A stretch of DNA of 64,000 nt from contig NZ_CP098518.1 in NCBI RefSeq assembly GCF_023703795.1, positions 868,001 through 932,000 of the forward strand, in the 5' to 3' direction. The position numbers and the translations under genes were made by a program. The notes beneath the pieces are model-generated. The model was given only the letters and a program-made list of their open reading frames with translations, searched no databases and was not told the DNA's origin. This document shows, in pieces, positions 1 to 64,000 of this stretch (within the stretch, counting starts at the first letter, position 1; each line of letters opens with the position of its first letter). Source of the DNA: Haloplanus sp. HW8-1. Lineage in GTDB: Archaea; Halobacteriota; Halobacteria; Halobacteriales; Haloferacaceae.

Positions 1-56
1 GCAGCGCGGACCTCCCTGGCGAACACCGCCCAGAAGGCGCCGAGTGGTCCCGTCAT
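1..56 (-). CDS. nosY: ABC transporter permease NosY, N-terminal fragment
   Basis: Only the first 18 or so codons are inside the window; the gene runs off the left edge. The ATG at 56-54 overlaps the TGA of the preceding ATPase gene in an ATGA arrangement, the usual sign of translational coupling. The visible peptide starts MTGPLGAFWAVFAREVR, a short cytoplasmic N-terminus like that of ABC-2 type permeases. In nos clusters the permease that follows NosF is NosY, a multi-pass membrane protein of the NosDFY complex that helps assemble the copper centre of nitrous oxide reductase. The call rests on position and the short peptide. Confidence 0.6.
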   Translation of the reverse strand, partial: MTGPLGAFWAVFAREVRA

Positions 57-781
57 TCCGACGCCCCCCGCGTTCGAACCGCGACGATATCCTGATCGCC
101 GCCCACCAGCGACGTAAACGTCTCGTGAAGCGGTCCGCCGGTCCGCTCGCGGAGTTCCGTCGGCGTGCCCTCCGCGACGACTTCGCCCCGGTCGAGGACG
201 ACGATCCGATCCGCCGTCCGCTCGACTGCGGGGAGGTCGTGTGACGTCACGACGACGGCGTGGCCCTCCTCGGCGAGGCCGTCGACGATGTCGTAGACTA
301 GCTCACTCATCCCTGGATCGAGGCCACTCGCGGGTTCGTCGAGGGCGAGCACCGGGGGAGCGCCGGCGAGCGCCTGGGCGATACCGAGGAGTCGCGTCAT
401 CCCCCCGGATAGCGCCTCGACGCGTCGGTCGGCGACCCCGCCGAGACCCACCCGGTCGAGCAGGTCCGCCGGATCGTCGTCGACGAGACGGGCGTAGAAC
501 GCCGCCGTCTCCAGCGTCGTGAATCCCGGTCGGAAGGTGGGTTCTTGGGGTAGGTATCCGAGGAAACGGACGGCGTCCGATTCCTCGTAGTCGACCGTAC
601 CCGCCGTCGGCGACAGGAGGCCAGCGAGCACCCGGAGGAGCGTCGTCTTTCCCGACCCGTTCGGCCCGATCAGCGCGACGACCTCGCCCGGCGGAATCGA
701 TATCGATACCCCGGAAAGCGCGGTCACGTCTCCGAACGTCCGAGTGACGTCGGTCGCGCGAAGCGACGACTCGTCCGTCAC
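53..781 (-). CDS. nosF: ABC transporter ATP-binding protein NosF
   Basis: This 242-residue protein is a complete ABC ATPase. It has a Walker A motif GPNGSGKTT near residues 39-47, a Q-loop (YLPQEP), the signature LSGGM near residue 124, a Walker B ending LALDEP, a D-loop and a switch histidine (TSHD). It starts with GTG at 781, overlapping the nosD stop (GTGA), and its own stop overlaps the next gene. The order NosD, NosF, NosY identifies it as the ATPase that energises the NosDFY transporter for maturation of the Cu-S centre of N2O reductase NosZ. The generic family call is certain; the Nos role is inferred from neighbours. Confidence 0.85.
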   Translation of the reverse strand: MTDESSLRATDVTRTFGDVTALSGVSISIPPGEVVALIGPNGSGKTTLLRVLAGLLSPTAGTVDYEESDAVRFLGYLPQEPTFRPGFTTLETAAFYARLVDDDPADLLDRVGLGGVADRRVEALSGGMTRLLGIAQALAGAPPVLALDEPASGLDPGMSELVYDIVDGLAEEGHAVVVTSHDLPAVERTADRIVVLDRGEVVAEGTPTELRERTGGPLHETFTSLVGGDQDIVAVRTRGASE

Positions 782-2697
782 ACACCGGCCCCCGTCGTCG
801 TCTCGTTTCGCGCGCTGGCAAGCAGTTCCGGGTTCGCCGGGCGGGCCAGCGGCGCCGTGTCGACGATGCTCGCCTTCCGGAAGCCGGGGGTCGTGCCCCG
901 AAGCGCTCGGAGCCCTTGAACGGTAGGTGCCGAACTCAACGCCACCGCGGCGTCGGTCCGGTGGAGTCTGCGATCCAGTGGATCGGTCGGAGAGTACGCC
1001 CGGTCGAGCGTTGCTCCGCCGTCGAAACTGCTGTCGTAAGCGCCCTCCCAGTAGTTGCCGCGGCCGTCGTGAGTGAAGATGCGCAGCGGTCCCGGGCCGG
1101 CCGTCGCGTGACGGTCGTTGGCGACGAAGTCGTTGGCGACGACCCGGTTCGAAGGCACCACCGTCGAGGCGGCGAACCCGACCTGGTTTCCGTAGAGAAC
1201 GTTGCCCTCGAACGTCGTCTGGGTGGCGTAGGCCACCATTCCACGGTCGGTGTCGACAGCGACGTTGTCCGCGACGTAACTATGCGAGCCGCCGACGAAG
1301 ATGCCGCCGTTGGCGTGGCGAACGTCGTTGCCGACGATGGCGTTACGGGACGGGCGCGTCATCACGACGACGCCGCTCGCCTCCTGTCCGCGAGCCACGT
1401 TGTCGGCGACCAGCGTCTCGGAGGTGTACATCAGATGCACGCCGAAGCGTTGCTCGAGGAAGGTGTTGTTCCGGATGACGGTACCGGGTGCACGGTGGAG
1501 GTACACCCCGTCGCGGCCGCCCGTTATCCGGGAATCCTGGACCACGACGGCTTCGTTCATCGCGATGACGCCCATGAAGCCGTCGAGCCACTCCGCGGAG
1601 CCGTTCACCGCGACATCATCGACGACGGCCCCCGGAACGCGACGGAGCAACACGCCGTTCGACGGCGTATCGATCGTCACGTTGCGGACGTACAGCCGCG
1701 AGACGTTGGTGGCGGCGACGGCCGCGTCGCCACCGCCGTATCCGCGCTGGATCTGTGCGTCCCAGTCGGAACTTCCCTCGACGCTCCCGTTCGTCGCCCG
1801 GGTCGCGTTGCCGACCCCACCGATGGCGAAGCCGGTCACCGCCACGTCGTCGGCTCGAACGTGGATCACGGTGCCGGTACCGCCACCGGACAGGCGAGCG
1901 CCCGGACCGCGAAGGGTGAGCGACCGGTTCACGACGACGTGTTCCTCGTATCGTCCTCCGGGGACGAGGACGGTGGTGTTCGGGGGCGCCGCCTCGACGG
2001 CGGCCTGAATCGTCGGCGCGTCCCGACCCACCACGACCGACACCTCACGGTCGAGCAGTGACTGCGCCGTGTCGACCCGGCGGTCGGCGGACGTCCGCCG
2101 GTCGTCGACTCGCGATTTCACCCCCGTGGCGCCGGTCACCGCTGGCGGGTCCCGGCGCAACGTCTCCCAGTCGACGACGCGCCCGCCACAGCCGTCGGCG
2201 AAGGCGGCCGCGTCCGAGGGCGTCGAGAAGGGAACGACGACCGGGTCGCCGGCGACTTGCGCGTCGCTCCCGACGACGAAGTGCGCCTCAGTTACCGACA
2301 CCCAGTCCGGATTCGTGGTCGTGACGAGCGTTCCGTCTTCCACACAGCGTGCCGACCGACCGGCGTAGTCCGAGGTGTACACCGCGAGGGGATAGCCGAA
2401 CTGCTGTTCGCGGCCGGGGTCCTCGAGGGCCGAGATGGCCTGCCCGACGCCCGTGTAGCCGACCACGTAGTGATACTGCGAGTAAAACACCTCGACGCGG
2501 GGAATCGAGGCTCCCGTGTGTTCGGCCATCTGTTCGGTCTCGGCGGCCAGACCGAGTTTCACCGTGTCCTCGTACGCCACCGGATCCGGGCGCGCGGATC
2601 CGAGATCGACGGCGAAGGCACCGATCGAGGCGGCGAGCAAGAGTACCGAACAGGTCACTGCCGCGGCCTGCCACGTCCGCGCATCCCCCGATTTCAT
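778..2697 (-). CDS. nosD: NosD-type right-handed beta-helix protein with NosL-like N-terminal region
   Basis: This 639-residue secreted or membrane-anchored protein has a hydrophobic segment at residues 9-30. From about residue 225 it becomes a parallel beta-helix of repeated short strands typical of NosD (PTIQAAVEAAPPNTTVLVPG, then many xGIxV/NxxxxN turns). NosD is the extracytoplasmic copper-handling partner of NosFY. Residues of roughly 60-190 look like NosL, the copper chaperone of the same pathway: a WVSVTEAHFVVGSD stretch followed by VVPFSTPSDAAAFADGCGG and a terminal VDWETL, matching the end of NosL proteins. That would make this a NosL-NosD fusion. The start ATG at 2697 is supported by a TATA box 24-31 nt upstream. 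Confidence 0.82.
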   Translation of the reverse strand: MKSGDARTWQAAAVTCSVLLLAASIGAFAVDLGSARPDPVAYEDTVKLGLAAETEQMAEHTGASIPRVEVFYSQYHYVVGYTGVGQAISALEDPGREQQFGYPLAVYTSDYAGRSARCVEDGTLVTTTNPDWVSVTEAHFVVGSDAQVAGDPVVVPFSTPSDAAAFADGCGGRVVDWETLRRDPPAVTGATGVKSRVDDRRTSADRRVDTAQSLLDREVSVVVGRDAPTIQAAVEAAPPNTTVLVPGGRYEEHVVVNRSLTLRGPGARLSGGGTGTVIHVRADDVAVTGFAIGGVGNATRATNGSVEGSSDWDAQIQRGYGGGDAAVAATNVSRLYVRNVTIDTPSNGVLLRRVPGAVVDDVAVNGSAEWLDGFMGVIAMNEAVVVQDSRITGGRDGVYLHRAPGTVIRNNTFLEQRFGVHLMYTSETLVADNVARGQEASGVVVMTRPSRNAIVGNDVRHANGGIFVGGSHSYVADNVAVDTDRGMVAYATQTTFEGNVLYGNQVGFAASTVVPSNRVVANDFVANDRHATAGPGPLRIFTHDGRGNYWEGAYDSSFDGGATLDRAYSPTDPLDRRLHRTDAAVALSSAPTVQGLRALRGTTPGFRKASIVDTAPLARPANPELLASARNETTTGAGV

Positions 2698-2720
2698 CGG
2701 AATATTCTAACCGAGGGTCG

Positions 2721-2728
2721 CTTATACG
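2721..2728 (-). promoter_or_regulatory. TATA box of nosD
   Basis: The minus-strand sequence CGTATAAG lies 24-31 nt before the nosD ATG. This is the distance expected for a leaderless haloarchaeal transcript. The nosDFY genes overlap, so this is probably the promoter of the whole visible nos unit. Confidence 0.55.
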
Positions 2729-2745
2729 ATCTCTGGTGTACTCCT

Positions 2746-2831
2746 CTATAGTAGCGTTTGGAACTGCTTGCACACCTGATCGCACGCAGTCTGGCGATCA
2801 GGTGTGCGATGACTTACAACGGCTACTATAG
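2746..2831. repeat. Foldback repeat, copy A
   Basis: This 86-bp palindrome is bounded by inverted CTATAGTAGC (2746-2755) and GCTACTATAG (2822-2831). An inner perfect 14-bp stem (2770-2783 with 2794-2807) closes a 10-nt loop. Related copies are at 41590-41675 and, more distantly, 23511-23581. It sits between the end of the HiPIP gene and the nosD promoter. It looks like a non-coding mobile repeat (MITE-like) or a processing/termination structure; no ORF fits in it. Confidence 0.8.
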
Positions 2832-2840
2832 TCGTCGCTG

Positions 2841-3236
2841 TCAGCCCTGGTACTCCGCGTAACTGACACAGTACGCATCGGGGGCGATGTTGCCGGCGAC
2901 GATCGCACAGGCGCCCATCCCGTCGCCGTTCTTGTCCTCGATGTAGAACTGACAGTTCGAACACTGTTGGCCGTCCTGGGGCTGTTCCTGGTAGTTCACC
3001 GCGGATTTCGTGGAGAGCGAGTCCGGGTTACGTTGGGTCCCGCCGAGACTGGTCGCAGTCCGGTATTCGGACGGCACCGTATCGTCGCCGCCCGAGGTTT
3101 CCGTCGCCGTCTGCGTCTGCGTCGCCGTCTCCTCACTGCCGCCGCCACCGGAACAGCCGGCCAGCCCAACAGTGAGTCCGCTTCCAACCAGTGCGAGGAG
3201 TCGTCGTCGGTCGGAGTCTGTGTTCCGATTACCCAT
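2841..3236 (-). CDS. Tat lipoprotein with high-potential iron-sulfur (HiPIP) domain
   Basis: The 131-residue protein starts at ATG 3236, not at the upstream in-frame codons, because an AT-rich box (plus strand CGAATAAAC, 3261-3269) sits 25-33 nt before it. The N-terminus has a twin-arginine run (DRRRLLALVG) and a lipobox ending LAGC, so it is a Tat-exported lipoprotein, followed by a Gly/Ser/Thr linker. The C-terminal 45 residues carry C-x2-C-x16-C-x13-C, the exact HiPIP spacing for one [4Fe-4S] cluster. It is probably a periplasmic-side electron carrier. Lying just upstream of nosDFY, it may feed a denitrification enzyme, but that is inference. Confidence 0.85.
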   Translation of the reverse strand: MGNRNTDSDRRRLLALVGSGLTVGLAGCSGGGGSEETATQTQTATETSGGDDTVPSEYRTATSLGGTQRNPDSLSTKSAVNYQEQPQDGQQCSNCQFYIEDKNGDGMGACAIVAGNIAPDAYCVSYAEYQG

Positions 3237-3346
3237 AGGTATCCGTTGTCGCCCCAGACACGAATAAACACGGGTGCAAGCGTGAAAAATGATCCTGCTG
3301 GCACGGGATGCCGACCTTTTTGTCACCGTCCCGTCTACGGCCGCCA

Positions 3347-3419
3347 GGGCGTGTGGCCTAGCGGATAGGGCGAGAGGTTCCTAACCTCTCGATCGCGGGT
3401 TCGAATCCCGCCACGCCCG
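3347..3419 (+). tRNA. tRNA-Arg (anticodon CCU)
   Basis: The 73-nt gene folds as a full cloverleaf. The acceptor stem GGGCGTG pairs with CACGCCC, the anticodon stem is AGAGG/CCTCT with loop TTCCTAA, and the T arm is GCGGG TTCGAAT CCCGC. The anticodon CCU reads AGG arginine codons. CCA is not encoded. Its 3' part is the target of the adjacent integrated element, whose insertion left the gene intact. Confidence 0.95.
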
Positions 3420-3420
3420 T
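3398..3420 (+). repeat. Left attachment core (tRNA 3' end)
   Basis: These 23 bases, the T arm and acceptor 3' strand of tRNA-Arg plus one base, recur exactly at 18533-18555. A further 20 bases of the anticodon region (3378-3397) recur with two mismatches at 18461-18480. The direct repeat marks the left end of the integrated element. Confidence 0.85.
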
Positions 3421-3797
3421 TCTCCTCAACAGCGATTAGGATTGACCGGACAGCGTCGGGATATTCCGTCTTCCTTTATTTACTCCCGCGTCACCAAGCA
3501 GCGAGAGTTGAACCCGCATCGAGTCGGGGGTCGGCTCCGTCTGGCGTTCGTATTGAATCATACGTGCCAGATTCAAATGCTTTGTCACCTCAGCGGCCTC
3601 CGATGCGTGAGCAGAGGACGAGATTACCTACAGAGTGCCCTGTGGATCTCGGAAAACGGGTGTGAGTGGTCCTCTACGAATCTTCGGAGGTGGGCAAGAG
3701 GGTTCGGAAGTATGCATCAGATTTGCTCGAAAGGTTCTCAAAGACGGTGCTACACGCCCTTGATTCTCTACCGAATCTCGACAGTGGTAACCCTACC
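3421..3797. other. Gene-free left end of the element
   Basis: This 377-bp stretch between the att core and the M48-Mrr gene is of lower GC content. Open frames across it have no haloarchaeal acidic bias and no recognisable motif. It may hold integrase arm sites, but I see no clear repeat. Nothing else can be supported. Confidence 0.5.
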
Positions 3798-5138
3798 TCA
3801 GTCAGCCAGTGAGAAGTCTCGATCTACCTCTCGGATCAGTTTGCACAGATCATCCCCATCGACGAGCTTGACGTTCGAGTCGACTGCGACTTCCGATGCG
3901 TTCGAGGTGAATCGTCCGGTCGTCACGACGATCACTGCGTCCACATCATCCTCTTGAGCATACAGACCGGCATACTGCTGAACCTCGCTACTGCTCACGG
4001 GATTGTCCGAACTGTACCGTTTGGCCTGAATGATCTGTTTCTGTGGGAAAGGTGAATCCTGCTCGGCGATCACGTCGATACCTCGATCCACCGATGCAGT
4101 AGTCACCGACGTTCGCCATCCAATCTCGTTCCATAGCTCGGCGACGAGGTGTTCGAACTCGTACTCGTCCATCGACTGGAGCGTGGCGAGTAGCTGATCG
4201 TCGGAGAGTTCACTCAGTGTAGTGGCCGATGCGTTCGTGCCGGAAGCGTCAACGGCTTCTTGACTCGATACTCTGCCAGTCTCTGAGATCTCCTCAGTCT
4301 CCGATTCCAGCCGTTCGATCCGAGAGATACGCTTATCCAGCGAAGGATGGGTTGCGAGTAAGCTACTCGCTATCCCACCCGAGAAGTCGACGAAGCTGAT
4401 CGCGCTCCGACTTGCACTCATGTCTACATCATCGACACGTCGTTTCTCCGAGCGTAGCTTCTCCAGCGCACTTCGCATCCCGTCGTAGCGCCCCGTGGCT
4501 CGAACGGCATCCTCGTCGGCGACGTACTCGCGGTAACGGGACACCATTCCGACGAAGACGAGGAGGAAAAAGTGAACGCAGACGCTTACGGCTGCCCCCA
4601 CAAGACGCATGAGCCAAGGACGGTCGGAGTCAAGCGAGGCGAGTAGGAAGAGGATGAAAAGGCCAGATGAGACGATAGTGACGATGGAAGTCCCGAGGCC
4701 CATCAGTATAGAATCCCGATTGCGAAGATGGGCAAACTCGTGTGCGACGATTGGCTCCAACTCGTCGAGCGACATCCGCTGAACGAGACCCCTGTGGAGG
4801 AACACCTTCCCGCTCCCTCGCCGACCCAGTGCGAAGGCATTCAAGCGGTCGCTCTCGATCAGGTACATCTTGGGCTTCGGGATGTCTAACTCGTCGGCGA
4901 TCCGATCCGCTCGGTCGTGTAACTCAGGATGATCTTCGGGCGTGATCTCTCGGCTCTCCTCGGTCCATAGAGGAAATTGAACCGTTATGAGGTACTGGAG
5001 CACTACGAGCAGGGGAAGTCCCACGACAGCGACCCATATGCCACCGATTGCGAACAGGAGCAGTCCGATGAGCGCGTACACACCCATCAAGACGGTACTG
5101 GCGATGCCCATCCGAATCGTCAAACTGAGATCTCTCAT
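3798..5138 (-). CDS. M48 (HtpX-like) membrane metalloprotease fused to Mrr-type restriction nuclease
   Basis: Starting at ATG 5138, the product has 446 residues. Residues 10-55 form two membrane segments. A zinc-protease site HEFAH lies at 133-137, two more membrane segments at about 150-200, and the third-ligand region REYVADED at 203-210, as in HtpX/Ste24 M48 proteases. From about 322 to 446 a second domain matches Mrr catalytic domains: EFEHLVAELWNEIG, then RGIDVI (352-357) and IIQAKRY (369-375), the D...(Q)xK nuclease core. Mrr enzymes cut methylated or foreign DNA; HtpX degrades membrane proteins. The fusion suggests a membrane-tethered defence protein controlled by proteolysis, which is inference. 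A TATA-like box lies 23-30 nt upstream. Confidence 0.85.
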   Translation of the reverse strand: MRDLSLTIRMGIASTVLMGVYALIGLLLFAIGGIWVAVVGLPLLVVLQYLITVQFPLWTEESREITPEDHPELHDRADRIADELDIPKPKMYLIESDRLNAFALGRRGSGKVFLHRGLVQRMSLDELEPIVAHEFAHLRNRDSILMGLGTSIVTIVSSGLFILFLLASLDSDRPWLMRLVGAAVSVCVHFFLLVFVGMVSRYREYVADEDAVRATGRYDGMRSALEKLRSEKRRVDDVDMSASRSAISFVDFSGGIASSLLATHPSLDKRISRIERLESETEEISETGRVSSQEAVDASGTNASATTLSELSDDQLLATLQSMDEYEFEHLVAELWNEIGWRTSVTTASVDRGIDVIAEQDSPFPQKQIIQAKRYSSDNPVSSSEVQQYAGLYAQEDDVDAVIVVTTGRFTSNASEVAVDSNVKLVDGDDLCKLIREVDRDFSLAD

Positions 5139-5160
5139 CGGCGATCCCCTCGTGGGACGC

Positions 5161-5168
5161 AAATATTA
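5161..5168 (-). promoter_or_regulatory. TATA-like box of the M48-Mrr gene
   Basis: The minus-strand sequence TAATATTT sits 23-30 nt before ATG 5138. It supports that start and leaderless transcription. It lies beside the repeated promoter-like segment at 5174-5207. Confidence 0.5.
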
Positions 5169-5173
5169 GTCAC

Positions 5174-5207
5174 GTTACTTGTTAGTTTTCGCTGACCCAC
5201 ACAGAAG
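5174..5207 (+). repeat. Duplicated promoter-like segment, copy 1
   Basis: This 34-bp stretch matches 6077-6109 at most positions, including GTTACTTGTT and CTGACCC...CAGAAG. Copy 2 directly precedes an ATG of the winged-helix gene. Copy 1 has no ORF behind it on the plus strand, so it may be a protein-binding site or a remnant of a promoter. Confidence 0.55.
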
Positions 5208-5234
5208 CCACTTCGGACGAGAATCAAATCCGCC

Positions 5235-5331
5235 GTCTGTACCTTCAGACGGACTCACTTCCGTTCGAGCGTTCAGACGGAGCGTGGATGGACTCCAGTG
5301 CTCAGGCAAGGCTTCGTCTGAACCTTCAGCG
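5235..5331. repeat. Dyad cluster (3 copies of the 16-bp motif)
   Basis: Copies are GTCTGTACCTTCAGAC (5235-5250), a half-degenerate one (5263-5278) and GTCTGAACCTTCAGCG (5316-5331). They lie upstream of the M48-Mrr gene and downstream of the 116-residue gene. Inverted TCTGAA/TTCAGA arms separated by two bases fit a dimeric DNA-binding protein. Confidence 0.7.
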
Positions 5332-5601
5332 AGTCTTCCTCGTATCTCGATGATCTGCCCGTACAATTTGTTCTTCGAGCCTCCGGAAGAGGCGAGGAAA
5401 CCTCATAGATCGCACGGTCATGACCGCCTTCACAGCTAAAGAGACAGATCCGCTCTCAGGTCACGCAAAGCCCTGTAGACGACCCTGACAGGTATTGGAA
5501 TCTCGTAGGGATGTGTTCCCAGTTGGTCGCTCGAACCTTTCTCAGCCGTCCCTGTGGCGGTGTCGACGATCCCAGCGTCGACTGTGGTCGTCGTTCCCCG
5601 C

Positions 5602-5952
5602 TCAGAAGTCGTCGAGGGTGTAGCTCCCTGTCTCATCGTCCCCGTCCCGATTACTACTCGTATTCCCACGGAGACCCTCGTTCGAATCCGGGATCATTTC
5701 GCTGCCCTCGTCCTCGTCGTCGATCAGTTCCTCGACGGTCTCTTCGTCGAATTTTTCGAGGGCGGACTTCTTGTCCCAGACTTCGACGTGTGCGATGATG
5801 TGCGACTCCTCCGTGGAGTGCCCCTCCCGCTCGGCATCGTTGAATGCTTCGCGGTATTCGGGGTTGCTCACCATCGTATCCCAGTTGGGATCGACGTTCC
5901 GATCCTCGGGGTCGATTCGGTGTTCGTCGGTAATTTCCATGAGATCGACCAT
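5602..5952 (-). CDS. Acidic hypothetical protein
   Basis: This 116-residue frame is very rich in Asp and Glu, as expected of a real haloarchaeal protein, and it contains no hydrophobic segment. Its N-terminal half (PEYREAFNDAEREGHSTEE) could be helical; the C-terminal 35 residues look disordered. A dyad copy at 5982-5997 lies 30 bp before the start, in promoter position. I do not recognise the family. An alternative start at ATG 5940 is possible. Confidence 0.5.
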   Translation of the reverse strand: MVDLMEITDEHRIDPEDRNVDPNWDTMVSNPEYREAFNDAEREGHSTEESHIIAHVEVWDKKSALEKFDEETVEELIDDEDEGSEMIPDSNEGLRGNTSSNRDGDDETGSYTLDDF

Positions 5953-5981
5953 TACGTGTTCCTACTCCTTGCCGTTCCATT

Positions 5982-5997
5982 CGCTGAACCTTCAGAC
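5982..5997. repeat. Dyad copy upstream of the 116-residue gene
   Basis: The sequence CGCTGAACCTTCAGAC matches the element-wide consensus at 14 of 16 positions. It lies 30 bp before the start of the minus-strand gene at 5952, where an operator would act. Confidence 0.65.
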
Positions 5998-6076
5998 AGC
6001 ACCTATACCAGATCACGGCCATCGTCTTTCGGTGGTGTCAGGTTCTTCGGCTCTCACCCATCTATTACTAATATGA

Positions 6077-6109
6077 GTTACTTGTTTGTTTCTACTGACC
6101 CCTCAGAAG
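6077..6109 (+). promoter_or_regulatory. Duplicated promoter-like segment, copy 2
   Basis: This matches 5174-5207. A TATA-like CTAATATG lies just before it (6068-6075) and an ATG follows at 6110, in frame with the winged-helix gene. It is therefore the likely promoter/5' region of that regulator. Confidence 0.5.
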
Positions 6110-6154
6110 ATGCTGTTCTACAACTTTCCACCCCATCGGTCAGAGATTTCTGTG

Positions 6155-6391
6155 ATGGGATTGGTGCCGGAGACGAAGGTTCGAATCTTGGAGGCGCTGG
6201 ACGAGGAGCAAGCGCATGGATATCTCCTCGCGGAGCGCCTCGATCTCTCTCACGGGTACATCTACACTCACCTGAAGGAACTCCGCGAAGAAGGCATGAT
6301 CGAGGTCGTCGACGACTCCGAGGAGAAGAAGATCTACGGACTGACGGAGAATGGCGAATACCTGTTGAAGGCGCTCACCGATCGAGACTGA
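6155..6391 (+). CDS. Winged-helix DNA-binding regulator (PadR-like)
   Basis: The 78-residue product from ATG 6155 is a compact winged helix: helix 1 (ETKVRILEALDE), helix 2 (HGYLLAERLD), a recognition helix (HGYIYTHLKELREEG) and a wing ending KKIYGLTENGEYLLKAL. This order matches PadR and related archaeal transcription factors that bind as dimers. An in-frame ATG at 6110 directly follows the promoter-like repeat, so a 93-residue form is possible. It is the best candidate in the element for a protein that binds the repeated dyads, because those are two-fold symmetric and it is the element's clearest dimeric regulator. This link is inference. Confidence 0.8.
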   Translation: MGLVPETKVRILEALDEEQAHGYLLAERLDLSHGYIYTHLKELREEGMIEVVDDSEEKKIYGLTENGEYLLKALTDRD

Positions 6392-6518
6392 GGTACTACT
6401 TCCCGTTCGACTACCCACCCCCGATGAATGGCTGAAAATTGCTCCCGCTCTCTGCGCGAGTGTCTCTTGAGAGTGCTGAACGAGAGTTTCGGGTTTCGGT
6501 AGATAGTCGCATAAGCTT

Positions 6519-6681
6519 GTCTGAGGGTTCAGACGAAAAAAGAGACTGCTACTCCGAGTATGGACAACCCGTGAAGGCGTAGGGTGACACGACATGAAGC
6601 GGGCTTGATGTGATTTTTGTGTCTGAACCTTCAGCGAGTTCCCGCTCTGACGGGAGAAAGAGGTTATCTGAACCTTCAGTC
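6519..6681. repeat. Three dyad copies in the gap before the helicase-like gene end
   Basis: Copies are GTCTGAGGGTTCAGAC (6519-6534), GTCTGAACCTTCAGCG (6621-6636) and ATCTGAACCTTCAGTC (6666-6681). The last contains the TGA stop of the helicase-like gene. No gene is visible between 6392 and 6675. Confidence 0.7.
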
Positions 6682-8649
6682 GCGCTCCAGCCACATCTGC
6701 ATCTTTGCCTGTTGCATCCACCTCGACTTGCGAAGTTCGAACTCCTCTCTACGTTCTTCCTCTGTCGCGCCCTGTTCTTTCGAAACTCGCGCATATTGTG
6801 TATTAGTATGCGGGAGTTTCGAAAAACGAGGACCGGAGCGATTCTTCGGAAGTACGACTTGACCAAACGGATTGACGTTCCCAATACCGTCGTCGACGTA
6901 GATCTTCGCGCCTCCCCGACCGTCACCAGATGCAGGACGAGTCGAAACATCACCATTATGGCGGCGATCATCCAACACATTCCGAACGTATTGAGGAGAG
7001 ATATCAAGAGGAGCCGACTGAACGATTTCACTGGTTCTGGCACTACTTAGCTCTCTCAGAGTATTGAGAATCACTTTTTTCTTCTCGCATCCTACGTTGA
7101 CATCGACATCTTCTGGGCCGGCGTTGAGGGGGAGCCAATCAGGTACAGCAGCAGTATCCACGTACACAGTGGCACCCTGCCCGTTCCGAGCGAACCGGAA
7201 CAGAGCTTGAAGGACTTGGTGCTCTCGGACGTGTTTGAAGATCTTGTCTCCGGTGTATCCGTATGACTTGTCCATACCCCTCCCATTCGATTCAGCGGTG
7301 TATCCCGCCAAGGCGCACCATTTCTTGATGATCTCGTCGCCGGGGTGAGGACTACCGAGAATGACCCCTGCGTCCACATTTTCGAGTCTGTCCGATCCCA
7401 GCAGATTCCCGTAGTATGCGGATTTACTCAGACTACCGATAGCATTTTCTAGCTTCTCAATACCGCTCTTGGACGAAATAACACCTATCGAGTTGTGACG
7501 TTCAGAGACTTCCGTTACTAGTGCAGCGTCCCTCTCGGGAGCAACATATGTCCCTGAACTATACACTCTCGCCTTGGACGAGGTTTGGATGATTCGGAGG
7601 TTCTGTATCTCTGAAATATAGCGTAACCGTTCACGATCACTGAGCACTTGCTGAACCCCCAGCGAGCGAGATCGATCACCGAAGAGACCGAGTTCAAGTT
7701 CCCACATAAGTTTCGTCGGAGTTCCATCAAGAGCGACGAAATGTTCAGAGAGAGGTGGCGGATTATGGATATAGATCGTATCGTCCTTTCTACTTCTAAG
7801 TCCGATTTTCTGAGGGCCTAGCTCGGCTATTTCCCAGCCATTACTGAGGTTTCTCGATTTCAGAAGAGTTAGAACACATAACCCACCCATCGTATGGGTT
7901 TGACTCCTATTGCTATTGAACGGTGCCTGATCGTCTACGAGATCGACTTGTTGAAGCATTTTAAAGGCTTTAGACAGATTGTCCCCATCTCTGCCGTCGA
8001 TAAGGTCACCGTAGTCATCAAACGGGATGCGAGAAGTATCCTGAAGAAATGCCGTTACTGTTTCCGACGGGTTTTGAATTTCGACAAAATAGTCTCCGCC
8101 GGGGAATTCATCAAAAATAGGAACGCGATTTTCAAGGTATTCGTCAGCATAGGCATGGAGTGGATGTCCAACTAGGATGTCGTACTGGGAGGGACTGAAG
8201 TTGGCTTCTTGTTCGTATGGACAAGGCTCGCTCGTTGAACACGGAAGAGGAATCCGACTGTGGATATGACTGGCAGATACGCCAGCATTTAGAAGTTCCC
8301 GGACTCTTCGCTGTTTCCTCTCACCGTGCTCGCCCTGAACCGTCGGACACTGCTCGTAAACCGATGGAAGGATCTTGACGCTAAGTCCACGCCTCTGTCC
8401 AAGCTGTTTGATCGTCTGGTACTGCTCTGCTCGTCCTCGCTGGGTCAAAATAGTCACATTTTGATCGGTGTAGTCTACAGCTTTGACGAGTCCGCGAGTC
8501 TTCCCTGTGGCAGGGAGAGCATCAACTAAAGTTGGGGTATCGCTATTGAGTGCATCCTCGATTGTGGAAACAACGCGATTCCGGACATCTTCAAGAGTGT
8601 TGATCGAACTATTCGCCGAATCTTTGGGTGTTGGATTCGTAGTTGCCAT
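6676..8649 (-). CDS. Helicase-like P-loop ATPase of mobile elements
   Basis: The 657-residue protein has helicase-type motifs in order. ALPATGKTRG near residues 44-53 is a Walker A variant, PIFDEFPGG near 176 a Walker B with Asp-Glu, FVALDGTPTK near 313 resembles motif III, GVISSKSG begins the second RecA-like domain, and LFRFARNG resembles motif VI. A Cys-containing insertion (CSTSEPCPYEQ) lies between the Walker motifs. The C-terminus is a predicted winged-helix region (SARTSEIVQSAPLDISPQYV). Codon use is much AT-richer than the chromosome, pointing to foreign origin. It may serve replication or maintenance of the element; the exact role is unknown. Confidence 0.6.
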   Translation of the reverse strand: MATTNPTPKDSANSSINTLEDVRNRVVSTIEDALNSDTPTLVDALPATGKTRGLVKAVDYTDQNVTILTQRGRAEQYQTIKQLGQRRGLSVKILPSVYEQCPTVQGEHGERKQRRVRELLNAGVSASHIHSRIPLPCSTSEPCPYEQEANFSPSQYDILVGHPLHAYADEYLENRVPIFDEFPGGDYFVEIQNPSETVTAFLQDTSRIPFDDYGDLIDGRDGDNLSKAFKMLQQVDLVDDQAPFNSNRSQTHTMGGLCVLTLLKSRNLSNGWEIAELGPQKIGLRSRKDDTIYIHNPPPLSEHFVALDGTPTKLMWELELGLFGDRSRSLGVQQVLSDRERLRYISEIQNLRIIQTSSKARVYSSGTYVAPERDAALVTEVSERHNSIGVISSKSGIEKLENAIGSLSKSAYYGNLLGSDRLENVDAGVILGSPHPGDEIIKKWCALAGYTAESNGRGMDKSYGYTGDKIFKHVREHQVLQALFRFARNGQGATVYVDTAAVPDWLPLNAGPEDVDVNVGCEKKKVILNTLRELSSARTSEIVQSAPLDISPQYVRNVLDDRRHNGDVSTRPASGDGRGGAKIYVDDGIGNVNPFGQVVLPKNRSGPRFSKLPHTNTQYARVSKEQGATEEERREEFELRKSRWMQQAKMQMWLERD

Positions 8650-8661
8650 TGCAGTTTGCCA

Positions 8662-8677
8662 GTCTGAGGGTTCAGGC
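8662..8677. repeat. Dyad copy before the helicase-like gene
   Basis: The sequence GTCTGAGGGTTCAGGC lies 13-28 nt before the minus-strand ATG at 8649. In a leaderless promoter this would overlap the TATA and start region, as a repressor site would. Confidence 0.65.
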
Positions 8678-8724
8678 GACTGCGCCTCGTCGGGGACTGG
8701 TGATCCCCGACTTTTGTTGTCTGA

Positions 8725-8871
8725 CTAATCGTTATTATTGGAATCTAACTCGGCGGCGGCCTGCCGCAGAAATTCATTCCACGACAGATTGAGCCGTTTC
8801 TTGATCTTCCGAGCCTCGTTGCGTGCGTCTCGATGGGCGCGGATTGTCGTGTATCCGTCTGGATTACCCAT
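8725..8871 (-). CDS. Small basic DNA-binding protein (ribbon-helix-helix-like)
   Basis: I chose ATG 8871, giving 48 residues, because upstream codons lack haloarchaeal composition. The sequence TTIRAHRDARNEARKIKK then LNLSWNEFLRQAAAEL fits the strand-helix-helix pattern of short archaeal RHH regulators. It ends 75 bp before the helicase-like gene on the same strand, so it may be cotranscribed with it. It could be a second candidate binder of the dyads. Confidence 0.55.
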   Translation of the reverse strand: MGNPDGYTTIRAHRDARNEARKIKKRLNLSWNEFLRQAAAELDSNNND

Positions 8872-8964
8872 GCGCCACTTTAGATTATGAATCAATTTGA
8901 ATGTTCGTGTACATTTCCGCGACCCATGGCGCTTGAAATCCGCTCCAGAGGGCCTCTTTAGCCC

Positions 8965-8980
8965 GTCTGAACCTTCAGAC
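8965..8980. repeat. Perfect dyad copy GTCTGAACCTTCAGAC
   Basis: This copy equals the consensus exactly. It lies in the divergent intergenic region between the small DNA-binding gene (minus) and the BREX-like operon (plus, start 9082), so it could regulate either side. Confidence 0.7.
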
Positions 8981-9081
8981 AGACCTATCAATTTTGCAGA
9001 ATAGAAGAGAATCCCTCGCTCGAAGCCATCCCCACCTATTATTCACCCTCGCTCTTATCCACTGACCAAGCAGACACTCCC

Positions 9082-11580
9082 ATGCAAATCTCTGAACTTC
9101 TCACTCCCCGCGACGAAGTCCTCGAAGGACGATTCCAAGGTGTCCTCCAAGCCCACAAGGTCACTGGCGATGACGAGCGACTTGAGAACGATCCGAACCG
9201 CTTGCTCACCGCTACGTACCCCTCGAACGCCCTCCGCAACGTCTTCGATCGAGTCGCCGACAAGCTCGCCGGTCGGGACAGTCAGGGCGGAATCATGCTC
9301 ACGGGGCCGTATGGCTCCGGTAAGTCCCACGGGCTACTCGTGCTCTACCATATGTTCAACCACCCGACTGTCGCCCAGTCGTGGGCCGACGAGTGGGACA
9401 TCCCGATCGACCTCCCGACAGACTCCGACGCCGCCATCGTCTCGACGAGTGAGACCGATGCGGATCTGATCTGGGAGCCGATCTATCGTAGTGCGGGGCG
9501 AGAGGACGTATTGGAGGAGATCGATCGGTATCCCACGACCGATCACGTCGAGAAGTTGGCCGAGAACGGAACCTACGGCGTGTTCTTCGACGAGATCGAG
9601 GCGTGGTGGGAATCGTTCTCCGAGGAGGCCGACCGAGATCTGCTCGAACGCAACCGCTTCTTCCTCCAGAACCTCCTCGAAGTCGCCAACGATCCCAACG
9701 AGAACCTCTTCGCCTTCATAACGCTCCTCGACAGGAGTGATCGGCTGAAGGAGATTCTCGACCGGACGAACCCACACGCCGAAGACCTGAACGCCACGGG
9801 CGACCGCGAACGGATCATCATCCACCGGCTGTTCGAGGGGACGCCGGACGACATCGACGAGAGCACGGTTCGATCGGTCGTGGAGCAGTACGTCGACAGC
9901 TACGAGTATCCCATCGAGATCGACGAGCCGAAACGCTACGAGAATCGGATGGTCGAGACCTATCCCTTCCACCCGGAGTTGCTCGACCTGCTCGACAGCA
10001 TCTACGAGGCGGCACGCGAACGCCAGAACGTCCGTGGCGTGATGAACGTCCTCGCCGACACCGTCCGTCAGGTACACGACGAGACGGATCTCGTCGTCAC
10101 CTCGGATGTCAACCCGCGGGCGTTCCGGGGGATCAACCGAACGCTGTTCGATCGCTTCACCTCGGACAAAGAGGAGCTTGGAGAGACCGAGCACGGAGTC
10201 GACCTACTTCAGGTGATCCTCCTCTATACGCTCGACGACCGCTCCCAGATGGCTTCGACGACGCAGTGTCTGCTCGGGACGTTCAAGCCCGACGAGACGA
10301 CCGTCGACCGCCTCCACATGACGCTGGAGGGACTCTACGGCACGGCTCACTACCTCGACAAGCAGGACGGGAGCTACTTCATCACCGAAGACCCGAAGCT
10401 GACCGCACTGATCACCCGCGAGCAGGAGCGCATCCTCGAAGAGAATCGTGACCGAGCGGTCGAAAAGCTCGTCGACGTTGTCCGAGACGAGGTGTTCGAT
10501 GGCAGTGTCTACGTCTACGGCTACGACGACGTACCGGACGAGAGCAAGCAGACGTTCGTGGTGACGCTGGAGAACATCTCCAACGGGACACTCACCTCCG
10601 AACTGAGCGATTTCTTCGAGGAACGACGATATCAGAACACCGTCCAGTTCATCACGCCGAAACAGAGCGTCCTCGAAGACGACGACATCGTCAGTAAGGC
10701 GGCACGGGTGTTCGGAGCGGAGAATCTTCGCGGCAAAGTCGAAGACGAACAGGGTGAGCTTGAGCCGCTGATCCGCGACGAGTACCGACAGCTACGGAAA
10801 GAACTGGAGAGTCGCTACGGGAAGTGGGTCAAGTGGAGTAGTACCCCGGACGGTGATCTCCGACTCCGTCGAATCACGGTCGATCCCGACATCGAAGCGG
10901 TCAAGGAACGGATCGGGAAGGACACGACCTATGTCGGGGAGGAAATCGTCGCCCGCGTCAAGGAGAACGAGGGTGGTATTCGCGTCGGATCACTTCTCAA
11001 CGATTTCCTTCAATTCCGTCGCCTTCCTGTCCTTCTCGACGAAGGGGTGTTCTACTCCGCCGTGAGCGAACTCCAGCGGAAGGGCGATATCGTGCTCGAA
11101 GGCAATCGAGCCAACTTCTACGTCGGCGATCTCGGTCAGTATCCCACGGAAATCGAGGACGAGATGACCATCCGACATCCCGACAATCTCCCAGAGTCGG
11201 TGTTCCGCGAGGAGACCGACGATGACGAAGACGAAACAGGTGACGACGACTCTGGAGGGGGCATTACCGACTGGGGAGGGGATGATGAGACGGACGACAA
11301 AACCGAGGATGATTCGAACGGAGACGACGAGACCGAGCCTACCGAGACGGAGCATTCGACCGAAACCGTCGAAGTCTCCCTCGAAGGGAACTCGGCACGG
11401 GTGCTCAAGAGCACCGCCGAATCGAGAATCAACGAGACGACGGACACCGCCACACACGTCCGACTGTCCTACGATGTCGGTGCTCTCTCGAAGTCCGAAC
11501 TTATCGGTTTCATCGAGGGGCTTCCGAACGGTGAGAAGATCGAGGCCAAGGTGGTGATCGAGCGTGACGCTGACGAGTGA
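9082..11580 (+). CDS. DUF499-type AAA+ ATPase, BrxC/PglY-like
   Basis: The 832-residue protein begins like DUF499 proteins (LLTPRDEVLEGRF). It has Walker A GPYGSGKS at 75-82, Walker B VFFDEIE at 167-173, and further AAA+ sensor-like segments up to about residue 450. A very acidic linker lies at about 700-760, followed by a separate C-terminal domain. Large ATPases of this kind (PglY, BrxC) are core parts of Pgl and BREX phage defence. It is the first gene of a tight operon: the next gene overlaps its last 17 nt. A TATA-like CTATTATT about 36 nt upstream is the likely promoter. The family call is from motifs; the defence role follows from the operon. Confidence 0.78.
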   Translation: MQISELLTPRDEVLEGRFQGVLQAHKVTGDDERLENDPNRLLTATYPSNALRNVFDRVADKLAGRDSQGGIMLTGPYGSGKSHGLLVLYHMFNHPTVAQSWADEWDIPIDLPTDSDAAIVSTSETDADLIWEPIYRSAGREDVLEEIDRYPTTDHVEKLAENGTYGVFFDEIEAWWESFSEEADRDLLERNRFFLQNLLEVANDPNENLFAFITLLDRSDRLKEILDRTNPHAEDLNATGDRERIIIHRLFEGTPDDIDESTVRSVVEQYVDSYEYPIEIDEPKRYENRMVETYPFHPELLDLLDSIYEAARERQNVRGVMNVLADTVRQVHDETDLVVTSDVNPRAFRGINRTLFDRFTSDKEELGETEHGVDLLQVILLYTLDDRSQMASTTQCLLGTFKPDETTVDRLHMTLEGLYGTAHYLDKQDGSYFITEDPKLTALITREQERILEENRDRAVEKLVDVVRDEVFDGSVYVYGYDDVPDESKQTFVVTLENISNGTLTSELSDFFEERRYQNTVQFITPKQSVLEDDDIVSKAARVFGAENLRGKVEDEQGELEPLIRDEYRQLRKELESRYGKWVKWSSTPDGDLRLRRITVDPDIEAVKERIGKDTTYVGEEIVARVKENEGGIRVGSLLNDFLQFRRLPVLLDEGVFYSAVSELQRKGDIVLEGNRANFYVGDLGQYPTEIEDEMTIRHPDNLPESVFREETDDDEDETGDDDSGGGITDWGGDDETDDKTEDDSNGDDETEPTETEHSTETVEVSLEGNSARVLKSTAESRINETTDTATHVRLSYDVGALSKSELIGFIEGLPNGEKIEAKVVIERDADE

Positions 11581-12463
11581 GCGGCTGGAGTCGCTGGTCG
11601 AGGCGGACGATCCCGTGGATGTCATCTGGGAGGCGTTGTGGGATATCTGGTGGCCGCCGTCTGAAGGTCCAGCCGATCACTACGACCACGACCGAGAGTG
11701 GGCATCGGTCGAACTGGAGCGGACGCTCGTCGACATCTACTGGGAGTTCTACAGCGAGGTGCTCCCGTGGCGATGTGTGAACGATGCGTCGATCGAGGTG
11801 CCTGACGACGGAGCCTTCCTCGTCATGGACGCGATGAGCGTCCGCGAGGCATCCCTGTTCGCCGCCGCGCTGGAGTCGGACGGGTACGACGTGGACGTGA
11901 GCTATTCGTATGCGACGGTGCCCTCGGAAACGACGCCGTACAAGAAGCGCGTCGGATACGCCGATCTGGATCGGGAGTTCCCCTCAGCGACGGTTCGAGA
12001 CCTACATCCCTCGCTCGCGGGTGACGAACGTCTCGTCTGGAGTCGGTACCCCGACGCCCTGCTGGAGAACATTCAGGAGGGGAAGACCGAGTTGTCGTCC
12101 GTCGAGGACGCCTACGACGACTCCCTCCGCGTGTTCCGATCGATCCTCGACCAACTCGACGCGGATCGGATCGTCGTCGGGGCGGATCACGGCTACGTGC
12201 GAGAGGAGTCGGGCTACTCCTTTGCGATCAGCGAGCACGAGAAGAACAGGCTTCGAGATACCTTCGGCGGTCAGCGATTCGTCGGCGTCGACGAGGCGGA
12301 TGCGGACGATCTCGTCGAGGATCGGCTGGCGGTCGAGGCGGACGGATACTATATGCCGGTCGGTCGGTACACGTGGCCGGTTCGCGGGAAATACAGCGTC
12401 TACCAACACGGTGGTCTGAGTCTCATGGAATGTCTTACCCCTCGTCTGGAGGTTCAGCGATGA
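11564..12463 (+). CDS. Minimal PglZ-like alkaline-phosphatase-superfamily protein
   Basis: The 299-residue product starts with GTG 11564 inside the upstream ATPase gene. The PglZ signature is complete though short. FLVMDAMSVREAS (85-97) contributes a metal-binding Asp89, VPSETTPY (119-126) the nucleophile Ser/Thr region, VVGADHGYV (204-212) Asp208-His209, and HGGLSLMECLTP (282-293) the final metal-binding His. Usual PglZ proteins of BREX and Pgl systems are about 700-900 residues; here only the catalytic core is present. PglZ is essential in BREX but its substrate is unknown. The stop overlaps the methylase start (ATGA), so ATPase, phosphatase and methylase are probably made together. Confidence 0.78.
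   Translation: MTLTSERLESLVEADDPVDVIWEALWDIWWPPSEGPADHYDHDREWASVELERTLVDIYWEFYSEVLPWRCVNDASIEVPDDGAFLVMDAMSVREASLFAAALESDGYDVDVSYSYATVPSETTPYKKRVGYADLDREFPSATVRDLHPSLAGDERLVWSRYPDALLENIQEGKTELSSVEDAYDDSLRVFRSILDQLDADRIVVGADHGYVREESGYSFAISEHEKNRLRDTFGGQRFVGVDEADADDLVEDRLAVEADGYYMPVGRYTWPVRGKYSVYQHGGLSLMECLTPRLEVQR
12444..12459. repeat. Dyad copy immediately before the methylase ATG
   Basis: The sequence GTCTGGAGGTTCAGCG ends one base before the ATG at 12460. It also encodes the last codons of the PglZ-like protein. Its GGAGG could act as a ribosome-binding site for the methylase, so binding here could affect that gene alone. Confidence 0.6.
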
Positions 12464-15126
12464 CGGATCGACGCCCGATCGAGATATCGTTCCCCATCGA
12501 TCAGGTGAACGAAATCGCGGAGAAGGAAGCCCACGCCAAGCGGTACTACCGTCCCGTCTACACCATGCACAAGTGGTGGGCGCGACGGCTCGGCTCGGTC
12601 TTCCGGACGATGCTACTCTACTCCCTCGCCGACGGGGAGATGTCCGTCCGTGGCGAGCGCCAGTCGACGTTCCAAGAGGAGAACGGGCTTCCGGAGATCG
12701 ACTGGGACAACCCTGACGCGCTCTGGGAATACTACCTCGAAGATGTCGACTTCGACGGCAAGACCGTGCTCGACCCGTTCATGGGCGGTGGGACGAGTAT
12801 CGTCGAGTCGCTTCGTCTGGGCTGTAACGCCATCGGGAGCGAATTGAATCCCGTCGCGTGGTTCGTCGTCAAGAAGGAAGTGGAGCCGGTCGACTTGGAC
12901 GACCTCGACGCCGCATTCGAGAAACTGGAAGCGAGCGTCGGCGAGGAGATTCAGGACTACTACCGAACTGAGTGTCCCCACTGTGACGAGCACGCCGACG
13001 CGATGTACTACTTCTGGGTCGACGAACTTCCGTGTCGGAACTGCGGGGAGGATGTGGCGCTGTTCAAAGACTATCGGCTCTCGAACGCTCGATCGTCGAA
13101 GGACGATCACTACAACGTTGTCTGCCCGGACTGCTGGCACGTCTTCGAGACCGACGACTATCGTACAGATACCACCTGCCCTGAATGCTCACGAGAGTAC
13201 ACCCCGAAGGACGCCGGGAATGCCTCTCGTGGGAGTTACACTTGTCCCCACTGCGACGAGCATCCGGAGATGTCGATCATCGAGAGTGCGGAGCGGTTCG
13301 GCAAGGCGGAAAAGTCGCTCTTCGCGGTCGAATACTACTGCCCTGAGACCGACGAAAAAGGGTACAAATCTGCGACCGAGTTCGACCGAGAACTGTTCGC
13401 TGAGGCGGAGGCAGAACTCAACGAGAAGCGAGACGAACTCCCGATACCGACTACGGAGCGGTATCGAGGAAGTTCTGATCGGGCGCGAAACCACGGCTAC
13501 GAGCGATACGATCAGATGTTCAACGCTCGTCAATTGCTCGGCCTCTCAAAACTCCTGAATGAAATTGATGATATCGAGAATCAAAATCTCAAGGAGCTTC
13601 TGCTCTTAGCGTTTTCAAGCTCTCTGGCGTACAATAATATGTTCTGCGAGTACGATAAGCCATATAACAAGCTCACAGGGATCTACAAGCGACATACAAT
13701 CACGGCTCGCCATACCCCTGTTGAAAATAACGTCTGGGGAACAGAGTATGGTCGGGGTGCATTCTCTGGTGAGTTCGATAAAATGCGAGCGGGCAAAGAG
13801 TTCTGCCAGAATCCCTACGAGAAGTACGTCGAAGACGGTGAGACGAAACAGCGCGACGGCATCGGGAAGATCGAGGGGTTCGTAACTGACGACCCCGACC
13901 GGATCGGCGACCCTGTCGAGGGACAGGAGGATGCGACCTACAACGTCCATCTCCGCTGTGGGACTTCGGAGTACCTCCCCGTCGAAGACAATAGCGTTGA
14001 CGCCGTCATCACCGACCCACCGTACTTTGACAACGTGATGTACTCCGAGACGGCGGACTTCTACTACGTCTGGCTCAAGCAGGTGCTCGAAGACGAGTAC
14101 GACCACTTCACCTCCGAACTCACTCCGAAGGCCAGCGAGGTGGTGAGCGACCCCGCAGGCGAGGACAGCGTCGACACCTACCGCGACGAGGATCACTTCG
14201 TCACGGGGCTGACGAACGTCTTCGATCAGGCGAATCAGAAGCTCAAGGACGACGGTATCATGGCCTTCACCTTCCACCACAAAGATCCGGAAGGGTGGAG
14301 CACGGTGCTGAAGTCCGTGCTCGAAGCGGGCTTCTACATCACCGCGCTGTACCCCATCCGTGGAGAGATGCGAGGGTCGACACACATCCACGATAAGGCC
14401 AACATCGAATACGACATGATCGTGGTGTGTCGGGATCGCGTGGAAGACCCCGAGACGGTCAGTTGGCGCTCGCTGGAGGACGAGATCTACTTCCGCGCCG
14501 AAGAAGAAATCAACCGCCTCGAAGAGAGCGGGTCGCGGCTCACGCAGGGGGATATCTTCGCCGTGACGATGGGCAAGTGTCTCGAAGTGTACTCCCGCCA
14601 CTTCCCGAACGTCACCCACGAGGGAAGCGAGATGTCGGTCGACGACGCAGTGGGAACGATCCGCGACATCGTCGACGAGCAGTTGATGGAAGAGCGTATC
14701 CAGACCCTCAGCGACGAGATGGACGCCCTCAGCGCCGTCTACCTGACCTACGTGCTCGGACGGGGCGATACCGTCTCCTACAACTCGCTCAACAAGGACC
14801 TGCGAACGCGAGGTGTGGATGTCGCCGAACTCGTCACGGAGCGCCTACTCCAGCAGAAGGGGGATCAGTTGGCCGTGCTCTCCCCCGAGAAGCGAGCCGA
14901 GGCCATCGAGGGGAAGCGCGATCCGCTGGCAATCGATCGGGCGCACTACCTCCGATATCTTTACGAAGTCGACCGACTCGCTCAGGAGTTCGGGAAGTGG
15001 AGCGATACCGAGTCGATCGCCGCGCTTCGACGGCTCGCCGATATCGAGAACGACGACGAGTACGCGGACATCGCGGACTACGTCGAGGAGCGAACCGACG
15101 AACAGCTCGACCTCGGCGACTTCTGA
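12460..15126 (+). CDS. DUF1156 adenine-specific DNA methylase with Zn ribbons (PglXI-type)
   Basis: The 888-residue protein from ATG 12460 opens with the DUF1156 pattern YYRPVYTMHKWWARR (29-43). Next comes DPFMGGGTSIVE (105-116), the AdoMet-binding motif I. Several Cys-x2-Cys pairs (CPHC, CRNC, CPDC, CPEC, CPHC between 172 and 265) form Zn ribbons. The catalytic motif ITDPPYFDNV lies at about 516-525. This is the COG1743 family, which, as I recall, supplies the PglXI methylase of type 3 BREX and also occurs beside DUF499 proteins in other defence loci. It probably methylates adenine to mark self DNA. An AT-richer patch at 13540-13740 interrupts otherwise GC-rich codon use. Confidence 0.82.
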   Translation: MTDRRPIEISFPIDQVNEIAEKEAHAKRYYRPVYTMHKWWARRLGSVFRTMLLYSLADGEMSVRGERQSTFQEENGLPEIDWDNPDALWEYYLEDVDFDGKTVLDPFMGGGTSIVESLRLGCNAIGSELNPVAWFVVKKEVEPVDLDDLDAAFEKLEASVGEEIQDYYRTECPHCDEHADAMYYFWVDELPCRNCGEDVALFKDYRLSNARSSKDDHYNVVCPDCWHVFETDDYRTDTTCPECSREYTPKDAGNASRGSYTCPHCDEHPEMSIIESAERFGKAEKSLFAVEYYCPETDEKGYKSATEFDRELFAEAEAELNEKRDELPIPTTERYRGSSDRARNHGYERYDQMFNARQLLGLSKLLNEIDDIENQNLKELLLLAFSSSLAYNNMFCEYDKPYNKLTGIYKRHTITARHTPVENNVWGTEYGRGAFSGEFDKMRAGKEFCQNPYEKYVEDGETKQRDGIGKIEGFVTDDPDRIGDPVEGQEDATYNVHLRCGTSEYLPVEDNSVDAVITDPPYFDNVMYSETADFYYVWLKQVLEDEYDHFTSELTPKASEVVSDPAGEDSVDTYRDEDHFVTGLTNVFDQANQKLKDDGIMAFTFHHKDPEGWSTVLKSVLEAGFYITALYPIRGEMRGSTHIHDKANIEYDMIVVCRDRVEDPETVSWRSLEDEIYFRAEEEINRLEESGSRLTQGDIFAVTMGKCLEVYSRHFPNVTHEGSEMSVDDAVGTIRDIVDEQLMEERIQTLSDEMDALSAVYLTYVLGRGDTVSYNSLNKDLRTRGVDVAELVTERLLQQKGDQLAVLSPEKRAEAIEGKRDPLAIDRAHYLRYLYEVDRLAQEFGKWSDTESIAALRRLADIENDDEYADIADYVEERTDEQLDLGDF

Positions 15127-15175
15127 GCGCCATAGGTTTATGAATCAAACCGACACAGTATCAGCCAACTGATCG

Positions 15176-15574
15176 ATGACGCTGGAAATCGGCTACCACG
15201 TTATGTCGCAGGACGCGGCTGCGAAGCACGGCGTCTACGACGACGAACTGAGCATCGTCGAGTTCCTCCGGCACGTCGACCAGCAGGAAGAACTCCCGCT
15301 CGACGTGACCGTCACTGGACTCGACGACTACCTCGCCGCTGCGGACGATCCCGAGGACGCCGCCGAGCACGTCCACGAACTTCTCCGAGACCGGGTCAAC
15401 TTCATCATGAACCAGAGTCCCGTGATTCAGTTCGTGGTCGACGACGTGGAGACGTGGAACGGTGGAGTGCTCTCGGCTGAGGGTACAGACATCCGGCTCA
15501 TAACGATCTTCGGAGGAAGTATCGATCAAGAGGGTGCCGGGTGGTACGCCGGAGAGTTCAACGTTCAGACGTAG
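15176..15574 (+). CDS. Hypothetical protein downstream of the BREX-like operon
   Basis: The 132-residue acidic protein starts at ATG 15176, 50 bp after the methylase, with a TATA-like GGTTTATGAA (15135-15144) about 32-41 nt upstream that could give it its own promoter. No catalytic motif is evident; it is a mix of predicted helices and strands with no membrane segment. Its last codons contain a degenerate half of the dyad (TTCAGAC at 15564-15570). I do not recognise the family. Its position suggests an accessory part of the defence operon. Confidence 0.6.
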   Translation: MTLEIGYHVMSQDAAAKHGVYDDELSIVEFLRHVDQQEELPLDVTVTGLDDYLAAADDPEDAAEHVHELLRDRVNFIMNQSPVIQFVVDDVETWNGGVLSAEGTDIRLITIFGGSIDQEGAGWYAGEFNVQT

Positions 15575-15836
15575 TCGCAGAGAGTCAGTGTGTGGAAGGT
15601 TGCTCTGCGCCTATTTCATCACCTTCCGCTTCGAGAGGATGGAAACCCCTTGGTGAGTGATGCAGGTTCGTGAGACCGGCGTCAGTGCCTTCTCCGCGAT
15701 GCCAGCGGCCGAGATCTGACTGTGACCTTGGTCACGATCATAAGTCAGACCAGCCTGTTTGATGTTTTCACTTCGGTTGCCTTCACGATTCACCGGGGGT
15801 CAAAACACTAACCCTACTGGGTATTCATCTGGCTGT

Positions 15837-16346
15837 ATGACGGTTTACGCGGAGGCAGCCCAACGCCTTCGAACGCTGGTTACTTTTCTTGAGGCAGAAG
15901 GAATCCCAATCCCGAGAACCGAGTTGACCGGCAACCTTGGGGAGTGGTTGGTCATGGATAGGCTCATAGAACGAGGGTATGAGCCAACCCTCTACTCTGC
16001 CCAGCATGACTACGACATAGAGTTGGCTGATGGAACGCGGGTGGAGGTGAAATCGGGGCAGTACGACGTGGAGGATTCACTGTGGCGATTCGACAATATC
16101 TACCCCGACCGCTTTGATATCCTCGTCGCAGTCAAATTTAAGGACGAGTTTGAGCAGGAAGTCTTCTACTTGTTTGATGCAGATGAGACGGCGAACCTGC
16201 CACCAAGGACGATGACGAATCCGGATGATGAGAGACGGTTAATACGACTTCGTGAGGACCCAACCCGGCACCGCAGGTCTGATATGCAGACACTTAATGA
16301 GCGAATCACCCGACATCGGGATGCTTGGGAGAAAATTCATAGCTAA
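15837..16346 (+). CDS. Possible PD-(D/E)XK nuclease-like protein
   Basis: From ATG 15837 the product has 169 residues. The segment GNLGEWLVMDRLIERGYEP is followed by HDYDIELADGTRVEVKSG. This matches the core of PD-(D/E)XK nucleases: a helix with Glu, then an Asp, then ExK (EVK) at about residues 68-70. The rest predicts further strands and a basic C-terminal helix. Composition is AT-richer than the neighbouring methylase, so it may have a separate origin. It could be the restriction partner of the methylase or a Holliday-junction-type nuclease. Confidence 0.6.
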   Translation: MTVYAEAAQRLRTLVTFLEAEGIPIPRTELTGNLGEWLVMDRLIERGYEPTLYSAQHDYDIELADGTRVEVKSGQYDVEDSLWRFDNIYPDRFDILVAVKFKDEFEQEVFYLFDADETANLPPRTMTNPDDERRLIRLREDPTRHRRSDMQTLNERITRHRDAWEKIHS

Positions 16347-16394
16347 TTCCCGTTCTATCCGACTATCGCACTGAGACGACAGGCGTGCAATACT

Positions 16395-16551
16395 CGCTGA
16401 AGGTTCAGACGGACAAAGGCACCCGGTTGGTTCTCGAAAAATATGGTCGCGTTCTACGGAGGAGGTATCCGGGTCGCGGAGGCAGGACGTTTCGGGTTTC
16501 GGTTCTGTCGGTCGAATTGCCGGACTCGATTGCCTGTCTGAACCTTCAGCC
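16395..16551. repeat. Two dyad copies between convergent genes
   Basis: Copies are CGCTGAAGGTTCAGAC (16395-16410) and GTCTGAACCTTCAGCC (16536-16551). The second holds the TGA stop of the minus-strand gene. A further copy, GTCTGAACCTCCAGCA, is inside that gene at 16724-16739. The segment TTTCGGGTTTCGG near 16491-16503 is also found near 6487-6499. Confidence 0.65.
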
Positions 16552-17298
16552 GTCTCGGTACGGCTCTACCCAGCCCGGAACATCAAGCATAGCAGAGAAA
16601 TTCTCGTCTTCGACCGCTAAGATGGATAGCCCATCCTCCTCTTCGGGGGGATGCTCAATTCGGATTCTGATGCCGTCATCGGATGTAGCCGTCACGACAG
16701 CTAATTCCGGATCTCGATCATCCGTCTGAACCTCCAGCAGTTGTCCCTCGTCTAGATCGTCAGGCTCTGGTGGACGCTTCCACCCTGCGAGCCAATCATC
16801 GTATCCGTCTCCACCGTCGGGCGGTGAACCGGGGCGCTTCTTGCGACGACTGATCGTCCCCGTGTCCATGTTTTGCCACCCTTCGTTTCCCTCGGGGCCG
16901 ACGTAGTAGACCCAACTCTCGTCTGATTCGGATTCCTCTTCCAGCGGGAAGTCGCTCAAGACGTACTCGGTCTGCTCATCCTCTGCCGTGGAGTCGTCTT
17001 CTGCATCACGAGCTTCGATCGTGCTCTCCTGCTGCCACCCGAGTTCTTCGTCGTAGACCCAGCCGTCGACTTGGAAATCCCACCCCAACTTCCAGATAGC
17101 GTAGGCCAACCCATCCACACCCAGTTCACTAGCTTCTTCGTAGGCTTCGGCCTGATCGGGATTGGAGTACAGCGAGTCGTGCATCGCGTACTTCATCCCC
17201 GAATCGACGACCAATCCCGTTGCGTCCATCCAACGCTCGAACTGTGCCAGCCGCCGTTCCTGATCGTCCACGGAGTCAGTGGAATCGTCCTCGGTCAT
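16546..17298 (-). CDS. Acidic hypothetical protein
   Basis: The 250-residue frame has typical halophilic acidic composition, no membrane segment and no known motif. It is rich in Trp and Gly in the middle (LGWDFQVDGWVYDEELGWQ), which suggests a folded core, with a charged hinge after it. It contains one dyad copy in frame (read as LEVQT) and ends inside another. It lies between the possible nuclease and the integrase, transcribed toward the nuclease. I cannot assign a function. Confidence 0.6.
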   Translation of the reverse strand: MTEDDSTDSVDDQERRLAQFERWMDATGLVVDSGMKYAMHDSLYSNPDQAEAYEEASELGVDGLAYAIWKLGWDFQVDGWVYDEELGWQQESTIEARDAEDDSTAEDEQTEYVLSDFPLEEESESDESWVYYVGPEGNEGWQNMDTGTISRRKKRPGSPPDGGDGYDDWLAGWKRPPEPDDLDEGQLLEVQTDDRDPELAVVTATSDDGIRIRIEHPPEEEDGLSILAVEDENFSAMLDVPGWVEPYRDG

Positions 17299-17423
17299 GG
17301 TTTGCTCTGTAGTGTTTGATAGGCCGTGCTCAGGGCGGTTTGCGAGACGTGACCTGAGACACGGGGGGCAATCATCTAAGTCTACTCCAGATCTCGCAGA
17401 AGGCCGATTACGGGCTTTCCAGA

Positions 17424-18434
17424 CTACATTCCGTCGAGATATTCCCGTCGCTGTTCGACCTTCACCTCCTCGCTCCGTCTGTCGTAGTGCTCGTCCAGTA
17501 CCTCCTGACTGACGTTCATGCGGTCACTGACGACCTTCTCAGGCACGTCCTCGGTCAGGAAGTGCGTGATCGCCCCGCGACGGACGGCGTGCGAAGAGAC
17601 GGATGACGGGCACTTGCTCGCGTGCCCGTGCTTCCCCGCTTCGCATTCGTCGGGATCGCGGTCGTGGGGACAGCCGCTCCCGTACTGACAGGGTCGCGTC
17701 CAGCGGTACACGATGTCCCGCACCGTCGAGATATGGGGACGACCCTGCTTGGTCGCCAGTAGCGGCTCTCGACCCTCGTCGTCGACAACGTCTGGACGTT
17801 CATACGCGAGCCAGTCCTCGACGACGGTGCAGGTCTCGGTAGTCAGCGCGATGTATCGCTCGCCGTCCTCTTTGTTCTTCAGCGGCGTCTCGTCCCTGTG
17901 CTGAACCTTCAGACGCTCCTCGTCGGGGTCGTAGTCGTCGACATCGAGCGCCCGAACACCGCCCGCTCTGACACCCGTGCGCCAGAGGAGACGGAGGAGG
18001 ACGTGCTCCAGCGAGGCGTACTCGAAGCGGCGTAGGTGGCCGAGGATCTCGTCTGCTCGCTCGCTTTCGAGCATCACGTCGCGCTGGTTGTCGCTCCCCG
18101 AGAGCGTCGGGGACAGTACCTTCTCGTGGAGTTGAGGCAGGACGGCGTCGATGGATTCGCAGAAACGGACGAACACCCGCACCGTGTCCATCTGGGTCTT
18201 CAGGCTCGCCTTGGTCAGGTCACCGTCTTCCTGTCGCCAGAGCTTGTAGCGGTGCAGGTCACGTCCGGACAGGTCATTGAGGTTGTCGACGCCTTCCTGC
18301 TCACACCAGCGGAGGAGGTGCTTGAGGCGGTACTCGTGGGACTGGAGCGTCGATGAGGTGACTTCGGGACGACGCTCTTGCAGGTACATCTGTACGGCTT
18401 CGTCGGGTTCGATGGGTTCGAGTTCGTCGGACAT
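17424..18434 (-). CDS. Tyrosine recombinase / integrase
   Basis: The 336-residue enzyme has an N-terminal SAM-like core-binding domain (about 5-110) and a catalytic domain. Catalytic residues are visible: an arginine in RTGVRAGGV (about 152), HAVRR at 282-286 and the nucleophile in DEHYDRR (Tyr317). A Cys/His-rich insertion lies before the HxxR motif (CQYGSGCP, DPDECE, SKCP). The gene is whole, unlike SSV-type integrases that split on integration, and sits 27 bp from the right att copy. It should catalyse integration into and excision from tRNA-Arg. It contains a dyad copy at 17899-17914. Confidence 0.92.
   Translation of the reverse strand: MSDELEPIEPDEAVQMYLQERRPEVTSSTLQSHEYRLKHLLRWCEQEGVDNLNDLSGRDLHRYKLWRQEDGDLTKASLKTQMDTVRVFVRFCESIDAVLPQLHEKVLSPTLSGSDNQRDVMLESERADEILGHLRRFEYASLEHVLLRLLWRTGVRAGGVRALDVDDYDPDEERLKVQHRDETPLKNKEDGERYIALTTETCTVVEDWLAYERPDVVDDEGREPLLATKQGRPHISTVRDIVYRWTRPCQYGSGCPHDRDPDECEAGKHGHASKCPSSVSSHAVRRGAITHFLTEDVPEKVVSDRMNVSQEVLDEHYDRRSEEVKVEQRREYLDGM
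17899..17914. repeat. Dyad copy inside the integrase gene
   Basis: The sequence TGCTGAACCTTCAGAC lies within codons of the integrase (read as LKVQ). Placement inside a conserved gene argues that the motif is maintained or tolerated at many kinds of site. Confidence 0.5.
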
Positions 18435-18460
18435 GGTCTGATCCCGTCGAACGCCAGAGA

Positions 18461-18555
18461 TTCCGAACCTCTCGACCGCGCCACCGCGAGCGAAGCGAGC
18501 GGTGGTTAGTCGGGCCGTCAGGCCCGACGCAAGGTTCGAATCCCGCCACGCCCGT
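18461..18555 (+). repeat. Right attachment site, split copy of the tRNA-Arg 3' half
   Basis: Bases 18461-18480 match the anticodon region of the tRNA (18 of 20) and 18533-18555 match its 3' end exactly (23 of 23). Between them is a 52-bp insertion with two hairpins: CCACCGC...GCGGTGG at 18481-18505 and CGGGCC...GGCCCG near 18510-18527. Without the insertion this would be a 43-nt duplicate of the tRNA 3' half. Confidence 0.75.
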
Positions 18556-18608
18556 CTCGTTCGCTTCGCTCACCCGACGCGCGTGGCTCAATCCCACTCG
18601 CTCATACG

Positions 18609-18636
18609 TTCGCTCGCGGGACTCCCGCCACGCCCG
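18609..18636 (+). repeat. 28-bp direct repeat, left copy
   Basis: This matches 23171-23198 at 26 of 28 positions and ends in a tRNA-like CCCGCCACGCCCG. The two copies enclose the PglX-like gene and suggest a second integration unit next to the first. Confidence 0.65.
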
Positions 18637-18693
18637 ATTTCCGTCCGAACGGAGGACCGCTGTCTGCAGGTCGGCGCTGGGCTGCCGGCGAGA

Positions 18694-21600
18694 CTACAGA
18701 ACGTCGTCGTCGACGACCTCGGGGACGATTTCGGCCTCCACGAGCGGCGTGATGTTGATTTCGACGCCGTGCTTGCGGTTGGGTTGATACCCCTCGGTCG
18801 TGATCTCAGAGAGTGCGCGATCGACCCAGTCGGAAGAAATGTCGTTCGCGATCTCGTCGCAGGCGTCCCCGATCTCGGTCGCGAGCGCCTCGTACTCGTC
18901 GAGACCACTCGCCAGTTTGGCACAGAGCCGTTGCCGCGCCGAGACGCCGCCCTCGCCGATCTGCGCCTGACCGGCGTCCTCGAACTGGTCGTAGTAGTAC
19001 GTCGTAAAGAGGATGCCGTTGCTCGCGTAGTGTGTCGAGCCGACGAGGTCGTCGTAATATTCGAAGAGGTCGTACAGGTGTGCCTCGACCGGTTCGTCCC
19101 CGGCTGCGGCGTAGGCCTCGAAGGCGGTTTCGAGGGCATCGAGGGCGTCGAGCCACTCCTCGCGGTTTTCCTTGACCGTCTCGTAAAACGAGGGGCTGAA
19201 CAGATCGCCCATGTCGACGTCCGGAAGGGCAGCCAGTTCTGCCAGCGTCTCCAGCCGCGATGCCGTCCGCTCTCGGAACTCGGCGACCCGCTCGGCGGCC
19301 GCACGCGCGACTTGCCGGTTCTCCGCGGGCCAGTCGCGTGGCTCGGACTGTGCCAGGTCGGCGAGTCGATCCTCGAAGACGGCGATCTGTTCGAGGCCGC
19401 TCTCACAGCGGGTGTACGCCTCGGCGGCTTCGGACCGCTCGGTCGCCGAGAGCGCCCCGTCGCTACGCCGCCGGTTAGCCGCGCCTCGCCGCTCCCGGAG
19501 CAGGGCCTTTCGCGGTTCGAGGTAGTGGTTCCGGAGGCGGTCGAGGACGCCCGCGTCCAACTGGTGGTAGTCGACGAGGCAGCCGAAGCCCTCGCCCTCG
19601 GAGTCGGATACGAGGCGTTCGGTCGTCAACCGCCACAGAATCGGGGTCCGGTCGAACGTCGAGACGTGGTGGTCGAAGAGGTCGTCTTCGAGCCACGTTC
19701 GGAGGTTCGGATAGGCCTCTTGGGCCGCCGACTCGCTCCCCAGAATTCGGTCGACCTCCGCGAGGCGGTCGGTGGCCCGATCACCGAAGAGGCGGTCGAA
19801 GGCCGCCTCGATGTGCGCGAGGAGGCCGCCCTCGCTGCCGACGTCGGAAAAGGGCACGATGCCGTCATCCTGCTCGGCGACGACACGAATCGCGAGATGG
19901 AGCAGGAGATCCTTGACCATCTCCGGGAAGTCGTCGGTCGGTTCGGTGATGGATTCGGGGTCGTATTCTTCGTGTTCGCGGGGATCCTCGATGGTCCGGA
20001 GGGCGATCTCCTGGAACACCGTCTCGCGCCGATCGTCGGCGATGCCGAAACAGTCGAACACCGCCTCGTCGATGGCGTCCGCACACGCTTGGAGGTTCGC
20101 CTCGATGCGTTCGAGATGTCGTGCGGCGGCGACACCGAGTTCGTCCAGCGAAGCGTCTACCGAGACGGTCTCTGGGGGGTCGTCGAGTTCGAGTTCGTCC
20201 CGGAGTTCGCGGTGGGGATGCTCGTGCTGTGGGAGCGGGTCGCCGACGCCGAGAACGTCGAGAAGGATCGGACCGTCGTAATGTGGCGAGACGAAGTCGT
20301 ACTGGCGCTTGGAGACGAGGTGGCCGACGGCCTCGCGGGAGAGGGCTGCAAGATCGTCGTGTTCCGCCAGCGCACTCAGCCACGGAACATTCGAAACGAG
20401 GCCAACCTCCCAGTTTCGTTCCGTGGTCTGGGCGAGCATTAAATACGTGAACAACTGGCTGTTCGCGTACGCCAGGCCGTTCCAGATCCGTCGGGTCGGG
20501 AGGAGCGCGGAACCCATGTGGCCGAAGACGGAACTGGGATGGAGATACCCGAATCGACGACCGCTCTCCTTGATGAGCGTATAGGTGAGTGCCTCGTTGA
20601 AATAATACTGTGTGTTCTGTGGCCTCGATCCCCAATATCTCTTTATTTCTGTCCCACTGTCTCCCCAGAGCACGGTTTTCTTCACTCGGGGGAGTATCCA
20701 CGCGTCCGCACCTCCCTTCGCGAACGGCGGCCAGCCCTCGGACTGTGCCTCCCAGAAATCACGGACGAACCGCGAGTCGTCTGCAGTCGCCAAGCCCTGT
20801 TTGATGACGCCGTACGTGTCCCGACCGGTGGTACTCGAGTTGTCGGCATCGAGGACCGAATCCGCTTCGTATAGGGACCGGAGTTCCGTTGGAACCCAGT
20901 AGGAAAGGGGGCTGCCCGGAACCTTCTGGAACTCGGAGAGGGTACACGTGTATCGTCGTTGTACGTCCCCCCGTTGGCTTTCGAGAAAGGCAGCGCGCAG
21001 GAAGACACGTTCTTTCCGATCCGTTTCGACATCCTCCAGTCGGATAAACGTCCCCTCGGAGTTCTCGGTGGACTCCGATCTGACGACCATCCCCGCCGTG
21101 CGAACCGTCGCGTCGTCCAGAACGCCGATGCCGTACTCCGCGAGAAAGTCGAACGACCCACGGCCCCCGATGAAGTCCTCCCGGAACTGCTGGAGGGACG
21201 TCTTGAACATGAACGACCGTGGAACCAGCAGCCCCGTTCGTCCGTCCCGTTTGACGAGGCGGTCACAGGCTTCGAAGAAGTTGATGTAATATTCGGTCGT
21301 GTAGTCGTAGTGATCGGTGATATACTCCTGTACGTCGTTCGGCATCCGTCCCCCGGAACCGTACGGCGGATTCATCAACGCCACGTCGTAGTCCTGTGTC
21401 AACACTACCAGCAAATTCAGGAAACTTCGAAGGTTCTGCTCGCCGAACGAGTCCGACGTGCGGTCCGCGACGGCCGCCCGCAACTCCTTCAGGAAGGCGT
21501 GAAGCGTTTGGGGCGCGTCGTCGTCCCATGCCATGACGTCGGCCTGGCCCGTCTCGAACTCGTCTTCGAGTGCCCCCTGCACGTCGAGGAGGCTGCCGAG

Positions 21601-22911
21601 CGCATCGGTGGTCTGGAACTCCTCGATGACGCCGTCGAGGGCCGCCCGAACGTCGGTGCCCTCGCCCGTGATGTCGTCGAGGACTCCGGCCGCCGCTTCG
21701 ACTTCGGCCACGCGGGCGTCGGCACACACGACACCGAGGGTCGGCATCTCGAAGTCCTCACTCTCCGCTTCGGCGCGGGTTCGGCCCTTCAGATAGAGGT
21801 TGAACGCCGAGAGCTGACACGACCGGAGGTCGATGTCGACGCCGTAGAGGTTGTGTTCGAGGATCTTCGCGGGAATCTCACCCCGGTCGAGGTCGGTTTC
21901 GGCCCACCAGATGCGTTCGAGGATGTCGAAGGCATAGAGCAAGAAGTGACCGCTTCCACAGGCGGGGTCGACGACGCGAAGGTCCGAGGGGTGATCGAAT
22001 TCGGGGGCCTCCCGACCGCCCTCCTCGGGAATGAGATACGTACAGAGTTCGGGGACGGTCGGCGCGTCCTCGGGCGTGGCGAGGCGCTCCTTGCGCTCTT
22101 CGGGTGAGCGAGCCTCCGGGTCGGGGACCGCCGACTCCCGACCGACCGACTCGAGATAGAGTTTGCCGAGGCTGTTGTCGGCGAGCATCCGCACGACCCA
22201 GTGGGGGGTATAAAACTGGTTCGCCGGTCCCACGTCCTCGGGTTCGAGCGTGTTCTTGGCGTCGAGGGCTTCGACGACCGGTCGATTGTAGTATTCGTAC
22301 ACCCATCCGAGGACGTCGTCGGCCCGCCAGACCTCGTCGGGCACCTCGTCCAACAGCCCACAGAGTTCTTCGAAGGTGTCGCCGTCGGGGTCGAGCAGAC
22401 TATAGGACGACGAGCGGTCGAAGAGGATCTCGATCTCCGCGGCGAGGTCGTCACAGGCGTCGTGGTAGGCCGTCAAGATCGCTTCGTCCTCCAGCAAAAA
22501 CTGCTCGTGGACGAGCGTCTCGGCGGCCGGAGTCAGGCCGTCGCCCTTGAAGACGGTGACTTCCTCGTCGAGGAAATTCCGCACCTCCATGCACCGCAGC
22601 GCGGCCAGGCGATTGACGATGGTGTAGCCCACGCCCGTGACGTACTGGTCGACGGCTTCGGTCCACGACTCGCCGTCGACGGCTTCGAGTTCGATCGCTT
22701 CGACGAGTTTCCGCGGTTCGTCGTCGAGCGCATCGTGGTTTTCGGGGGCATCGTCGAGACCCCGCCGTGTGAGTTGGTACTCGACGTTGGCCTCGACGCG
22801 ATCACGCATCTCGGCGACGATCTCCTCGAGGTGTTCGCGTTCGGCCTCGTCCAACTGTGCCGTCCGCTCGTGTGAGACGTGATCCGTCATAGGGAGAGTT
22901 GAATACGCCAT
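18694..22911 (-). CDS. pglX: Large PglX-like (BREX-5 type) adenine DNA methyltransferase
   Basis: The 1405-residue protein (1398 if it starts at ATG 22890) has an N-terminal helical region. The methylase core shows NQFYTPHWVVRML, motif I DPACGSGHFLL (about 315), a VCADA motif, and motif IV MNPPYGSGG (about 510), diagnostic for N6-adenine methylation. The C-terminal 700 residues are helical and likely hold target recognition. Length and layout fit PglX of BREX systems; I recall the closest relatives being haloarchaeal BREX type 5. None of the usual partners adjoin it. It lies between 28-bp direct repeats. AT-richer segments (about 20440-20700) may mark a swapped recognition domain. Confidence 0.75.
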   Translation of the reverse strand: MAYSTLPMTDHVSHERTAQLDEAEREHLEEIVAEMRDRVEANVEYQLTRRGLDDAPENHDALDDEPRKLVEAIELEAVDGESWTEAVDQYVTGVGYTIVNRLAALRCMEVRNFLDEEVTVFKGDGLTPAAETLVHEQFLLEDEAILTAYHDACDDLAAEIEILFDRSSSYSLLDPDGDTFEELCGLLDEVPDEVWRADDVLGWVYEYYNRPVVEALDAKNTLEPEDVGPANQFYTPHWVVRMLADNSLGKLYLESVGRESAVPDPEARSPEERKERLATPEDAPTVPELCTYLIPEEGGREAPEFDHPSDLRVVDPACGSGHFLLYAFDILERIWWAETDLDRGEIPAKILEHNLYGVDIDLRSCQLSAFNLYLKGRTRAEAESEDFEMPTLGVVCADARVAEVEAAAGVLDDITGEGTDVRAALDGVIEEFQTTDALGSLLDVQGALEDEFETGQADVMAWDDDAPQTLHAFLKELRAAVADRTSDSFGEQNLRSFLNLLVVLTQDYDVALMNPPYGSGGRMPNDVQEYITDHYDYTTEYYINFFEACDRLVKRDGRTGLLVPRSFMFKTSLQQFREDFIGGRGSFDFLAEYGIGVLDDATVRTAGMVVRSESTENSEGTFIRLEDVETDRKERVFLRAAFLESQRGDVQRRYTCTLSEFQKVPGSPLSYWVPTELRSLYEADSVLDADNSSTTGRDTYGVIKQGLATADDSRFVRDFWEAQSEGWPPFAKGGADAWILPRVKKTVLWGDSGTEIKRYWGSRPQNTQYYFNEALTYTLIKESGRRFGYLHPSSVFGHMGSALLPTRRIWNGLAYANSQLFTYLMLAQTTERNWEVGLVSNVPWLSALAEHDDLAALSREAVGHLVSKRQYDFVSPHYDGPILLDVLGVGDPLPQHEHPHRELRDELELDDPPETVSVDASLDELGVAAARHLERIEANLQACADAIDEAVFDCFGIADDRRETVFQEIALRTIEDPREHEEYDPESITEPTDDFPEMVKDLLLHLAIRVVAEQDDGIVPFSDVGSEGGLLAHIEAAFDRLFGDRATDRLAEVDRILGSESAAQEAYPNLRTWLEDDLFDHHVSTFDRTPILWRLTTERLVSDSEGEGFGCLVDYHQLDAGVLDRLRNHYLEPRKALLRERRGAANRRRSDGALSATERSEAAEAYTRCESGLEQIAVFEDRLADLAQSEPRDWPAENRQVARAAAERVAEFRERTASRLETLAELAALPDVDMGDLFSPSFYETVKENREEWLDALDALETAFEAYAAAGDEPVEAHLYDLFEYYDDLVGSTHYASNGILFTTYYYDQFEDAGQAQIGEGGVSARQRLCAKLASGLDEYEALATEIGDACDEIANDISSDWVDRALSEITTEGYQPNRKHGVEINITPLVEAEIVPEVVDDDVL

Positions 22912-23244
22912 CAACAGCGGCGGGTAGTTTCAAACTTGTCTCCCTCGGACTCGATTGCCCCCGACGACTCGGAGGACGAGAAACCGAGGTCCTCCGGTTC
23001 GAACGACGGCACCGACGAGCGACCCTTCGTATTCGGGGCGATACTTTGGCACGGGGGGCGTCGAGGCGGAGATCGGATCGACGCGCTCGCAGGAACAGCC
23101 GTACGGCTCCATCGGGGTCGTCGGACGGGAGCGATCCACCCGAACGCCCACCGTGTACCCGCCGGCTCGCTTCGCTCGCGGGGCTCCCGCCACGTCCGCG
23201 TCACACGAGCCACCTCTAAGTGTCGAGGGAGCCAAGGGGAGGGT
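22912..23244. other. Gene-free junction with a tRNA-like repeat
   Basis: No gene is supported in these 333 bp. Near the right end is the second copy of the 28-bp repeat (23171-23198). The rest is GC-rich sequence without acidic coding frames and may be degraded element DNA. Confidence 0.5.
23171..23198 (+). repeat. 28-bp direct repeat, right copy
   Basis: This differs from 18609-18636 at two positions. It lies about 50 bp before the first chromosomal gene and probably marks the outer edge of the whole insertion complex. Confidence 0.65.
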
Positions 23245-23502
23245 ATGGGCGAACGTATCAAACTGAGTCGGGCCGAGTCCGCGTTCGAGCGCCTCGATTA
23301 CCCGGTTACTCGGGACGATGCCGCAGCCGAGTTCGCTGACGTAACGTTGCTGTTCGCAGACGGGGAGTCGAACCTCGGCGAACTCGTCTCGGAACTCGGG
23401 AGCGACGCCTTCCACGGCCCGGACGAACTGTTCGCGGAACTCCAGAGCGCCCTCCCGATCGAGGCGGTGGGGGAACCGGGACAGTCCGACGGCGACGCCT
23501 GA
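23245..23502 (+). CDS. DUF5789-like small haloarchaeal protein
   Basis: The 85-residue protein from ATG 23245 has the pattern I recall for DUF5789: YPVTRDDAAAEFADVTLLFADG, then NLGELVSEL, and an ending EAVGEPGQSDGDA. It is soluble and acidic. The function is unknown. The larger upstream in-frame ORF is rejected because it crosses the degraded junction. Confidence 0.75.
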   Translation: MGERIKLSRAESAFERLDYPVTRDDAAAEFADVTLLFADGESNLGELVSELGSDAFHGPDELFAELQSALPIEAVGEPGQSDGDA

Positions 23503-23510
23503 TACGGATT

Positions 23511-23581
23511 ATTGTAACTGTTTATCGGTGGTTCGCCGGACCGTCTCGGCGAACCACCGGTAGTGACTTACGATAAACCGT
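23511..23581. repeat. Foldback repeat, copy C (divergent)
   Basis: A perfect 12-bp stem (CGGTGGTTCGCC 23526-23537 with GGCGAACCACCG 23548-23559) closes a 10-nt loop. It is flanked by AACTG on the left and TGACTTA on the right, the same flanks as copies A and B. The stem sequence differs but pairs perfectly. It starts 8 bp after the DUF5789-like gene and ends before the TFS promoter. Confidence 0.65.
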
Positions 23582-23637
23582 ATGACCCCGGCGTATCCGT
23601 GGGTTAAAGACCGTCGAGCGTCAGGCTTCGAGCCACC

Positions 23638-23955
23638 ATGGAGTTCTGCGACGAATGCGGATCGATGATGCAGACCGAGGACGACACGTGGGTCTGTACG
23701 CAGTGTGGCTTCGAGAAACAGCGCGACGTGGAGACCGAAGCCGAGATGGTCACGACCCAGGCCCAAGAGGAGTCGGAGATCATCGAATCCGGCGGCGGTT
23801 CGAGTGGGCTCCCCACGACGAGCGCCGACTGTCCCGAGTGTGACAACGACACGGCGTACTGGTACATGCAGCAGATCCGCGCGGCCGACGAGTCCGAGAC
23901 GCGCTTTTTCGTCTGTACCGAATGCGAACACAAGTGGCGCGAAGACGACCACTGA
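23638..23955 (+). CDS. tfs: Transcription factor S (TFS, TFIIS-like)
   Basis: The 105-residue protein has an N-terminal Zn ribbon (CDEC...CTQC) and a C-terminal one (CPEC...CTEC). The Asp-Glu pair in IRAADESETRFF inserts into the RNA polymerase active site to stimulate transcript cleavage, so this is a cleavage-competent TFS. A TATA-like GGTTAAAG lies about 28-35 nt before the ATG, after the foldback repeat. Length is typical. Confidence 0.92.
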   Translation: MEFCDECGSMMQTEDDTWVCTQCGFEKQRDVETEAEMVTTQAQEESEIIESGGGSSGLPTTSADCPECDNDTAYWYMQQIRAADESETRFFVCTECEHKWREDDH

Positions 23956-24042
23956 CGTCTCTCCTTCCCGATCCGTTCACCGGCGTCCCCGCGGGCACAC
24001 CGGACCAAGGTATTTCACCGCCGGCCCCCAGACACTCTTACG

Positions 24043-24633
24043 ATGGTCGCGCCGCCGTCGGTCCCGACCGACCGCTTGACCGACTGGCAGCGGGCGAGCG
24101 ACGCCACGGAGACGCCGTTTTCGGCCGCCGGACTCACGGTCACCGCGCGTATCCTCCTGTTCGAGGACGACCGGCTCCGCGAGGAGGTCCGCGACCGGTC
24201 GGGTCTCGACCGAAGTTGGCGGTTCTTCCTCGCCGCCCGCCTGGAACTCGCCCCGGCGCCGCCGGTGACGGGCGCGCTCCGCAGACTGGTCGCCGCCCGT
24301 GCAAGCCGCGGGTTCGCCGACCGCCTCGGCGACCGAGGATTCAGCGCCGTCGAGCGAATCGACCGCCGGTCGCTCCGTGTCGGCGACGCCGACGCCCGTC
24401 TGTTCCGGTACGACGCCCGGTGTCGGGTCGACGGCGTGACGCTTGCGGTCGACGGCTGGCTTGCGGTGTGGGCGCCCGACCGGGCGTTCAGACTGGCCGG
24501 CGGCGCCTACCCCAGGTCGATCGTCGACACGGCACCGTCCGTCGACGAGCGCGTTTCCGAGTCACTGACCGACAGCATCGACCCCGAAGGGTTCCGCGAG
24601 GAACTGTTCGTGCTGATCCGCGCGACGGGTTAA
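24043..24633 (+). CDS. Conserved haloarchaeal hypothetical protein
   Basis: The 196-residue soluble protein is rich in Arg, Ala and Asp with no membrane segment or catalytic motif that I recognise. It has a plausible alpha/beta pattern around VTLAVDGWLAVW. Its stop overlaps by four bases the stop of a convergent gene. The upstream gap holds no clear promoter box. It resembles other unassigned haloarchaeal proteins only by composition. Confidence 0.65.
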   Translation: MVAPPSVPTDRLTDWQRASDATETPFSAAGLTVTARILLFEDDRLREEVRDRSGLDRSWRFFLAARLELAPAPPVTGALRRLVAARASRGFADRLGDRGFSAVERIDRRSLRVGDADARLFRYDARCRVDGVTLAVDGWLAVWAPDRAFRLAGGAYPRSIVDTAPSVDERVSESLTDSIDPEGFREELFVLIRATG

Positions 24634-24956
24634 TCGAAGAGGGAGAGCACCACACCGCCGGGGCTGATCCGTGCGGGGTCGACGCCGAGGACACGCGAGA
24701 GGTGTCCGGGGTCGTGTCCCGGCCCCGCTCGGGCGACGCTGTGGCCCCGAACCCTGACGTCGAGGGTCACGTCCGCCCGAGACAACCCATCGAAGACGGG
24801 GACTCGAGAGGCGCCGCTGGCGAGTGCCCGCACCGCCCGGAGCGAAGGTGCCCGGACGACCACGAGGTCACCGTACCCGCGGATCGACACCGTCGTCTCG
24901 CCGACGTCGAGGGTCAGATCCGCGTACACGTCGAGCGGCCGCTCCGCGTCGGTCAC
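24630..24956 (-). CDS. Conserved haloarchaeal hypothetical protein
   Basis: I start this at GTG 24956, giving 108 residues, because that codon overlaps the stop of the preceding gene as GTGA. The sequence alternates strand-like segments (VDVGETTVSIRGYGDLVVV style) with an Arg/Ala helix. It forms a two-gene operon with the next entry. No function can be assigned. Confidence 0.6.
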   Translation of the reverse strand: MTDAERPLDVYADLTLDVGETTVSIRGYGDLVVVRAPSLRAVRALASGASRVPVFDGLSRADVTLDVRVRGHSVARAGPGHDPGHLSRVLGVDPARISPGGVVLSLFD

Positions 24957-25174
24957 TCGCGGTCGGTCTCGCGGGTCCGGACGCGCACGGTACCGTCGAG
25001 CCGCCACTGAGCGTGGTCCGCGTCCGGGCCCATCCGGTCCGGGACACGCACTTCCAGGTCGTCGAACTCGTAGGTGATCTCGGCGCCACGGCCGGTGAGT
25101 CGCTCGTAGAGCCCCACCGCCAGCTCGGGCCAGGTTCGCACGTCGTCTATCTCGGCGCCGCGCTCCCGACTCAT
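24953..25174 (-). CDS. Conserved haloarchaeal small protein
   Basis: ATG 25174 gives 73 residues; an ATG seven codons upstream is an alternative. A helix (TWPELAVGLYERLTG) precedes strand-rich sequence (EITYEFDDLEVRVP). It is cotranscribed with the downstream 108-residue protein, with overlapping codons. No known motif is visible. Confidence 0.6.
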   Translation of the reverse strand: MSRERGAEIDDVRTWPELAVGLYERLTGRGAEITYEFDDLEVRVPDRMGPDADHAQWRLDGTVRVRTRETDRE

Positions 25175-25243
25175 GGACGTCGGTTCGGCGGCCACGTACT
25201 TATACGGTCGGCCACGCTCCCGTCGACTGGGTCCGGATCGCGC

Positions 25244-25972
25244 TCACAGCAGGCGCGCGACGGTGAGGTAACCGGTGTGACCCACGCCACGGGTGTCGGG
25301 CCGCGATCCTCGGTCGTCGAACTGCATCCGGCGCTGGATCGTCTCGTGGGTCGTCACGTCGGTCAGCCCGACCGCCTCGGCGGCGTCGACGGCGTCGCGC
25401 GTCCCCTCGACGAACGGCGAGTAGACGACGACGAAGCCGCCGCTGACGAGAAGATCCGGCACCCGGCGAACGACCGTGGGTGCGTCGGCCGTATCGAGGG
25501 TGAGGAGATCGAACGCCGCCTCGTCGGCGAGGTCGCCGAGTTCCGTGGTCACGTCGCCGGTCCGCACGTCGACGCGGTCCTCGACGCCGGCGAGGCGCAT
25601 GTTTTCGCGCGCCACCTCGGCGAATTCGGCGTCCTGCTCGTAGGTCCGCACCGACGCGCCGACTCGGCCGAGGTACGCCGCCAGGACGCCCGTTCCGGTC
25701 CCCGCATCGAGGACGCGGTCGTCGGCCGCGGCGCCCGTCATGCCGATCACGAGTCCGACGTCCCGAGGCATCATCGGCGCACCCGTCCGCTCGAAGTGGT
25801 CGAACAAGTCGGGGCCGCGGGGCTCCCGGACGACGAACTCCTCGCCGAGGTGTGTCTCCAACCGCTGGCCGGGTTCGACGTCCTCGGGGACGGTCAGGAC
25901 GCCGAGGTCGGTCTGGAGTTCCTCGCCGGGCGCCCGGAGGTACTCCCGGTCGCCGCGGACCAGGAGGATCAC
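25244..25972 (-). CDS. tRNA (adenine-N1)-methyltransferase, TrmI family
   Basis: The 242-residue protein has an N-terminal TrmI-like small domain and a Rossmann methylase fold. It shows [14 protein letters not shown] (motif I, about 88-101), DVRTGDVT and [11 protein letters not shown] (motif IV). The sequence [16 protein letters not shown] fits the TrmI/PimT family, which makes m1A at positions 57/58 of tRNA. It starts with GTG overlapping the end of the NAC gene, an arrangement I recall from other haloarchaea. Confidence 0.85.
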
Positions 25973-26367
25973 TCCAGTCGGGCGATGGCCGCCGCCAGGT
26001 CGCCGTCGGCGGCTTCGAGGGCGTCACGGGCCTCGCTTTTGCCGACGCCGGCACGGGTCGCCACGAGTTCCACGTCGTCCTCGGGGATTTCGCTCTCGTC
26101 GGTCGGCGCCCCGTCGTCGGTCTCCTCGCCACCGGCCTCGACGGCGCCGGCCGCGCCGCTCGGGTCGCGACTCTCCGGTTCGCCGACGACCTGATACGTC
26201 TCCTGGCCCTGTGCGTCCATGCGCGTCACCTGCGCGTCAGGGAAGACGAGTTCCTCGTCGGCCGTCCGAATGACGACCTCTTCGGCATCGAGTTCCGTCA
26301 CGTCGATGCCCATCTGTTTCATCATCTGTTTCATCTTTCGCGGGTTCATACCGCCGCCACCGAACAT
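25969..26367 (-). CDS. nac: Nascent polypeptide-associated complex protein (archaeal NAC)
   Basis: From ATG 26367 the product has 132 residues. It starts with [20 protein letters not shown], the archaeal NAC opening, then the NAC beta-barrel ([18 protein letters not shown]). A Gly/Glu linker follows, and then a C-terminal UBA domain ([20 protein letters not shown]). It binds ribosomes and emerging chains as a homodimer. It overlaps the tRNA methyltransferase gene downstream. Confidence 0.92.
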
Positions 26368-26419
26368 ACCTCGTGAGAGAGGGTGTGGCGGCAAAAGCAT
26401 GGCGAAGGGGCGTCGGCCC

Positions 26420-26941
26420 TCAGTTCAACGCCCAGAAGCGATAGTTCAGATAGGCGGCGAAACTCACCCACGCGAGATACGGGAGGAGGAGGAGCGCCGC
26501 GCGTCGATCCACTCGATCGAAGGTCCCGATGGTGACGACGATGGACGCCCAGAGGAGGGCGATGACGGCGAGGCCGAGCGTGACGGACTGGAGGCCGAAG
26601 AACGCGGCCGACCAGCCGACGTTGCAGACGAAGTGGACGGCGAACACCGCGATGGCGATCCGTGCACGGCGACCGGTCGGCGGTGGATCGTCGACTCGGC
26701 ACCAGACCAGCCACACGGCGACGCCCATGAGCGCGAACAGCGCCGTCCACACCGGCCCGAACACCCAGTTCGGCGGGGCGAACGCCGGCCGAGCGAGCGT
26801 CCCGTACCACGCCGAGAGTCCGCGAAGGGTGAAGACGGCGCCCGAGGCGCCGGCGAGTTCGACCACGAGGACGGCGAGGACTAGTGCGCCGAGTGGGTGG
26901 TCATCGGGGAGTCGCCGAACCGTGGACCGGAGCGAGACCAT
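26420..26941 (-). CDS. tspO: TspO/MBR family membrane protein
   Basis: ATG 26941 gives 173 residues with five hydrophobic segments. The family pattern is clear: [22 protein letters not shown]-rich loops ([13 protein letters not shown]) and a final [20 protein letters not shown]. TspO proteins bind tetrapyrroles and are found in haloarchaea. The neighbour upstream is separate on the same strand. Confidence 0.88.
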
Positions 26942-26984
26942 TCGCGTTGGTACGATCGGGCGACGGAAAGCCGTATCGCCGCCC

Positions 26985-27755
26985 TTAGACGTGCGGTTTC
27001 GGCATGAGGTCTTCGAACGCCTGCGCGTCGATCCAGTCACAGAGCTGACAGAGCTGGTCGGTCGCCGCCTCGAACATCTCGGCACCCTTCTCGGCGGTGG
27101 CGTCGGTCTGGTCGCCGAGAACGCCGTTGCCGGTGTTGTCGGCGGCGTCGTAGAAGGTCCGGGCGCCGTGTTTGATCGTCTCCGCGGCCTCGACGTCGGG
27201 GACGCCGCCGTCGCGGGCGTCCGCCAGCCGATCCTCGCGGACCAACTCGGGGCGGAGATGCTGGATCATCGCCGTCTCCTTCGGCCCGCCGTGGGGGCCG
27301 TTCTGCTCGAACAGGTCGTCGACCAGATCCGGAATGCTGTCGTTCCACATCCACTCGACCGCGTACAGTTCCTCGTCGTCGCGGAGTCGACGCCCCACCT
27401 CGCGCAGGTGGTCGACGTTGCCGCCGTGAGCGTTGACGTAGATCACGCGATCGATGCCGTGGTAGGCGAGGTTTCGGGTGAACGACTCGACGTAGTCCCG
27501 AAACTGGGGGGCATCGACCCACATCGTCCCGTTGAACTGGCGGTGGTGAGGACTGACGCCGACGTTGATCGTGGGCGTACAGAGGTAACCGGTGCGCTCG
27601 GCGGCTTCGCGGGCGTACGCCTCCGCGATCAGGTGATCGGTCGCCAGCGGGAGGTGTGGGCCGTGCTGTTCGGTCGAGCCCAACGGGACGAGCGCCAGCG
27701 ACTCGTCCGTGAAGTAGTCACCCAGTGCCGGCCAAGTCTCGTCTGCGATGTACAT
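26985..27755 (-). CDS. Creatininase-family amidohydrolase (possibly ArfB-like)
   Basis: The 256-residue enzyme has the creatininase metal site: LGSTEQHGPHLPLATD (25-40), then NAHGGN (about 109-114) and a downstream GPKETAMI glutamate region. In archaea this family includes the formamide hydrolase ArfB of flavin/F420 biosynthesis, which is a reasonable but unproven guess. Creatinine breakdown is less likely in this context. It stands alone between tspO and the transducer gene. Confidence 0.78.
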   Translation of the reverse strand: MYIADETWPALGDYFTDESLALVPLGSTEQHGPHLPLATDHLIAEAYAREAAERTGYLCTPTINVGVSPHHRQFNGTMWVDAPQFRDYVESFTRNLAYHGIDRVIYVNAHGGNVDHLREVGRRLRDDEELYAVEWMWNDSIPDLVDDLFEQNGPHGGPKETAMIQHLRPELVREDRLADARDGGVPDVEAAETIKHGARTFYDAADNTGNGVLGDQTDATAEKGAEMFEAATDQLCQLCDWIDAQAFEDLMPKPHV

Positions 27756-27803
27756 TCGTCCGCGGTTCGGAGCCCAACCCCCTTCAATCGTGTCACTCGA
27801 CGG

Positions 27804-30185
27804 CTATCGATCGGGGCCGCCGTCGGCGGCGGTCGGACGGTCGTCCGTCACCCCGGCCGGTTCCCCGGCGCTGGTGGTCGTCTCGACGTCGAACTCGCTC
27901 AGCAGGTCGCGGAGTGACTCGGCCTGCTCCGAGAGCGACCGCGCGCTCTCGGAGACGTCCGCGAGCGTCGACGTCTGCTCCTCGGCGGCGGCGGAGACGT
28001 TCGCCGCCTCGGCGCTCGACCGGTCGGCCAGTTCGGCCACCTCGTCGAGCATCGAGACGACGTCCTCGGTCGACTCGGCCTGATCGTTCGTCGCCGCGCT
28101 GATCTCGCGGACGCCGGTGTTGAGTTCGTCGACCTGTCGGGCGACGTCGTCGAGCGACGTGAGCGCGTCGTCGATGGTTTCGCTCCCGTCGACGACGCGC
28201 TCCCGCATCCGGTCCATATCGTCGACGGTGCCGTCGGCGGTGTCCTGTACGTCGGCGATACGGCGGTCGATCCGCTCGGTGGCGTCGGATGCCTCTCCGG
28301 CGAGGACCTTGATCTCGTCGGCGACGACGGCGAAGCCGTCGCCGTCACCGTCGGCGTGGGCGGCTTCGATCGAGGCGTTGAGCGCCAGCATGTTCGTCTG
28401 TTCGGCGATATCGGCGATCATGTCCACGATGTCGCCGATCTCGGCGACCTCTTCCGCGAGAGCCGTCACCTCCGTCGCCGTCTCCTGTGCCCGGGTTTCG
28501 ATCCGTTCGAGTTCGTCGACGGCGTCCATGGCCGCGTCGCTGCCAGCCTCGCTGGTTTCGGCCGCCCGTTCGGCGGTCGCCGCCACCTCGTCGGCCGACG
28601 ACGCGACCTCCTCGATGGCTCCCGAGAGGCTCTGCATCTCGCCCGAGACGGTCGTCAACCGCTCGTCCTGCCGTTCGGCACCGGCCGAGATCTCTTGGAT
28701 GGATTCGCTCACGTCCGCGCTCGCGCTCTCGACTTCCTCGGCGCTCGTGGTCACCTGCTGGCTGGCCACGGCCACCTCGTCGGCGAACTCGCGAATCCGT
28801 CCCAGCGTCGTCTCGATCTCCGTCATCATGTCGTTAAACGAGTCGGCGATACCGTTCATGACCTCGCTCCGACCGTCGGCGTCCATCCGCTGGGTCAGGT
28901 CGCCGGCCGCGGCGCGGGACATCGTCTTGCCGAACGAGTCCGCCTGCTCCTCCAGGGCGGTGTTCAAATCCTCGACATCGCGGCGTGCCCGTTCGGCCTC
29001 CTTCTGTGCACGTTCGACGTCCTCGCTCATCCGAGCGATCGTCTCGCCGAACGTCCCCGGCACGTCCTCGTCGAGGACCTCGGCGTCGAACCGCTGGTCT
29101 GCGACGGCGTCGGCCTGGGCCGCGACCGTCGAGAGGTACGCCTTCATGTCGACGAACGCGTCGACCAGTTGGCCAATTTCGTCGTCGCGATCCGTCGACT
29201 CGATCTCGGTGTCGAGGTCACCGCGGGTGATCGCCTCGGCGTCGCGGGTCAGGCGATCCAGCGCGTTCACGGTGTTTCGGCCGAGCGTCGCCCCGATCAG
29301 TAGGAAGCCGGCGAGCGAGATACCGACGAGGACGGTGAAATCGCGGGTGACGACGCCAGCGAGCGCGTACATTTCCGAGCGCGGTGCGTGCGTGACGACG
29401 ACCCAGTTGGCACCCTCGACCGGGACCGGCGCGTAACCGACGACCATGTTCGTGTCGTCCATATCCATCGTACCGGTCTTACCTTCCCGAGCCATCTGGA
29501 CGTGACCCATGCCGTGACCGTACTCTTGCAGCACTACCTCGTCGTCCTCCGCCAGTGAGACGGCGCCCTCGCCGTCGACGACTTGCGTGAAGCCGCTCTC
29601 CGTCGGCGTCCGGAACTCGGCGGCTCGCTCGTTGGCGTCGACGGTCACCATGATCGCCTTTTCGGTCCCCGCGACCCGACTGACGAACGCGATGAGCGTG
29701 ACGTTGCCCTGTCGATAGGCTCTGGAGACGGCAACCGACGTGGAGTCACGGTGGTAGGAATCCTCGAGGGAGCCACGCGCCCACTGCATGTCCCCGACGC
29801 TAGCTCCGATCCGGTCGTTGTCGGTGCTCTCGACGATGGTGTTCGAGTTGAGGTTGACGTAGTGGATCGACTGGGTCGACTCGGGCATTCGGTCGAGTTC
29901 CGAGTCGAGCGTGGCGCCGATCTGGCGGCGGTCGTCCGTTTCGATCTCTCGGAACTCGGACAGCAACCGCGTGTTCTCGCTGTTGCGGTCGACCCACTCT
30001 CCGACCGCGTTGGCTTCGAGTTCGGCGATGGTCCGGAGTTCCGCCTGCTGTTCGTGGCGGAGTTCGGCCGCGACTTGCCCCTGGAAGAAGACCCCCACGC
30101 CGGCGACGACGACCAGCACGACCGCGACAATCGCCGCGAATCGTTTCAGGTAACTGTCGGTGACGACTGACGGAACCCACGTCAT
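27804..30185 (-). CDS. Methyl-accepting chemotaxis transducer (Htr type)
   Basis: From ATG 30185 the protein has 793 residues. It has a membrane segment at about 13-37, an extracellular sensor region (about 40-290, Cache-like), a second membrane segment (TVLVGISLAGFLLIGATLG), a HAMP domain and a long coiled-coil signalling domain. The conserved tip is IAEQTNMLALNASIEAA. Glu/Gln pairs for methylation are present along the helices. It would signal to CheA/CheW. The ligand cannot be read from sequence. Confidence 0.92.
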   Translation of the reverse strand: MTWVPSVVTDSYLKRFAAIVAVVLVVVAGVGVFFQGQVAAELRHEQQAELRTIAELEANAVGEWVDRNSENTRLLSEFREIETDDRRQIGATLDSELDRMPESTQSIHYVNLNSNTIVESTDNDRIGASVGDMQWARGSLEDSYHRDSTSVAVSRAYRQGNVTLIAFVSRVAGTEKAIMVTVDANERAAEFRTPTESGFTQVVDGEGAVSLAEDDEVVLQEYGHGMGHVQMAREGKTGTMDMDDTNMVVGYAPVPVEGANWVVVTHAPRSEMYALAGVVTRDFTVLVGISLAGFLLIGATLGRNTVNALDRLTRDAEAITRGDLDTEIESTDRDDEIGQLVDAFVDMKAYLSTVAAQADAVADQRFDAEVLDEDVPGTFGETIARMSEDVERAQKEAERARRDVEDLNTALEEQADSFGKTMSRAAAGDLTQRMDADGRSEVMNGIADSFNDMMTEIETTLGRIREFADEVAVASQQVTTSAEEVESASADVSESIQEISAGAERQDERLTTVSGEMQSLSGAIEEVASSADEVAATAERAAETSEAGSDAAMDAVDELERIETRAQETATEVTALAEEVAEIGDIVDMIADIAEQTNMLALNASIEAAHADGDGDGFAVVADEIKVLAGEASDATERIDRRIADVQDTADGTVDDMDRMRERVVDGSETIDDALTSLDDVARQVDELNTGVREISAATNDQAESTEDVVSMLDEVAELADRSSAEAANVSAAAEEQTSTLADVSESARSLSEQAESLRDLLSEFDVETTTSAGEPAGVTDDRPTAADGGPDR

Positions 30186-30354
30186 CGATCCATCACCTCC
30201 GTCGATCGGATCGGCCCTGAGCACCCCGGGGCCACCGCCGATTCGGTACGTTCGCGCATATCATCTGGGGCACATTCGACCGTAAAAAACCGATGGGACA
30301 AATTATCAGCAGAGAAAATCGGAGGCGACGAGGCGGCCGGCCCGTGCTCGGACG

Positions 30355-30657
30355 TTAGTCACTGTCGAGGAGTCGGTCCCGTCGACGGCCGAACTCCTCG
30401 TCGTCGACGTCACCGGCGGCGTATCGCTCGCGGAGTGTAGCCATCGCTCCGTCGTCGTCGCGACCCTCCTCACGGGTCCATGCGTACGCCACCGCGACCA
30501 CGAGCGCGGCGAGCAGGAACGCGAGGACCAGGAGCGTGAGCCAACCGCCGAACCCGCCGACGGTTCCCGTGCTCGCACCGCCCATCGGTCCGCCACCCCA
30601 GTGTGGACCGTTGTGGGGACCGTGTGGCCCGGGCTGTACCTGTGCGAGTGCGTCCAT
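30355..30657 (-). CDS. SHOCT-domain membrane protein
   Basis: ATG 30657 gives about 100 residues; in-frame ATGs at 30681 and 30696 are alternatives. A Gly/His/Pro-rich N-terminus is followed by one membrane segment (LTLLVLAFLLAALVVAVAYAW). A C-terminal SHOCT motif (LRERYAAGDVDDEEFGRRRDRL) then follows, common in small haloarchaeal membrane proteins. The function is unknown, and it is divergent from the mutase gene. Confidence 0.75.
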   Translation of the reverse strand: MDALAQVQPGPHGPHNGPHWGGGPMGGASTGTVGGFGGWLTLLVLAFLLAALVVAVAYAWTREEGRDDDGAMATLRERYAAGDVDDEEFGRRRDRLLDSD

Positions 30658-30880
30658 TAGCGGGCGTGTCGGGATCTGCATCGGCCTTGCCACCATCCGA
30701 TAGTCGGAACCCCACTGACCTAACCGTCTCGACGATTCCCAACCGCCGGGAGCGTCGCCGCTGCGTACCGAGGGTACCGTCTCCGGTCCGTGTGCCGGGA
30801 TACTCGACACGTCGCGGTGACGAGCCCCTCGATCGACGGACAGCCAACAGTATAAGTTCGCGGCCCGCGTCGCATCGGCC

Positions 30881-32557
30881 ATGTTCGACCCCGACGACCT
30901 CGAACAGATCCGCGAGGGCAAAGCCGAGTGGGAGGCCGACGCCTACGGGCCGACCGTGGATCGGTTCGGGGAGCGAACGGACGCGTTCACCACCGACACC
31001 GGGGGCCAGGAGGTCGATCCCCTCTACACCCCCGCCGACGTCGCCGATCTGGACTACGGCGACGACCTCGGATACCCCGGCCGGGAGCCCTACACCCGCG
31101 GCGTCTACTCGACGATGTACCGCGGTCGGCTGTGGACCATGCGCCAGTACGCGGGGATGGGGACCGCCGCCGAGACGAACGAGCGGTTCAACTACCTGCT
31201 CGACGAGGGCCAGACCGGGCTGTCGATGGCCTTCGACCTGCCGACACAGATGGGCTACGACTCAGACGCCGCGATGGCCGCCGGCGAGGTGGGGAAGTCG
31301 GGCGTCGCCATCGACACGCTGCGGGACATGGAGACGGTGTTCGACGGCATCCCCCTCGACGAGGTGTCGACGAGCATGACGATCAACGCGCCGGCGGCGA
31401 TCCTGCTGGCGATGTACGTCGCCATCGGCGACCAGCAAGGGGTGGCTCGGTCCGAACTCCGCGGCACCATCCAGAATGACATCATGAAAGAGTACATCGC
31501 GCGCAACCTCTACATCTATCCGCCCGAACCCTCGATGCGCCTAATCACCGACATCTTCGAGTTCTGTGCCGAGGAGACGCCGAAGTTCAACACGATCTCC
31601 ATCTCGGGGTATCACATCCGCGAGGCCGGGTCGACGGCGGCCCAAGAGATCGCTTTTACCCTCGGCAACGGCATCGAGTACGTCGAGGCGGCCCTGGACG
31701 CCGGTCAGGACGTCGACGAGTTCGCGCCCCAACTCTCCTTTTTCTTCAACGCGCACAACAACATCTTCGAGGAGGTGGCGAAGTTCCGTGCCGCCCGTCG
31801 GATGTGGGCGGAGATCATGGAAGAGCGGTTCGGCGCCGAGAACCCGAAATCCAAGCAGTTGAAGTTCCACACCCAGACCGGTGGGTCGACCCTGACCGCC
31901 CAGCAGATCGACAACAACGTCGTCCGAGTGGCGTACCAGGCGCTCGCCGCGGTGCTCGGCGGCACCCAGAGCCTGCACACCAACGGGAAAGACGAGGCGC
32001 TGTCGCTCCCGACCGAGAAGAGCGTCCGGACGGCGCTCCGGACCCAGCAGATCCTCGCCCACGAGTCGGGCGCCGCGGACACCATCGATCCGCTCGCGGG
32101 AAGCTACTACGTCGAGTCCCTGACCGACGACCTCGAAGCGGCGGCGTTCGACCTGTTGGACGAGATCGACGAACGCGGCGGCATGCTCGAAGCCGTGAAG
32201 TCCCAGTGGGTCCAAGGCCGGATCCAGGACGTGGCCTTCGACCGCCAACAGGAGATCGAGGAGGGGGAGCGGATCATCGTCGGCGTCAACGAGCACCGGG
32301 TCGACGAGGACCCCGAGGTCGACCTCGAAGAGGTGACCGAGGAGGACGAACGCCGACAGATCGATGGGCTGGAGTCGGTGCGGGCCGACCGCGACGACGA
32401 GGCAGTCGAGGCGACGCTCGCGACGCTCCGCGAGACGGCTCGCGGCGACGACAACCTGCTCCCGCCCATCGTCGACGCGGTGAAGGCCTACGCGACGGTC
32501 GGCGAGATCGCGAACGTCCTCCGCGAGGAGTTCGGGGAGTACCAGCCCGGCCGTTAG
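30881..32557 (+). CDS. mcmA1: Methylmalonyl-CoA mutase, large (catalytic) subunit
   Basis: The 558-residue protein has the family signatures YPFTRG-like [45 protein letters not shown] and [15 protein letters not shown]. The B12-binding domain is absent, as expected for archaeal mutases with a separate small subunit, which must be encoded elsewhere. It interconverts succinyl-CoA and (R)-methylmalonyl-CoA. A TATA box (AGTATAAG, about 25-32 nt upstream) supports ATG 30881. The matching epimerase gene is at 34153. Confidence 0.95.
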
Positions 32558-32706
32558 GGCGTGACGACCCGACCTTCCACCCAATCGACGTACTCGTCGA
32601 TCACCGCGCTCTTTCGGTGATCGACCATCAGGTGGATCCGGAGTTCGGTGCGGTCGTCGACCGCTCTGGCACACAGCGGGCATCCCCTCCGCCGCTCTTC
32701 TATCAT
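32554..32706 (-). CDS. Small C2H2 zinc-finger protein, 50 residues
   Basis: This 50-residue frame starts at ATG 32706 and ends at TAA 32556-32554, overlapping the last bases of the mutase gene. It contains C-x2-C-x12-H-x4-H (CPLC at 9-12, His25, His30), a classical C2H2 finger, with halophilic composition. Such micro-proteins are common in haloarchaea. The frame is convergent with the mutase gene and divergent from the Usp gene. Confidence 0.7.
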
Positions 32707-32820
32707 GGTCTTTCATTATGGCTGACTCGCCGTCTCTTATAGATTGCGGTGGCGTCGGAACGGTGAGAGCGACGGTGCGGGTTTATGCCTGAATAGTTAA
32801 AATTCCAACACGTGAATCCG

Positions 32821-33648
32821 ATGTACGACACGATACTCGTGCCGACCGACGGGAGCGACGTGACGGACGTCGCAGCCACGCAGGCGGTCGTCCTCGCCGA
32901 GCGATTCGGCGCGGACGTCCACACGCTGTACGTCCGCGAGGAGGAGGACGACGTGGCGGGCGAGAACGCAACGACGGCCGTCGCGGAGCGGGTGCGTGCC
33001 GCCGGCCTCGACGCGACGACGGCCGTTCTCGACGCCGAGGAGGCGGTCCACCGTGCCATCCTCGGATACGCCGCCGACCACGACGCCGACTGCATCGCGA
33101 TGGGCACCCACGGCCGAACCGGCCTCGGGCAGCATCTCCTCGGGAGTGTCGCGGAGCGGACGCTCCGCAAGTCACCCGTCCCGGTGGTGACCGTCCGCGA
33201 GGAGACGGTCGTCGACGACTTCGACGCCGTCCTCGTGCCGACCGACGGGAGCGACTGCGCGGAGACGGCGGCGGCCCACGCGGTCGAACTCGCCGCGGCG
33301 ACGGGCGCGACACTCCACGTGGTCCACGTCGTCGACCGCGGCGTCCTCCCGTCCGACGGGTCGGGTACGTTGTTGGAGGCCCTCGAACGGGTCGGCCAGC
33401 GTGCGCTGGAGTCGGTCATCGACCGCGCCGACGCCGCGGGCGTCTCGAGCGTTCAGGCGTCGATCCTGAGCGGGTCGCCCTACCGCGCTATCGTCGCCTA
33501 CGCCGAGGACGAGGGGATCGATCTGATCGCGATGGGGACCCACGGTCGGACCGGTTTCGACCGCTACCTCCTCGGGAGCGTCACCGAACGGGTCGTCCGC
33601 CTCAGCGACCGGCCGGTACTCTCCATCGGCGACCACGAGCGGATCTGA
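32821..33648 (+). CDS. Universal stress protein, two tandem UspA domains
   Basis: ATG 32821 gives 275 residues; a GTG three codons upstream is possible, but the AT-rich box AGTTAAAA at about 20-27 nt favours the ATG. Two Usp domains (about 1-135 and 136-275) each start with LVPTDGSD and end with the ATP-binding pattern GTHGRTG...LLGS..ER. Internal duplication is therefore evident. It is a probable nucleotide-binding stress protein. Confidence 0.9.
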   Translation: MYDTILVPTDGSDVTDVAATQAVVLAERFGADVHTLYVREEEDDVAGENATTAVAERVRAAGLDATTAVLDAEEAVHRAILGYAADHDADCIAMGTHGRTGLGQHLLGSVAERTLRKSPVPVVTVREETVVDDFDAVLVPTDGSDCAETAAAHAVELAAATGATLHVVHVVDRGVLPSDGSGTLLEALERVGQRALESVIDRADAAGVSSVQASILSGSPYRAIVAYAEDEGIDLIAMGTHGRTGFDRYLLGSVTERVVRLSDRPVLSIGDHERI

Positions 33649-33803
33649 CCGTTTCCGGCGGGTGGGAAACTCCTCCGCGACACACTCGCGTGGAACGCCG
33701 AGGTGGAGTGCCTCGACCGTCGGCCCGCACGCGCACTCTGCCCGGTCGTCCCGGAGCGTCACAGGTGAACAACGTTTTGTTACCTCCGGCCGTTCTTCGG
33801 GTG

Positions 33804-34109
33804 ATGAGCGAGAGCGAACCGCCGGCTGACGAACTCGACCGGGACACGATCACGGGCAACGGGATCGCCAACTGGCTGAACGCGAACGGTCCCGAGTGGG
33901 TCCTGTGGATCGAACCGCTGGACGGGGATCCGGAGTACCTCGGCTTCGTCGACGGACGGTTCAAAGTCGCGAAGGACGACGAGATCATCCCCGTCGCGCT
34001 CCACTACATCTCGGACCTCGCGGACCGCGCTCGACGGGTCGAGCACCGCTCCTTGGCGGAGTCGCCGTTCACGGTCGACGACGAGGACGACGACGGCGAG
34101 GACGGCTGA
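33804..34109 (+). CDS. Conserved haloarchaeal hypothetical protein
   Basis: ATG 33804 gives 101 residues. The middle part (EWVLWIEPLDGDPEYLGFVDG) looks like a small beta fold and the C-terminus is acidic. No membrane segment or known motif is present. It precedes the epimerase gene by 43 bp on the same strand but has no clear functional tie to it. Confidence 0.65.
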   Translation: MSESEPPADELDRDTITGNGIANWLNANGPEWVLWIEPLDGDPEYLGFVDGRFKVAKDDEIIPVALHYISDLADRARRVEHRSLAESPFTVDDEDDDGEDG

Positions 34110-34152
34110 CCGGCCACGCAGGGTATTTGTCCGCGCGCCCGGGAGTAGACGT

Positions 34153-34542
34153 ATGCGCTTCGATCACGTCGGCGTCGCCACCCGTGACGTCGACCGGTTG
34201 ACCGGGTTGTTCGAGCCCCTCCTCGACGCCCCGGTCGCACACCGGGAGACGTTCGACGGTCTCGACGTCACCTTCCTCGATCTGGGCAACGGCTATCTGG
34301 AACTGCTCGAACCGCTCGACGGTGAGGGACCGATCGCGCGGTCGCTCGACCGCGACGGGCCCGGGATCCACCACGTCGCGTTCGCGACGACCGACGTGGC
34401 GGCCGCCCTGGCGACTGCCCGAGATCACGGGATCGACCTCGTGGACGAGCAGCCCCGACCCGGTGCCTGGGGACACGACGTGGCCTTCCTCCATCCCGCG
34501 TCGACCGGCGGCGTCCTCGTGGAGTTCGTCGAGCACGGATGA
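34153..34542 (+). CDS. mce: Methylmalonyl-CoA epimerase
   Basis: The 129-residue protein is a single VOC-fold domain: FDHVGVATRD at the start, LELLEPL, then GPGIHHVAFAT and a terminal VLVEFVEH. Metal ligands His5, Glu and His in IHHVAF fit the family. It epimerises (S)- to (R)-methylmalonyl-CoA, feeding the mutase encoded 1.6 kb upstream. Its stop overlaps the ligase gene start (ATGA). Confidence 0.9.
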   Translation: MRFDHVGVATRDVDRLTGLFEPLLDAPVAHRETFDGLDVTFLDLGNGYLELLEPLDGEGPIARSLDRDGPGIHHVAFATTDVAAALATARDHGIDLVDEQPRPGAWGHDVAFLHPASTGGVLVEFVEHG

Positions 34543-36032
34543 AAGATCCACTAACCTACCGGGCCGACCTGGCGTCGGAGACGACGGCGTTGATCGATGC
34601 CGACGCCGACGAGCGGTGGACGGTCAGCGACCTCGATGCGGCCGTCGAGCGGACTGCGGGTCGACTCGCGGCACTCGGCGTGTGCCCCGGGGACCGACTC
34701 GGTGTCGTCGTCCCGCCGCGCCCGGCGGCGGTCCGGGTGATCCACGCGGCGTTGCGACTCGGAGCCACGGTCGTCCCGCTCGGCACCCGCCTCTCGGCCG
34801 CCGAACTCGCCGACAGGCTGGATCGAGCGCGGGTAACGGCGCTCGTCTGTGACGCCTCGACGGCGGAACGGGCGGTCGAGGCGGCGACGTCGGCCGCCGA
34901 GGCGACGTCGCTGCCCGTCGCCTCGGTGGACGGCGCCGGAACGGGTGACGTGACCGCCCTCGGCGCGCGGACGCCCGACGCGGTCGTCGCACACGACTGG
35001 CACCTCGATTCGACAGGACTCCTCTCCTTTACCTCCGGCACGACCGGCACTCCGAAGGGGGTCCGGCTGACCCTCCGGAACCTCCTCGCGAGCGCCGTCG
35101 CCTCCGCGTTCCGACTCGGCCTGGATCGCGCGGAAACCTGGCACGTTGCCCTCCCCCTGCATCACGTCGGCGGTTTCACCCCGATATTCAGGATGCCGCT
35201 GTACGGCATGCGGGTCGTCCTCCGGCAGTCGTTCGACGCCCCGGCGGTCGCCGCCGACTTCGACCGGTACGACGTGACGGCTACGTCGCTGGTGCCGACC
35301 ACGCTCGACCGCCTGCTCGATGCGACGGACGGATCGCTCGGGTCGTCCCTGCGGACGGTGTTGCTCGGCGGCGCACCGGCGAGCGAGTCGACCCTCGACC
35401 GCTGCTGGGAGCGAGACGTCCCCGTGTTCCCCACCTACGGAATGACGGAGACCGCCTCCCAGATCGCGACGGCGACCCCGGCGGAGGCACGGGCCCATCC
35501 CGGAACCGTCGGCCGACCGCTGTTCTGGACAGAGGTGTCCGTCCGCGGCGACGAGGGCGACGAGCGACCTCCCGGCGAGGTCGGCGAACTCGTCGTCGAC
35601 GGGCCGACGGTGACGCCCGGCTACCTCGACGACCGCGACGACGACGGGTTCGGTCTCCACGGTCTCCGGACCGGCGACGTGGGCTACCGCGACGCCGACG
35701 GGCGACTCTGGGTGATCGGCCGTACCGACGACACCATCGTGACCGGGGGCGAGAACGTCGTCCCGGCGGAGGTGGTCGAGCGACTCCGGGACCACCCCGA
35801 CGTCGCCGATGCGGCGGTCGTGGGCCTACCCGACGAGGAGTGGGGCGAACGCGTCGCGGCGCTGGTCGTCCCTCGTGACGGGGCGACCCTCTCGGCCGAC
35901 GCGCTCGACGATCACTGTCGGGAGCGGCTGGCGGGGTACAAGGTGCCACGGACGATCCGCCTCGCGGCGTCGATCCCGCGCACCGACTCGGGGACGGTCG
36001 ACCGAACGGCAGTCCGCGACCGGTTTGGTTAG
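34539..36032 (+). CDS. AMP-forming acyl-CoA ligase, MenE-like
   Basis: The 497-residue adenylate-forming enzyme has the P-loop-like LLSFTSGTTGTPKGV (about 160-175), FPTYGMTETASQ, and RTGDVGYRDADGRLWVIGR followed by GGENVVPAEV. Spacing and the lack of extra domains fit o-succinylbenzoate-CoA ligase (MenE) of menaquinone synthesis. It overlaps the epimerase gene, which is not a menaquinone gene, so another acyl substrate is possible. Confidence 0.75.
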   Translation: MKDPLTYRADLASETTALIDADADERWTVSDLDAAVERTAGRLAALGVCPGDRLGVVVPPRPAAVRVIHAALRLGATVVPLGTRLSAAELADRLDRARVTALVCDASTAERAVEAATSAAEATSLPVASVDGAGTGDVTALGARTPDAVVAHDWHLDSTGLLSFTSGTTGTPKGVRLTLRNLLASAVASAFRLGLDRAETWHVALPLHHVGGFTPIFRMPLYGMRVVLRQSFDAPAVAADFDRYDVTATSLVPTTLDRLLDATDGSLGSSLRTVLLGGAPASESTLDRCWERDVPVFPTYGMTETASQIATATPAEARAHPGTVGRPLFWTEVSVRGDEGDERPPGEVGELVVDGPTVTPGYLDDRDDDGFGLHGLRTGDVGYRDADGRLWVIGRTDDTIVTGGENVVPAEVVERLRDHPDVADAAVVGLPDEEWGERVAALVVPRDGATLSADALDDHCRERLAGYKVPRTIRLAASIPRTDSGTVDRTAVRDRFG

Positions 36033-36304
36033 CCGGTCGCGCAGTTCTCCGTGGGCAAGACGTGGGTCGTCAGGCCGGCGGCCGTGGCGGTTGGCGAGGT
36101 AGCCACCGTGCGCGGGTCCGGCCGCGGTGGCGACGTCGTTGGCGCGGTGCCCGACGCCGACCACGGAGAGCGGAATGCCCACCTGCAGGCGGATGTGGAG
36201 GTTCGCGAGGGGGGACCAGCCCGAAGCCGAAGACGTTGCCGGGGCGACCGCCCGCGACCGATCACCGGCGTGTTTTATCAATATCGCTGACGGTATTGGC
36301 GGAT

Positions 36305-37414
36305 ATGCTCCCCCGAACTTCCCCCGTCGGTCGCCGACACCTCGTTCGTTGTCTCGTCGTCTTGCTGGTGCTCTCCGCGCCGGTCGGCATCGCCGCGGCG
36401 GAGTCGGTGCGGGGTGCCGCCGGTACGGTGGTCGTCGGCGCGGACGAGACGGTCGGCGACGTGGAGGCAGTGGCGGGCACCATCGTGATCCGGGGGACGG
36501 TCACGGGCGACGTGGCCGGCACCGCCGGCACGATTCACGTCACCGAGTCCGGTCGGGTCGGCGGGAGCGTCGAAGCCGCGGCGGGCACTGTCCGCATCGA
36601 CGGCACCGTCGACGGCAGTGTGAACGTCGGTGCCGGGTCCCTCGACGTGACCGAGACGGCACGGATCGGCGGTGACCTCGATGCGGGGGCGGGATACGCC
36701 TCCATCGACGGACGGATCGGCGGCGACGTGAGCGTCGGTGCCGAGACGGTCGTACTCGGGCCGAACGCCCGCGTCGCGGGGGACTTCGAGTACGATGCCG
36801 AGACGCTGACCCGCGATCCGGGGGCGACCGTGGGGGGAGCGGTCGTCGAGAACGGGACTCGCGGATCGGCGTCCGGGGGCAGCGGCGTCCTCGGCTCGGT
36901 GGTCGGCGCAGTCTACGAGTTGCTGGCGAACCTGTTGCTCGGCGTGATCCTGCTGCTTGCCTTTCCGGACTTCTCCGCCGGCGTGGCGTCGCGAGTCGGA
37001 GCGGCCCCCCTTCGCACCGGCGGAGCCGGCCTGCTGACCTTGGTCGGCGTCCCCCTCGTTTTACTTCTCGTCGCGGTCACGTTGGTTGGTCTCCCACTTG
37101 CCGTCGTCGGTGCAGTGGCTTTCGCCGGACTCGTGTGGGCCGGCCTGGTCTACGGACAGTACGCTGTCGGCGTGCGTATGCTCTCGGCGGTCGGTCGGGA
37201 ACACCGGTGGCTTGCCCTCGTCGTCGGCGTGGGCGGGGTCGCCGTCCTCGGCGCGGTGCCGGTCCTCGGAGGCTTGCTCGAACTGGGTGTGCTCCTGCTC
37301 GGACTGGGTGCCCTCGCCGTGGGGATCCGACAAGCCTATCGGCGACACCGGGGCGGGCGGACGGAGCGCCAGGCCGCGCCCGACGAGGGGTTCGAGGACG
37401 CCCCGACGACGTAG
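36305..37414 (+). CDS. Polymer-forming (bactofilin-like) membrane protein
   Basis: ATG 36305 gives 369 residues with a signal peptide (LVRCLVVLLVLSAPVGIAAA). A beta-helical region of short GTV/GDV repeats follows (about 30-195), of the kind found in polymer-forming cytoskeletal proteins, then five or so membrane segments to the C-terminus. The repeat domain would be outside the cell. Similar two-part proteins occur in haloarchaea; the function is unknown. Confidence 0.75.
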   Translation: MLPRTSPVGRRHLVRCLVVLLVLSAPVGIAAAESVRGAAGTVVVGADETVGDVEAVAGTIVIRGTVTGDVAGTAGTIHVTESGRVGGSVEAAAGTVRIDGTVDGSVNVGAGSLDVTETARIGGDLDAGAGYASIDGRIGGDVSVGAETVVLGPNARVAGDFEYDAETLTRDPGATVGGAVVENGTRGSASGGSGVLGSVVGAVYELLANLLLGVILLLAFPDFSAGVASRVGAAPLRTGGAGLLTLVGVPLVLLLVAVTLVGLPLAVVGAVAFAGLVWAGLVYGQYAVGVRMLSAVGREHRWLALVVGVGGVAVLGAVPVLGGLLELGVLLLGLGALAVGIRQAYRRHRGGRTERQAAPDEGFEDAPTT

Positions 37415-37490
37415 GGGTGGGTCCCCGCTCGGTCGTCCTCGGGGAGGACGCCCAGCATGTCGACACCGGGGAGTCGACCGACTTGTAGAG

Positions 37491-38016
37491 TCAGAGGCCG
37501 ATTCCAGCGCCCGCGACCAGCAGAACCATCGTGATGACGCTCTGGATCATCGTCCCGGCGGTGGGCTCGTTGCCGTGGAGGGGAGCGTAGGGCCAGTCGT
37601 TGGTGTAAGTGTGCTCCGTTCCGGGGCGTTCGGTGTGTGAGGCCCAGGCGGTCCGGAGGGCGAAATCGGCGAACGCACGGGCCTCCCCGGCGGACTCGAT
37701 GGTGCCCACCGGAAGCCAGTGTTCACGACTCCCCCAGTGGCACCGTTCGGCGTAGTCCGCACGGACCTACCGGTGGGCGTAGGCCTCGGCCGCGGAGTAC
37801 TCCACCGGCGCGGTTGTGTCGGGCGAGGCGGTTCTCGACGAGGCGGTCGACGGCGGCCCGTTCGGCCCGGATCAGTGCGTCGGAGCCGCTCCCGTACCGA
37901 GGCTCAGCGCGGTACTCTTGGATGTATCCAACCTGCCGGTTGGGGGCGCCGGCCGTCTCGTCGCTGCCGAAGTGCGCGCTGGTGCCCAGGATCGATCCGC
38001 GGTTCACGGGCGCGTC
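37491..38016 (-). pseudogene. norB: Broken quinol-type nitric oxide reductase (norB) N-terminal fragment
   Basis: Three pieces of one protein can be read on the minus strand. The first, NRGSILGTSAHFG to VDRLVENRLARHNRAGG, ends in a frameshift near 37800. The second continues YSAAEAYAHR, meets an in-frame TAG at 37769-37767, and then goes on with VRADYAERCHWGSREHWLPV. The third runs TYTNDWPYAPLHGNEPT to a membrane segment that stops at 37491. This is the extracytoplasmic N-terminal part and first membrane helix of qNor. The catalytic haem-copper part is absent, so the gene is dead. Confidence 0.78.
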
Positions 38017-38168
38017 GGATTGGGAGACGTCTACGTCTCGACCCGGTACCGGGTTCTGCGTTGGTTCGAATACGTTCGTGTCCGACCTCGGATCTCGGGG
38101 AGCTCCCGGTGTAATATGCGAACATGTTCGTGCAAACTCCCGTTGGGTCGGCGTGCGTCCCCACGTAC

Positions 38169-38837
38169 ATGCCATACGCCAAGCTCACCATCGGCCTGCC
38201 GTCGGCCGTCTGGATCGGCGAACTGTCGCGGGCGTTCCCCGGGACGACGTTCCGTGTGCTCTCGGCCGTACCGTCGGGGGATGCGGGCTTCGGCCTCCTC
38301 GAAATCGAGAGCGAGGAGATGCCCGCCGTCCTCGACGGACTGGAGGACCGACCCGGCGTCGGCTCGCTGGAACTGATGCAACGCTCCGGCGATACGGCCA
38401 TCGTCCAGTTCGAGACGACCGAGCCACTTCTCCTGCTGTCGATTCAGCAGTCGGGCGCGCCGATAGAACTCCCTCTGACCATCCGGGACGGGCAGGCCAT
38501 CATCGAACTCACCGCCTCGCGCGACCGCCTCTCGGAGTTCGGTCGCCAACTGGAGACGTTCGGCATGTCCTACACCCTCAACCGGGTGTACGACGCCTCG
38601 GACCCACCGGACCTGCTCACCCCCCAGCAGCGGACTTTGCTGGTGACGGCCGTCGAGATGGGATACTACGACACGCCGCGCGAGAGCACCCTGACCGACG
38701 TCGCCGAGGAGGTGGACTTGGCGAAGTCGACGGCGAGCGTCACGCTCCATCGGGCCGAAGAGCGGGTCGTCAAGGAGTTCGTCGCCGAGCGGCTGGACGT
38801 GACGTTCGACGAGTCGCCGCGCGCGACGGCGGAGTGA
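38169..38837 (+). CDS. Bacterioopsin-activator-type HTH regulator
   Basis: ATG 38169 gives 222 residues. The C-terminal HTH-10 domain is clear (LLTPQQRTLLVTAVEMGYYD, then TLTDVAEEVDLAKSTASVTL and HRAEERVV). The N-terminal 150 residues are a sensor-like region without the cysteine cluster seen in redox-sensing relatives such as NarO. It lies next to the norB remnant and could once have controlled it, but that is a guess. Confidence 0.85.
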   Translation: MPYAKLTIGLPSAVWIGELSRAFPGTTFRVLSAVPSGDAGFGLLEIESEEMPAVLDGLEDRPGVGSLELMQRSGDTAIVQFETTEPLLLLSIQQSGAPIELPLTIRDGQAIIELTASRDRLSEFGRQLETFGMSYTLNRVYDASDPPDLLTPQQRTLLVTAVEMGYYDTPRESTLTDVAEEVDLAKSTASVTLHRAEERVVKEFVAERLDVTFDESPRATAE

Positions 38838-38862
38838 GGTCGCCGCGACGCGACGTCGACGA

Positions 38863-39189
38863 TCAGAACGGAAGGAGCGCCCGCAGTCGCCCGAACAGGC
38901 CCCCACCCGTCGAGACGCGGTACTCCTCGAACACGGGGTGGAGGAGATCGAGCAGTTCCGACTCGGACTCGAATCGTCGTTCCGGAAGCGACTCCATGGC
39001 CTCGGATAAGGCAACCGAGTTCCCCGATCCGTCGTAGGGAATGTCGGGGTCGCCAAGCGCCCGGACGATTTCGTCACGACTCGCGGGATACTCCACCTCC
39101 GCGTGGTCGAGGTGGCCGACCAGGGCGGCGATCCCGAACTCGACCGCATCCGGTGACGACGTGTCCTGCTGTGGCGGCCTGGCTGCCAT
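38863..39189 (-). CDS. Conserved haloarchaeal small protein
   Basis: The 108-residue acidic protein from ATG 39189 has an N-terminal DAVEFGIAALVGHLDHAEVEYP segment and helical pieces (SRDEIVRALGD). It has no membrane segment. I do not recognise a named family with certainty; DUF5789-like folds are a possibility. It is convergent with the HTH regulator gene. Confidence 0.6.
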   Translation of the reverse strand: MAARPPQQDTSSPDAVEFGIAALVGHLDHAEVEYPASRDEIVRALGDPDIPYDGSGNSVALSEAMESLPERRFESESELLDLLHPVFEEYRVSTGGGLFGRLRALLPF

Positions 39190-39306
39190 TACCCGGCCTT
39201 GTCAGCGAACGATTAAAAAAGACGGCCATTCCGTGCGGCCGTGTCGCCGGCGGCGACCGTCGCTTCGTCACGGTGGGTATATGTCGCCGGGCCGCCTGGC
39301 ACCGCT

Positions 39307-39516
39307 ATGACCGAGTATACGACGGTCTCGATTCCGAAGGAACTCGGCGACCGTGTCGAGGAGACCATCGAGGGAACCAGTTTCTCCAGCACGAGCGATC
39401 TGGTTCGCTTCCTGCTCCGGAGCATCGTCATCCAGCACCAGCGTAGCGGCGAACTGACCGAAGCGGAGTTCGAGGAGATCGCCGACCAACTGGCCGACCT
39501 CGGATATCTCGACTGA
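39307..39516 (+). CDS. Ribbon-helix-helix (CopG/NikR-like) DNA-binding protein
   Basis: ATG 39307 gives 69 residues: a strand TTVSIPKEL, helix GDRVEETIEGTSF, then SSTSDLVRFLLRSIV, and an acidic tail. This is the standard RHH fold of small archaeal regulators. It stands alone, so the target is unknown. Confidence 0.75.
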   Translation: MTEYTTVSIPKELGDRVEETIEGTSFSSTSDLVRFLLRSIVIQHQRSGELTEAEFEEIADQLADLGYLD

Positions 39517-39694
39517 CTCTCGACGCCTCTGGGCGGCCCCGACACGGTCCACGTTGTCGAGCAGTTCGGCCGTCGTCAGCGGCCCGACACCACCCGCTCC
39601 CCGACGCTCTCGGCGGCGGCCGTCGAGTCGGCCGAGGGGTGCCTCGCGGGGTTCGGCGGCGTCGTCGCCGCCGAGGCGTTTCGTGGGGTCACGA

Positions 39695-40132
39695 TCACTC
39701 GGGGACCGACTCGGCGGGCGGTTCGGCGTCGACGACTCTGAGGGAGAGGCGCCGGCTCCGACGATCGAAGGCGAGTAGTTCCTCCCACGGCGGCACCGCG
39801 AGCAAGACGACGCCCGCGAGGTCGTCGCGGCGGGTCAGTTCCGCCGGTCCCTGTGGATGGGTGAGAAAGCGTGCGCGTCCCCGACCGGCGGGCGTGCCGA
39901 GGTCGACGCCGAACACGTCGCTGACGGCCCGTCCCGCCGCGGGGAGGTAGACGTGGCTGAGGACGGGCGTGGCCGGATCGACGCCGATATCCGTCTCGAA
40001 GTTGCCGGCCGGCGTCGCGTCGAGGACGACGTTCACCCGAGACGGCTCGGCGTCGACGGCGCGTTCGAGGAGCATCTCGACGAGGCCACGAGTCGCATAG
40101 ACCGGGCCGCCGTCGTGGTCGTCGGACGTCAC
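39695..40132 (-). CDS. Conserved haloarchaeal hypothetical protein
   Basis: GTG 40132 gives 145 residues and overlaps the stop of the upstream MBL-like gene (GTGA). The sequence has alternating strands (RVNVVLDATPAGN, LSHVYLPAAGRAV) and no membrane segment. No motif I recognise. It is translationally coupled to the upstream gene, so the two probably act together. Confidence 0.6.
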   Translation of the reverse strand: MTSDDHDGGPVYATRGLVEMLLERAVDAEPSRVNVVLDATPAGNFETDIGVDPATPVLSHVYLPAAGRAVSDVFGVDLGTPAGRGRARFLTHPQGPAELTRRDDLAGVVLLAVPPWEELLAFDRRSRRLSLRVVDAEPPAESVPE

Positions 40133-40800
40133 CCAAGCACCATCTCGCGGACCATATTCGCGTACGCGGCGGGCAGACGGCGGCGGGCACCGTCGAGGGC
40201 GTCCCGGAGCGCGGCGGTCGCGTCCTCGAAGACGCCCTCGCCGTGTCCCACCAGCACCCGGTCGGGTTCGAGATCGGCGAGCGCCCGCCGTGGCGGGATC
40301 GGCCGGAGCATCGGGTGGACGCCGAGACGCTCCGACTTGGCTCGGAAAAAGGAGGCGGTGCCGACGGCCTCGGGGACGAGAAGCGTCTCGTCGGTGTAGA
40401 GTGCGACCTCCTGCCACGGCGGTAGGGAGGCGTCACGAACTCGCCGGACGCGATAGCCCGAGTCCCCGAGTTCCCCACCGAAGCGTTCGACCGGCGCGTC
40501 GAACGCCACGCCATCCATCCACTCGGGGACGTAGACGGGGACGTCGTGTCGGGTCGCGACCGCCGCCGCATCGCGCTCGTGGCGGTCGAGACAGACCGCG
40601 ACCCCGGCCACCTCACCCAAGTCCGCGAGGAGGTCGTCCAGTCCCGGTGCGTCGACCGGATCGATCACCCACACGTCCCCGTCGACGGCGAAGGCGTGAC
40701 TCGCCCGTTGCATCCGCTCGTCGGGATGGGCGATCCAGCCGACGCCCCCCTCCCAGCGGTCGATCTCGCGCAGGTCAGCGTGACCGCCCTTCAGTGGCAT
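40129..40800 (-). CDS. Metallo-beta-lactamase-like fold protein lacking the metal motif
   Basis: The 223-residue protein resembles MBL-fold proteins: VDGDVWVIDPVDAPG, later LVPEAVGTASFF and the ending DRVLVGHGEGVFED. The usual HxHxDH metal motif is replaced by CLDRHERDAAAV, so it may not be a hydrolase. Haloarchaea have many such proteins. It is coupled to the downstream 145-residue gene. Confidence 0.65.
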   Translation of the reverse strand: MPLKGGHADLREIDRWEGGVGWIAHPDERMQRASHAFAVDGDVWVIDPVDAPGLDDLLADLGEVAGVAVCLDRHERDAAAVATRHDVPVYVPEWMDGVAFDAPVERFGGELGDSGYRVRRVRDASLPPWQEVALYTDETLLVPEAVGTASFFRAKSERLGVHPMLRPIPPRRALADLEPDRVLVGHGEGVFEDATAALRDALDGARRRLPAAYANMVREMVLG

Positions 40801-40891
40801 ACCCCCAGTGGGGGCGGAACGCGCATAAACCCTCGACTGGCGGCATCGACGACGGGCGGGAGTTAACCCCCTGGCAGTCCTACGGCGTCCC

Positions 40892-41605
40892 GTGCTCGAT
40901 CGGGTGACTCACTTGACCCTGGAGGTGGCGGATCTCGACGCCGCGCGGGCGTTCTACGCCGAACGGTTCGGGCTGACCGCCGCCGAGACGTCGGCTCGGG
41001 AGGTCCTCTTTCCGGTCGGCGAGACGGAGCTACGACTACGGCGACCGGACGGCGTCCCGCGGGGTGGCCTCCACACGCACTTCGCGTTCACCGTGGCCCC
41101 CGGCACCGGGCCGGGCTGGCGGGCGCGGTTGGCCGACCTCGACCCCGAGACGGCCACCTTCGGCGAGTCGGCGTCGCTGTACGTCGACGATCCCGACGGC
41201 AACTGCGTGGAGATCTGGGGACTCGACCCCGACGCCGGGCGCGATCCGGGGACCGATCCGGGCTCGCCGACGGGGATCTTCGAGGTGGTGCTCGAAGTGG
41301 CCGACCTCGACGACGCCGTCGAGCGATTCGTTGCCCTGGGGTTCGAACCGGTGGACCGGGGAACCTCGCGCCGGCGTAGCCGGCTGTGCGGCCCCGTGGA
41401 CGTCGAACTCTGGGAGCCACAGCTGGGGATCGCCGACGCCCGGGGCGGGGTTCACGTCGACCTGGGCTTCGAGACGGTCGTCCCCGAGGCGGCCGCGGAG
41501 GCGGTCGCGGCGTGGACGACGGTCCGCGTCGACCTCGACGACGGGGTCCGGATCCGTGACGCCGACGGCCACTGGCTCACGTTCCGGCGCTATAGTAGCG
41601 ATTGA
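40892..41605 (+). CDS. VOC-family protein with two glyoxalase-like domains
   Basis: The 237-residue protein starts with GTG 40892. The first domain (VTHLTLEVADLDAARAFYAE to DPDGNCVEIWGL) and the second (IFEVVLEVADLDDAVERF to DADGHWLTF) are both VOC folds, as in extradiol dioxygenases and glyoxalases. The reaction is unknown. The final codons (Tyr-Ser-Ser-Asp-stop) come from the terminal repeat of foldback copy B, so the native C-terminus was probably altered by that insertion. Confidence 0.8.
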   Translation: MLDRVTHLTLEVADLDAARAFYAERFGLTAAETSAREVLFPVGETELRLRRPDGVPRGGLHTHFAFTVAPGTGPGWRARLADLDPETATFGESASLYVDDPDGNCVEIWGLDPDAGRDPGTDPGSPTGIFEVVLEVADLDDAVERFVALGFEPVDRGTSRRRSRLCGPVDVELWEPQLGIADARGGVHVDLGFETVVPEAAAEAVAAWTTVRVDLDDGVRIRDADGHWLTFRRYSSD

Positions 41606-41675
41606 AACTGGTTGCTCAACCGATCGGACGCCGTACTGCGATCGGCTGTGTAATGACTTTCAATCGCTACTATCG
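41590..41675. repeat. Foldback repeat, copy B
   Basis: This 86-bp palindrome starts CTATAGTAGC and ends with GCTACTATCG, with AACTG and TGACTT flanks around an inner stem, as in copy A. It lies exactly between two convergent genes. Read in either direction the terminal repeat gives ...Ser-Ser-Asp-stop, so it supplies the stop codons of both genes. Confidence 0.8.
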
Positions 41676-41965
41676 GACAGGCGGTCGGTGTCGATGCCGA
41701 CGCCGGGCGGCGTCACGACGAGGAAGCCACGAAAGCGCATCAGCGTGCCGCCGGCGTCCCTGACCTCTCGGGCGAAGCCGGCGGCGAGTCGGTTCAGGTC
41801 GCCCTCGACACTCAACACGAGGATCTTGCCGTCCTCGACGGCTTCGATCCACTCGACGGGCTCGGTGCTCCCATCGAGGACACCGAGGACGACCTCGGAT
41901 CCACCGTCGCCGCCGCCCTCGAGTTGCTCCTCCGCGTTGCGGAGGTCGAGGTCGAACTCGCTCAT
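41660..41965 (-). CDS. DUF5779-like haloarchaeal protein
   Basis: The 101-residue acidic protein from ATG 41965 has MSEFDLDLRNAEEQLEG, SEVVLGVLDGSTEPVEWIEA, ILVLSVEGDLNRLAAGFARE and FLVVTPPGVGIDTDRL, which I recall as the DUF5779 pattern. The function is unknown. Its last residues (SDSSD) and its stop lie in foldback copy B. Confidence 0.7.
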   Translation of the reverse strand: MSEFDLDLRNAEEQLEGGGDGGSEVVLGVLDGSTEPVEWIEAVEDGKILVLSVEGDLNRLAAGFAREVRDAGGTLMRFRGFLVVTPPGVGIDTDRLSDSSD

Positions 41966-42013
41966 GGCCCTACGGTCGCGGGGGCGAGAGAAAAGCGTTC
42001 GGGCGCGGCGTCG

Positions 42014-42388
42014 TCACGCGGGGTCGAACTCGCCGCGGCGGAGGCCCCGACGGACGAGTTCGTGTTCGGCATCCGTGGGCGGCGGCGCGGTCACGACGAG
42101 CGCCTCCAGTCGCGATCCGTCGTCGGCCCTGATTCCGCGCTCGGTGTCGGCCGGGACGACGATCACGTCCCCGGGCTCGACCCGGTGGTCGGTGTCGCCA
42201 TCGCGGACGCGTCCCGTGCCCGCTCTGATCGAGACGACGAGATCGCTTCCCGGGGCGTGGACCGGAATGAACTGTCCGGGTTCGAAGTAGGCACAGATCA
42301 CCTTCGCCCGGTCGCTCCGGAAGGCGCCGACGGCGGTGAATCGGTCGTCGTCGTAGTCGCGTTCCGCGTCGAAGTCGATGCGTGGCAT
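42014..42388 (-). CDS. Cupin-domain protein
   Basis: ATG 42388 gives 124 residues forming a single small cupin barrel: ICAYFEPGQFIPVHAPGSD (motif 1, with His and Glu-like ligands) and HRVEPGDVIVVPADTERG (motif 2). Such proteins bind metal or small ligands. The promoter region of leuA lies upstream on the other strand. Confidence 0.8.
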   Translation of the reverse strand: MPRIDFDAERDYDDDRFTAVGAFRSDRAKVICAYFEPGQFIPVHAPGSDLVVSIRAGTGRVRDGDTDHRVEPGDVIVVPADTERGIRADDGSRLEALVVTAPPPTDAEHELVRRGLRRGEFDPA

Positions 42389-42568
42389 CGGTCGGACTCG
42401 GCGCGCCGTCGGCGAAGGGGTTGTCCCGAACGTGTGCGCCCGGTCGCCGTTACCGGCCACGGCCCCGACGGTTCGGGGGCCCTCGCCGCCGCTCGGGACG
42501 CGTGAGCCGACCGACGGGGCGGCGTGTGTCCGTCTTCGTCGGTCGATAGCGCGACACACAAGGACAAG

Positions 42569-42576
42569 TTTTTATA
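42569..42576 (+). promoter_or_regulatory. TATA box of the leuA transcript
   Basis: TTTTTATA lies 27-34 nt before ATG 42603. This spacing puts the transcript start at or next to that ATG, so the first start codon on the mRNA belongs to the small overlapping ORF, not to leuA. Confidence 0.65.
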
Positions 42577-42602
42577 GTGGGCGCTTCCTCTGGTAGAGTA
42601 CA

Positions 42603-42680
42603 ATGTCTAACGACATGGAGGATTCGTCGGATGCCCCGGCGGATCGAGTTCTTCCAGGGCACGTTGGCCCGCACCGGTGA
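42603..42680 (+). CDS. Leaderless 25-residue ORF overlapping the leuA start
   Basis: The ORF begins at the expected transcript start and stops at 42678-42680, 50 nt inside leuA in another frame. The peptide begins MSNDMEDSSDAPADR and contains GTT CTT (Val-Leu). Inside it, GGAGG at 42617-42621 is a good ribosome site for leuA at 42631. It could tune leuA translation by ribosome occupancy. Coding is inferred from layout only. Confidence 0.4.
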   Translation: MSNDMEDSSDAPADRVLPGHVGPHR

Positions 42681-43824
42681 AATCGACGGTGTACGAATTT
42701 TCGACACGACGCTACGAGACGGTGAGCAGTCGCCACGCACGTCGTTCAGTTACGACGAGAAGCGAGACATCGCCGAAGTACTCGACGAGATGGGCACACA
42801 CGTCATTGAGGCGGGGTTCCCGGTCAACTCGGACGCGGAGTTCGAGGCCGTCCAGGACATCTCGAACGCCACCGACACGACGGTGTGTGGTCTCGCCCGT
42901 GTCGTCGACAAGGACGTCGAAGCGGCGCTTGAGTCGGGTGTGGAACTGGTCCACGTCTTCGTGAGCACGAGCGACGTGCAACTGCAGGACTCCATGCACG
43001 CCTCGCGCGAGGAGGCGGTCGAGCGCGCGGTCGCCTGCGTCGAACGCGTAAAGGAGGCGGGCGTGGAGTGTATGTTCTCGCCGATGGACGCCACCCGGAC
43101 CGACGACGACTTCCTCGTCGAGATGGTCGAGGCGGTCAGCGAGGCTGGCACCGATTGGATCAACATTCCGGACACGTGTGGGGTGGCGACGCCGACGCGC
43201 TTCATGGATCTGGTGCGGATGGTCCGTGAGAACACCGACGCGCAGGTCGACGTGCACGCCCACGACGACTTCGGACTGGCGACGGCGAACGCCATCGCCG
43301 GCTTCGAGGCCGGCGCCGCACAGGCACAGGTGTCGGTCAACGGGATCGGAGAGCGTGCCGGCAACGCAGCCTTCGAGGAGGTCGTGATGGCCTCCGAGGC
43401 GCTGTACGACGTCGACACCGGGATCGACACCACCCGGATCACGGAGCTGTCCCGGATGGTCGAGGACTACAGCGACATCCCCAACCCACCGAACAAGCCC
43501 GTCGTGGGACGCAACGCCTTCTCCCACGAGAGCGGCATCCACGCCGCGGGCGTCATCGAGAACTCGGACACGTTCGAGCCGGGCGTGATGACCCCTGAGA
43601 TGGTGGGTGCCACCCGGGAGTTCGTGCTGGGCAAGCATACTGGGACCCACTCGGTGCGCAAGCGCCTCGAGGAGATCGGTTACGAGCCGACCGACTCGGA
43701 GGTTCGGGCCGTCACCCGGCTGGTCAAAGACTACGGTGCCGACAAAGAGCGCGTCACGATGGCGGACCTGCGGCGGTTCGCTCGCGACGAGAACGTGACC
43801 CGCGAGGAGGAGGTCCGCGCCTGA
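42631..43824 (+). CDS. leuA: 2-isopropylmalate synthase family (LeuA)
   Basis: ATG 42631 gives 397 residues beginning MPRRIEFFQGTLA. The catalytic (TIM-barrel) domain is complete: IFDTTLRDGEQSP with the metal-binding Asp, and VDVHAHDDFGLATANA with His-x-His. The C-terminal allosteric leucine-binding domain of bacterial LeuA is absent or very short, so feedback inhibition may differ. Related enzymes are citramalate and homocitrate synthases. The gene sits upstream of ilvBNC and leuCDB on the same strand, which supports LeuA, but citramalate synthase cannot be excluded. Confidence 0.82.
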   Translation: MPRRIEFFQGTLARTGEIDGVRIFDTTLRDGEQSPRTSFSYDEKRDIAEVLDEMGTHVIEAGFPVNSDAEFEAVQDISNATDTTVCGLARVVDKDVEAALESGVELVHVFVSTSDVQLQDSMHASREEAVERAVACVERVKEAGVECMFSPMDATRTDDDFLVEMVEAVSEAGTDWINIPDTCGVATPTRFMDLVRMVRENTDAQVDVHAHDDFGLATANAIAGFEAGAAQAQVSVNGIGERAGNAAFEEVVMASEALYDVDTGIDTTRITELSRMVEDYSDIPNPPNKPVVGRNAFSHESGIHAAGVIENSDTFEPGVMTPEMVGATREFVLGKHTGTHSVRKRLEEIGYEPTDSEVRAVTRLVKDYGADKERVTMADLRRFARDENVTREEEVRA

Positions 43825-43929
43825 TGGGCGGGTCCCCGTTCGCTCCACCCCGGGAGCGGCGGGTCGCTCCCTCGCCGGCCGACTGCGACGGAAACAGTTA
43901 TACGCTCGGAGCGGGACCCAAGGGGTACG

Positions 43930-44037
43930 ATGCGAGGGTTCGACGTCGACCGCAGCCAGGCCGCGAGCGCTGCTCCCGACGGGGACAGCCAGCGCGCAGT
44001 CGGCGGTTCGCTCGGATCCATTGTAGGGGCTGTATAG
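43930..44037 (+). CDS. Putative leader peptide of the ilv operon, 35 residues
   Basis: The ORF starts 27-32 nt after the TATA box, so it would be leaderless. Its last codons are ATT GTA GGG GCT GTA before TAG: Ile and Val written with codons that are rare in GC-rich haloarchaea. These lie in the 5' arm and loop of a hairpin. Control codons for the operon's own products, placed at a hairpin, resemble amino-acid attenuation leaders. The coding status is inferred. Confidence 0.45.
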   Translation: MRGFDVDRSQAASAAPDGDSQRAVGGSLGSIVGAV

Positions 44038-44041
44038 CCCC
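44026..44041 (+). terminator. Hairpin at the end of the ilv leader ORF
   Basis: GGGGCT pairs with AGCCCC over a GTAT loop. The stem begins within the Gly-Ala codons and the stop codon lies in the 3' arm. Pyrimidine-rich sequence follows. It could be an attenuator or a translation-control stem. Confidence 0.45.
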
Positions 44042-44102
44042 TCACTTCCCCTTCCTCTCCGACGACCGTACCGTACGCAGGGAGTCACACGGCCACTCGA
44101 CT

Positions 44103-44165
44103 ATGACCGACACACACCGACAGCAGCCGAGGTATCGCAACCGACCGACTGAGACAGGATCATGA
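44103..44165 (+). CDS. Putative 20-residue coupling ORF before ilvB
   Basis: The frame starts MTDTHRQQPRYR and its TGA overlaps the ilvB ATG (ATGA). This would allow ribosomes to reinitiate on ilvB. The peptide is Arg/Gln/Thr-rich, unlike acidic haloarchaeal proteins, so it may serve only for coupling. Confidence 0.35.
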   Translation: MTDTHRQQPRYRNRPTETGS

Positions 44166-45931
44166 GCGAACGAACGACCAAACAGCGGGAGACCGACGCC
44201 GATGAGTCGACCGAGGCCGACGCGAGCGACGCGTCGCCGACGACAGTCACGTCCGGCGCCACGTCCACCGTGCGCGCCCTGGAGAACGCCGGCATCGAGG
44301 TGATGTTCGGCGTACAGGGCGGTGCGATCATGCCGGTGTACGACGCCCTCTGGGGGTCGGACATCGATCACGTGATGATGGCCCACGAACAGGGCGCCGC
44401 ACACGCCGCCGACGCCTACAACGTGGTGTCGGGGCAGCCTGGCGTCTGTCTGGCCACGTCGGGGCCCGGTGCGACCAACCTCGTGACCGGCATCGCCGAC
44501 GCGAACATGGACTCCGACGCGGTCGTGGCGCTGACCGGCCAGGTGCCCCAGACGATGGTCGGCAGTGACGCCTTCCAGGAGACGGACACGACAGGCATCA
44601 CCGCGCCGATCACGAAGAACAACTACTTCGCGAGCGACGCCGACACCGTCGGTGACACCGTCGGCGAGGCGGTGGCGCTCGCGGGCAGTGGGCGGCCGGG
44701 CCCGACGTTGGTCGACCTCCCGAAGGACGTGACCAACGACGAGACGGATCGAGAGCCCGGGATGCCCCAGACGCCGGAGACGTACACCCCACAGGACGAG
44801 GCGGACGAGGCGGCCGTCGACCGGGCGGCCGCGGCCATCGAGACGGCCGAACGGCCCTTGCTCCTGTTCGGTGGCGGCGTCGTGAAGGCGGAGGCCAGCG
44901 AGGCGGCGCGGTCGTTCGCGACCGGGTACGAGATTCCGGTCGTGACGACCATGCCCGGCATCGGTACCATGCCCGAGGATCACGACCTCTGTCTCTCGTG
45001 GGCGGGGATGCACGGCACCGGCTACGCCAACATGGCGATCAACCACACGGACCTGCTGATCGCCGTCGGCACCCGGTTCGACGACCGCCTCACCGGCGGC
45101 ATCGAGACGTTCGCCCCCGAAGCAGATGTCGTACACGTCGACATCGACCCGGCGGAGATCAGCAAGAACATCCACGCGGACTATCCGCTGATCGGCGACG
45201 CGGGGCGCGTCCTCGAACAACTCGACGACGCGATATCGACGGCCCCGAACGCCGAGGCGTGGCGCGAACAGTGCCGGACCTGGAAGGTGGAGTACCCGAT
45301 GGACTACGCGGCGCCGGACGACGAGCCGCTGAAGCCGCAGTTCGTCGTCGAGGCGCTGGACGAGGCCACGAGCGACGAGGCCATCGTCACCTCGGGCGTC
45401 GGTCAGCACCAGATGTGGGCGTCCCAGTACTGGACGTTCCGCGAGCCGCGCAAGTGGATCTCCTCGCACGGGCTGGGGACGATGGGCTACGGCCTGCCCG
45501 CGGCCATCGGCGCCCGGCTGGCAGCCGACCCCGACGAGGAGGTCGTCTGTATCGACGGCGACGGCTCCTTCCTGATGACGGTACAGGAGCTCTCGGTCGC
45601 GGTGCGCGAGGACCTCGACATCACCGTCGCCATCCTGAACAACGAGTACATCGGGATGGTGCGCCAGTGGCAGGACGCCTTCTTCGAGGGGCGTCACATG
45701 GCCGCCGGCTACAGCTGGATTCCGGAGTTCGACAAGCTCGCGGAGGCGTTCGGCGCCCGCGGCTGGCGCGTCGACGATTACGACGAGGTGGCCGACGCCG
45801 TCGAGGAGGCACTCGCCTACGACGGTCCGTCGGTGATCGACTTCCACATCGATCCCGCGGAGAACGTCTACCCGATGGTGCCAAGCGGCGGCGCAAACGA
45901 CAAGTTCGCCCTCTCGGAGGAGCAACTATGA
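44162..45931 (+). CDS. ilvB: Acetolactate synthase, large subunit
   Basis: The 589-residue ThDP enzyme has the catalytic Glu in [15 protein letters not shown] (about 75-90), a central FAD-binding domain, and the ThDP motif [12 protein letters not shown]...NN (about 462-490). It makes 2-acetolactate or 2-aceto-2-hydroxybutyrate, the first common step for valine, leucine and isoleucine. An acidic N-terminal tail of about 30 residues is a halophilic feature. It overlaps ilvN (ATGA). Confidence 0.95.
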
Positions 45932-46518
45932 GCGGTGGACTGGACGGACCGGCCCCCGAGGAGCGACCGACGCCGGACGGTCGACGCAACTCCCAAGGGA
46001 TCCGGATCGACCCCGAGGCCGAAGCGGAACCCGAGGCCAGGCGGGTCGTGCTCTCGGCGCTCGTGAAACACGAACCCGGGGTGCTGGCGAGCGTCTCCGG
46101 ACTCTTCCGGCGACGACAGTTCAATATCGAAAGCCTGACAGTGGGGCCGACCACCGATCAGGACCGGGCCCGGATCACCCTCGAGATCGAGGAGCCCGAC
46201 CCGGGCATCGAACAGGCGAAAAAACAACTGCAGAAGCTCGTCCCGGTCATCGCCGTCACGGAACTCGAACCCGACGCCATCCGGCGCGAACTGGCCTTGA
46301 TCAAGGTCGACGGGAGCGCCCCGGATCAGGTCGGCGCGGTCGCGGAGATGTACGACGGCAAGACCGTCGACGTCTCCCAGGAGTCGGTGACGGTCGAGAT
46401 CACGGGCAGCGAGCAGAAGATCGACGCCGCCATCGAGACGTTCGGGCGGTTCGGCATCCACGAGATCGTCCGGACCGGCACCGCGGCGCTCGAACGCGGC
46501 ACACGCAGGACGACATAA
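45928..46518 (+). CDS. ilvN: Acetolactate synthase, small regulatory subunit
   Basis: The 196-residue protein has an acidic N-terminal extension of about 38 residues. An ACT domain follows ([32 protein letters not shown]) and then a second ALS-type C-terminal domain (ALIKVDG...). It binds valine to inhibit IlvB. Length is typical. It ends 2 bp before ilvC. Confidence 0.93.
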
Positions 46519-46520
46519 CC

Positions 46521-47564
46521 ATGAGCGAAACCGAATTCACCGTCCCAGTGTACTACGACGACGACGCGAACCGCGACGCAATCGACGGCAAGACCGTGGC
46601 CGTTCTCGGCTACGGCAGTCAGGGGCACGCCCACGCCCAGAACCTCTCGGACAGCGGGGTCGACGTGGTCGTCGGCCTCCGGAAGTCCTCGGACTCGTGG
46701 GCACAGGCAGAGAACGACGGCCTGCGCGTGGCGACGCCGGACGACGCCGCCGCCGAGGCGGACATCGTCTCCATGCTCGTCCCCGACACCGTCCAGCCGG
46801 CGGTGTTCGAGGCCATCAGCGACGGGATGGAGACCGGCGACACCCTCCAGTTCGCCCACGGCTTCAACATCCACTACAATCAGATCCAGCCGCCCGAGGG
46901 CGTCGACGTGACGATGATCGCCCCCAAGACGCCGGGTCACCTCCTGCGACGGAACTACGTCGAGAACACGGGGACTCCGGCGCTGCTCGCCCTCTACCAG
47001 AACACGACGGGCGAGGCGAAAGAGGAGGCGCTGGCGTACGCCCAGGCCATCGGCTGCACCCGCGCCGGCGTCGTCGAGACGACGTTCCAAGAGGAAGTCG
47101 AGACCGACCTGTTCGGCGAACAGGCCATCCTCTGTGGCGGCGTCACCTCGCTGATCAAGAAGGGCTACGAGACGCTGGTCGACGCGGGCTACAGCCCCGA
47201 GATGGCGTACTTCGAGTGTCTCAACGAACTGAAACTGATCGTCGACCTGATGTACGAGGGCGGCATGTCGGGGATGTGGAACTCGGTCTCCGACACTGCC
47301 GAGTACGGCGGCCTCGCCGTCGGCCCCGAGATCGTCGGCGAGGGTGTCCGCGAGAACATGGACGAAGCGCTGGAACAGGTCCAGAACGGCGAGTTCGCTC
47401 GCGAGTGGATCGCCGAGAACCAGGCGGGGCGCCCGTCCTACACCCAGCTGCACCGTGCCGACCGGAACCACGAGATCGAGGACGTCGGCGCTCGCCTGCG
47501 CGCGCTGTTCTCCTGGGCGGACGAGGAGTCCGCCGAGGAGGCAGAGGCCCCGGCCGATGACTGA
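46521..47564 (+). CDS. ilvC: Ketol-acid reductoisomerase
   Basis: The 347-residue class I enzyme has the Rossmann motif [15 protein letters not shown] (about 30-44) and a cofactor loop GLRKSSDSW whose Arg/Ser residues favour NADPH. The Mg-binding glutamates lie in [13 protein letters not shown] and YFECLNELK. The last 30 residues form an acidic tail. It converts acetolactate to dihydroxy-isovalerate. The next small gene starts 8 nt before its end. Confidence 0.95.
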
Positions 47565-47817
47565 CCGCATGGACGAGGCTGACACGACGCCGGACGCGGG
47601 CGACGCCCCCGCGGAGACACATCGCCGTGGACCGGCCGACGACCGCCCGGCGGTCGCCGACGGGGGCGATGAGGGTGCCTCCGACGAAACGTCCGCGTCC
47701 GCGGACCGCATGCGGGACGTATCGCACGCGCCGCCACACGGCGACGGCACGAACGACGTCTGGTCGCGCGGCGACGCGGCCGGCGATCGGAACGAACCGA
47801 CCCGGACCGATGAGTGA
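47557..47817 (+). CDS. Conserved small acidic protein between ilvC and leuC
   Basis: The 86-residue frame overlaps both neighbours: ATG 47557 is in the end of ilvC and its TGA (47815-47817) is after the leuC ATG. Composition is acidic and low in hydrophobics, so it is probably unfolded. A recognisable segment is [18 protein letters not shown], similar to what I recall between these genes in other haloarchaea. Tight coupling suggests a role tied to the pathway, but the function is unknown. Confidence 0.7.
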
Positions 47818-49228
47818 GGGCACACTCTACGACAAGGTGTGGGACCGACACAAGGTAGCGGACCTGCCCAACGGGCAGGACCAACTGTTCATCGGCCTGC
47901 ATCTCATCCACGAGGTGACGAGTCCACAACCGTTCTCGGAACTGCGCGAGCGGGGAATCGAGGTGCCGTACCCGGAGCGCAACGTCGCGACGGTCGACCA
48001 CATCGTCCCGACGCGGCCCGAGGGCCGTGAGCGACCGCTGGCCGACGAGTCCGCCGAGGGCATGCTCACGGCGCTGGAGCGCAACACGTCGGAGACGGGG
48101 ATCCAGTTCTACGGCCTCGACTCCGAGAAACAGGGGATCACCCACGTCGTCGCACCCGAACTGGGCCTGACCCAGCCGGGGATGACCGTGGTCTGTGGCG
48201 ACTCCCACACCGCCACCCACGGCGCCTTCGGTGCCATCGCCTTCGGCATCGGGACGAGCCAGGTTCGGGACGTCCTTGCCTCGCAGTGTATCGCCGCCGA
48301 CAAGGCCGAGGTTCGACGGATCGAGGTCGACGGGACGCTCGGTCCGGGCGTCCACTCGAAGGACCTGATCCTGAAGATCATCGCCGAACTCGGCGTCGAT
48401 GGTGGCGTCGGCTACGTCTACGAGTACGGCGGCGAGGCGGTGCGTGACCTCTCGATGGAGGAACGGCTCGCGGTCTGTAACATGTCCATCGAGGGTGGCG
48501 CCCGCGCGGGCTACATCAACCCCGACGAGACCACCTACGAGTTCCTGCGTGGCCGCGAGTTCGCCCCCGAGGGGGGCGCCTTCGAGGAGCGCAAGGCGTA
48601 CTGGGAGTCGGTCGCGAGCGACGCTGACGCCGAGTACGACGACGTGGTCCACCTGGACGCCGACGGGTTGGAGCCGATGGTCACTTGGGGGACGAACCCC
48701 GGACAGGCCGTCGGGGTCTCCGATCCGGTGCCGGCGCCCGCGGACCTGCCCGAGGGCGAACGCGAGGCCGCCCGGACCGCCCAGGACCACACGGGCGTCA
48801 CACCGGGCGAGCCGATGGCCGGCTACGACATCGACGTCGCGTTCCTCGGCACGTGTACGAACGGCCGCGCGAGCGACTTCCGCGAGGCCGCCGCCGTACT
48901 GGAGGGCCGCGAGGTCCACGACGAGGTGCGCGCGCTCGCGGTGCCCGGGTCACAGACGGTGAAGTCGACGCTGGAAGCGGAGGGCGTCGACGACGTCTTC
49001 CGCGCGGCAGGCTTCGACTGGCGCGAGGCCGGCTGTTCGATGTGTCTGGCGATGAACGACGACTCCCTCGAGGGCGACGAGCGGTGTGCTTCCTCGTCGA
49101 ACCGCAACTACGTGGGTCGACAGGGGAGCAAAGACGGCCGGACCGTACTGATGAGTCCGGCGATGGTCGCCGCCGCCGCCGTCAAGGGTGAGGTCACGGA
49201 CGTACGCGACATGGAGGTGGGCGCATGA
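47810..49228 (+). CDS. leuC: 3-isopropylmalate dehydratase, large subunit
   Basis: ATG 47810 gives 472 residues of aconitase type. Cluster cysteines are in FLGTCTNGRASDF and CSMCLAMN (three ligands for [4Fe-4S]). VVCGDSHTATHGAFGA and the SSNRNYVGRQG motif are also present. It isomerises 2- to 3-isopropylmalate together with LeuD, whose gene overlaps by four bases. Confidence 0.95.
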   Translation: MSEGTLYDKVWDRHKVADLPNGQDQLFIGLHLIHEVTSPQPFSELRERGIEVPYPERNVATVDHIVPTRPEGRERPLADESAEGMLTALERNTSETGIQFYGLDSEKQGITHVVAPELGLTQPGMTVVCGDSHTATHGAFGAIAFGIGTSQVRDVLASQCIAADKAEVRRIEVDGTLGPGVHSKDLILKIIAELGVDGGVGYVYEYGGEAVRDLSMEERLAVCNMSIEGGARAGYINPDETTYEFLRGREFAPEGGAFEERKAYWESVASDADAEYDDVVHLDADGLEPMVTWGTNPGQAVGVSDPVPAPADLPEGEREAARTAQDHTGVTPGEPMAGYDIDVAFLGTCTNGRASDFREAAAVLEGREVHDEVRALAVPGSQTVKSTLEAEGVDDVFRAAGFDWREAGCSMCLAMNDDSLEGDERCASSSNRNYVGRQGSKDGRTVLMSPAMVAAAAVKGEVTDVRDMEVGA

Positions 49229-49872
49229 GCGACGACGAGGGATCGACGAGCCCCCGGGACGACGGCGTCGGCGTCGATGAGATGAAAGTGCGCCGCGTGG
49301 CGGGCACCGGCGTTCCCCTCCGTGGGGACGATATCGACACCGACCAGATCATCCCGGCCCGCTTCCTGAAGACGACGACCTGGGAGGGCCTCGACGAGTA
49401 CGCGTTCTACGACGCGCGGCGCGACGACGAGGGCGAACTCAACGACCACCCCTTCAACGAGTACCGGGGGGCGAACCTGCTCGTCGTCAACGACAACTTC
49501 GGCTGTGGATCCTCCCGGGAGCACGCCCCGCGGGCGCTCGCCCGTTGGGGGGTCGAGGCCATCGTCGGCGAGTCGTTCGCGGAGATCTTCGCCGACAACT
49601 GCAAGTCGCTCGGCATCCCGGCGGCGACGACGGACGCGGAGACGGTCACGGAGTTACAGGACTTCATCGAGGAGAACCCCAAGGCGGGCATCGAACTCGA
49701 CGTCGTCGACGAGACGGTTACCTACGACGGCACGACCGTCGACGTCGACATCCCCGAGGCGATGCGCGGGGCGCTGGTGCAGGGGATCTGGGATACGGTC
49801 GCCCTGCTCCGGTCGAACATGGATGCCGTCGACACGACGGCGGCCGACCTGCCGTACGTCGACTCCCGATGA
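49225..49872 (+). CDS. leuD: 3-isopropylmalate dehydratase, small subunit
   Basis: The 215-residue swivel-domain subunit has [14 protein letters not shown] and [14 protein letters not shown], the substrate-contact motifs of LeuD. A halophilic N-terminal extension of about 20 residues precedes these. It overlaps leuC and leuB by ATGA codons, so all three are cotranslated. Confidence 0.95.
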
Positions 49873-50855
49873 CCGAGACCATCGCCGTGATCCCGGGGGA
49901 CGGGATCGGTCAGGAGGTCGTCCCCGCGGCCCTGCGGGTGCTCGACGCGGTGGCGGACTTCGAGTACGTCCACGTCGAGGCGGGCGACGCGGTCGCCGCG
50001 GAGCGGGGGACGCCCCTGCCCGAGGAGACGCGCGCCGCCGTCACGGACGCCGACGCGACGCTGTTCGGCGCGACCGGCGAGACCTCGGCGGACGTGATCC
50101 TTCCGCTCCGGGAGGCGGTCGACTCCTTCGTCAACGTGCGCCCGGCGCGGACCTATCCGGGCGTCGACGCCGTCCAACCGGCGACGGATCTGGTGATCCT
50201 GCGGGAGAACACCGAGGGCGTGTACGCGGGCATCGAGAATCGCCTCTCCGAGGACGTCTCGACGCTGACACGGCTGGTGACACGGACCGCGTCCCGACGG
50301 CTCGCCCAGTTCGCCTGTGACTACGTCACGGGCAGCGACGCCGACGGCATCACCGTCGCTCACAAGAACAACGTGATGCGCGTCACCGACGGGGTGTTCG
50401 TCGACACCGTCCGGGAGGTGGCGGCCGACCGCGGCGTCGACGTCGACGACGAGTACATGGACGCGATGGCGACCCACCTCGCGATGGACCCGGAAGAGTA
50501 CGACGTGATCGTCTGTCCGAACCTGGCGGGCGATATGCTCTCGGATCTGGCTGCGGGGCTGGTCGGCGGCCTCGGCCTGCTCCCGAGCGCGAACGTCGGC
50601 TCGGAGCGGGGCATCTTCGAACCGGTCCACGGCTGTGCGCCGGACATCGCGGGCGAGGGAATCGCCAACCCCACGGCGACCATCCTCTCGGCCGCGATGC
50701 TCCTCGAGTTCCTCGACCGCGACGGGGCGGCGGCCGACGTACGGGCCGCCGTCGAAGCGACGCTCGCGGACGGCCCGCGAACGCCGGACCTCGGCGGGAC
50801 GGCTACCACGGAGACGGTCGCTGCGGCGGTCGTCGACCGGCTTCCCGAAGATTAA
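49869..50855 (+). CDS. leuB: 3-isopropylmalate dehydrogenase
   Basis: The 328-residue protein has [10 protein letters not shown] at the N-terminus, [16 protein letters not shown], and the metal-binding [18 protein letters not shown] followed by [19 protein letters not shown]. It oxidises and decarboxylates 3-isopropylmalate, completing the leucine branch. It is the last gene of the unit. Confidence 0.94.
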
Positions 50856-50880
50856 GAGGCTGCGAACCCTTTCTCGACGT

Positions 50881-51030
50881 ATGCCACAGATCCACCTCGA
50901 CGACGAGACCGTCGCCCGACTCGACAGCCTCCGGCAGGAAGACGAGGAGTACGACGAAATCGTCACCGAACTCATCAACATCTACGAGGCCGAAGAACTC
51001 ACGCTGTTTCACAGCGGTGACGAGGTTTAG
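50881..51030 (+). CDS. Small DUF7557-like protein (antitoxin-like)
   Basis: The 49-residue protein from ATG 50881 reads PQIHLDDETVARLDSLR, then YDEIVTELINIYEAEE. This resembles short RHH-like haloarchaeal proteins I recall as DUF7557. It starts 25 bp after leuB and may be cotranscribed. Its stop overlaps the convergent gene by four bases. Confidence 0.65.
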   Translation: MPQIHLDDETVARLDSLRQEDEEYDEIVTELINIYEAEELTLFHSGDEV

Positions 51031-51461
51031 TTCTCGTCGCGGTAGGCGTCGCGCACGTCCGCCCACTTGTCCTGTTTTTCGAGGCGGCGCTGTAACTGTG
51101 TAGCGTACTCGTCGACGAGTCGCTCGGCGGCGTCGAGTCGCTGCTGTTCGTCGTCGTCGCCGAACCCCAGGGCGCCGCGGACGGCGTCGAGGACACCGCT
51201 GCCGCCGTTTTTTTCCGGGCCGCCGCCGGGTCCCATCCCTTGCTGTACCTTCTCCAGTTCGGGCATCATCTGTGGCAGGTTCTCGGTGTCGGGGACGATC
51301 CGTGCCCGCTCCGGGTCCTCCGGATGTTCGATCTCGAACTCGACTGCGGTCATGATCAACCCCCACTCCTGGTTCGTGAACTCCGAGGCCTGGACGCGCC
51401 CGTTGAACTCCTGGTCGACGGCCATCCGGTCCCTGACGATCCTGTCGGTCCAGTTCGACAT
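51027..51461 (-). CDS. DUF5799-like haloarchaeal protein
   Basis: ATG 51461 gives 144 residues starting MSNWTDRIVRDRMAVDQEF, with EFTNQEWGLIMTAVEFEIEH, a Gly/Pro linker and a C-terminal helix (ERLVDEYATQLQRRLEKQ). I recall this pattern as DUF5799. It is soluble; the function is unknown. Confidence 0.7.
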   Translation of the reverse strand: MSNWTDRIVRDRMAVDQEFNGRVQASEFTNQEWGLIMTAVEFEIEHPEDPERARIVPDTENLPQMMPELEKVQQGMGPGGGPEKNGGSGVLDAVRGALGFGDDDEQQRLDAAERLVDEYATQLQRRLEKQDKWADVRDAYRDEN

Positions 51462-51711
51462 ACTGTGGGGTACGATGAGACGACGTATCAGGGTTTCCCA
51501 CGCCGTCGCGCGTACGAGGCCCGGATTATCCGCATAACTTACGCGTGGGACGGGGATACCGCATCCCCCGGATACCCCGATTTCCGGGGACCGAGGACGC
51601 GACGACCGTCTCGGGACGGCACGAGCAAAACCGACGGACGGGAGCGGGATGGTCGGTGCTCCCGAGCAAGAAAGCTTATATACACCGACTCCGCCAGGGA
51701 CGGCTACACAG

Positions 51712-51879
51712 ATGCTCGACACACTGTATCGCGCTGGCGTGTTCGCCGTCTACCAGGCAATACTCGTTGCCGGCCTCCTGTTGATGCCGCTGGCCCTGCT
51801 GGCCGGACGGCTGGGGGTCTCAGTCCCTCTCGGTGACCTGGTGGCGGTGGCAGGACGTGCCTACGAAGACGCCGGGTGA
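51712..51879 (+). CDS. Small membrane protein, 55 residues
   Basis: The frame starts at ATG 51712 with a TATA box (TTATATAC, about 29-36 nt upstream). Its first 40 residues form one long or two short membrane helices (VYQAILVAGLLLMPLALLAG). The last residues are polar. No family is recognised. Confidence 0.6.
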   Translation: MLDTLYRAGVFAVYQAILVAGLLLMPLALLAGRLGVSVPLGDLVAVAGRAYEDAG

Positions 51880-51927
51880 GCGTCGGGAAGGGTTGCATTT
51901 ATCAGCGCGCCCCCGCAAGGGCAGGTG

Positions 51928-52665
51928 ATGCGTACCCCGACGAATCAGGATTTCTCACGGACACAGGAGCGTCTCGACGGTGGCGACCGGCCGGTGTTTG
52001 GCCCGGAGATCGGCGAGTTCACGAACACCGACGAGCGCCTCGCCGCGGCCGACGACGAGGACAAGGAGATGAAAACCGGCACGACGACCGTCGGCCTCTC
52101 GACGGAACACGGCGTCGTGATGGCGACCGACATGCGCGCGAGCGCGGGTCGGATGGTCTCCAGCAAGGACGTCCAGAAGGTCGAACAGATCCACCCCAAC
52201 GCGGCGCTCACCATCGCGGGATCGGTGTCGGCTGCCCAGTCGCTTATCCGCTCGCTTCGCTCCGAGACGAGCCTCTACGAGACCCGGCGCGGGAAGGACA
52301 TGAGCATGGAAGCGCTGTCGACGCTCACGAGTAACTTCCTGCGTTCGGGTGCGTTCTTCATCGTCTCGCCCCTCCTCGGCGGCGTCGACGAGGACGGCAC
52401 ACACGTCTACAGCCTCGATCCGCTCGGCGGGATGATGGAGGAGGACTACGCTGTTTCCGGGTCCGGCAGCCAGTACGCCCTCGGTGTCCTCGAACAGGAG
52501 TACGACGAGGGGCTCTCGGTCGAGGAGGCGAAGTCCGTCGCCGCTCACGCCATCCAGAGCGCGGTGGAGCGCGACCTGGCCTCCGGCAACGGCATCAACG
52601 TCGCCGTCGTCACCGACGAGGGCGTCGAGATCACGAAACACAAGGACTTCGAGTCGCTGCTGTAA
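51928..52665 (+). CDS. psmB: Proteasome beta subunit
   Basis: ATG 51928 gives 245 residues. The mature enzyme begins at Thr50 in MKTGTTTVGL, after a 49-residue propeptide that fits haloarchaeal beta subunits. Lys33-equivalent and the GSVSAAQ and SGSGSQYALGVLE motifs are present. It forms the catalytic rings of the 20S proteasome; alpha is encoded elsewhere. Confidence 0.95.
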   Translation: MRTPTNQDFSRTQERLDGGDRPVFGPEIGEFTNTDERLAAADDEDKEMKTGTTTVGLSTEHGVVMATDMRASAGRMVSSKDVQKVEQIHPNAALTIAGSVSAAQSLIRSLRSETSLYETRRGKDMSMEALSTLTSNFLRSGAFFIVSPLLGGVDEDGTHVYSLDPLGGMMEEDYAVSGSGSQYALGVLEQEYDEGLSVEEAKSVAAHAIQSAVERDLASGNGINVAVVTDEGVEITKHKDFESLL

Positions 52666-52707
52666 GCGGCCGTCAGTCTAGGCCGCGTCTCCCGTCCGTC
52701 CGGTGGT

Positions 52708-54270
52708 TCAGGATTCCGATTCCGTTTCGTCCAGCCAGTCGACGAAGGACCCATCGAGCAGCGTCTCCGTCTGGTTCGTCACGTAGGACCGCTGCATCGC
52801 GGGGATGGCCGTCTCCAGTGACTCACCATCGTCGACGCGGGCACGCACCCGGTCCCGTTTCCAGCGCGCGGGTGTGATACCCCGCTCGACCCGTTCCCGT
52901 AGGGGTGCGACGTAGGACTCGGCGGTTTCGGTCGAACAGCCCGCTGACCGAAGCCCCTCGACCGCGTGAGAGAGGAGGTCGTCGTAAACGACGGCGGGGT
53001 CGGTCGTCTCCTGGCCGTCGTTGGTGATCCAGCGTTGCTCGCTCGCGGCCCCGTAGCGCGCTGCACGGTAGAAGTTCTCCTCGGCGACCGCCCAGTCTTG
53101 AGCGATGACCGGGTGTTCGTGCCGCGGGAGGCTCTCCATCAGGCCGGCGAAGGTCGCCAGGAAGGCGATGGAGTCACTGACGGTCGGCTGGGCGGCGATG
53201 GGACGGAACTCGATGCGGGCGTTGGCCGAGGACCGATCGGCGCCGTCGAACACCGGCCGCACCCACCGCCAGAACGTCCCGTGTTTTCGGCGGAGCGTCG
53301 CGAACTTGTCGTCGAACCGATCGCCACCCTCGACGGGCATTGGGACGACCGTGGGGTCGTTGGCGACGCGGTCGACGGCCTCCTCGACGGTGTCCAGATC
53401 CCGGGGAAAGCGCACCTTCTCCGCGTCGTCGGTGTTGAGGACGGCCTCGAAGACGTGGACACGGTTCTCCGCCCGGGCGTCCGCGACGACCGTGGCCGGA
53501 TCGACACCCTCGTCGTAGAGGTCCGGTGGGAAAAACGGAGAGTTGGCTCCGAGGGCCAACAGCGGTCCGGCGACCCGCAGGGCGTAGTTGTGGTAGGTCG
53601 GCAGGTCGGAGGCGTGGGGCACCTGATAGTGGGGCTGGATCGACGTGATGAGGCTCTCGGGCATCACGGTGTCGGCTTCGAGGGTGACGTGTGGCGCGTC
53701 GATCGCAAACGGCGTCGGCGCGTTCGGCCCGTTGGCCATGGCGTGATACCGCACGGCGTCGGTCATGTTCGTCGCGATGCGTACCCCTCCATCGGAGATA
53801 CTGTCGGTCAGATATCGCCCCGCCGTCTCGCCCGACGGCGGGATGGTCCAGATACCGTCGCTGACGAGGCGCATCCCCTCGATCCGTGTCGTCTGCAGCG
53901 CCGAGGAGAGATGCGAGCGGACACCTGCCGCCTGTGCCCTGAGTCCCTCGGTGTTCAGCGGCTGGGGACTGGTCGTCAACTCGGCGTTGTGCAGGCCGAG
54001 TTCCTTCTCGAAGCGGATTAGTTCGAGCAGTCGGCGCGGGACGCGGACGAGTTCCGACCCCGCGTCGTCGTTGTCGCCGTCCCGTCGCCACCGGCCGTCG
54101 GCGACGGCGTAGAACTCGTACTCCAGCCCGACGATGGAGCGGTGGTTGTCGAACGTCCCGTCTTTGAGTTCGGCCTTGACCACCTCCGCGTCCGCCTGTG
54201 CCTGCGCGCGAAACTCCGAGACGTCCACGTCGAGTACGTCCCGCACTCGCGCCGCCAGGTCACCGTTCAT
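52708..54270 (-). CDS. gshA: Glutamate-cysteine ligase family protein (GshA-like)
   Basis: ATG 54270 gives 520 residues. IVGLEYEFYAV near residue 47 and FEKELGLHNAELTTSPQPL are typical of the GCS2-type carboxylate-amine ligase fold. NARIEFRPIAAQPT and FYRAARYGA later continue the active site. Haloarchaea use gamma-glutamylcysteine as their main thiol, so this is a good GshA candidate. It is convergent with psmB. Confidence 0.75.
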   Translation of the reverse strand: MNGDLAARVRDVLDVDVSEFRAQAQADAEVVKAELKDGTFDNHRSIVGLEYEFYAVADGRWRRDGDNDDAGSELVRVPRRLLELIRFEKELGLHNAELTTSPQPLNTEGLRAQAAGVRSHLSSALQTTRIEGMRLVSDGIWTIPPSGETAGRYLTDSISDGGVRIATNMTDAVRYHAMANGPNAPTPFAIDAPHVTLEADTVMPESLITSIQPHYQVPHASDLPTYHNYALRVAGPLLALGANSPFFPPDLYDEGVDPATVVADARAENRVHVFEAVLNTDDAEKVRFPRDLDTVEEAVDRVANDPTVVPMPVEGGDRFDDKFATLRRKHGTFWRWVRPVFDGADRSSANARIEFRPIAAQPTVSDSIAFLATFAGLMESLPRHEHPVIAQDWAVAEENFYRAARYGAASEQRWITNDGQETTDPAVVYDDLLSHAVEGLRSAGCSTETAESYVAPLRERVERGITPARWKRDRVRARVDDGESLETAIPAMQRSYVTNQTETLLDGSFVDWLDETESES

Positions 54271-54362
54271 ACCCTCCCCTGCACGACACATCTCCTTGAA
54301 TCCCGTGACTCCAAGGGGCGAACCCGTCGGGCTTAACCACCCCGGGGACGGATCCCGAACCG

Positions 54363-56024
54363 ATGGACTTCGCCGACTTCGCGGACCGCGTCGACGACAT
54401 CGAGACCGAACCGGCGGACCTCGAGGTCACGTCGCTGGTCGCGGCGCTGCTCGACGAGGCAGGGACGGATCTCCCCGTCGTCGTCCGACTCCTGCTCGGC
54501 CGGATCGTCCCCGCTTGGGACTCGACGACCCTCGACGTGGGACCGAGCCGCTGTCACGAGGCGCTTGCCCGCGCTGCCGGGCCGAACGTCACTGCCGACG
54601 ACGTGGCCGAGGCGCTGGCCGAGGCGGGAGAGATCGGTGCCGTCGCCGAATCGCTCGATACGGGTGGCCAGCGTGGCCTCGCCGCGTTCGGCGAAACGGA
54701 TCCCGACCCGCTCACCGTCGTCGAGGTGCACGACCGCCTCCGCTCGCTGGCCGCGGCCCACGGCTCGGGGAGCCAGGACCGCAAGGTCGACGCGCTGTTC
54801 GGGTTGTTCAACCGTGCCGACCCGGTCCCAGCCCGGTATCTGGCACGGCTCGTTCTCTCCGAGATGCGGATCGGCGTCGGCGAGGGGACCGTCAGGGACG
54901 CCATCGCCGAGGCGTTCGACGTCCCCGTCGACGCCGTCGAGCGGGCGCTCCAGGTGACGAACGACTACGGGGCGGTGGCGGTCCGCGCCCGCGACGAGGG
55001 GCGACCGGGCCTCGACGCGGTCGACCTCTCGGTCGGCCGACCGGTGCGTGCCATGCTCGCACAGGCGGGGACGGCCGCCGACGCCGTCGAGGCTTGGGAC
55101 GCCGTCGCCGTCGAGACCAAATACGACGGCGCGCGGGTGCAGGTCCACCACGACCCCGGCGGCGAGACGGCCGTCTACTCCCGGAACATGGCCGACGTGA
55201 CCGACGCTCTCCCCGAAATCGTCGAGTTCGTCGCGGACGCGGTGGACGTGCCAGCCATCATCGACGGCGAGGCCCTCGCCGTCGACGTGTCGGGCGATCC
55301 GCTCCCCTTCCAGGAGGTACTCCGCCGGTTTCGGCGCAAACACGACGTGGCGCGGATGCGCGAGGAGGTGGCCGTCGAACTGCGCGCGTTCGACTGCCTG
55401 CACGTCGACGGGACGGACCTACTCGACGCGCCCCTCCACGAGCGGCGCGAGCGCCTGGAGGAGACGCTTCCGAGCGCCGTCTCGCCGCTCTCGGTCACCG
55501 ACGATCCCGACGAGATCGCTGACCGCGAGGCCGACGCACTCGACGCCGGCCACGAGGGCGTCATGCTCAAGAACCCGGACGCGACGTACACGCCGGGCAA
55601 GCGGGGGCGGAACTGGCTGAAGCGAAAGCCCGACGTGGAGACGCTGGATCTGGTGGTCACGGGTGCGGAGTGGGGTGAGGGCCGCCGGGCGAACCACCTC
55701 GGAACCTTCCTGCTGTCGGCGCGCGACGACCGGGCGGGCGGCGACGACTTCGCGACCATCGGCAAGGTCGCGACGGGCATCTCGGACGAACGGCTGGCCG
55801 ACCTGAGCGAGCGTCTGGAGCCGCTGATCCGCCGGCAGGACGGGACGGAGGTGAGTCTCACTCCGTCGGTCGTCTTCGAGGTGGGATACGAGGAGATCCA
55901 GGCGTCGCCCACGTACGGCTCGGGGTACGCGCTCCGGTTCCCGCGGTTCGTCGCCGTCCGTGAGGACAAGGGGCCCGAGGACGCCGACGCGCTGAGCCGG
56001 ATCGAGCGGTTGGTGGCGGACTGA
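54363..56024 (+). CDS. lig: ATP-dependent DNA ligase
   Basis: The 553-residue protein has an N-terminal DNA-binding domain (about 1-220) and the adenylation motif ETKYDGARVQVH with Lys253. FDCLHVDGTDLL (motif III), EGVMLKNPDATYTPGKRG (motif IV/V) and a C-terminal OB domain complete it. Length matches archaeal replicative ligases. A TATA-like GCTTAACC lies about 25-32 nt before the ATG. Confidence 0.95.
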   Translation: MDFADFADRVDDIETEPADLEVTSLVAALLDEAGTDLPVVVRLLLGRIVPAWDSTTLDVGPSRCHEALARAAGPNVTADDVAEALAEAGEIGAVAESLDTGGQRGLAAFGETDPDPLTVVEVHDRLRSLAAAHGSGSQDRKVDALFGLFNRADPVPARYLARLVLSEMRIGVGEGTVRDAIAEAFDVPVDAVERALQVTNDYGAVAVRARDEGRPGLDAVDLSVGRPVRAMLAQAGTAADAVEAWDAVAVETKYDGARVQVHHDPGGETAVYSRNMADVTDALPEIVEFVADAVDVPAIIDGEALAVDVSGDPLPFQEVLRRFRRKHDVARMREEVAVELRAFDCLHVDGTDLLDAPLHERRERLEETLPSAVSPLSVTDDPDEIADREADALDAGHEGVMLKNPDATYTPGKRGRNWLKRKPDVETLDLVVTGAEWGEGRRANHLGTFLLSARDDRAGGDDFATIGKVATGISDERLADLSERLEPLIRRQDGTEVSLTPSVVFEVGYEEIQASPTYGSGYALRFPRFVAVREDKGPEDADALSRIERLVAD

Positions 56025-56063
56025 CGACCCCTCGTTTTTGACCCGTCCGGGCGTAGAACGCCC

Positions 56064-56828
56064 ATGACCATCAGGCACCGCGACCTCCGCGTGCGCTGGC
56101 TCGGCTATGCGACCGCCCGCGTCGCCGACGGCGAGACGACCGTCTACACCGACCCCGGTCGGTACGGCGTGTTGACCGGCGACTGGGAACCGCCCACGGG
56201 GCTCGACACGCGCCACCCCGCCGGCCCCGCCTACGACGCCCGCGACGGCGACCTGATCCTCGTCACCCACGACCACCACTACGATCCGGACGGGATCCGG
56301 CGCGTGGCGGCGTCGGACGCCACGCTCGTCGTCTACGAGGGCGTCGACGCCAAGCGTGCCGGGCGGCCGCCGTCACCCGAGACGCTCGCCGCCGAGGAGG
56401 GGTACGATCTGCGTCGGATCGCCGAGGACGAGGCCATCGAGGCCGCCGGCGTTCCGGTCCGGAGCGTCCCGGCGTACAACGACCCCGACGGTCCGCGGGC
56501 GAACCCGGACGGATCGGTCACTCACCCCGAGGGGTTCGGCGTCGGCTACCGGTTCGTCGTCGACGGTGTATCGATCCTCTGGCCCGGCGACACCGACGCC
56601 CTGCCGGTCCACGACACGCTCGACGTGACCTTGTTCCTCGCGAACATCTCGGGATCGGTCTGTATGGACCGCCGCGAGGCGGCCGCGCTGGCCGAGCGCC
56701 TCGGTCCGGAACTGGTCCTCCCGATCCACTACGACACGCAGGCGTTCCTCGGAGCCGACTCGGGGGCCTTTGCCGCCGACGTCGCCGGGCGTGGTGTGCC
56801 AGTCGTCCTTGACGAGGGGTGGGACTAG
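56064..56828 (+). CDS. MBL-fold metal-dependent hydrolase (UlaG/UPF0173-like)
   Basis: The 254-residue protein has VRWLGYATARV at the start and LVTHDHHYDPDGI with His-x-His-x-Asp ligands (HDHHYD). SILWPGDTDA and LPIHYDTQAF complete the metal site. This is the UlaG-like group of metallo-beta-lactamases, whose members act on many substrates. Its stop overlaps a convergent gene by four bases. Confidence 0.82.
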   Translation: MTIRHRDLRVRWLGYATARVADGETTVYTDPGRYGVLTGDWEPPTGLDTRHPAGPAYDARDGDLILVTHDHHYDPDGIRRVAASDATLVVYEGVDAKRAGRPPSPETLAAEEGYDLRRIAEDEAIEAAGVPVRSVPAYNDPDGPRANPDGSVTHPEGFGVGYRFVVDGVSILWPGDTDALPVHDTLDVTLFLANISGSVCMDRREAAALAERLGPELVLPIHYDTQAFLGADSGAFAADVAGRGVPVVLDEGWD

Positions 56829-57310
56829 GCGGTCGCTTCGGGCCAGTTGCCGATCCGCCGAAAGGAGACGCCTCCGTCGTCCAGCAGGTCGACCAGCGTG
56901 GCGTTACCCCGCGCCACGTCGACGTACTCGCCGCCGAGATGGGCGTCGGGGTGTTCGGCGGGTTCCGGTTCGACGTGGGCGGTGAGTTCTATCCCCTCGG
57001 GGTGGTCGTACCCCCGCACGTGGGTCTGCCACCACTCCATCCCGGCGGGGTGGTCGCCGACGTACCGGACCCGCCGCACGTTCAGGATCTCGTTGTGGTA
57101 GTGATACGATATTTCCCATCCCGGCTCGAAGAAGCGTTCGCCGAGGAACGCCTCCGCTTCGGGTTCGTCCATCTCCACGACGACGGCCGGGTTCTCGGGT
57201 TTGGGCTTCGAGAAAAACGTCTTCCGGACCCACCAGAACGACCGTCTGAGTGCCCGGATCGGCGTCTCGGGCAGGTGACGGAGGCGGCCGCAGTCGGTGT
57301 CGAACGCCAT
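56825..57310 (-). CDS. Conserved haloarchaeal hypothetical protein
   Basis: The 161-residue protein is rich in Trp and His (WEISYHYHNEILNVRRVRYVG, MEWWQTHVRGYDHPEGIEL), and the pattern suggests a beta-barrel. There is no membrane segment. It lies after the topoisomerase VI genes on the same strand but with its own start. No family recognised. Confidence 0.65.
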   Translation of the reverse strand: MAFDTDCGRLRHLPETPIRALRRSFWWVRKTFFSKPKPENPAVVVEMDEPEAEAFLGERFFEPGWEISYHYHNEILNVRRVRYVGDHPAGMEWWQTHVRGYDHPEGIELTAHVEPEPAEHPDAHLGGEYVDVARGNATLVDLLDDGGVSFRRIGNWPEATA

Positions 57311-57350
57311 ATGCCCGGTACGACATGGATCGGGATAACTGTGAACGAAC

Positions 57351-58439
57351 CTATAGGAGTCCCATCTCGGAGAGACGCGTCGGGAGGTACTCGTCGGTGA
57401 CGAAATCCAGTCCCCGCGAGGCCAGCGCCTGCTGTTCGGCCTTCTTCCCGATATCTAGCTGAAGCTCGATCTGTTCTGTCCAGTAGTCGGTGGTGAAGCG
57501 GGGGTCCTCCAGTTCCGACTCCAGTGCGTTCACGTCCGAATCCGCGAGCGGGTCGGTCGGCAGGTCGTACTCGACGATGTCCTCGGGCTGAATGCCGACG
57601 AACTCCGCCTCGGGCGTCGCGAGATACTCCGAGAGGTGGGCGCTCTTGATCGAGCCGTAGGCGACGGACCCGTAGATGCGATACGACCAGGGGTCGCCGT
57701 CGGTGAAGACCACGACGGGCAATTCGAGTTCGTCGTGGAGCCGTTTGGTGATCCGGCGGGTCGCCCGCGCCGGCTGTCCCTTCAGGTGGACGATCAGGGC
57801 GTCGTGGTCGGTGTCGAATCCGTTCTCGACGAGGCGGTCACGCATGCCGCCGGTCTCGACACAGAGGATGAACTCGACGTCGTGGTCCAGGAAGTCGATG
57901 GTGTCGGGGTTGTTGGGGATCTGGTAGCCACCCTCGCCGACGTCCTGCTGGCAGTGGATCTCGCGTTCGCCCCGACGGGTCTGCTCGCGCAACTCCAGTG
58001 GCCCCATCAGCGTCGCTCCCGACTCCTCCGGGCGCATGTGGAAGTCCTCGCGAGTCACCTCCGAGACGATTTCGAGGTCCTCGATCAGCTGGTTGGACTC
58101 GTCCTGATCCGAGAAGGCGGCCTCGTCGGCGTCCCACGACTCGGAGAGGTAGTAGAGTTCACGCAGCGTCGAGGAGCGCCCCTCCGCCAGTTGTCGGGCG
58201 AGGAAGTCGATGGTGTAGGTGGCCTTGAGGAGTTTGCGGGCCCCCCGGACCGAGTTGGCCGACCGCGTCGACGTGCGGTCGCCGTAGACCCACACGCCGC
58301 TGTCCTCGTCGTACTCGATGTTGCTCTTCGTTCGGGTGGGGAGGGTCATCTCGGGCACCTCTCCCCGGTCGAACTGATCGTAGAACTCCGCCGCGAGGTC
58401 GATCAACTGTCGTCGTGCGCGTTCGTCCTGCGAGCTCAT
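57351..58439 (-). CDS. top6A: DNA topoisomerase VI subunit A
   Basis: The 362-residue Spo11-like subunit has the catalytic tyrosine in [12 protein letters not shown] (about 91-102). The TOPRIM domain includes [21 protein letters not shown] with its metal-binding Asp residues. It cuts and passes double strands together with Top6B, whose gene ends one base upstream. The order top6A/top6B beside gyrB is one I recall from haloarchaea. Confidence 0.95.
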
Positions 58440-58440
58440 T

Positions 58441-60843
58441 TCAGGCGTTCACCGTGAGTTTCTCGTCTTCGACACCCTCGACGTCTACGTCGAAGGTCGC
58501 CTCCTCGCCCACCGCGTAGGTGAGTTCGGCCGTTTCGCCCGCCGACACCGACGGGGACCACTGCACGAACCACTCGCCGTCGACGTCGACCACCGACGCA
58601 CCGTCGCTCACCGCGGTCGGCTCTGTCGAGACGATGTCCGTCAGTTCGGGCGTCTCCTTTCGCTCCGAGTGGTTTCGCACCGCGAGCGTCACCGTTCCCT
58701 CCTCGACGGTCCGCTCGACGATGAGGTTGTTCATGATCCGTCCCAAGGCCCCGTCGATGTTCGGACGCTCGCGGCCGGTCACCTCGGAGAGTTTGTCGGC
58801 CATCTCCGGCAGAATGCGTCCCAGCACCTCCTGCTTGCGCCGCCGTTTCTCCAGCGACCGCCGGCGATTGAGATAGGACTTCAGGTCCCGGGCCGCTTCG
58901 CGAATGGCGAGTTCGATCTCGTCTTCGATCTCGGGGACGTTGGCCACCGCGTCCTTCGACTCGCTGGTGAAGGGGACGTTCGTCGAGGCGACGTGGATCA
59001 TCAGGACGGCGGGTCCGGAGGGCAGTCCCCGACCGCCGGGTTGATCTAGGCCGTAGTTGCGCCAGCCGATCTCCTTTACGACGTCCGTGATGGCACACGC
59101 CCCGCGCTGGTAGACGAGGGGCACGCGATTGGCGAAACGCATCACGTCCGCCGAGCCGCCGTCCTCCAGATCGCCGCCGTAGGCGATGCCAGCCTCCACG
59201 ATGAAGGGATCGCCACCGTGGACCTCGGCGTCGCGACTCGCCGCCGCGAAGAAGTCGGCGTCGAACTCCTTGCGCAGGCCGGCCTCCACGAGGTCGGCTG
59301 TGATCGGCGAGAGACAGTCCGTCGGCGGTGCGAGGATGTCCGTCTTCCGCATCGCGTCGAGCAGTTCCGAGGCGGTGTCGCGGTCGCCGGCCACCGTCTT
59401 CACGTTCGGCAGGTCGTCCGGAACCGTTCGCATGACCGCCCAGCACGCCTCGACGACGTTCCCGCGGGCGGTGTCGCCGAGGGTGACGTCCTCGGCCTCC
59501 TCGACCCGGTTTGCCGAACGATCGACGTACGCGACGAGGTCGTCCCGCGTCGCCCGGTGGCGGGGGTCGTCGGCCTCGGCGAACTTGTCGGCGAGACGCT
59601 CGGCCAGTCCCCGGATCGTCGCGTCGTCCTTCCGGGTGCTGGTCGCGTCGTCGACGCGGTCGTACAGCGAGGCAGTCAGCAGATCCGACCGCGTGAGTTC
59701 GGCCCACGCCGCGTCGACGGCGTTCCCCCGGACCGTGTCGCCGAACGTCTCGTCGAACTCCGCCTCCGCCGTGTCGGCGTGGGTGTCGACGATTTCGACG
59801 AGTTCGTGGTGAGCGATCCGCTCGCGGTCGCCGGCCGTCTCCGCGACCCGCTCGGCGAACCGGTCGGTCGCCTCGGCGCTCTTGTTGGCGACAGCGTCGA
59901 CGACGGCGTCCTCGACGTCCGCCGCGTCGTGCGGGCTCGGCGTCGTCCACGCCATCTCGCGGCCGAAGTGCCGGTCGCGGAAGCGATCACACACCTTGGT
60001 CGAGGTTTTCCCGCCGACGCGGGTGAACTCTCCCTGAAGGAACCCGGAGAGTGAGTACGACTCCGTGGCCTCGAGCATCTTCAGGAGCGTGCCGAGTTCG
60101 ACGCCGTGGGGGTGGGGACGGATCTCCTCGGTCTCGGCGGGCAACCGATCGGTACCCCGCTCGAACTTCAGGGGCTCGTCTAGGCCGGGTTCGCGGAGTT
60201 CGACCCGGGCGTGTGGGTTGACGACCGCCGTGTGTTTGACGTAGTCGTGAAGTTGGGTGCGCGCCCGCATGTTCGCTTCCATCTCCAGTTCGATCCGCGT
60301 GCCGTGCGGGCGATCCCAAGAAGTGGTCTCCTCGGCTCTGATCTCCGGTTCGTTGTCGTCCGTATCGATGACGAGTTCGAAGTACTCCGCCTCCGCGCTC
60401 CCCTGCGTTCGGCTGGTGATCTTCGCGGGCTTGCCCGAGGTGAGCTGTGAGTAAAGGACCGCTGCGGAGATGCCGATCCCCTGCTGACCGCGAGTCTGCT
60501 CTCGGCTGTGAAACCGGGAGCCATAGAGCAACTTCCCGAAGACCCGGGGGAGCTGTTCTTTGGTGATTCCCGGTCCGTTGTCCTCGACGACGAGCCGGTA
60601 GTAGTCGCCCACCTCGGTGATTTCGACGTAGATGTCGGGTGCGATGCCCGCCTCCTCCGTGGCGTCGAGGGCGTTGTCGACAGCCTCCTTGACCGCCGTC
60701 ACCAGCCCCCTGGCCCCGGAGTCGAACCCGAGCATGTGCTTGTTCTTTTCGAAGAACTCGGCGATGGAGATGGCCCGCTGGTTCTCGGCCAGCTCCTCGG
60801 CGATCCCCCCGTCCTCGCCGAGCGTCGACTGGAACGATGTCAT
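58441..60843 (-). CDS. top6B: DNA topoisomerase VI subunit B
   Basis: ATG 60843 gives 800 residues. The GHKL ATPase motifs are clear: [17 protein letters not shown] (N box), VVEDNGPGI (G1) and [17 protein letters not shown] (G2). A helix-two-turn-helix and transducer domain follow. At 800 residues it is longer than the usual 530-640, because of a middle region (about 370-560) made of repeated Asp/Val/Ala-rich units ([42 protein letters not shown]), a haloarchaeal extension. A TATA-like CCTTTTAAAC (60866-60875) lies 23-32 nt upstream. Confidence 0.94.
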
Positions 60844-61036
60844 CCGTGGGGTTCGTACCGGGACGACGTTTAAAAGGCCACCGCCAGCGCGGTGAAAGTG
60901 AACCGGTGGGCGTGCGCCCGAGCGTTCTCGCTCGGCCCGAGGCCCCGAACGTCGCGGTCGAGGGCCGGCATCGGCGGCAAACGACGAACTCCACTTGTCG
61001 ATATCCCACCGCAAGTTCGGTTTGGAGGAATCGTAA

Positions 61037-64000
<2,964 letters not shown>

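Follow-up and report, generated by a model that had tools for sequence, protein, structure and literature searches.

BREX-Related (BR) systems, as outlined by Rakesh and Krishnan (NAR, January 2026; PMC12839542), are centred on DUF499, a domain that the same report places in a clade separate from DUF6079/BrxC. Among them, Type-3 BR is described as a DUF499 ATPase, a DUF1156 methylase, a nuclease-free Swi2/Snf2 helicase and a standalone PglZ, accompanied in 82% of the systems by an inactive STAND (iSTAND) protein, and the main text of that article includes no helicase-less archaeal form (PMC12839542). The way in which PglZ-based systems block viruses remains a matter of debate. In the PglZ of E. 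fergusonii, the T538A substitution abolished nuclease activity and lowered defence by ~3 logs, and mutation of H741, like that of T538, removes or reduces nuclease activity; these two residues are the equivalents of T272 and H500 of PorX (PMC12205998).

In this work, we analysed a 64,000-nt stretch of the genome of Haloplanus sp. HW8-1 (hereafter, the window), where an initial annotation had read three overlapping genes as a minimal cassette of BREX/Pgl enzymes and proposed a distinct, compact BREX-like type. We show that the locus is a helicase-less archaeal variant of a BR kind published months earlier, and not a new BREX type. Our main reading, to which we assign a probability of roughly 70%, is that of a four-gene predicted restriction-modification (RM)-like defence operon, closest to Type-3 BR and devoid of the Swi2/Snf2 helicase. 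The operon is composed as follows:

9082 to 11580, + strand: DUF499 AAA+ ATPase, 832 aa, HmaC-like (PF04465, PADLOC HmaC match, conserved columns)
11564 to 12463, + strand: standalone PglZ-domain protein, predicted phosphodiesterase/nuclease, 299 aa, GTG start (fold, invariant residues)
12460 to 15126, + strand: DUF1156 N6-adenine-type DNA methyltransferase, 888 aa from ATG (DUF1156, N6_N4_Mtase and HmaB matches)
15176 to 15574, + strand: fourth operon gene, 132 aa, candidate inactive-STAND (BrxB/BrxF-like) adaptor (kept in 31/31 loci)

The search for related loci covered 391 Halobacteria genomes, of which 33 matched the short PglZ, 31 of them strongly; these 31 proteins fall into two clades, with ~54-95% and 27-31% identity to the protein of the window. 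The order DUF499, PglZ, DUF1156 methylase and ~130-aa gene was found at all 31 haloarchaeal loci, which belong to more than 20 genera, the small gene having been called in 27 of them and recovered from raw frames in the other 4. The triple thus recurs throughout without brx genes, together with a fourth gene that contradicts the earlier statement that the cassette held three genes and nothing else; neither BrxA nor BrxL was found at the operon, and no other gene is shared by more than 5 of the 31 neighbourhoods. All four genes are under purifying selection, with dN/dS values of 0.06-0.16 relative to the two closest relatives. Given this recurrence and these values, the operon is not a chance arrangement. 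The three overlapping + strand reading frames are intact (9082-11580, 11564-12463 and ending at 15126), and their overlaps of 17 nt (ATPase and PglZ genes) and 4 nt (pglZ and methylase genes, an ATGA junction) are exact and identical in the two closest relatives; elsewhere, the first junction measures mostly 17 or 11 nt in the other clade A loci and mostly 8 nt in clade B. The longest frame of the methylase gene opens at GTG 12373, ATG 12460 being the likely start.

Beyond the Halobacteria, the same four-gene order is present at two complete archaeal loci (L108 and L109), both with a ~130-aa gene in place, which gave a significant family match in L109 only (1.4e-16). The viral contigs scanned with the haloarchaeal PglZ yielded no relatives, and neither did the phage records searched for PglZ relatives. 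The locus is also carried on haloarchaeal plasmids, including pHLAC01 of Halorubrum lacusprofundi (NC_012030.1:97421-103918). Several neighbouring genes were recorded as well: a HerA-like ATPase (DUF87) directly 3' of the four genes in the non-halobacterial L108 (13182-14366), RadC immediately 5' of the operon in L107 and L109, and a separate DNA adenine methylase of 284 aa after the operon in L104 (13131-13985) and L134 (10133-10987), such a trailing methylase being found at several clade A loci (cluster C9, in 4 loci). In the window, a 195-aa frame lies 3' of the operon (15759-16346; 169 aa from 15837), with a weak mREase_II match (0.002) and no counterpart kept at other loci.

The identity of the short PglZ was addressed by profile, structure and residue conservation. 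Profile searches for the three enzymes gave a divided outcome, with DUF499 and DUF1156 passing their cutoffs and PglZ (PF08665) reaching 18.9 bits against a cutoff of 25; the PADLOC PglZ matches were at 2e-7. Despite this sub-cutoff profile score, the predicted structure identifies the 299-residue protein as a genuine PglZ domain, as had been proposed. An AF2 model built from 19 relatives (mean pLDDT 82.6) retrieved PorX (2.3e-8) and BREX PglZ (8.1e-6) with Foldseek, and in VIA comparisons it aligned to the PglZ domain of PorX, the closest solved structure, with Z 17.3 over 266 residues, helical linker included, and to BREX PglZ with Z 13.4, covering residues 382-749 of the latter only. The homologues are all of ~300 aa, and none has a full-length BREX-type N-terminal domain. 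All of the motifs quoted initially are present and their catalytic residues are invariant: D89, T123, D164, D208, H209 and H282 are kept in the 31 haloarchaeal and several bacterial homologues. We take these six residues to be equivalent to the Thr nucleophile and two-metal centre known from the nucleotide pyrophosphatase/alkaline phosphatase superfamily. By motif, T123 and H282 are the predicted counterparts of E. fergusonii T538 and H741. At one probable ligand position of the second metal site, nearly all haloarchaeal proteins have Glu (E168) where the bacterial homologues have His, so that metal use may differ. As for the small size pointed out initially, it is not new, since a standalone PglZ is already a published hallmark of Type-3 BR (PMC12839542).

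A sister haloarchaeal set (L126-L133) combines a DUF499 protein (1064-1090 aa), at least one DUF1156 methylase and, mostly, a ~130-aa gene, and is devoid of PglZ. Genes of ~410 and ~600 aa are repeatedly found next to it; for the L129 pair, both members of which were scanned, an AAA_5 (McrB-type) match was obtained and the McrBC component PF10117 fell just under its cutoff. This set is seemingly commoner than the PglZ form. The exchange of PglZ for a McrB/McrC-like pair argues for PglZ being in an effector slot and suggests that a core of DUF499, DUF1156 and ~130-aa proteins accepts different effectors. Whether this amounts to a separate archaeal BR subtype, defined by a helicase-less core with plug-in effectors and the DUF499 ATPase as its sole motor, is in our estimation an even bet.

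The same observations bear on what PglZ acts upon. In a signalling or abortive system with the methylase as sensor, PglZ would act on (cyclic) oligonucleotides or deplete nucleotides, as could be expected from its nearest solved fold, PorX being a phosphodiesterase that acts on oligonucleotides, both cyclic and linear, and from the ability of BREX PglZ to cleave cA6 as well. However, the protein occurs with a DNA methylase and an ATPase resembling BrxC at 31 of 31 loci, and it is McrBC-like DNA-restriction genes that replace it in the sister set; we thus consider a nucleotide-directed function unlikely, and an RM-like defence with PglZ as its nuclease effector remains the likely prediction.

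The remaining two enzymes distinguish the operon from BREX. The 832-aa ATPase matches DUF499 (PF04465) with 41.2 bits (cutoff 23; 6.7e-11) and DUF6079 (BrxC) with 12.2 bits, under the cutoff of 23, and its best PADLOC profile is HmaC (1.8e-23), followed at a distance by BrxC (3e-4). Its Walker A motif GPYGSGKS (K81, S82) and Walker B residues D170-E171 are kept among homologues. In a quick DUF499 tree, with several long branches and an inner order without resolution, the Hma/Type-1 BR ATPases split off (SH-aLRT 100) from a group formed by the family of the window, the sister set and bacterial Type-3 BR, the placement of the last being unsure because its branch is very long. The 888-aa methylase matches DUF1156 (27.7 bits, cutoff 24; 2.9e-6) and N6_N4_Mtase (50.8 bits; 2.8e-13), with HmaB as best PADLOC profile (5e-50) ahead of PglX (6e-21). 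It displays a DPPY motif and several zinc-finger Cys pairs in an insert between motifs I and IV; the DPPY motif and 7 Cys columns are kept in at least 30 of 31 homologues.

Of the BREX/Pgl enzyme trio named in the initial annotation, PglZ therefore holds, whereas the ATPase is HmaC-like rather than BrxC and the methylase HmaB-like rather than PglX. A true BREX/Pgl system reduced to a BrxC/PglY ATPase, PglZ and PglX after loss of brxA, brxB and brxL would explain the presence of all three enzyme kinds, the PADLOC PglZ match and the weak BrxC one. This is nevertheless improbable: the best profiles are HmaC and HmaB, DUF499 and BrxC belong to the separate clades cited above, and the genome has a BREX locus of its own, whose proteins match quite different models. 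The latter locus (L062, G000:C1:1102000-1121900), at ~1.11 Mb on the same contig, encodes BrxC, PglX (1440 aa), PglZ (759 aa) and BrxHII (968 aa), with a small reading frame between PglZ and BrxHII. A minimal BREX system was rejected on the profile matches and, because the ATPase is of the DUF499 type, the methylase is of the Hma/DUF1156 type and BrxA and BrxL were not found, the proposal of a distinct compact BREX-like type is abandoned in favour of a BR-type operon.

The operon is located in an integrated element, as initially suggested, which is recognized by an exact pair of 22-bp tRNA-Arg 3'-end repeats enclosing an integrase gene:

3398 to 3419, + strand: attL, 3' end of tRNA-Arg(CCT) (tRNA 3347-3419), 22-bp core GGTTCGAATCCCGCCACGCCCG (repeat match)
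8967 to 8978, + strand: element-private palindrome CTGAANNTTCAG, possible operator, ~100 nt 5' of the first ATG of the operon
17424 to 18434, - strand: tyrosine integrase of the element, 336 aa (PF00589, 1.5e-9)
18533 to 18554, + strand: attR, exact copy of the 22-bp tRNA-Arg core, just past the integrase gene (repeat match)

The element spans ~15.1 kb with a G+C content of 0.569, against 0.67-0.68 on its flanks. Integrase relatives of the same length lie beside the locus in two other genomes (G173 and G290); the same tRNA-Arg adjoins the locus in G173, and the same tRNA flank is found in G290. No clean empty site was seen in other species of the genus, where the flanks are not adjacent, and integration is accordingly argued from the att repeats and the tRNA linkage. 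Allowing up to 1 mismatch, CTGAANNTTCAG has 14 sites (0.75 expected) between 5237 and 17912 of the window, all within the element and mostly intergenic; TCTGAANNTTCAG has 9 matches in the 3.84-Mb genome, 9/9 inside the element. The palindrome is also present in the related elements L032 and L033, and it is possibly the operator of an element regulator. At its tRNA end, the element encodes a fusion of a peptidase M48 with a restriction nuclease domain of the Mrr type (3798-5162).

A full-length PglX gene (18694-22914, - strand; 2315 bits) lies 3.6 kb from the operon, beyond attR, in a cassette of ~4.6 kb bounded by tRNA-end-like 28-nt repeats that are 93% identical (18609-18636 and 23171-23198); no integrase was found in this cassette (18609-23198). 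This PglX was considered as a component of the system and rejected, since it is outside the 22-bp att pair, has its own repeats and lacks a counterpart beside the loci of relatives.

Regarding the helicase, none recurs at the 31 haloarchaeal loci, and none of the archaeal loci has it at the operon apart from a single weak stray match (L047). The Type-3 BR helicase is encoded downstream in 13 of 13 loci from bacterial plasmids and viral contigs; all nine viral-contig loci (L135-L143) have a SNF2 helicase, and the order DUF499, PglZ, DUF1156, ~170-aa gene and SNF2 helicase, in agreement with Type-3 BR, was observed at plasmid loci of Klebsiella (L102), Candidatus Tenderia (L103), Aminobacter (L115) and Ensifer (L116). 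A SNF2 protein is likewise encoded at all Hma-like haloarchaeal loci (L117-L125). Type-3 BR loci were seen on plasmids of Klebsiella, Enterobacter, Citrobacter and Raoultella, mostly predicted to be conjugative, and the Klebsiella locus (NZ_CP114377.1, 2071-15100) has two extra genes, for SIR2 and an ATP-binding protein, after PglZ and before the methylase.

The missing function could in principle be provided in trans, by the BrxHII helicase of a host BREX system or by the neighbouring PglX, and the genome of the window does encode a BrxHII-like helicase adjacent to the PglZ of its BREX locus, besides the nearby PglX. Even so, 9 of the 31 locus-bearing genomes gave no genome-wide match to the Type-3 BR helicase (E<=1e-10), so that the helicase is not simply supplied in trans, at least not as a general solution; moreover, PglX resides in its own repeat-flanked cassette and two relatives from the same genus have no PglX-sized gene beside the locus. 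We regard such a dependence as having little probability. A selfish RM-type module that mainly maintains an integrative element or plasmid, although compatible with the att-flanked and plasmid locations and with the element-private palindrome upstream, is very improbable, given that the operon also occurs on large contigs that have no mobile gene in common (an integrase-family gene is present in 5/31 neighbourhoods only) and that H. lacusprofundi ACAM34_UNSW lost pHLAC01 with its locus yet survived (PMC10544981).

Returning to the fourth gene, the 132-aa protein has no Pfam or PADLOC match. Its AF2 model, of moderate confidence (pLDDT 71), displays a weakly predicted P-loop-NTPase-like alpha/beta fold with no visible Walker A motif; the top VIA rows are nearly all P-loop NTPases with weak scores (Z 4.2-5.7), and Foldseek returned nothing below 0.001. 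The gene occupies the slot of a 165-173-aa gene in bacterial Type-3 BR loci. Homology to this ~170-aa slot protein is not supported by profile comparison: hhalign gave probabilities of 0.1-0.2, and column shuffles reached equally high scores. The comparison was run against sets of 2, 4 and 9 sequences from bacteria, the largest of which probably includes a wrong-frame product; a shuffle score of 133 seems to stem from a parsing error. From its position and weakly predicted fold, we infer that the protein could be an inactive STAND adaptor, a distant counterpart of BrxB/BrxF. Since models place BrxB on residues 1-96 of PglZ, a domain missing from the short protein, a BrxB-style docking is not feasible.

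On the preferred reading of an RM-like defence operon, the DUF1156 methylase would mark host DNA, while the DUF499 ATPase, by analogy with BrxC, may bind DNA and assemble the complex. ATPase and methylase together would scan for unmarked DNA, whereupon the short PglZ, as a putative metal-dependent nuclease, would nick or cut the foreign molecule. With no helicase, any DNA remodelling would have to come from the DUF499 ATPase. The ~130-aa protein would be a non-catalytic adaptor that takes the position of BrxB/BrxF, more likely bridging PglZ to the ATPase/methylase core. With four genes, a PglZ of ~300 residues, no helicase and no BrxB-docking domain, the operon would be close to the smallest system in which the sufficiency of PglZ nuclease, methylase and ATPase could be examined, and its lack of a helicase is the feature most worth testing. 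The pHLAC01 locus and the plasmid-free ACAM34_UNSW offer a ready test bed: this laboratory strain, lacking pHLAC01, is virus-sensitive and has been suggested as a recipient into which single systems could be re-introduced, the pHLAC01 CRISPR locus being the cause of resistance favoured by that study (PMC10544981).

Compared with known systems, the operon shares with PorX the Thr nucleophile and metal-site arrangement of the PglZ domain, PorX being a single two-component regulator of secretion found outside any methylase operon. With BREX (Types 1-6) and Pgl it has in common a core of PglZ-fold protein, AAA+ ATPase and DNA methylase; however, BREX employs BrxC (DUF6079), BrxX/PglX and BrxA/BrxB, none of which was identified at the operon, and a PglZ of ~750-880 aa with an N-terminal BrxB-binding domain, in contrast to the 299 aa, without this domain, found here. 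Hma (Type-1 BR, HmaABC) provides the best PADLOC matches, to its HmaC-like DUF499 ATPase and HmaB-like DUF1156 methylase, but has the helicase-nuclease HmaA, absent at the operon loci, and no PglZ. Type-3 BR shares the DUF499 ATPase, the DUF1156 N6-methylase with a TRD insert and extra zinc fingers, a standalone PglZ whose catalytic residues are identical, the presence of a small gene right after the methylase, and the gene order of its bacterial plasmid examples. It differs in having a Swi2/Snf2 (BrxHII-like) helicase and a leading HTH gene, neither present in the archaeal operon, and in the size of the methylase (~1070 aa, against ~880 aa) and of the small gene (~170 aa, against ~130 aa, the two not being demonstrably homologous). 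Agreeing in ATPase, methylase and PglZ, having in the ~130-aa protein a candidate for the iSTAND component and departing in the helicase, the operon is thus filed as a helicase-less, Type-3 BR-like system rather than as a full member of that type.
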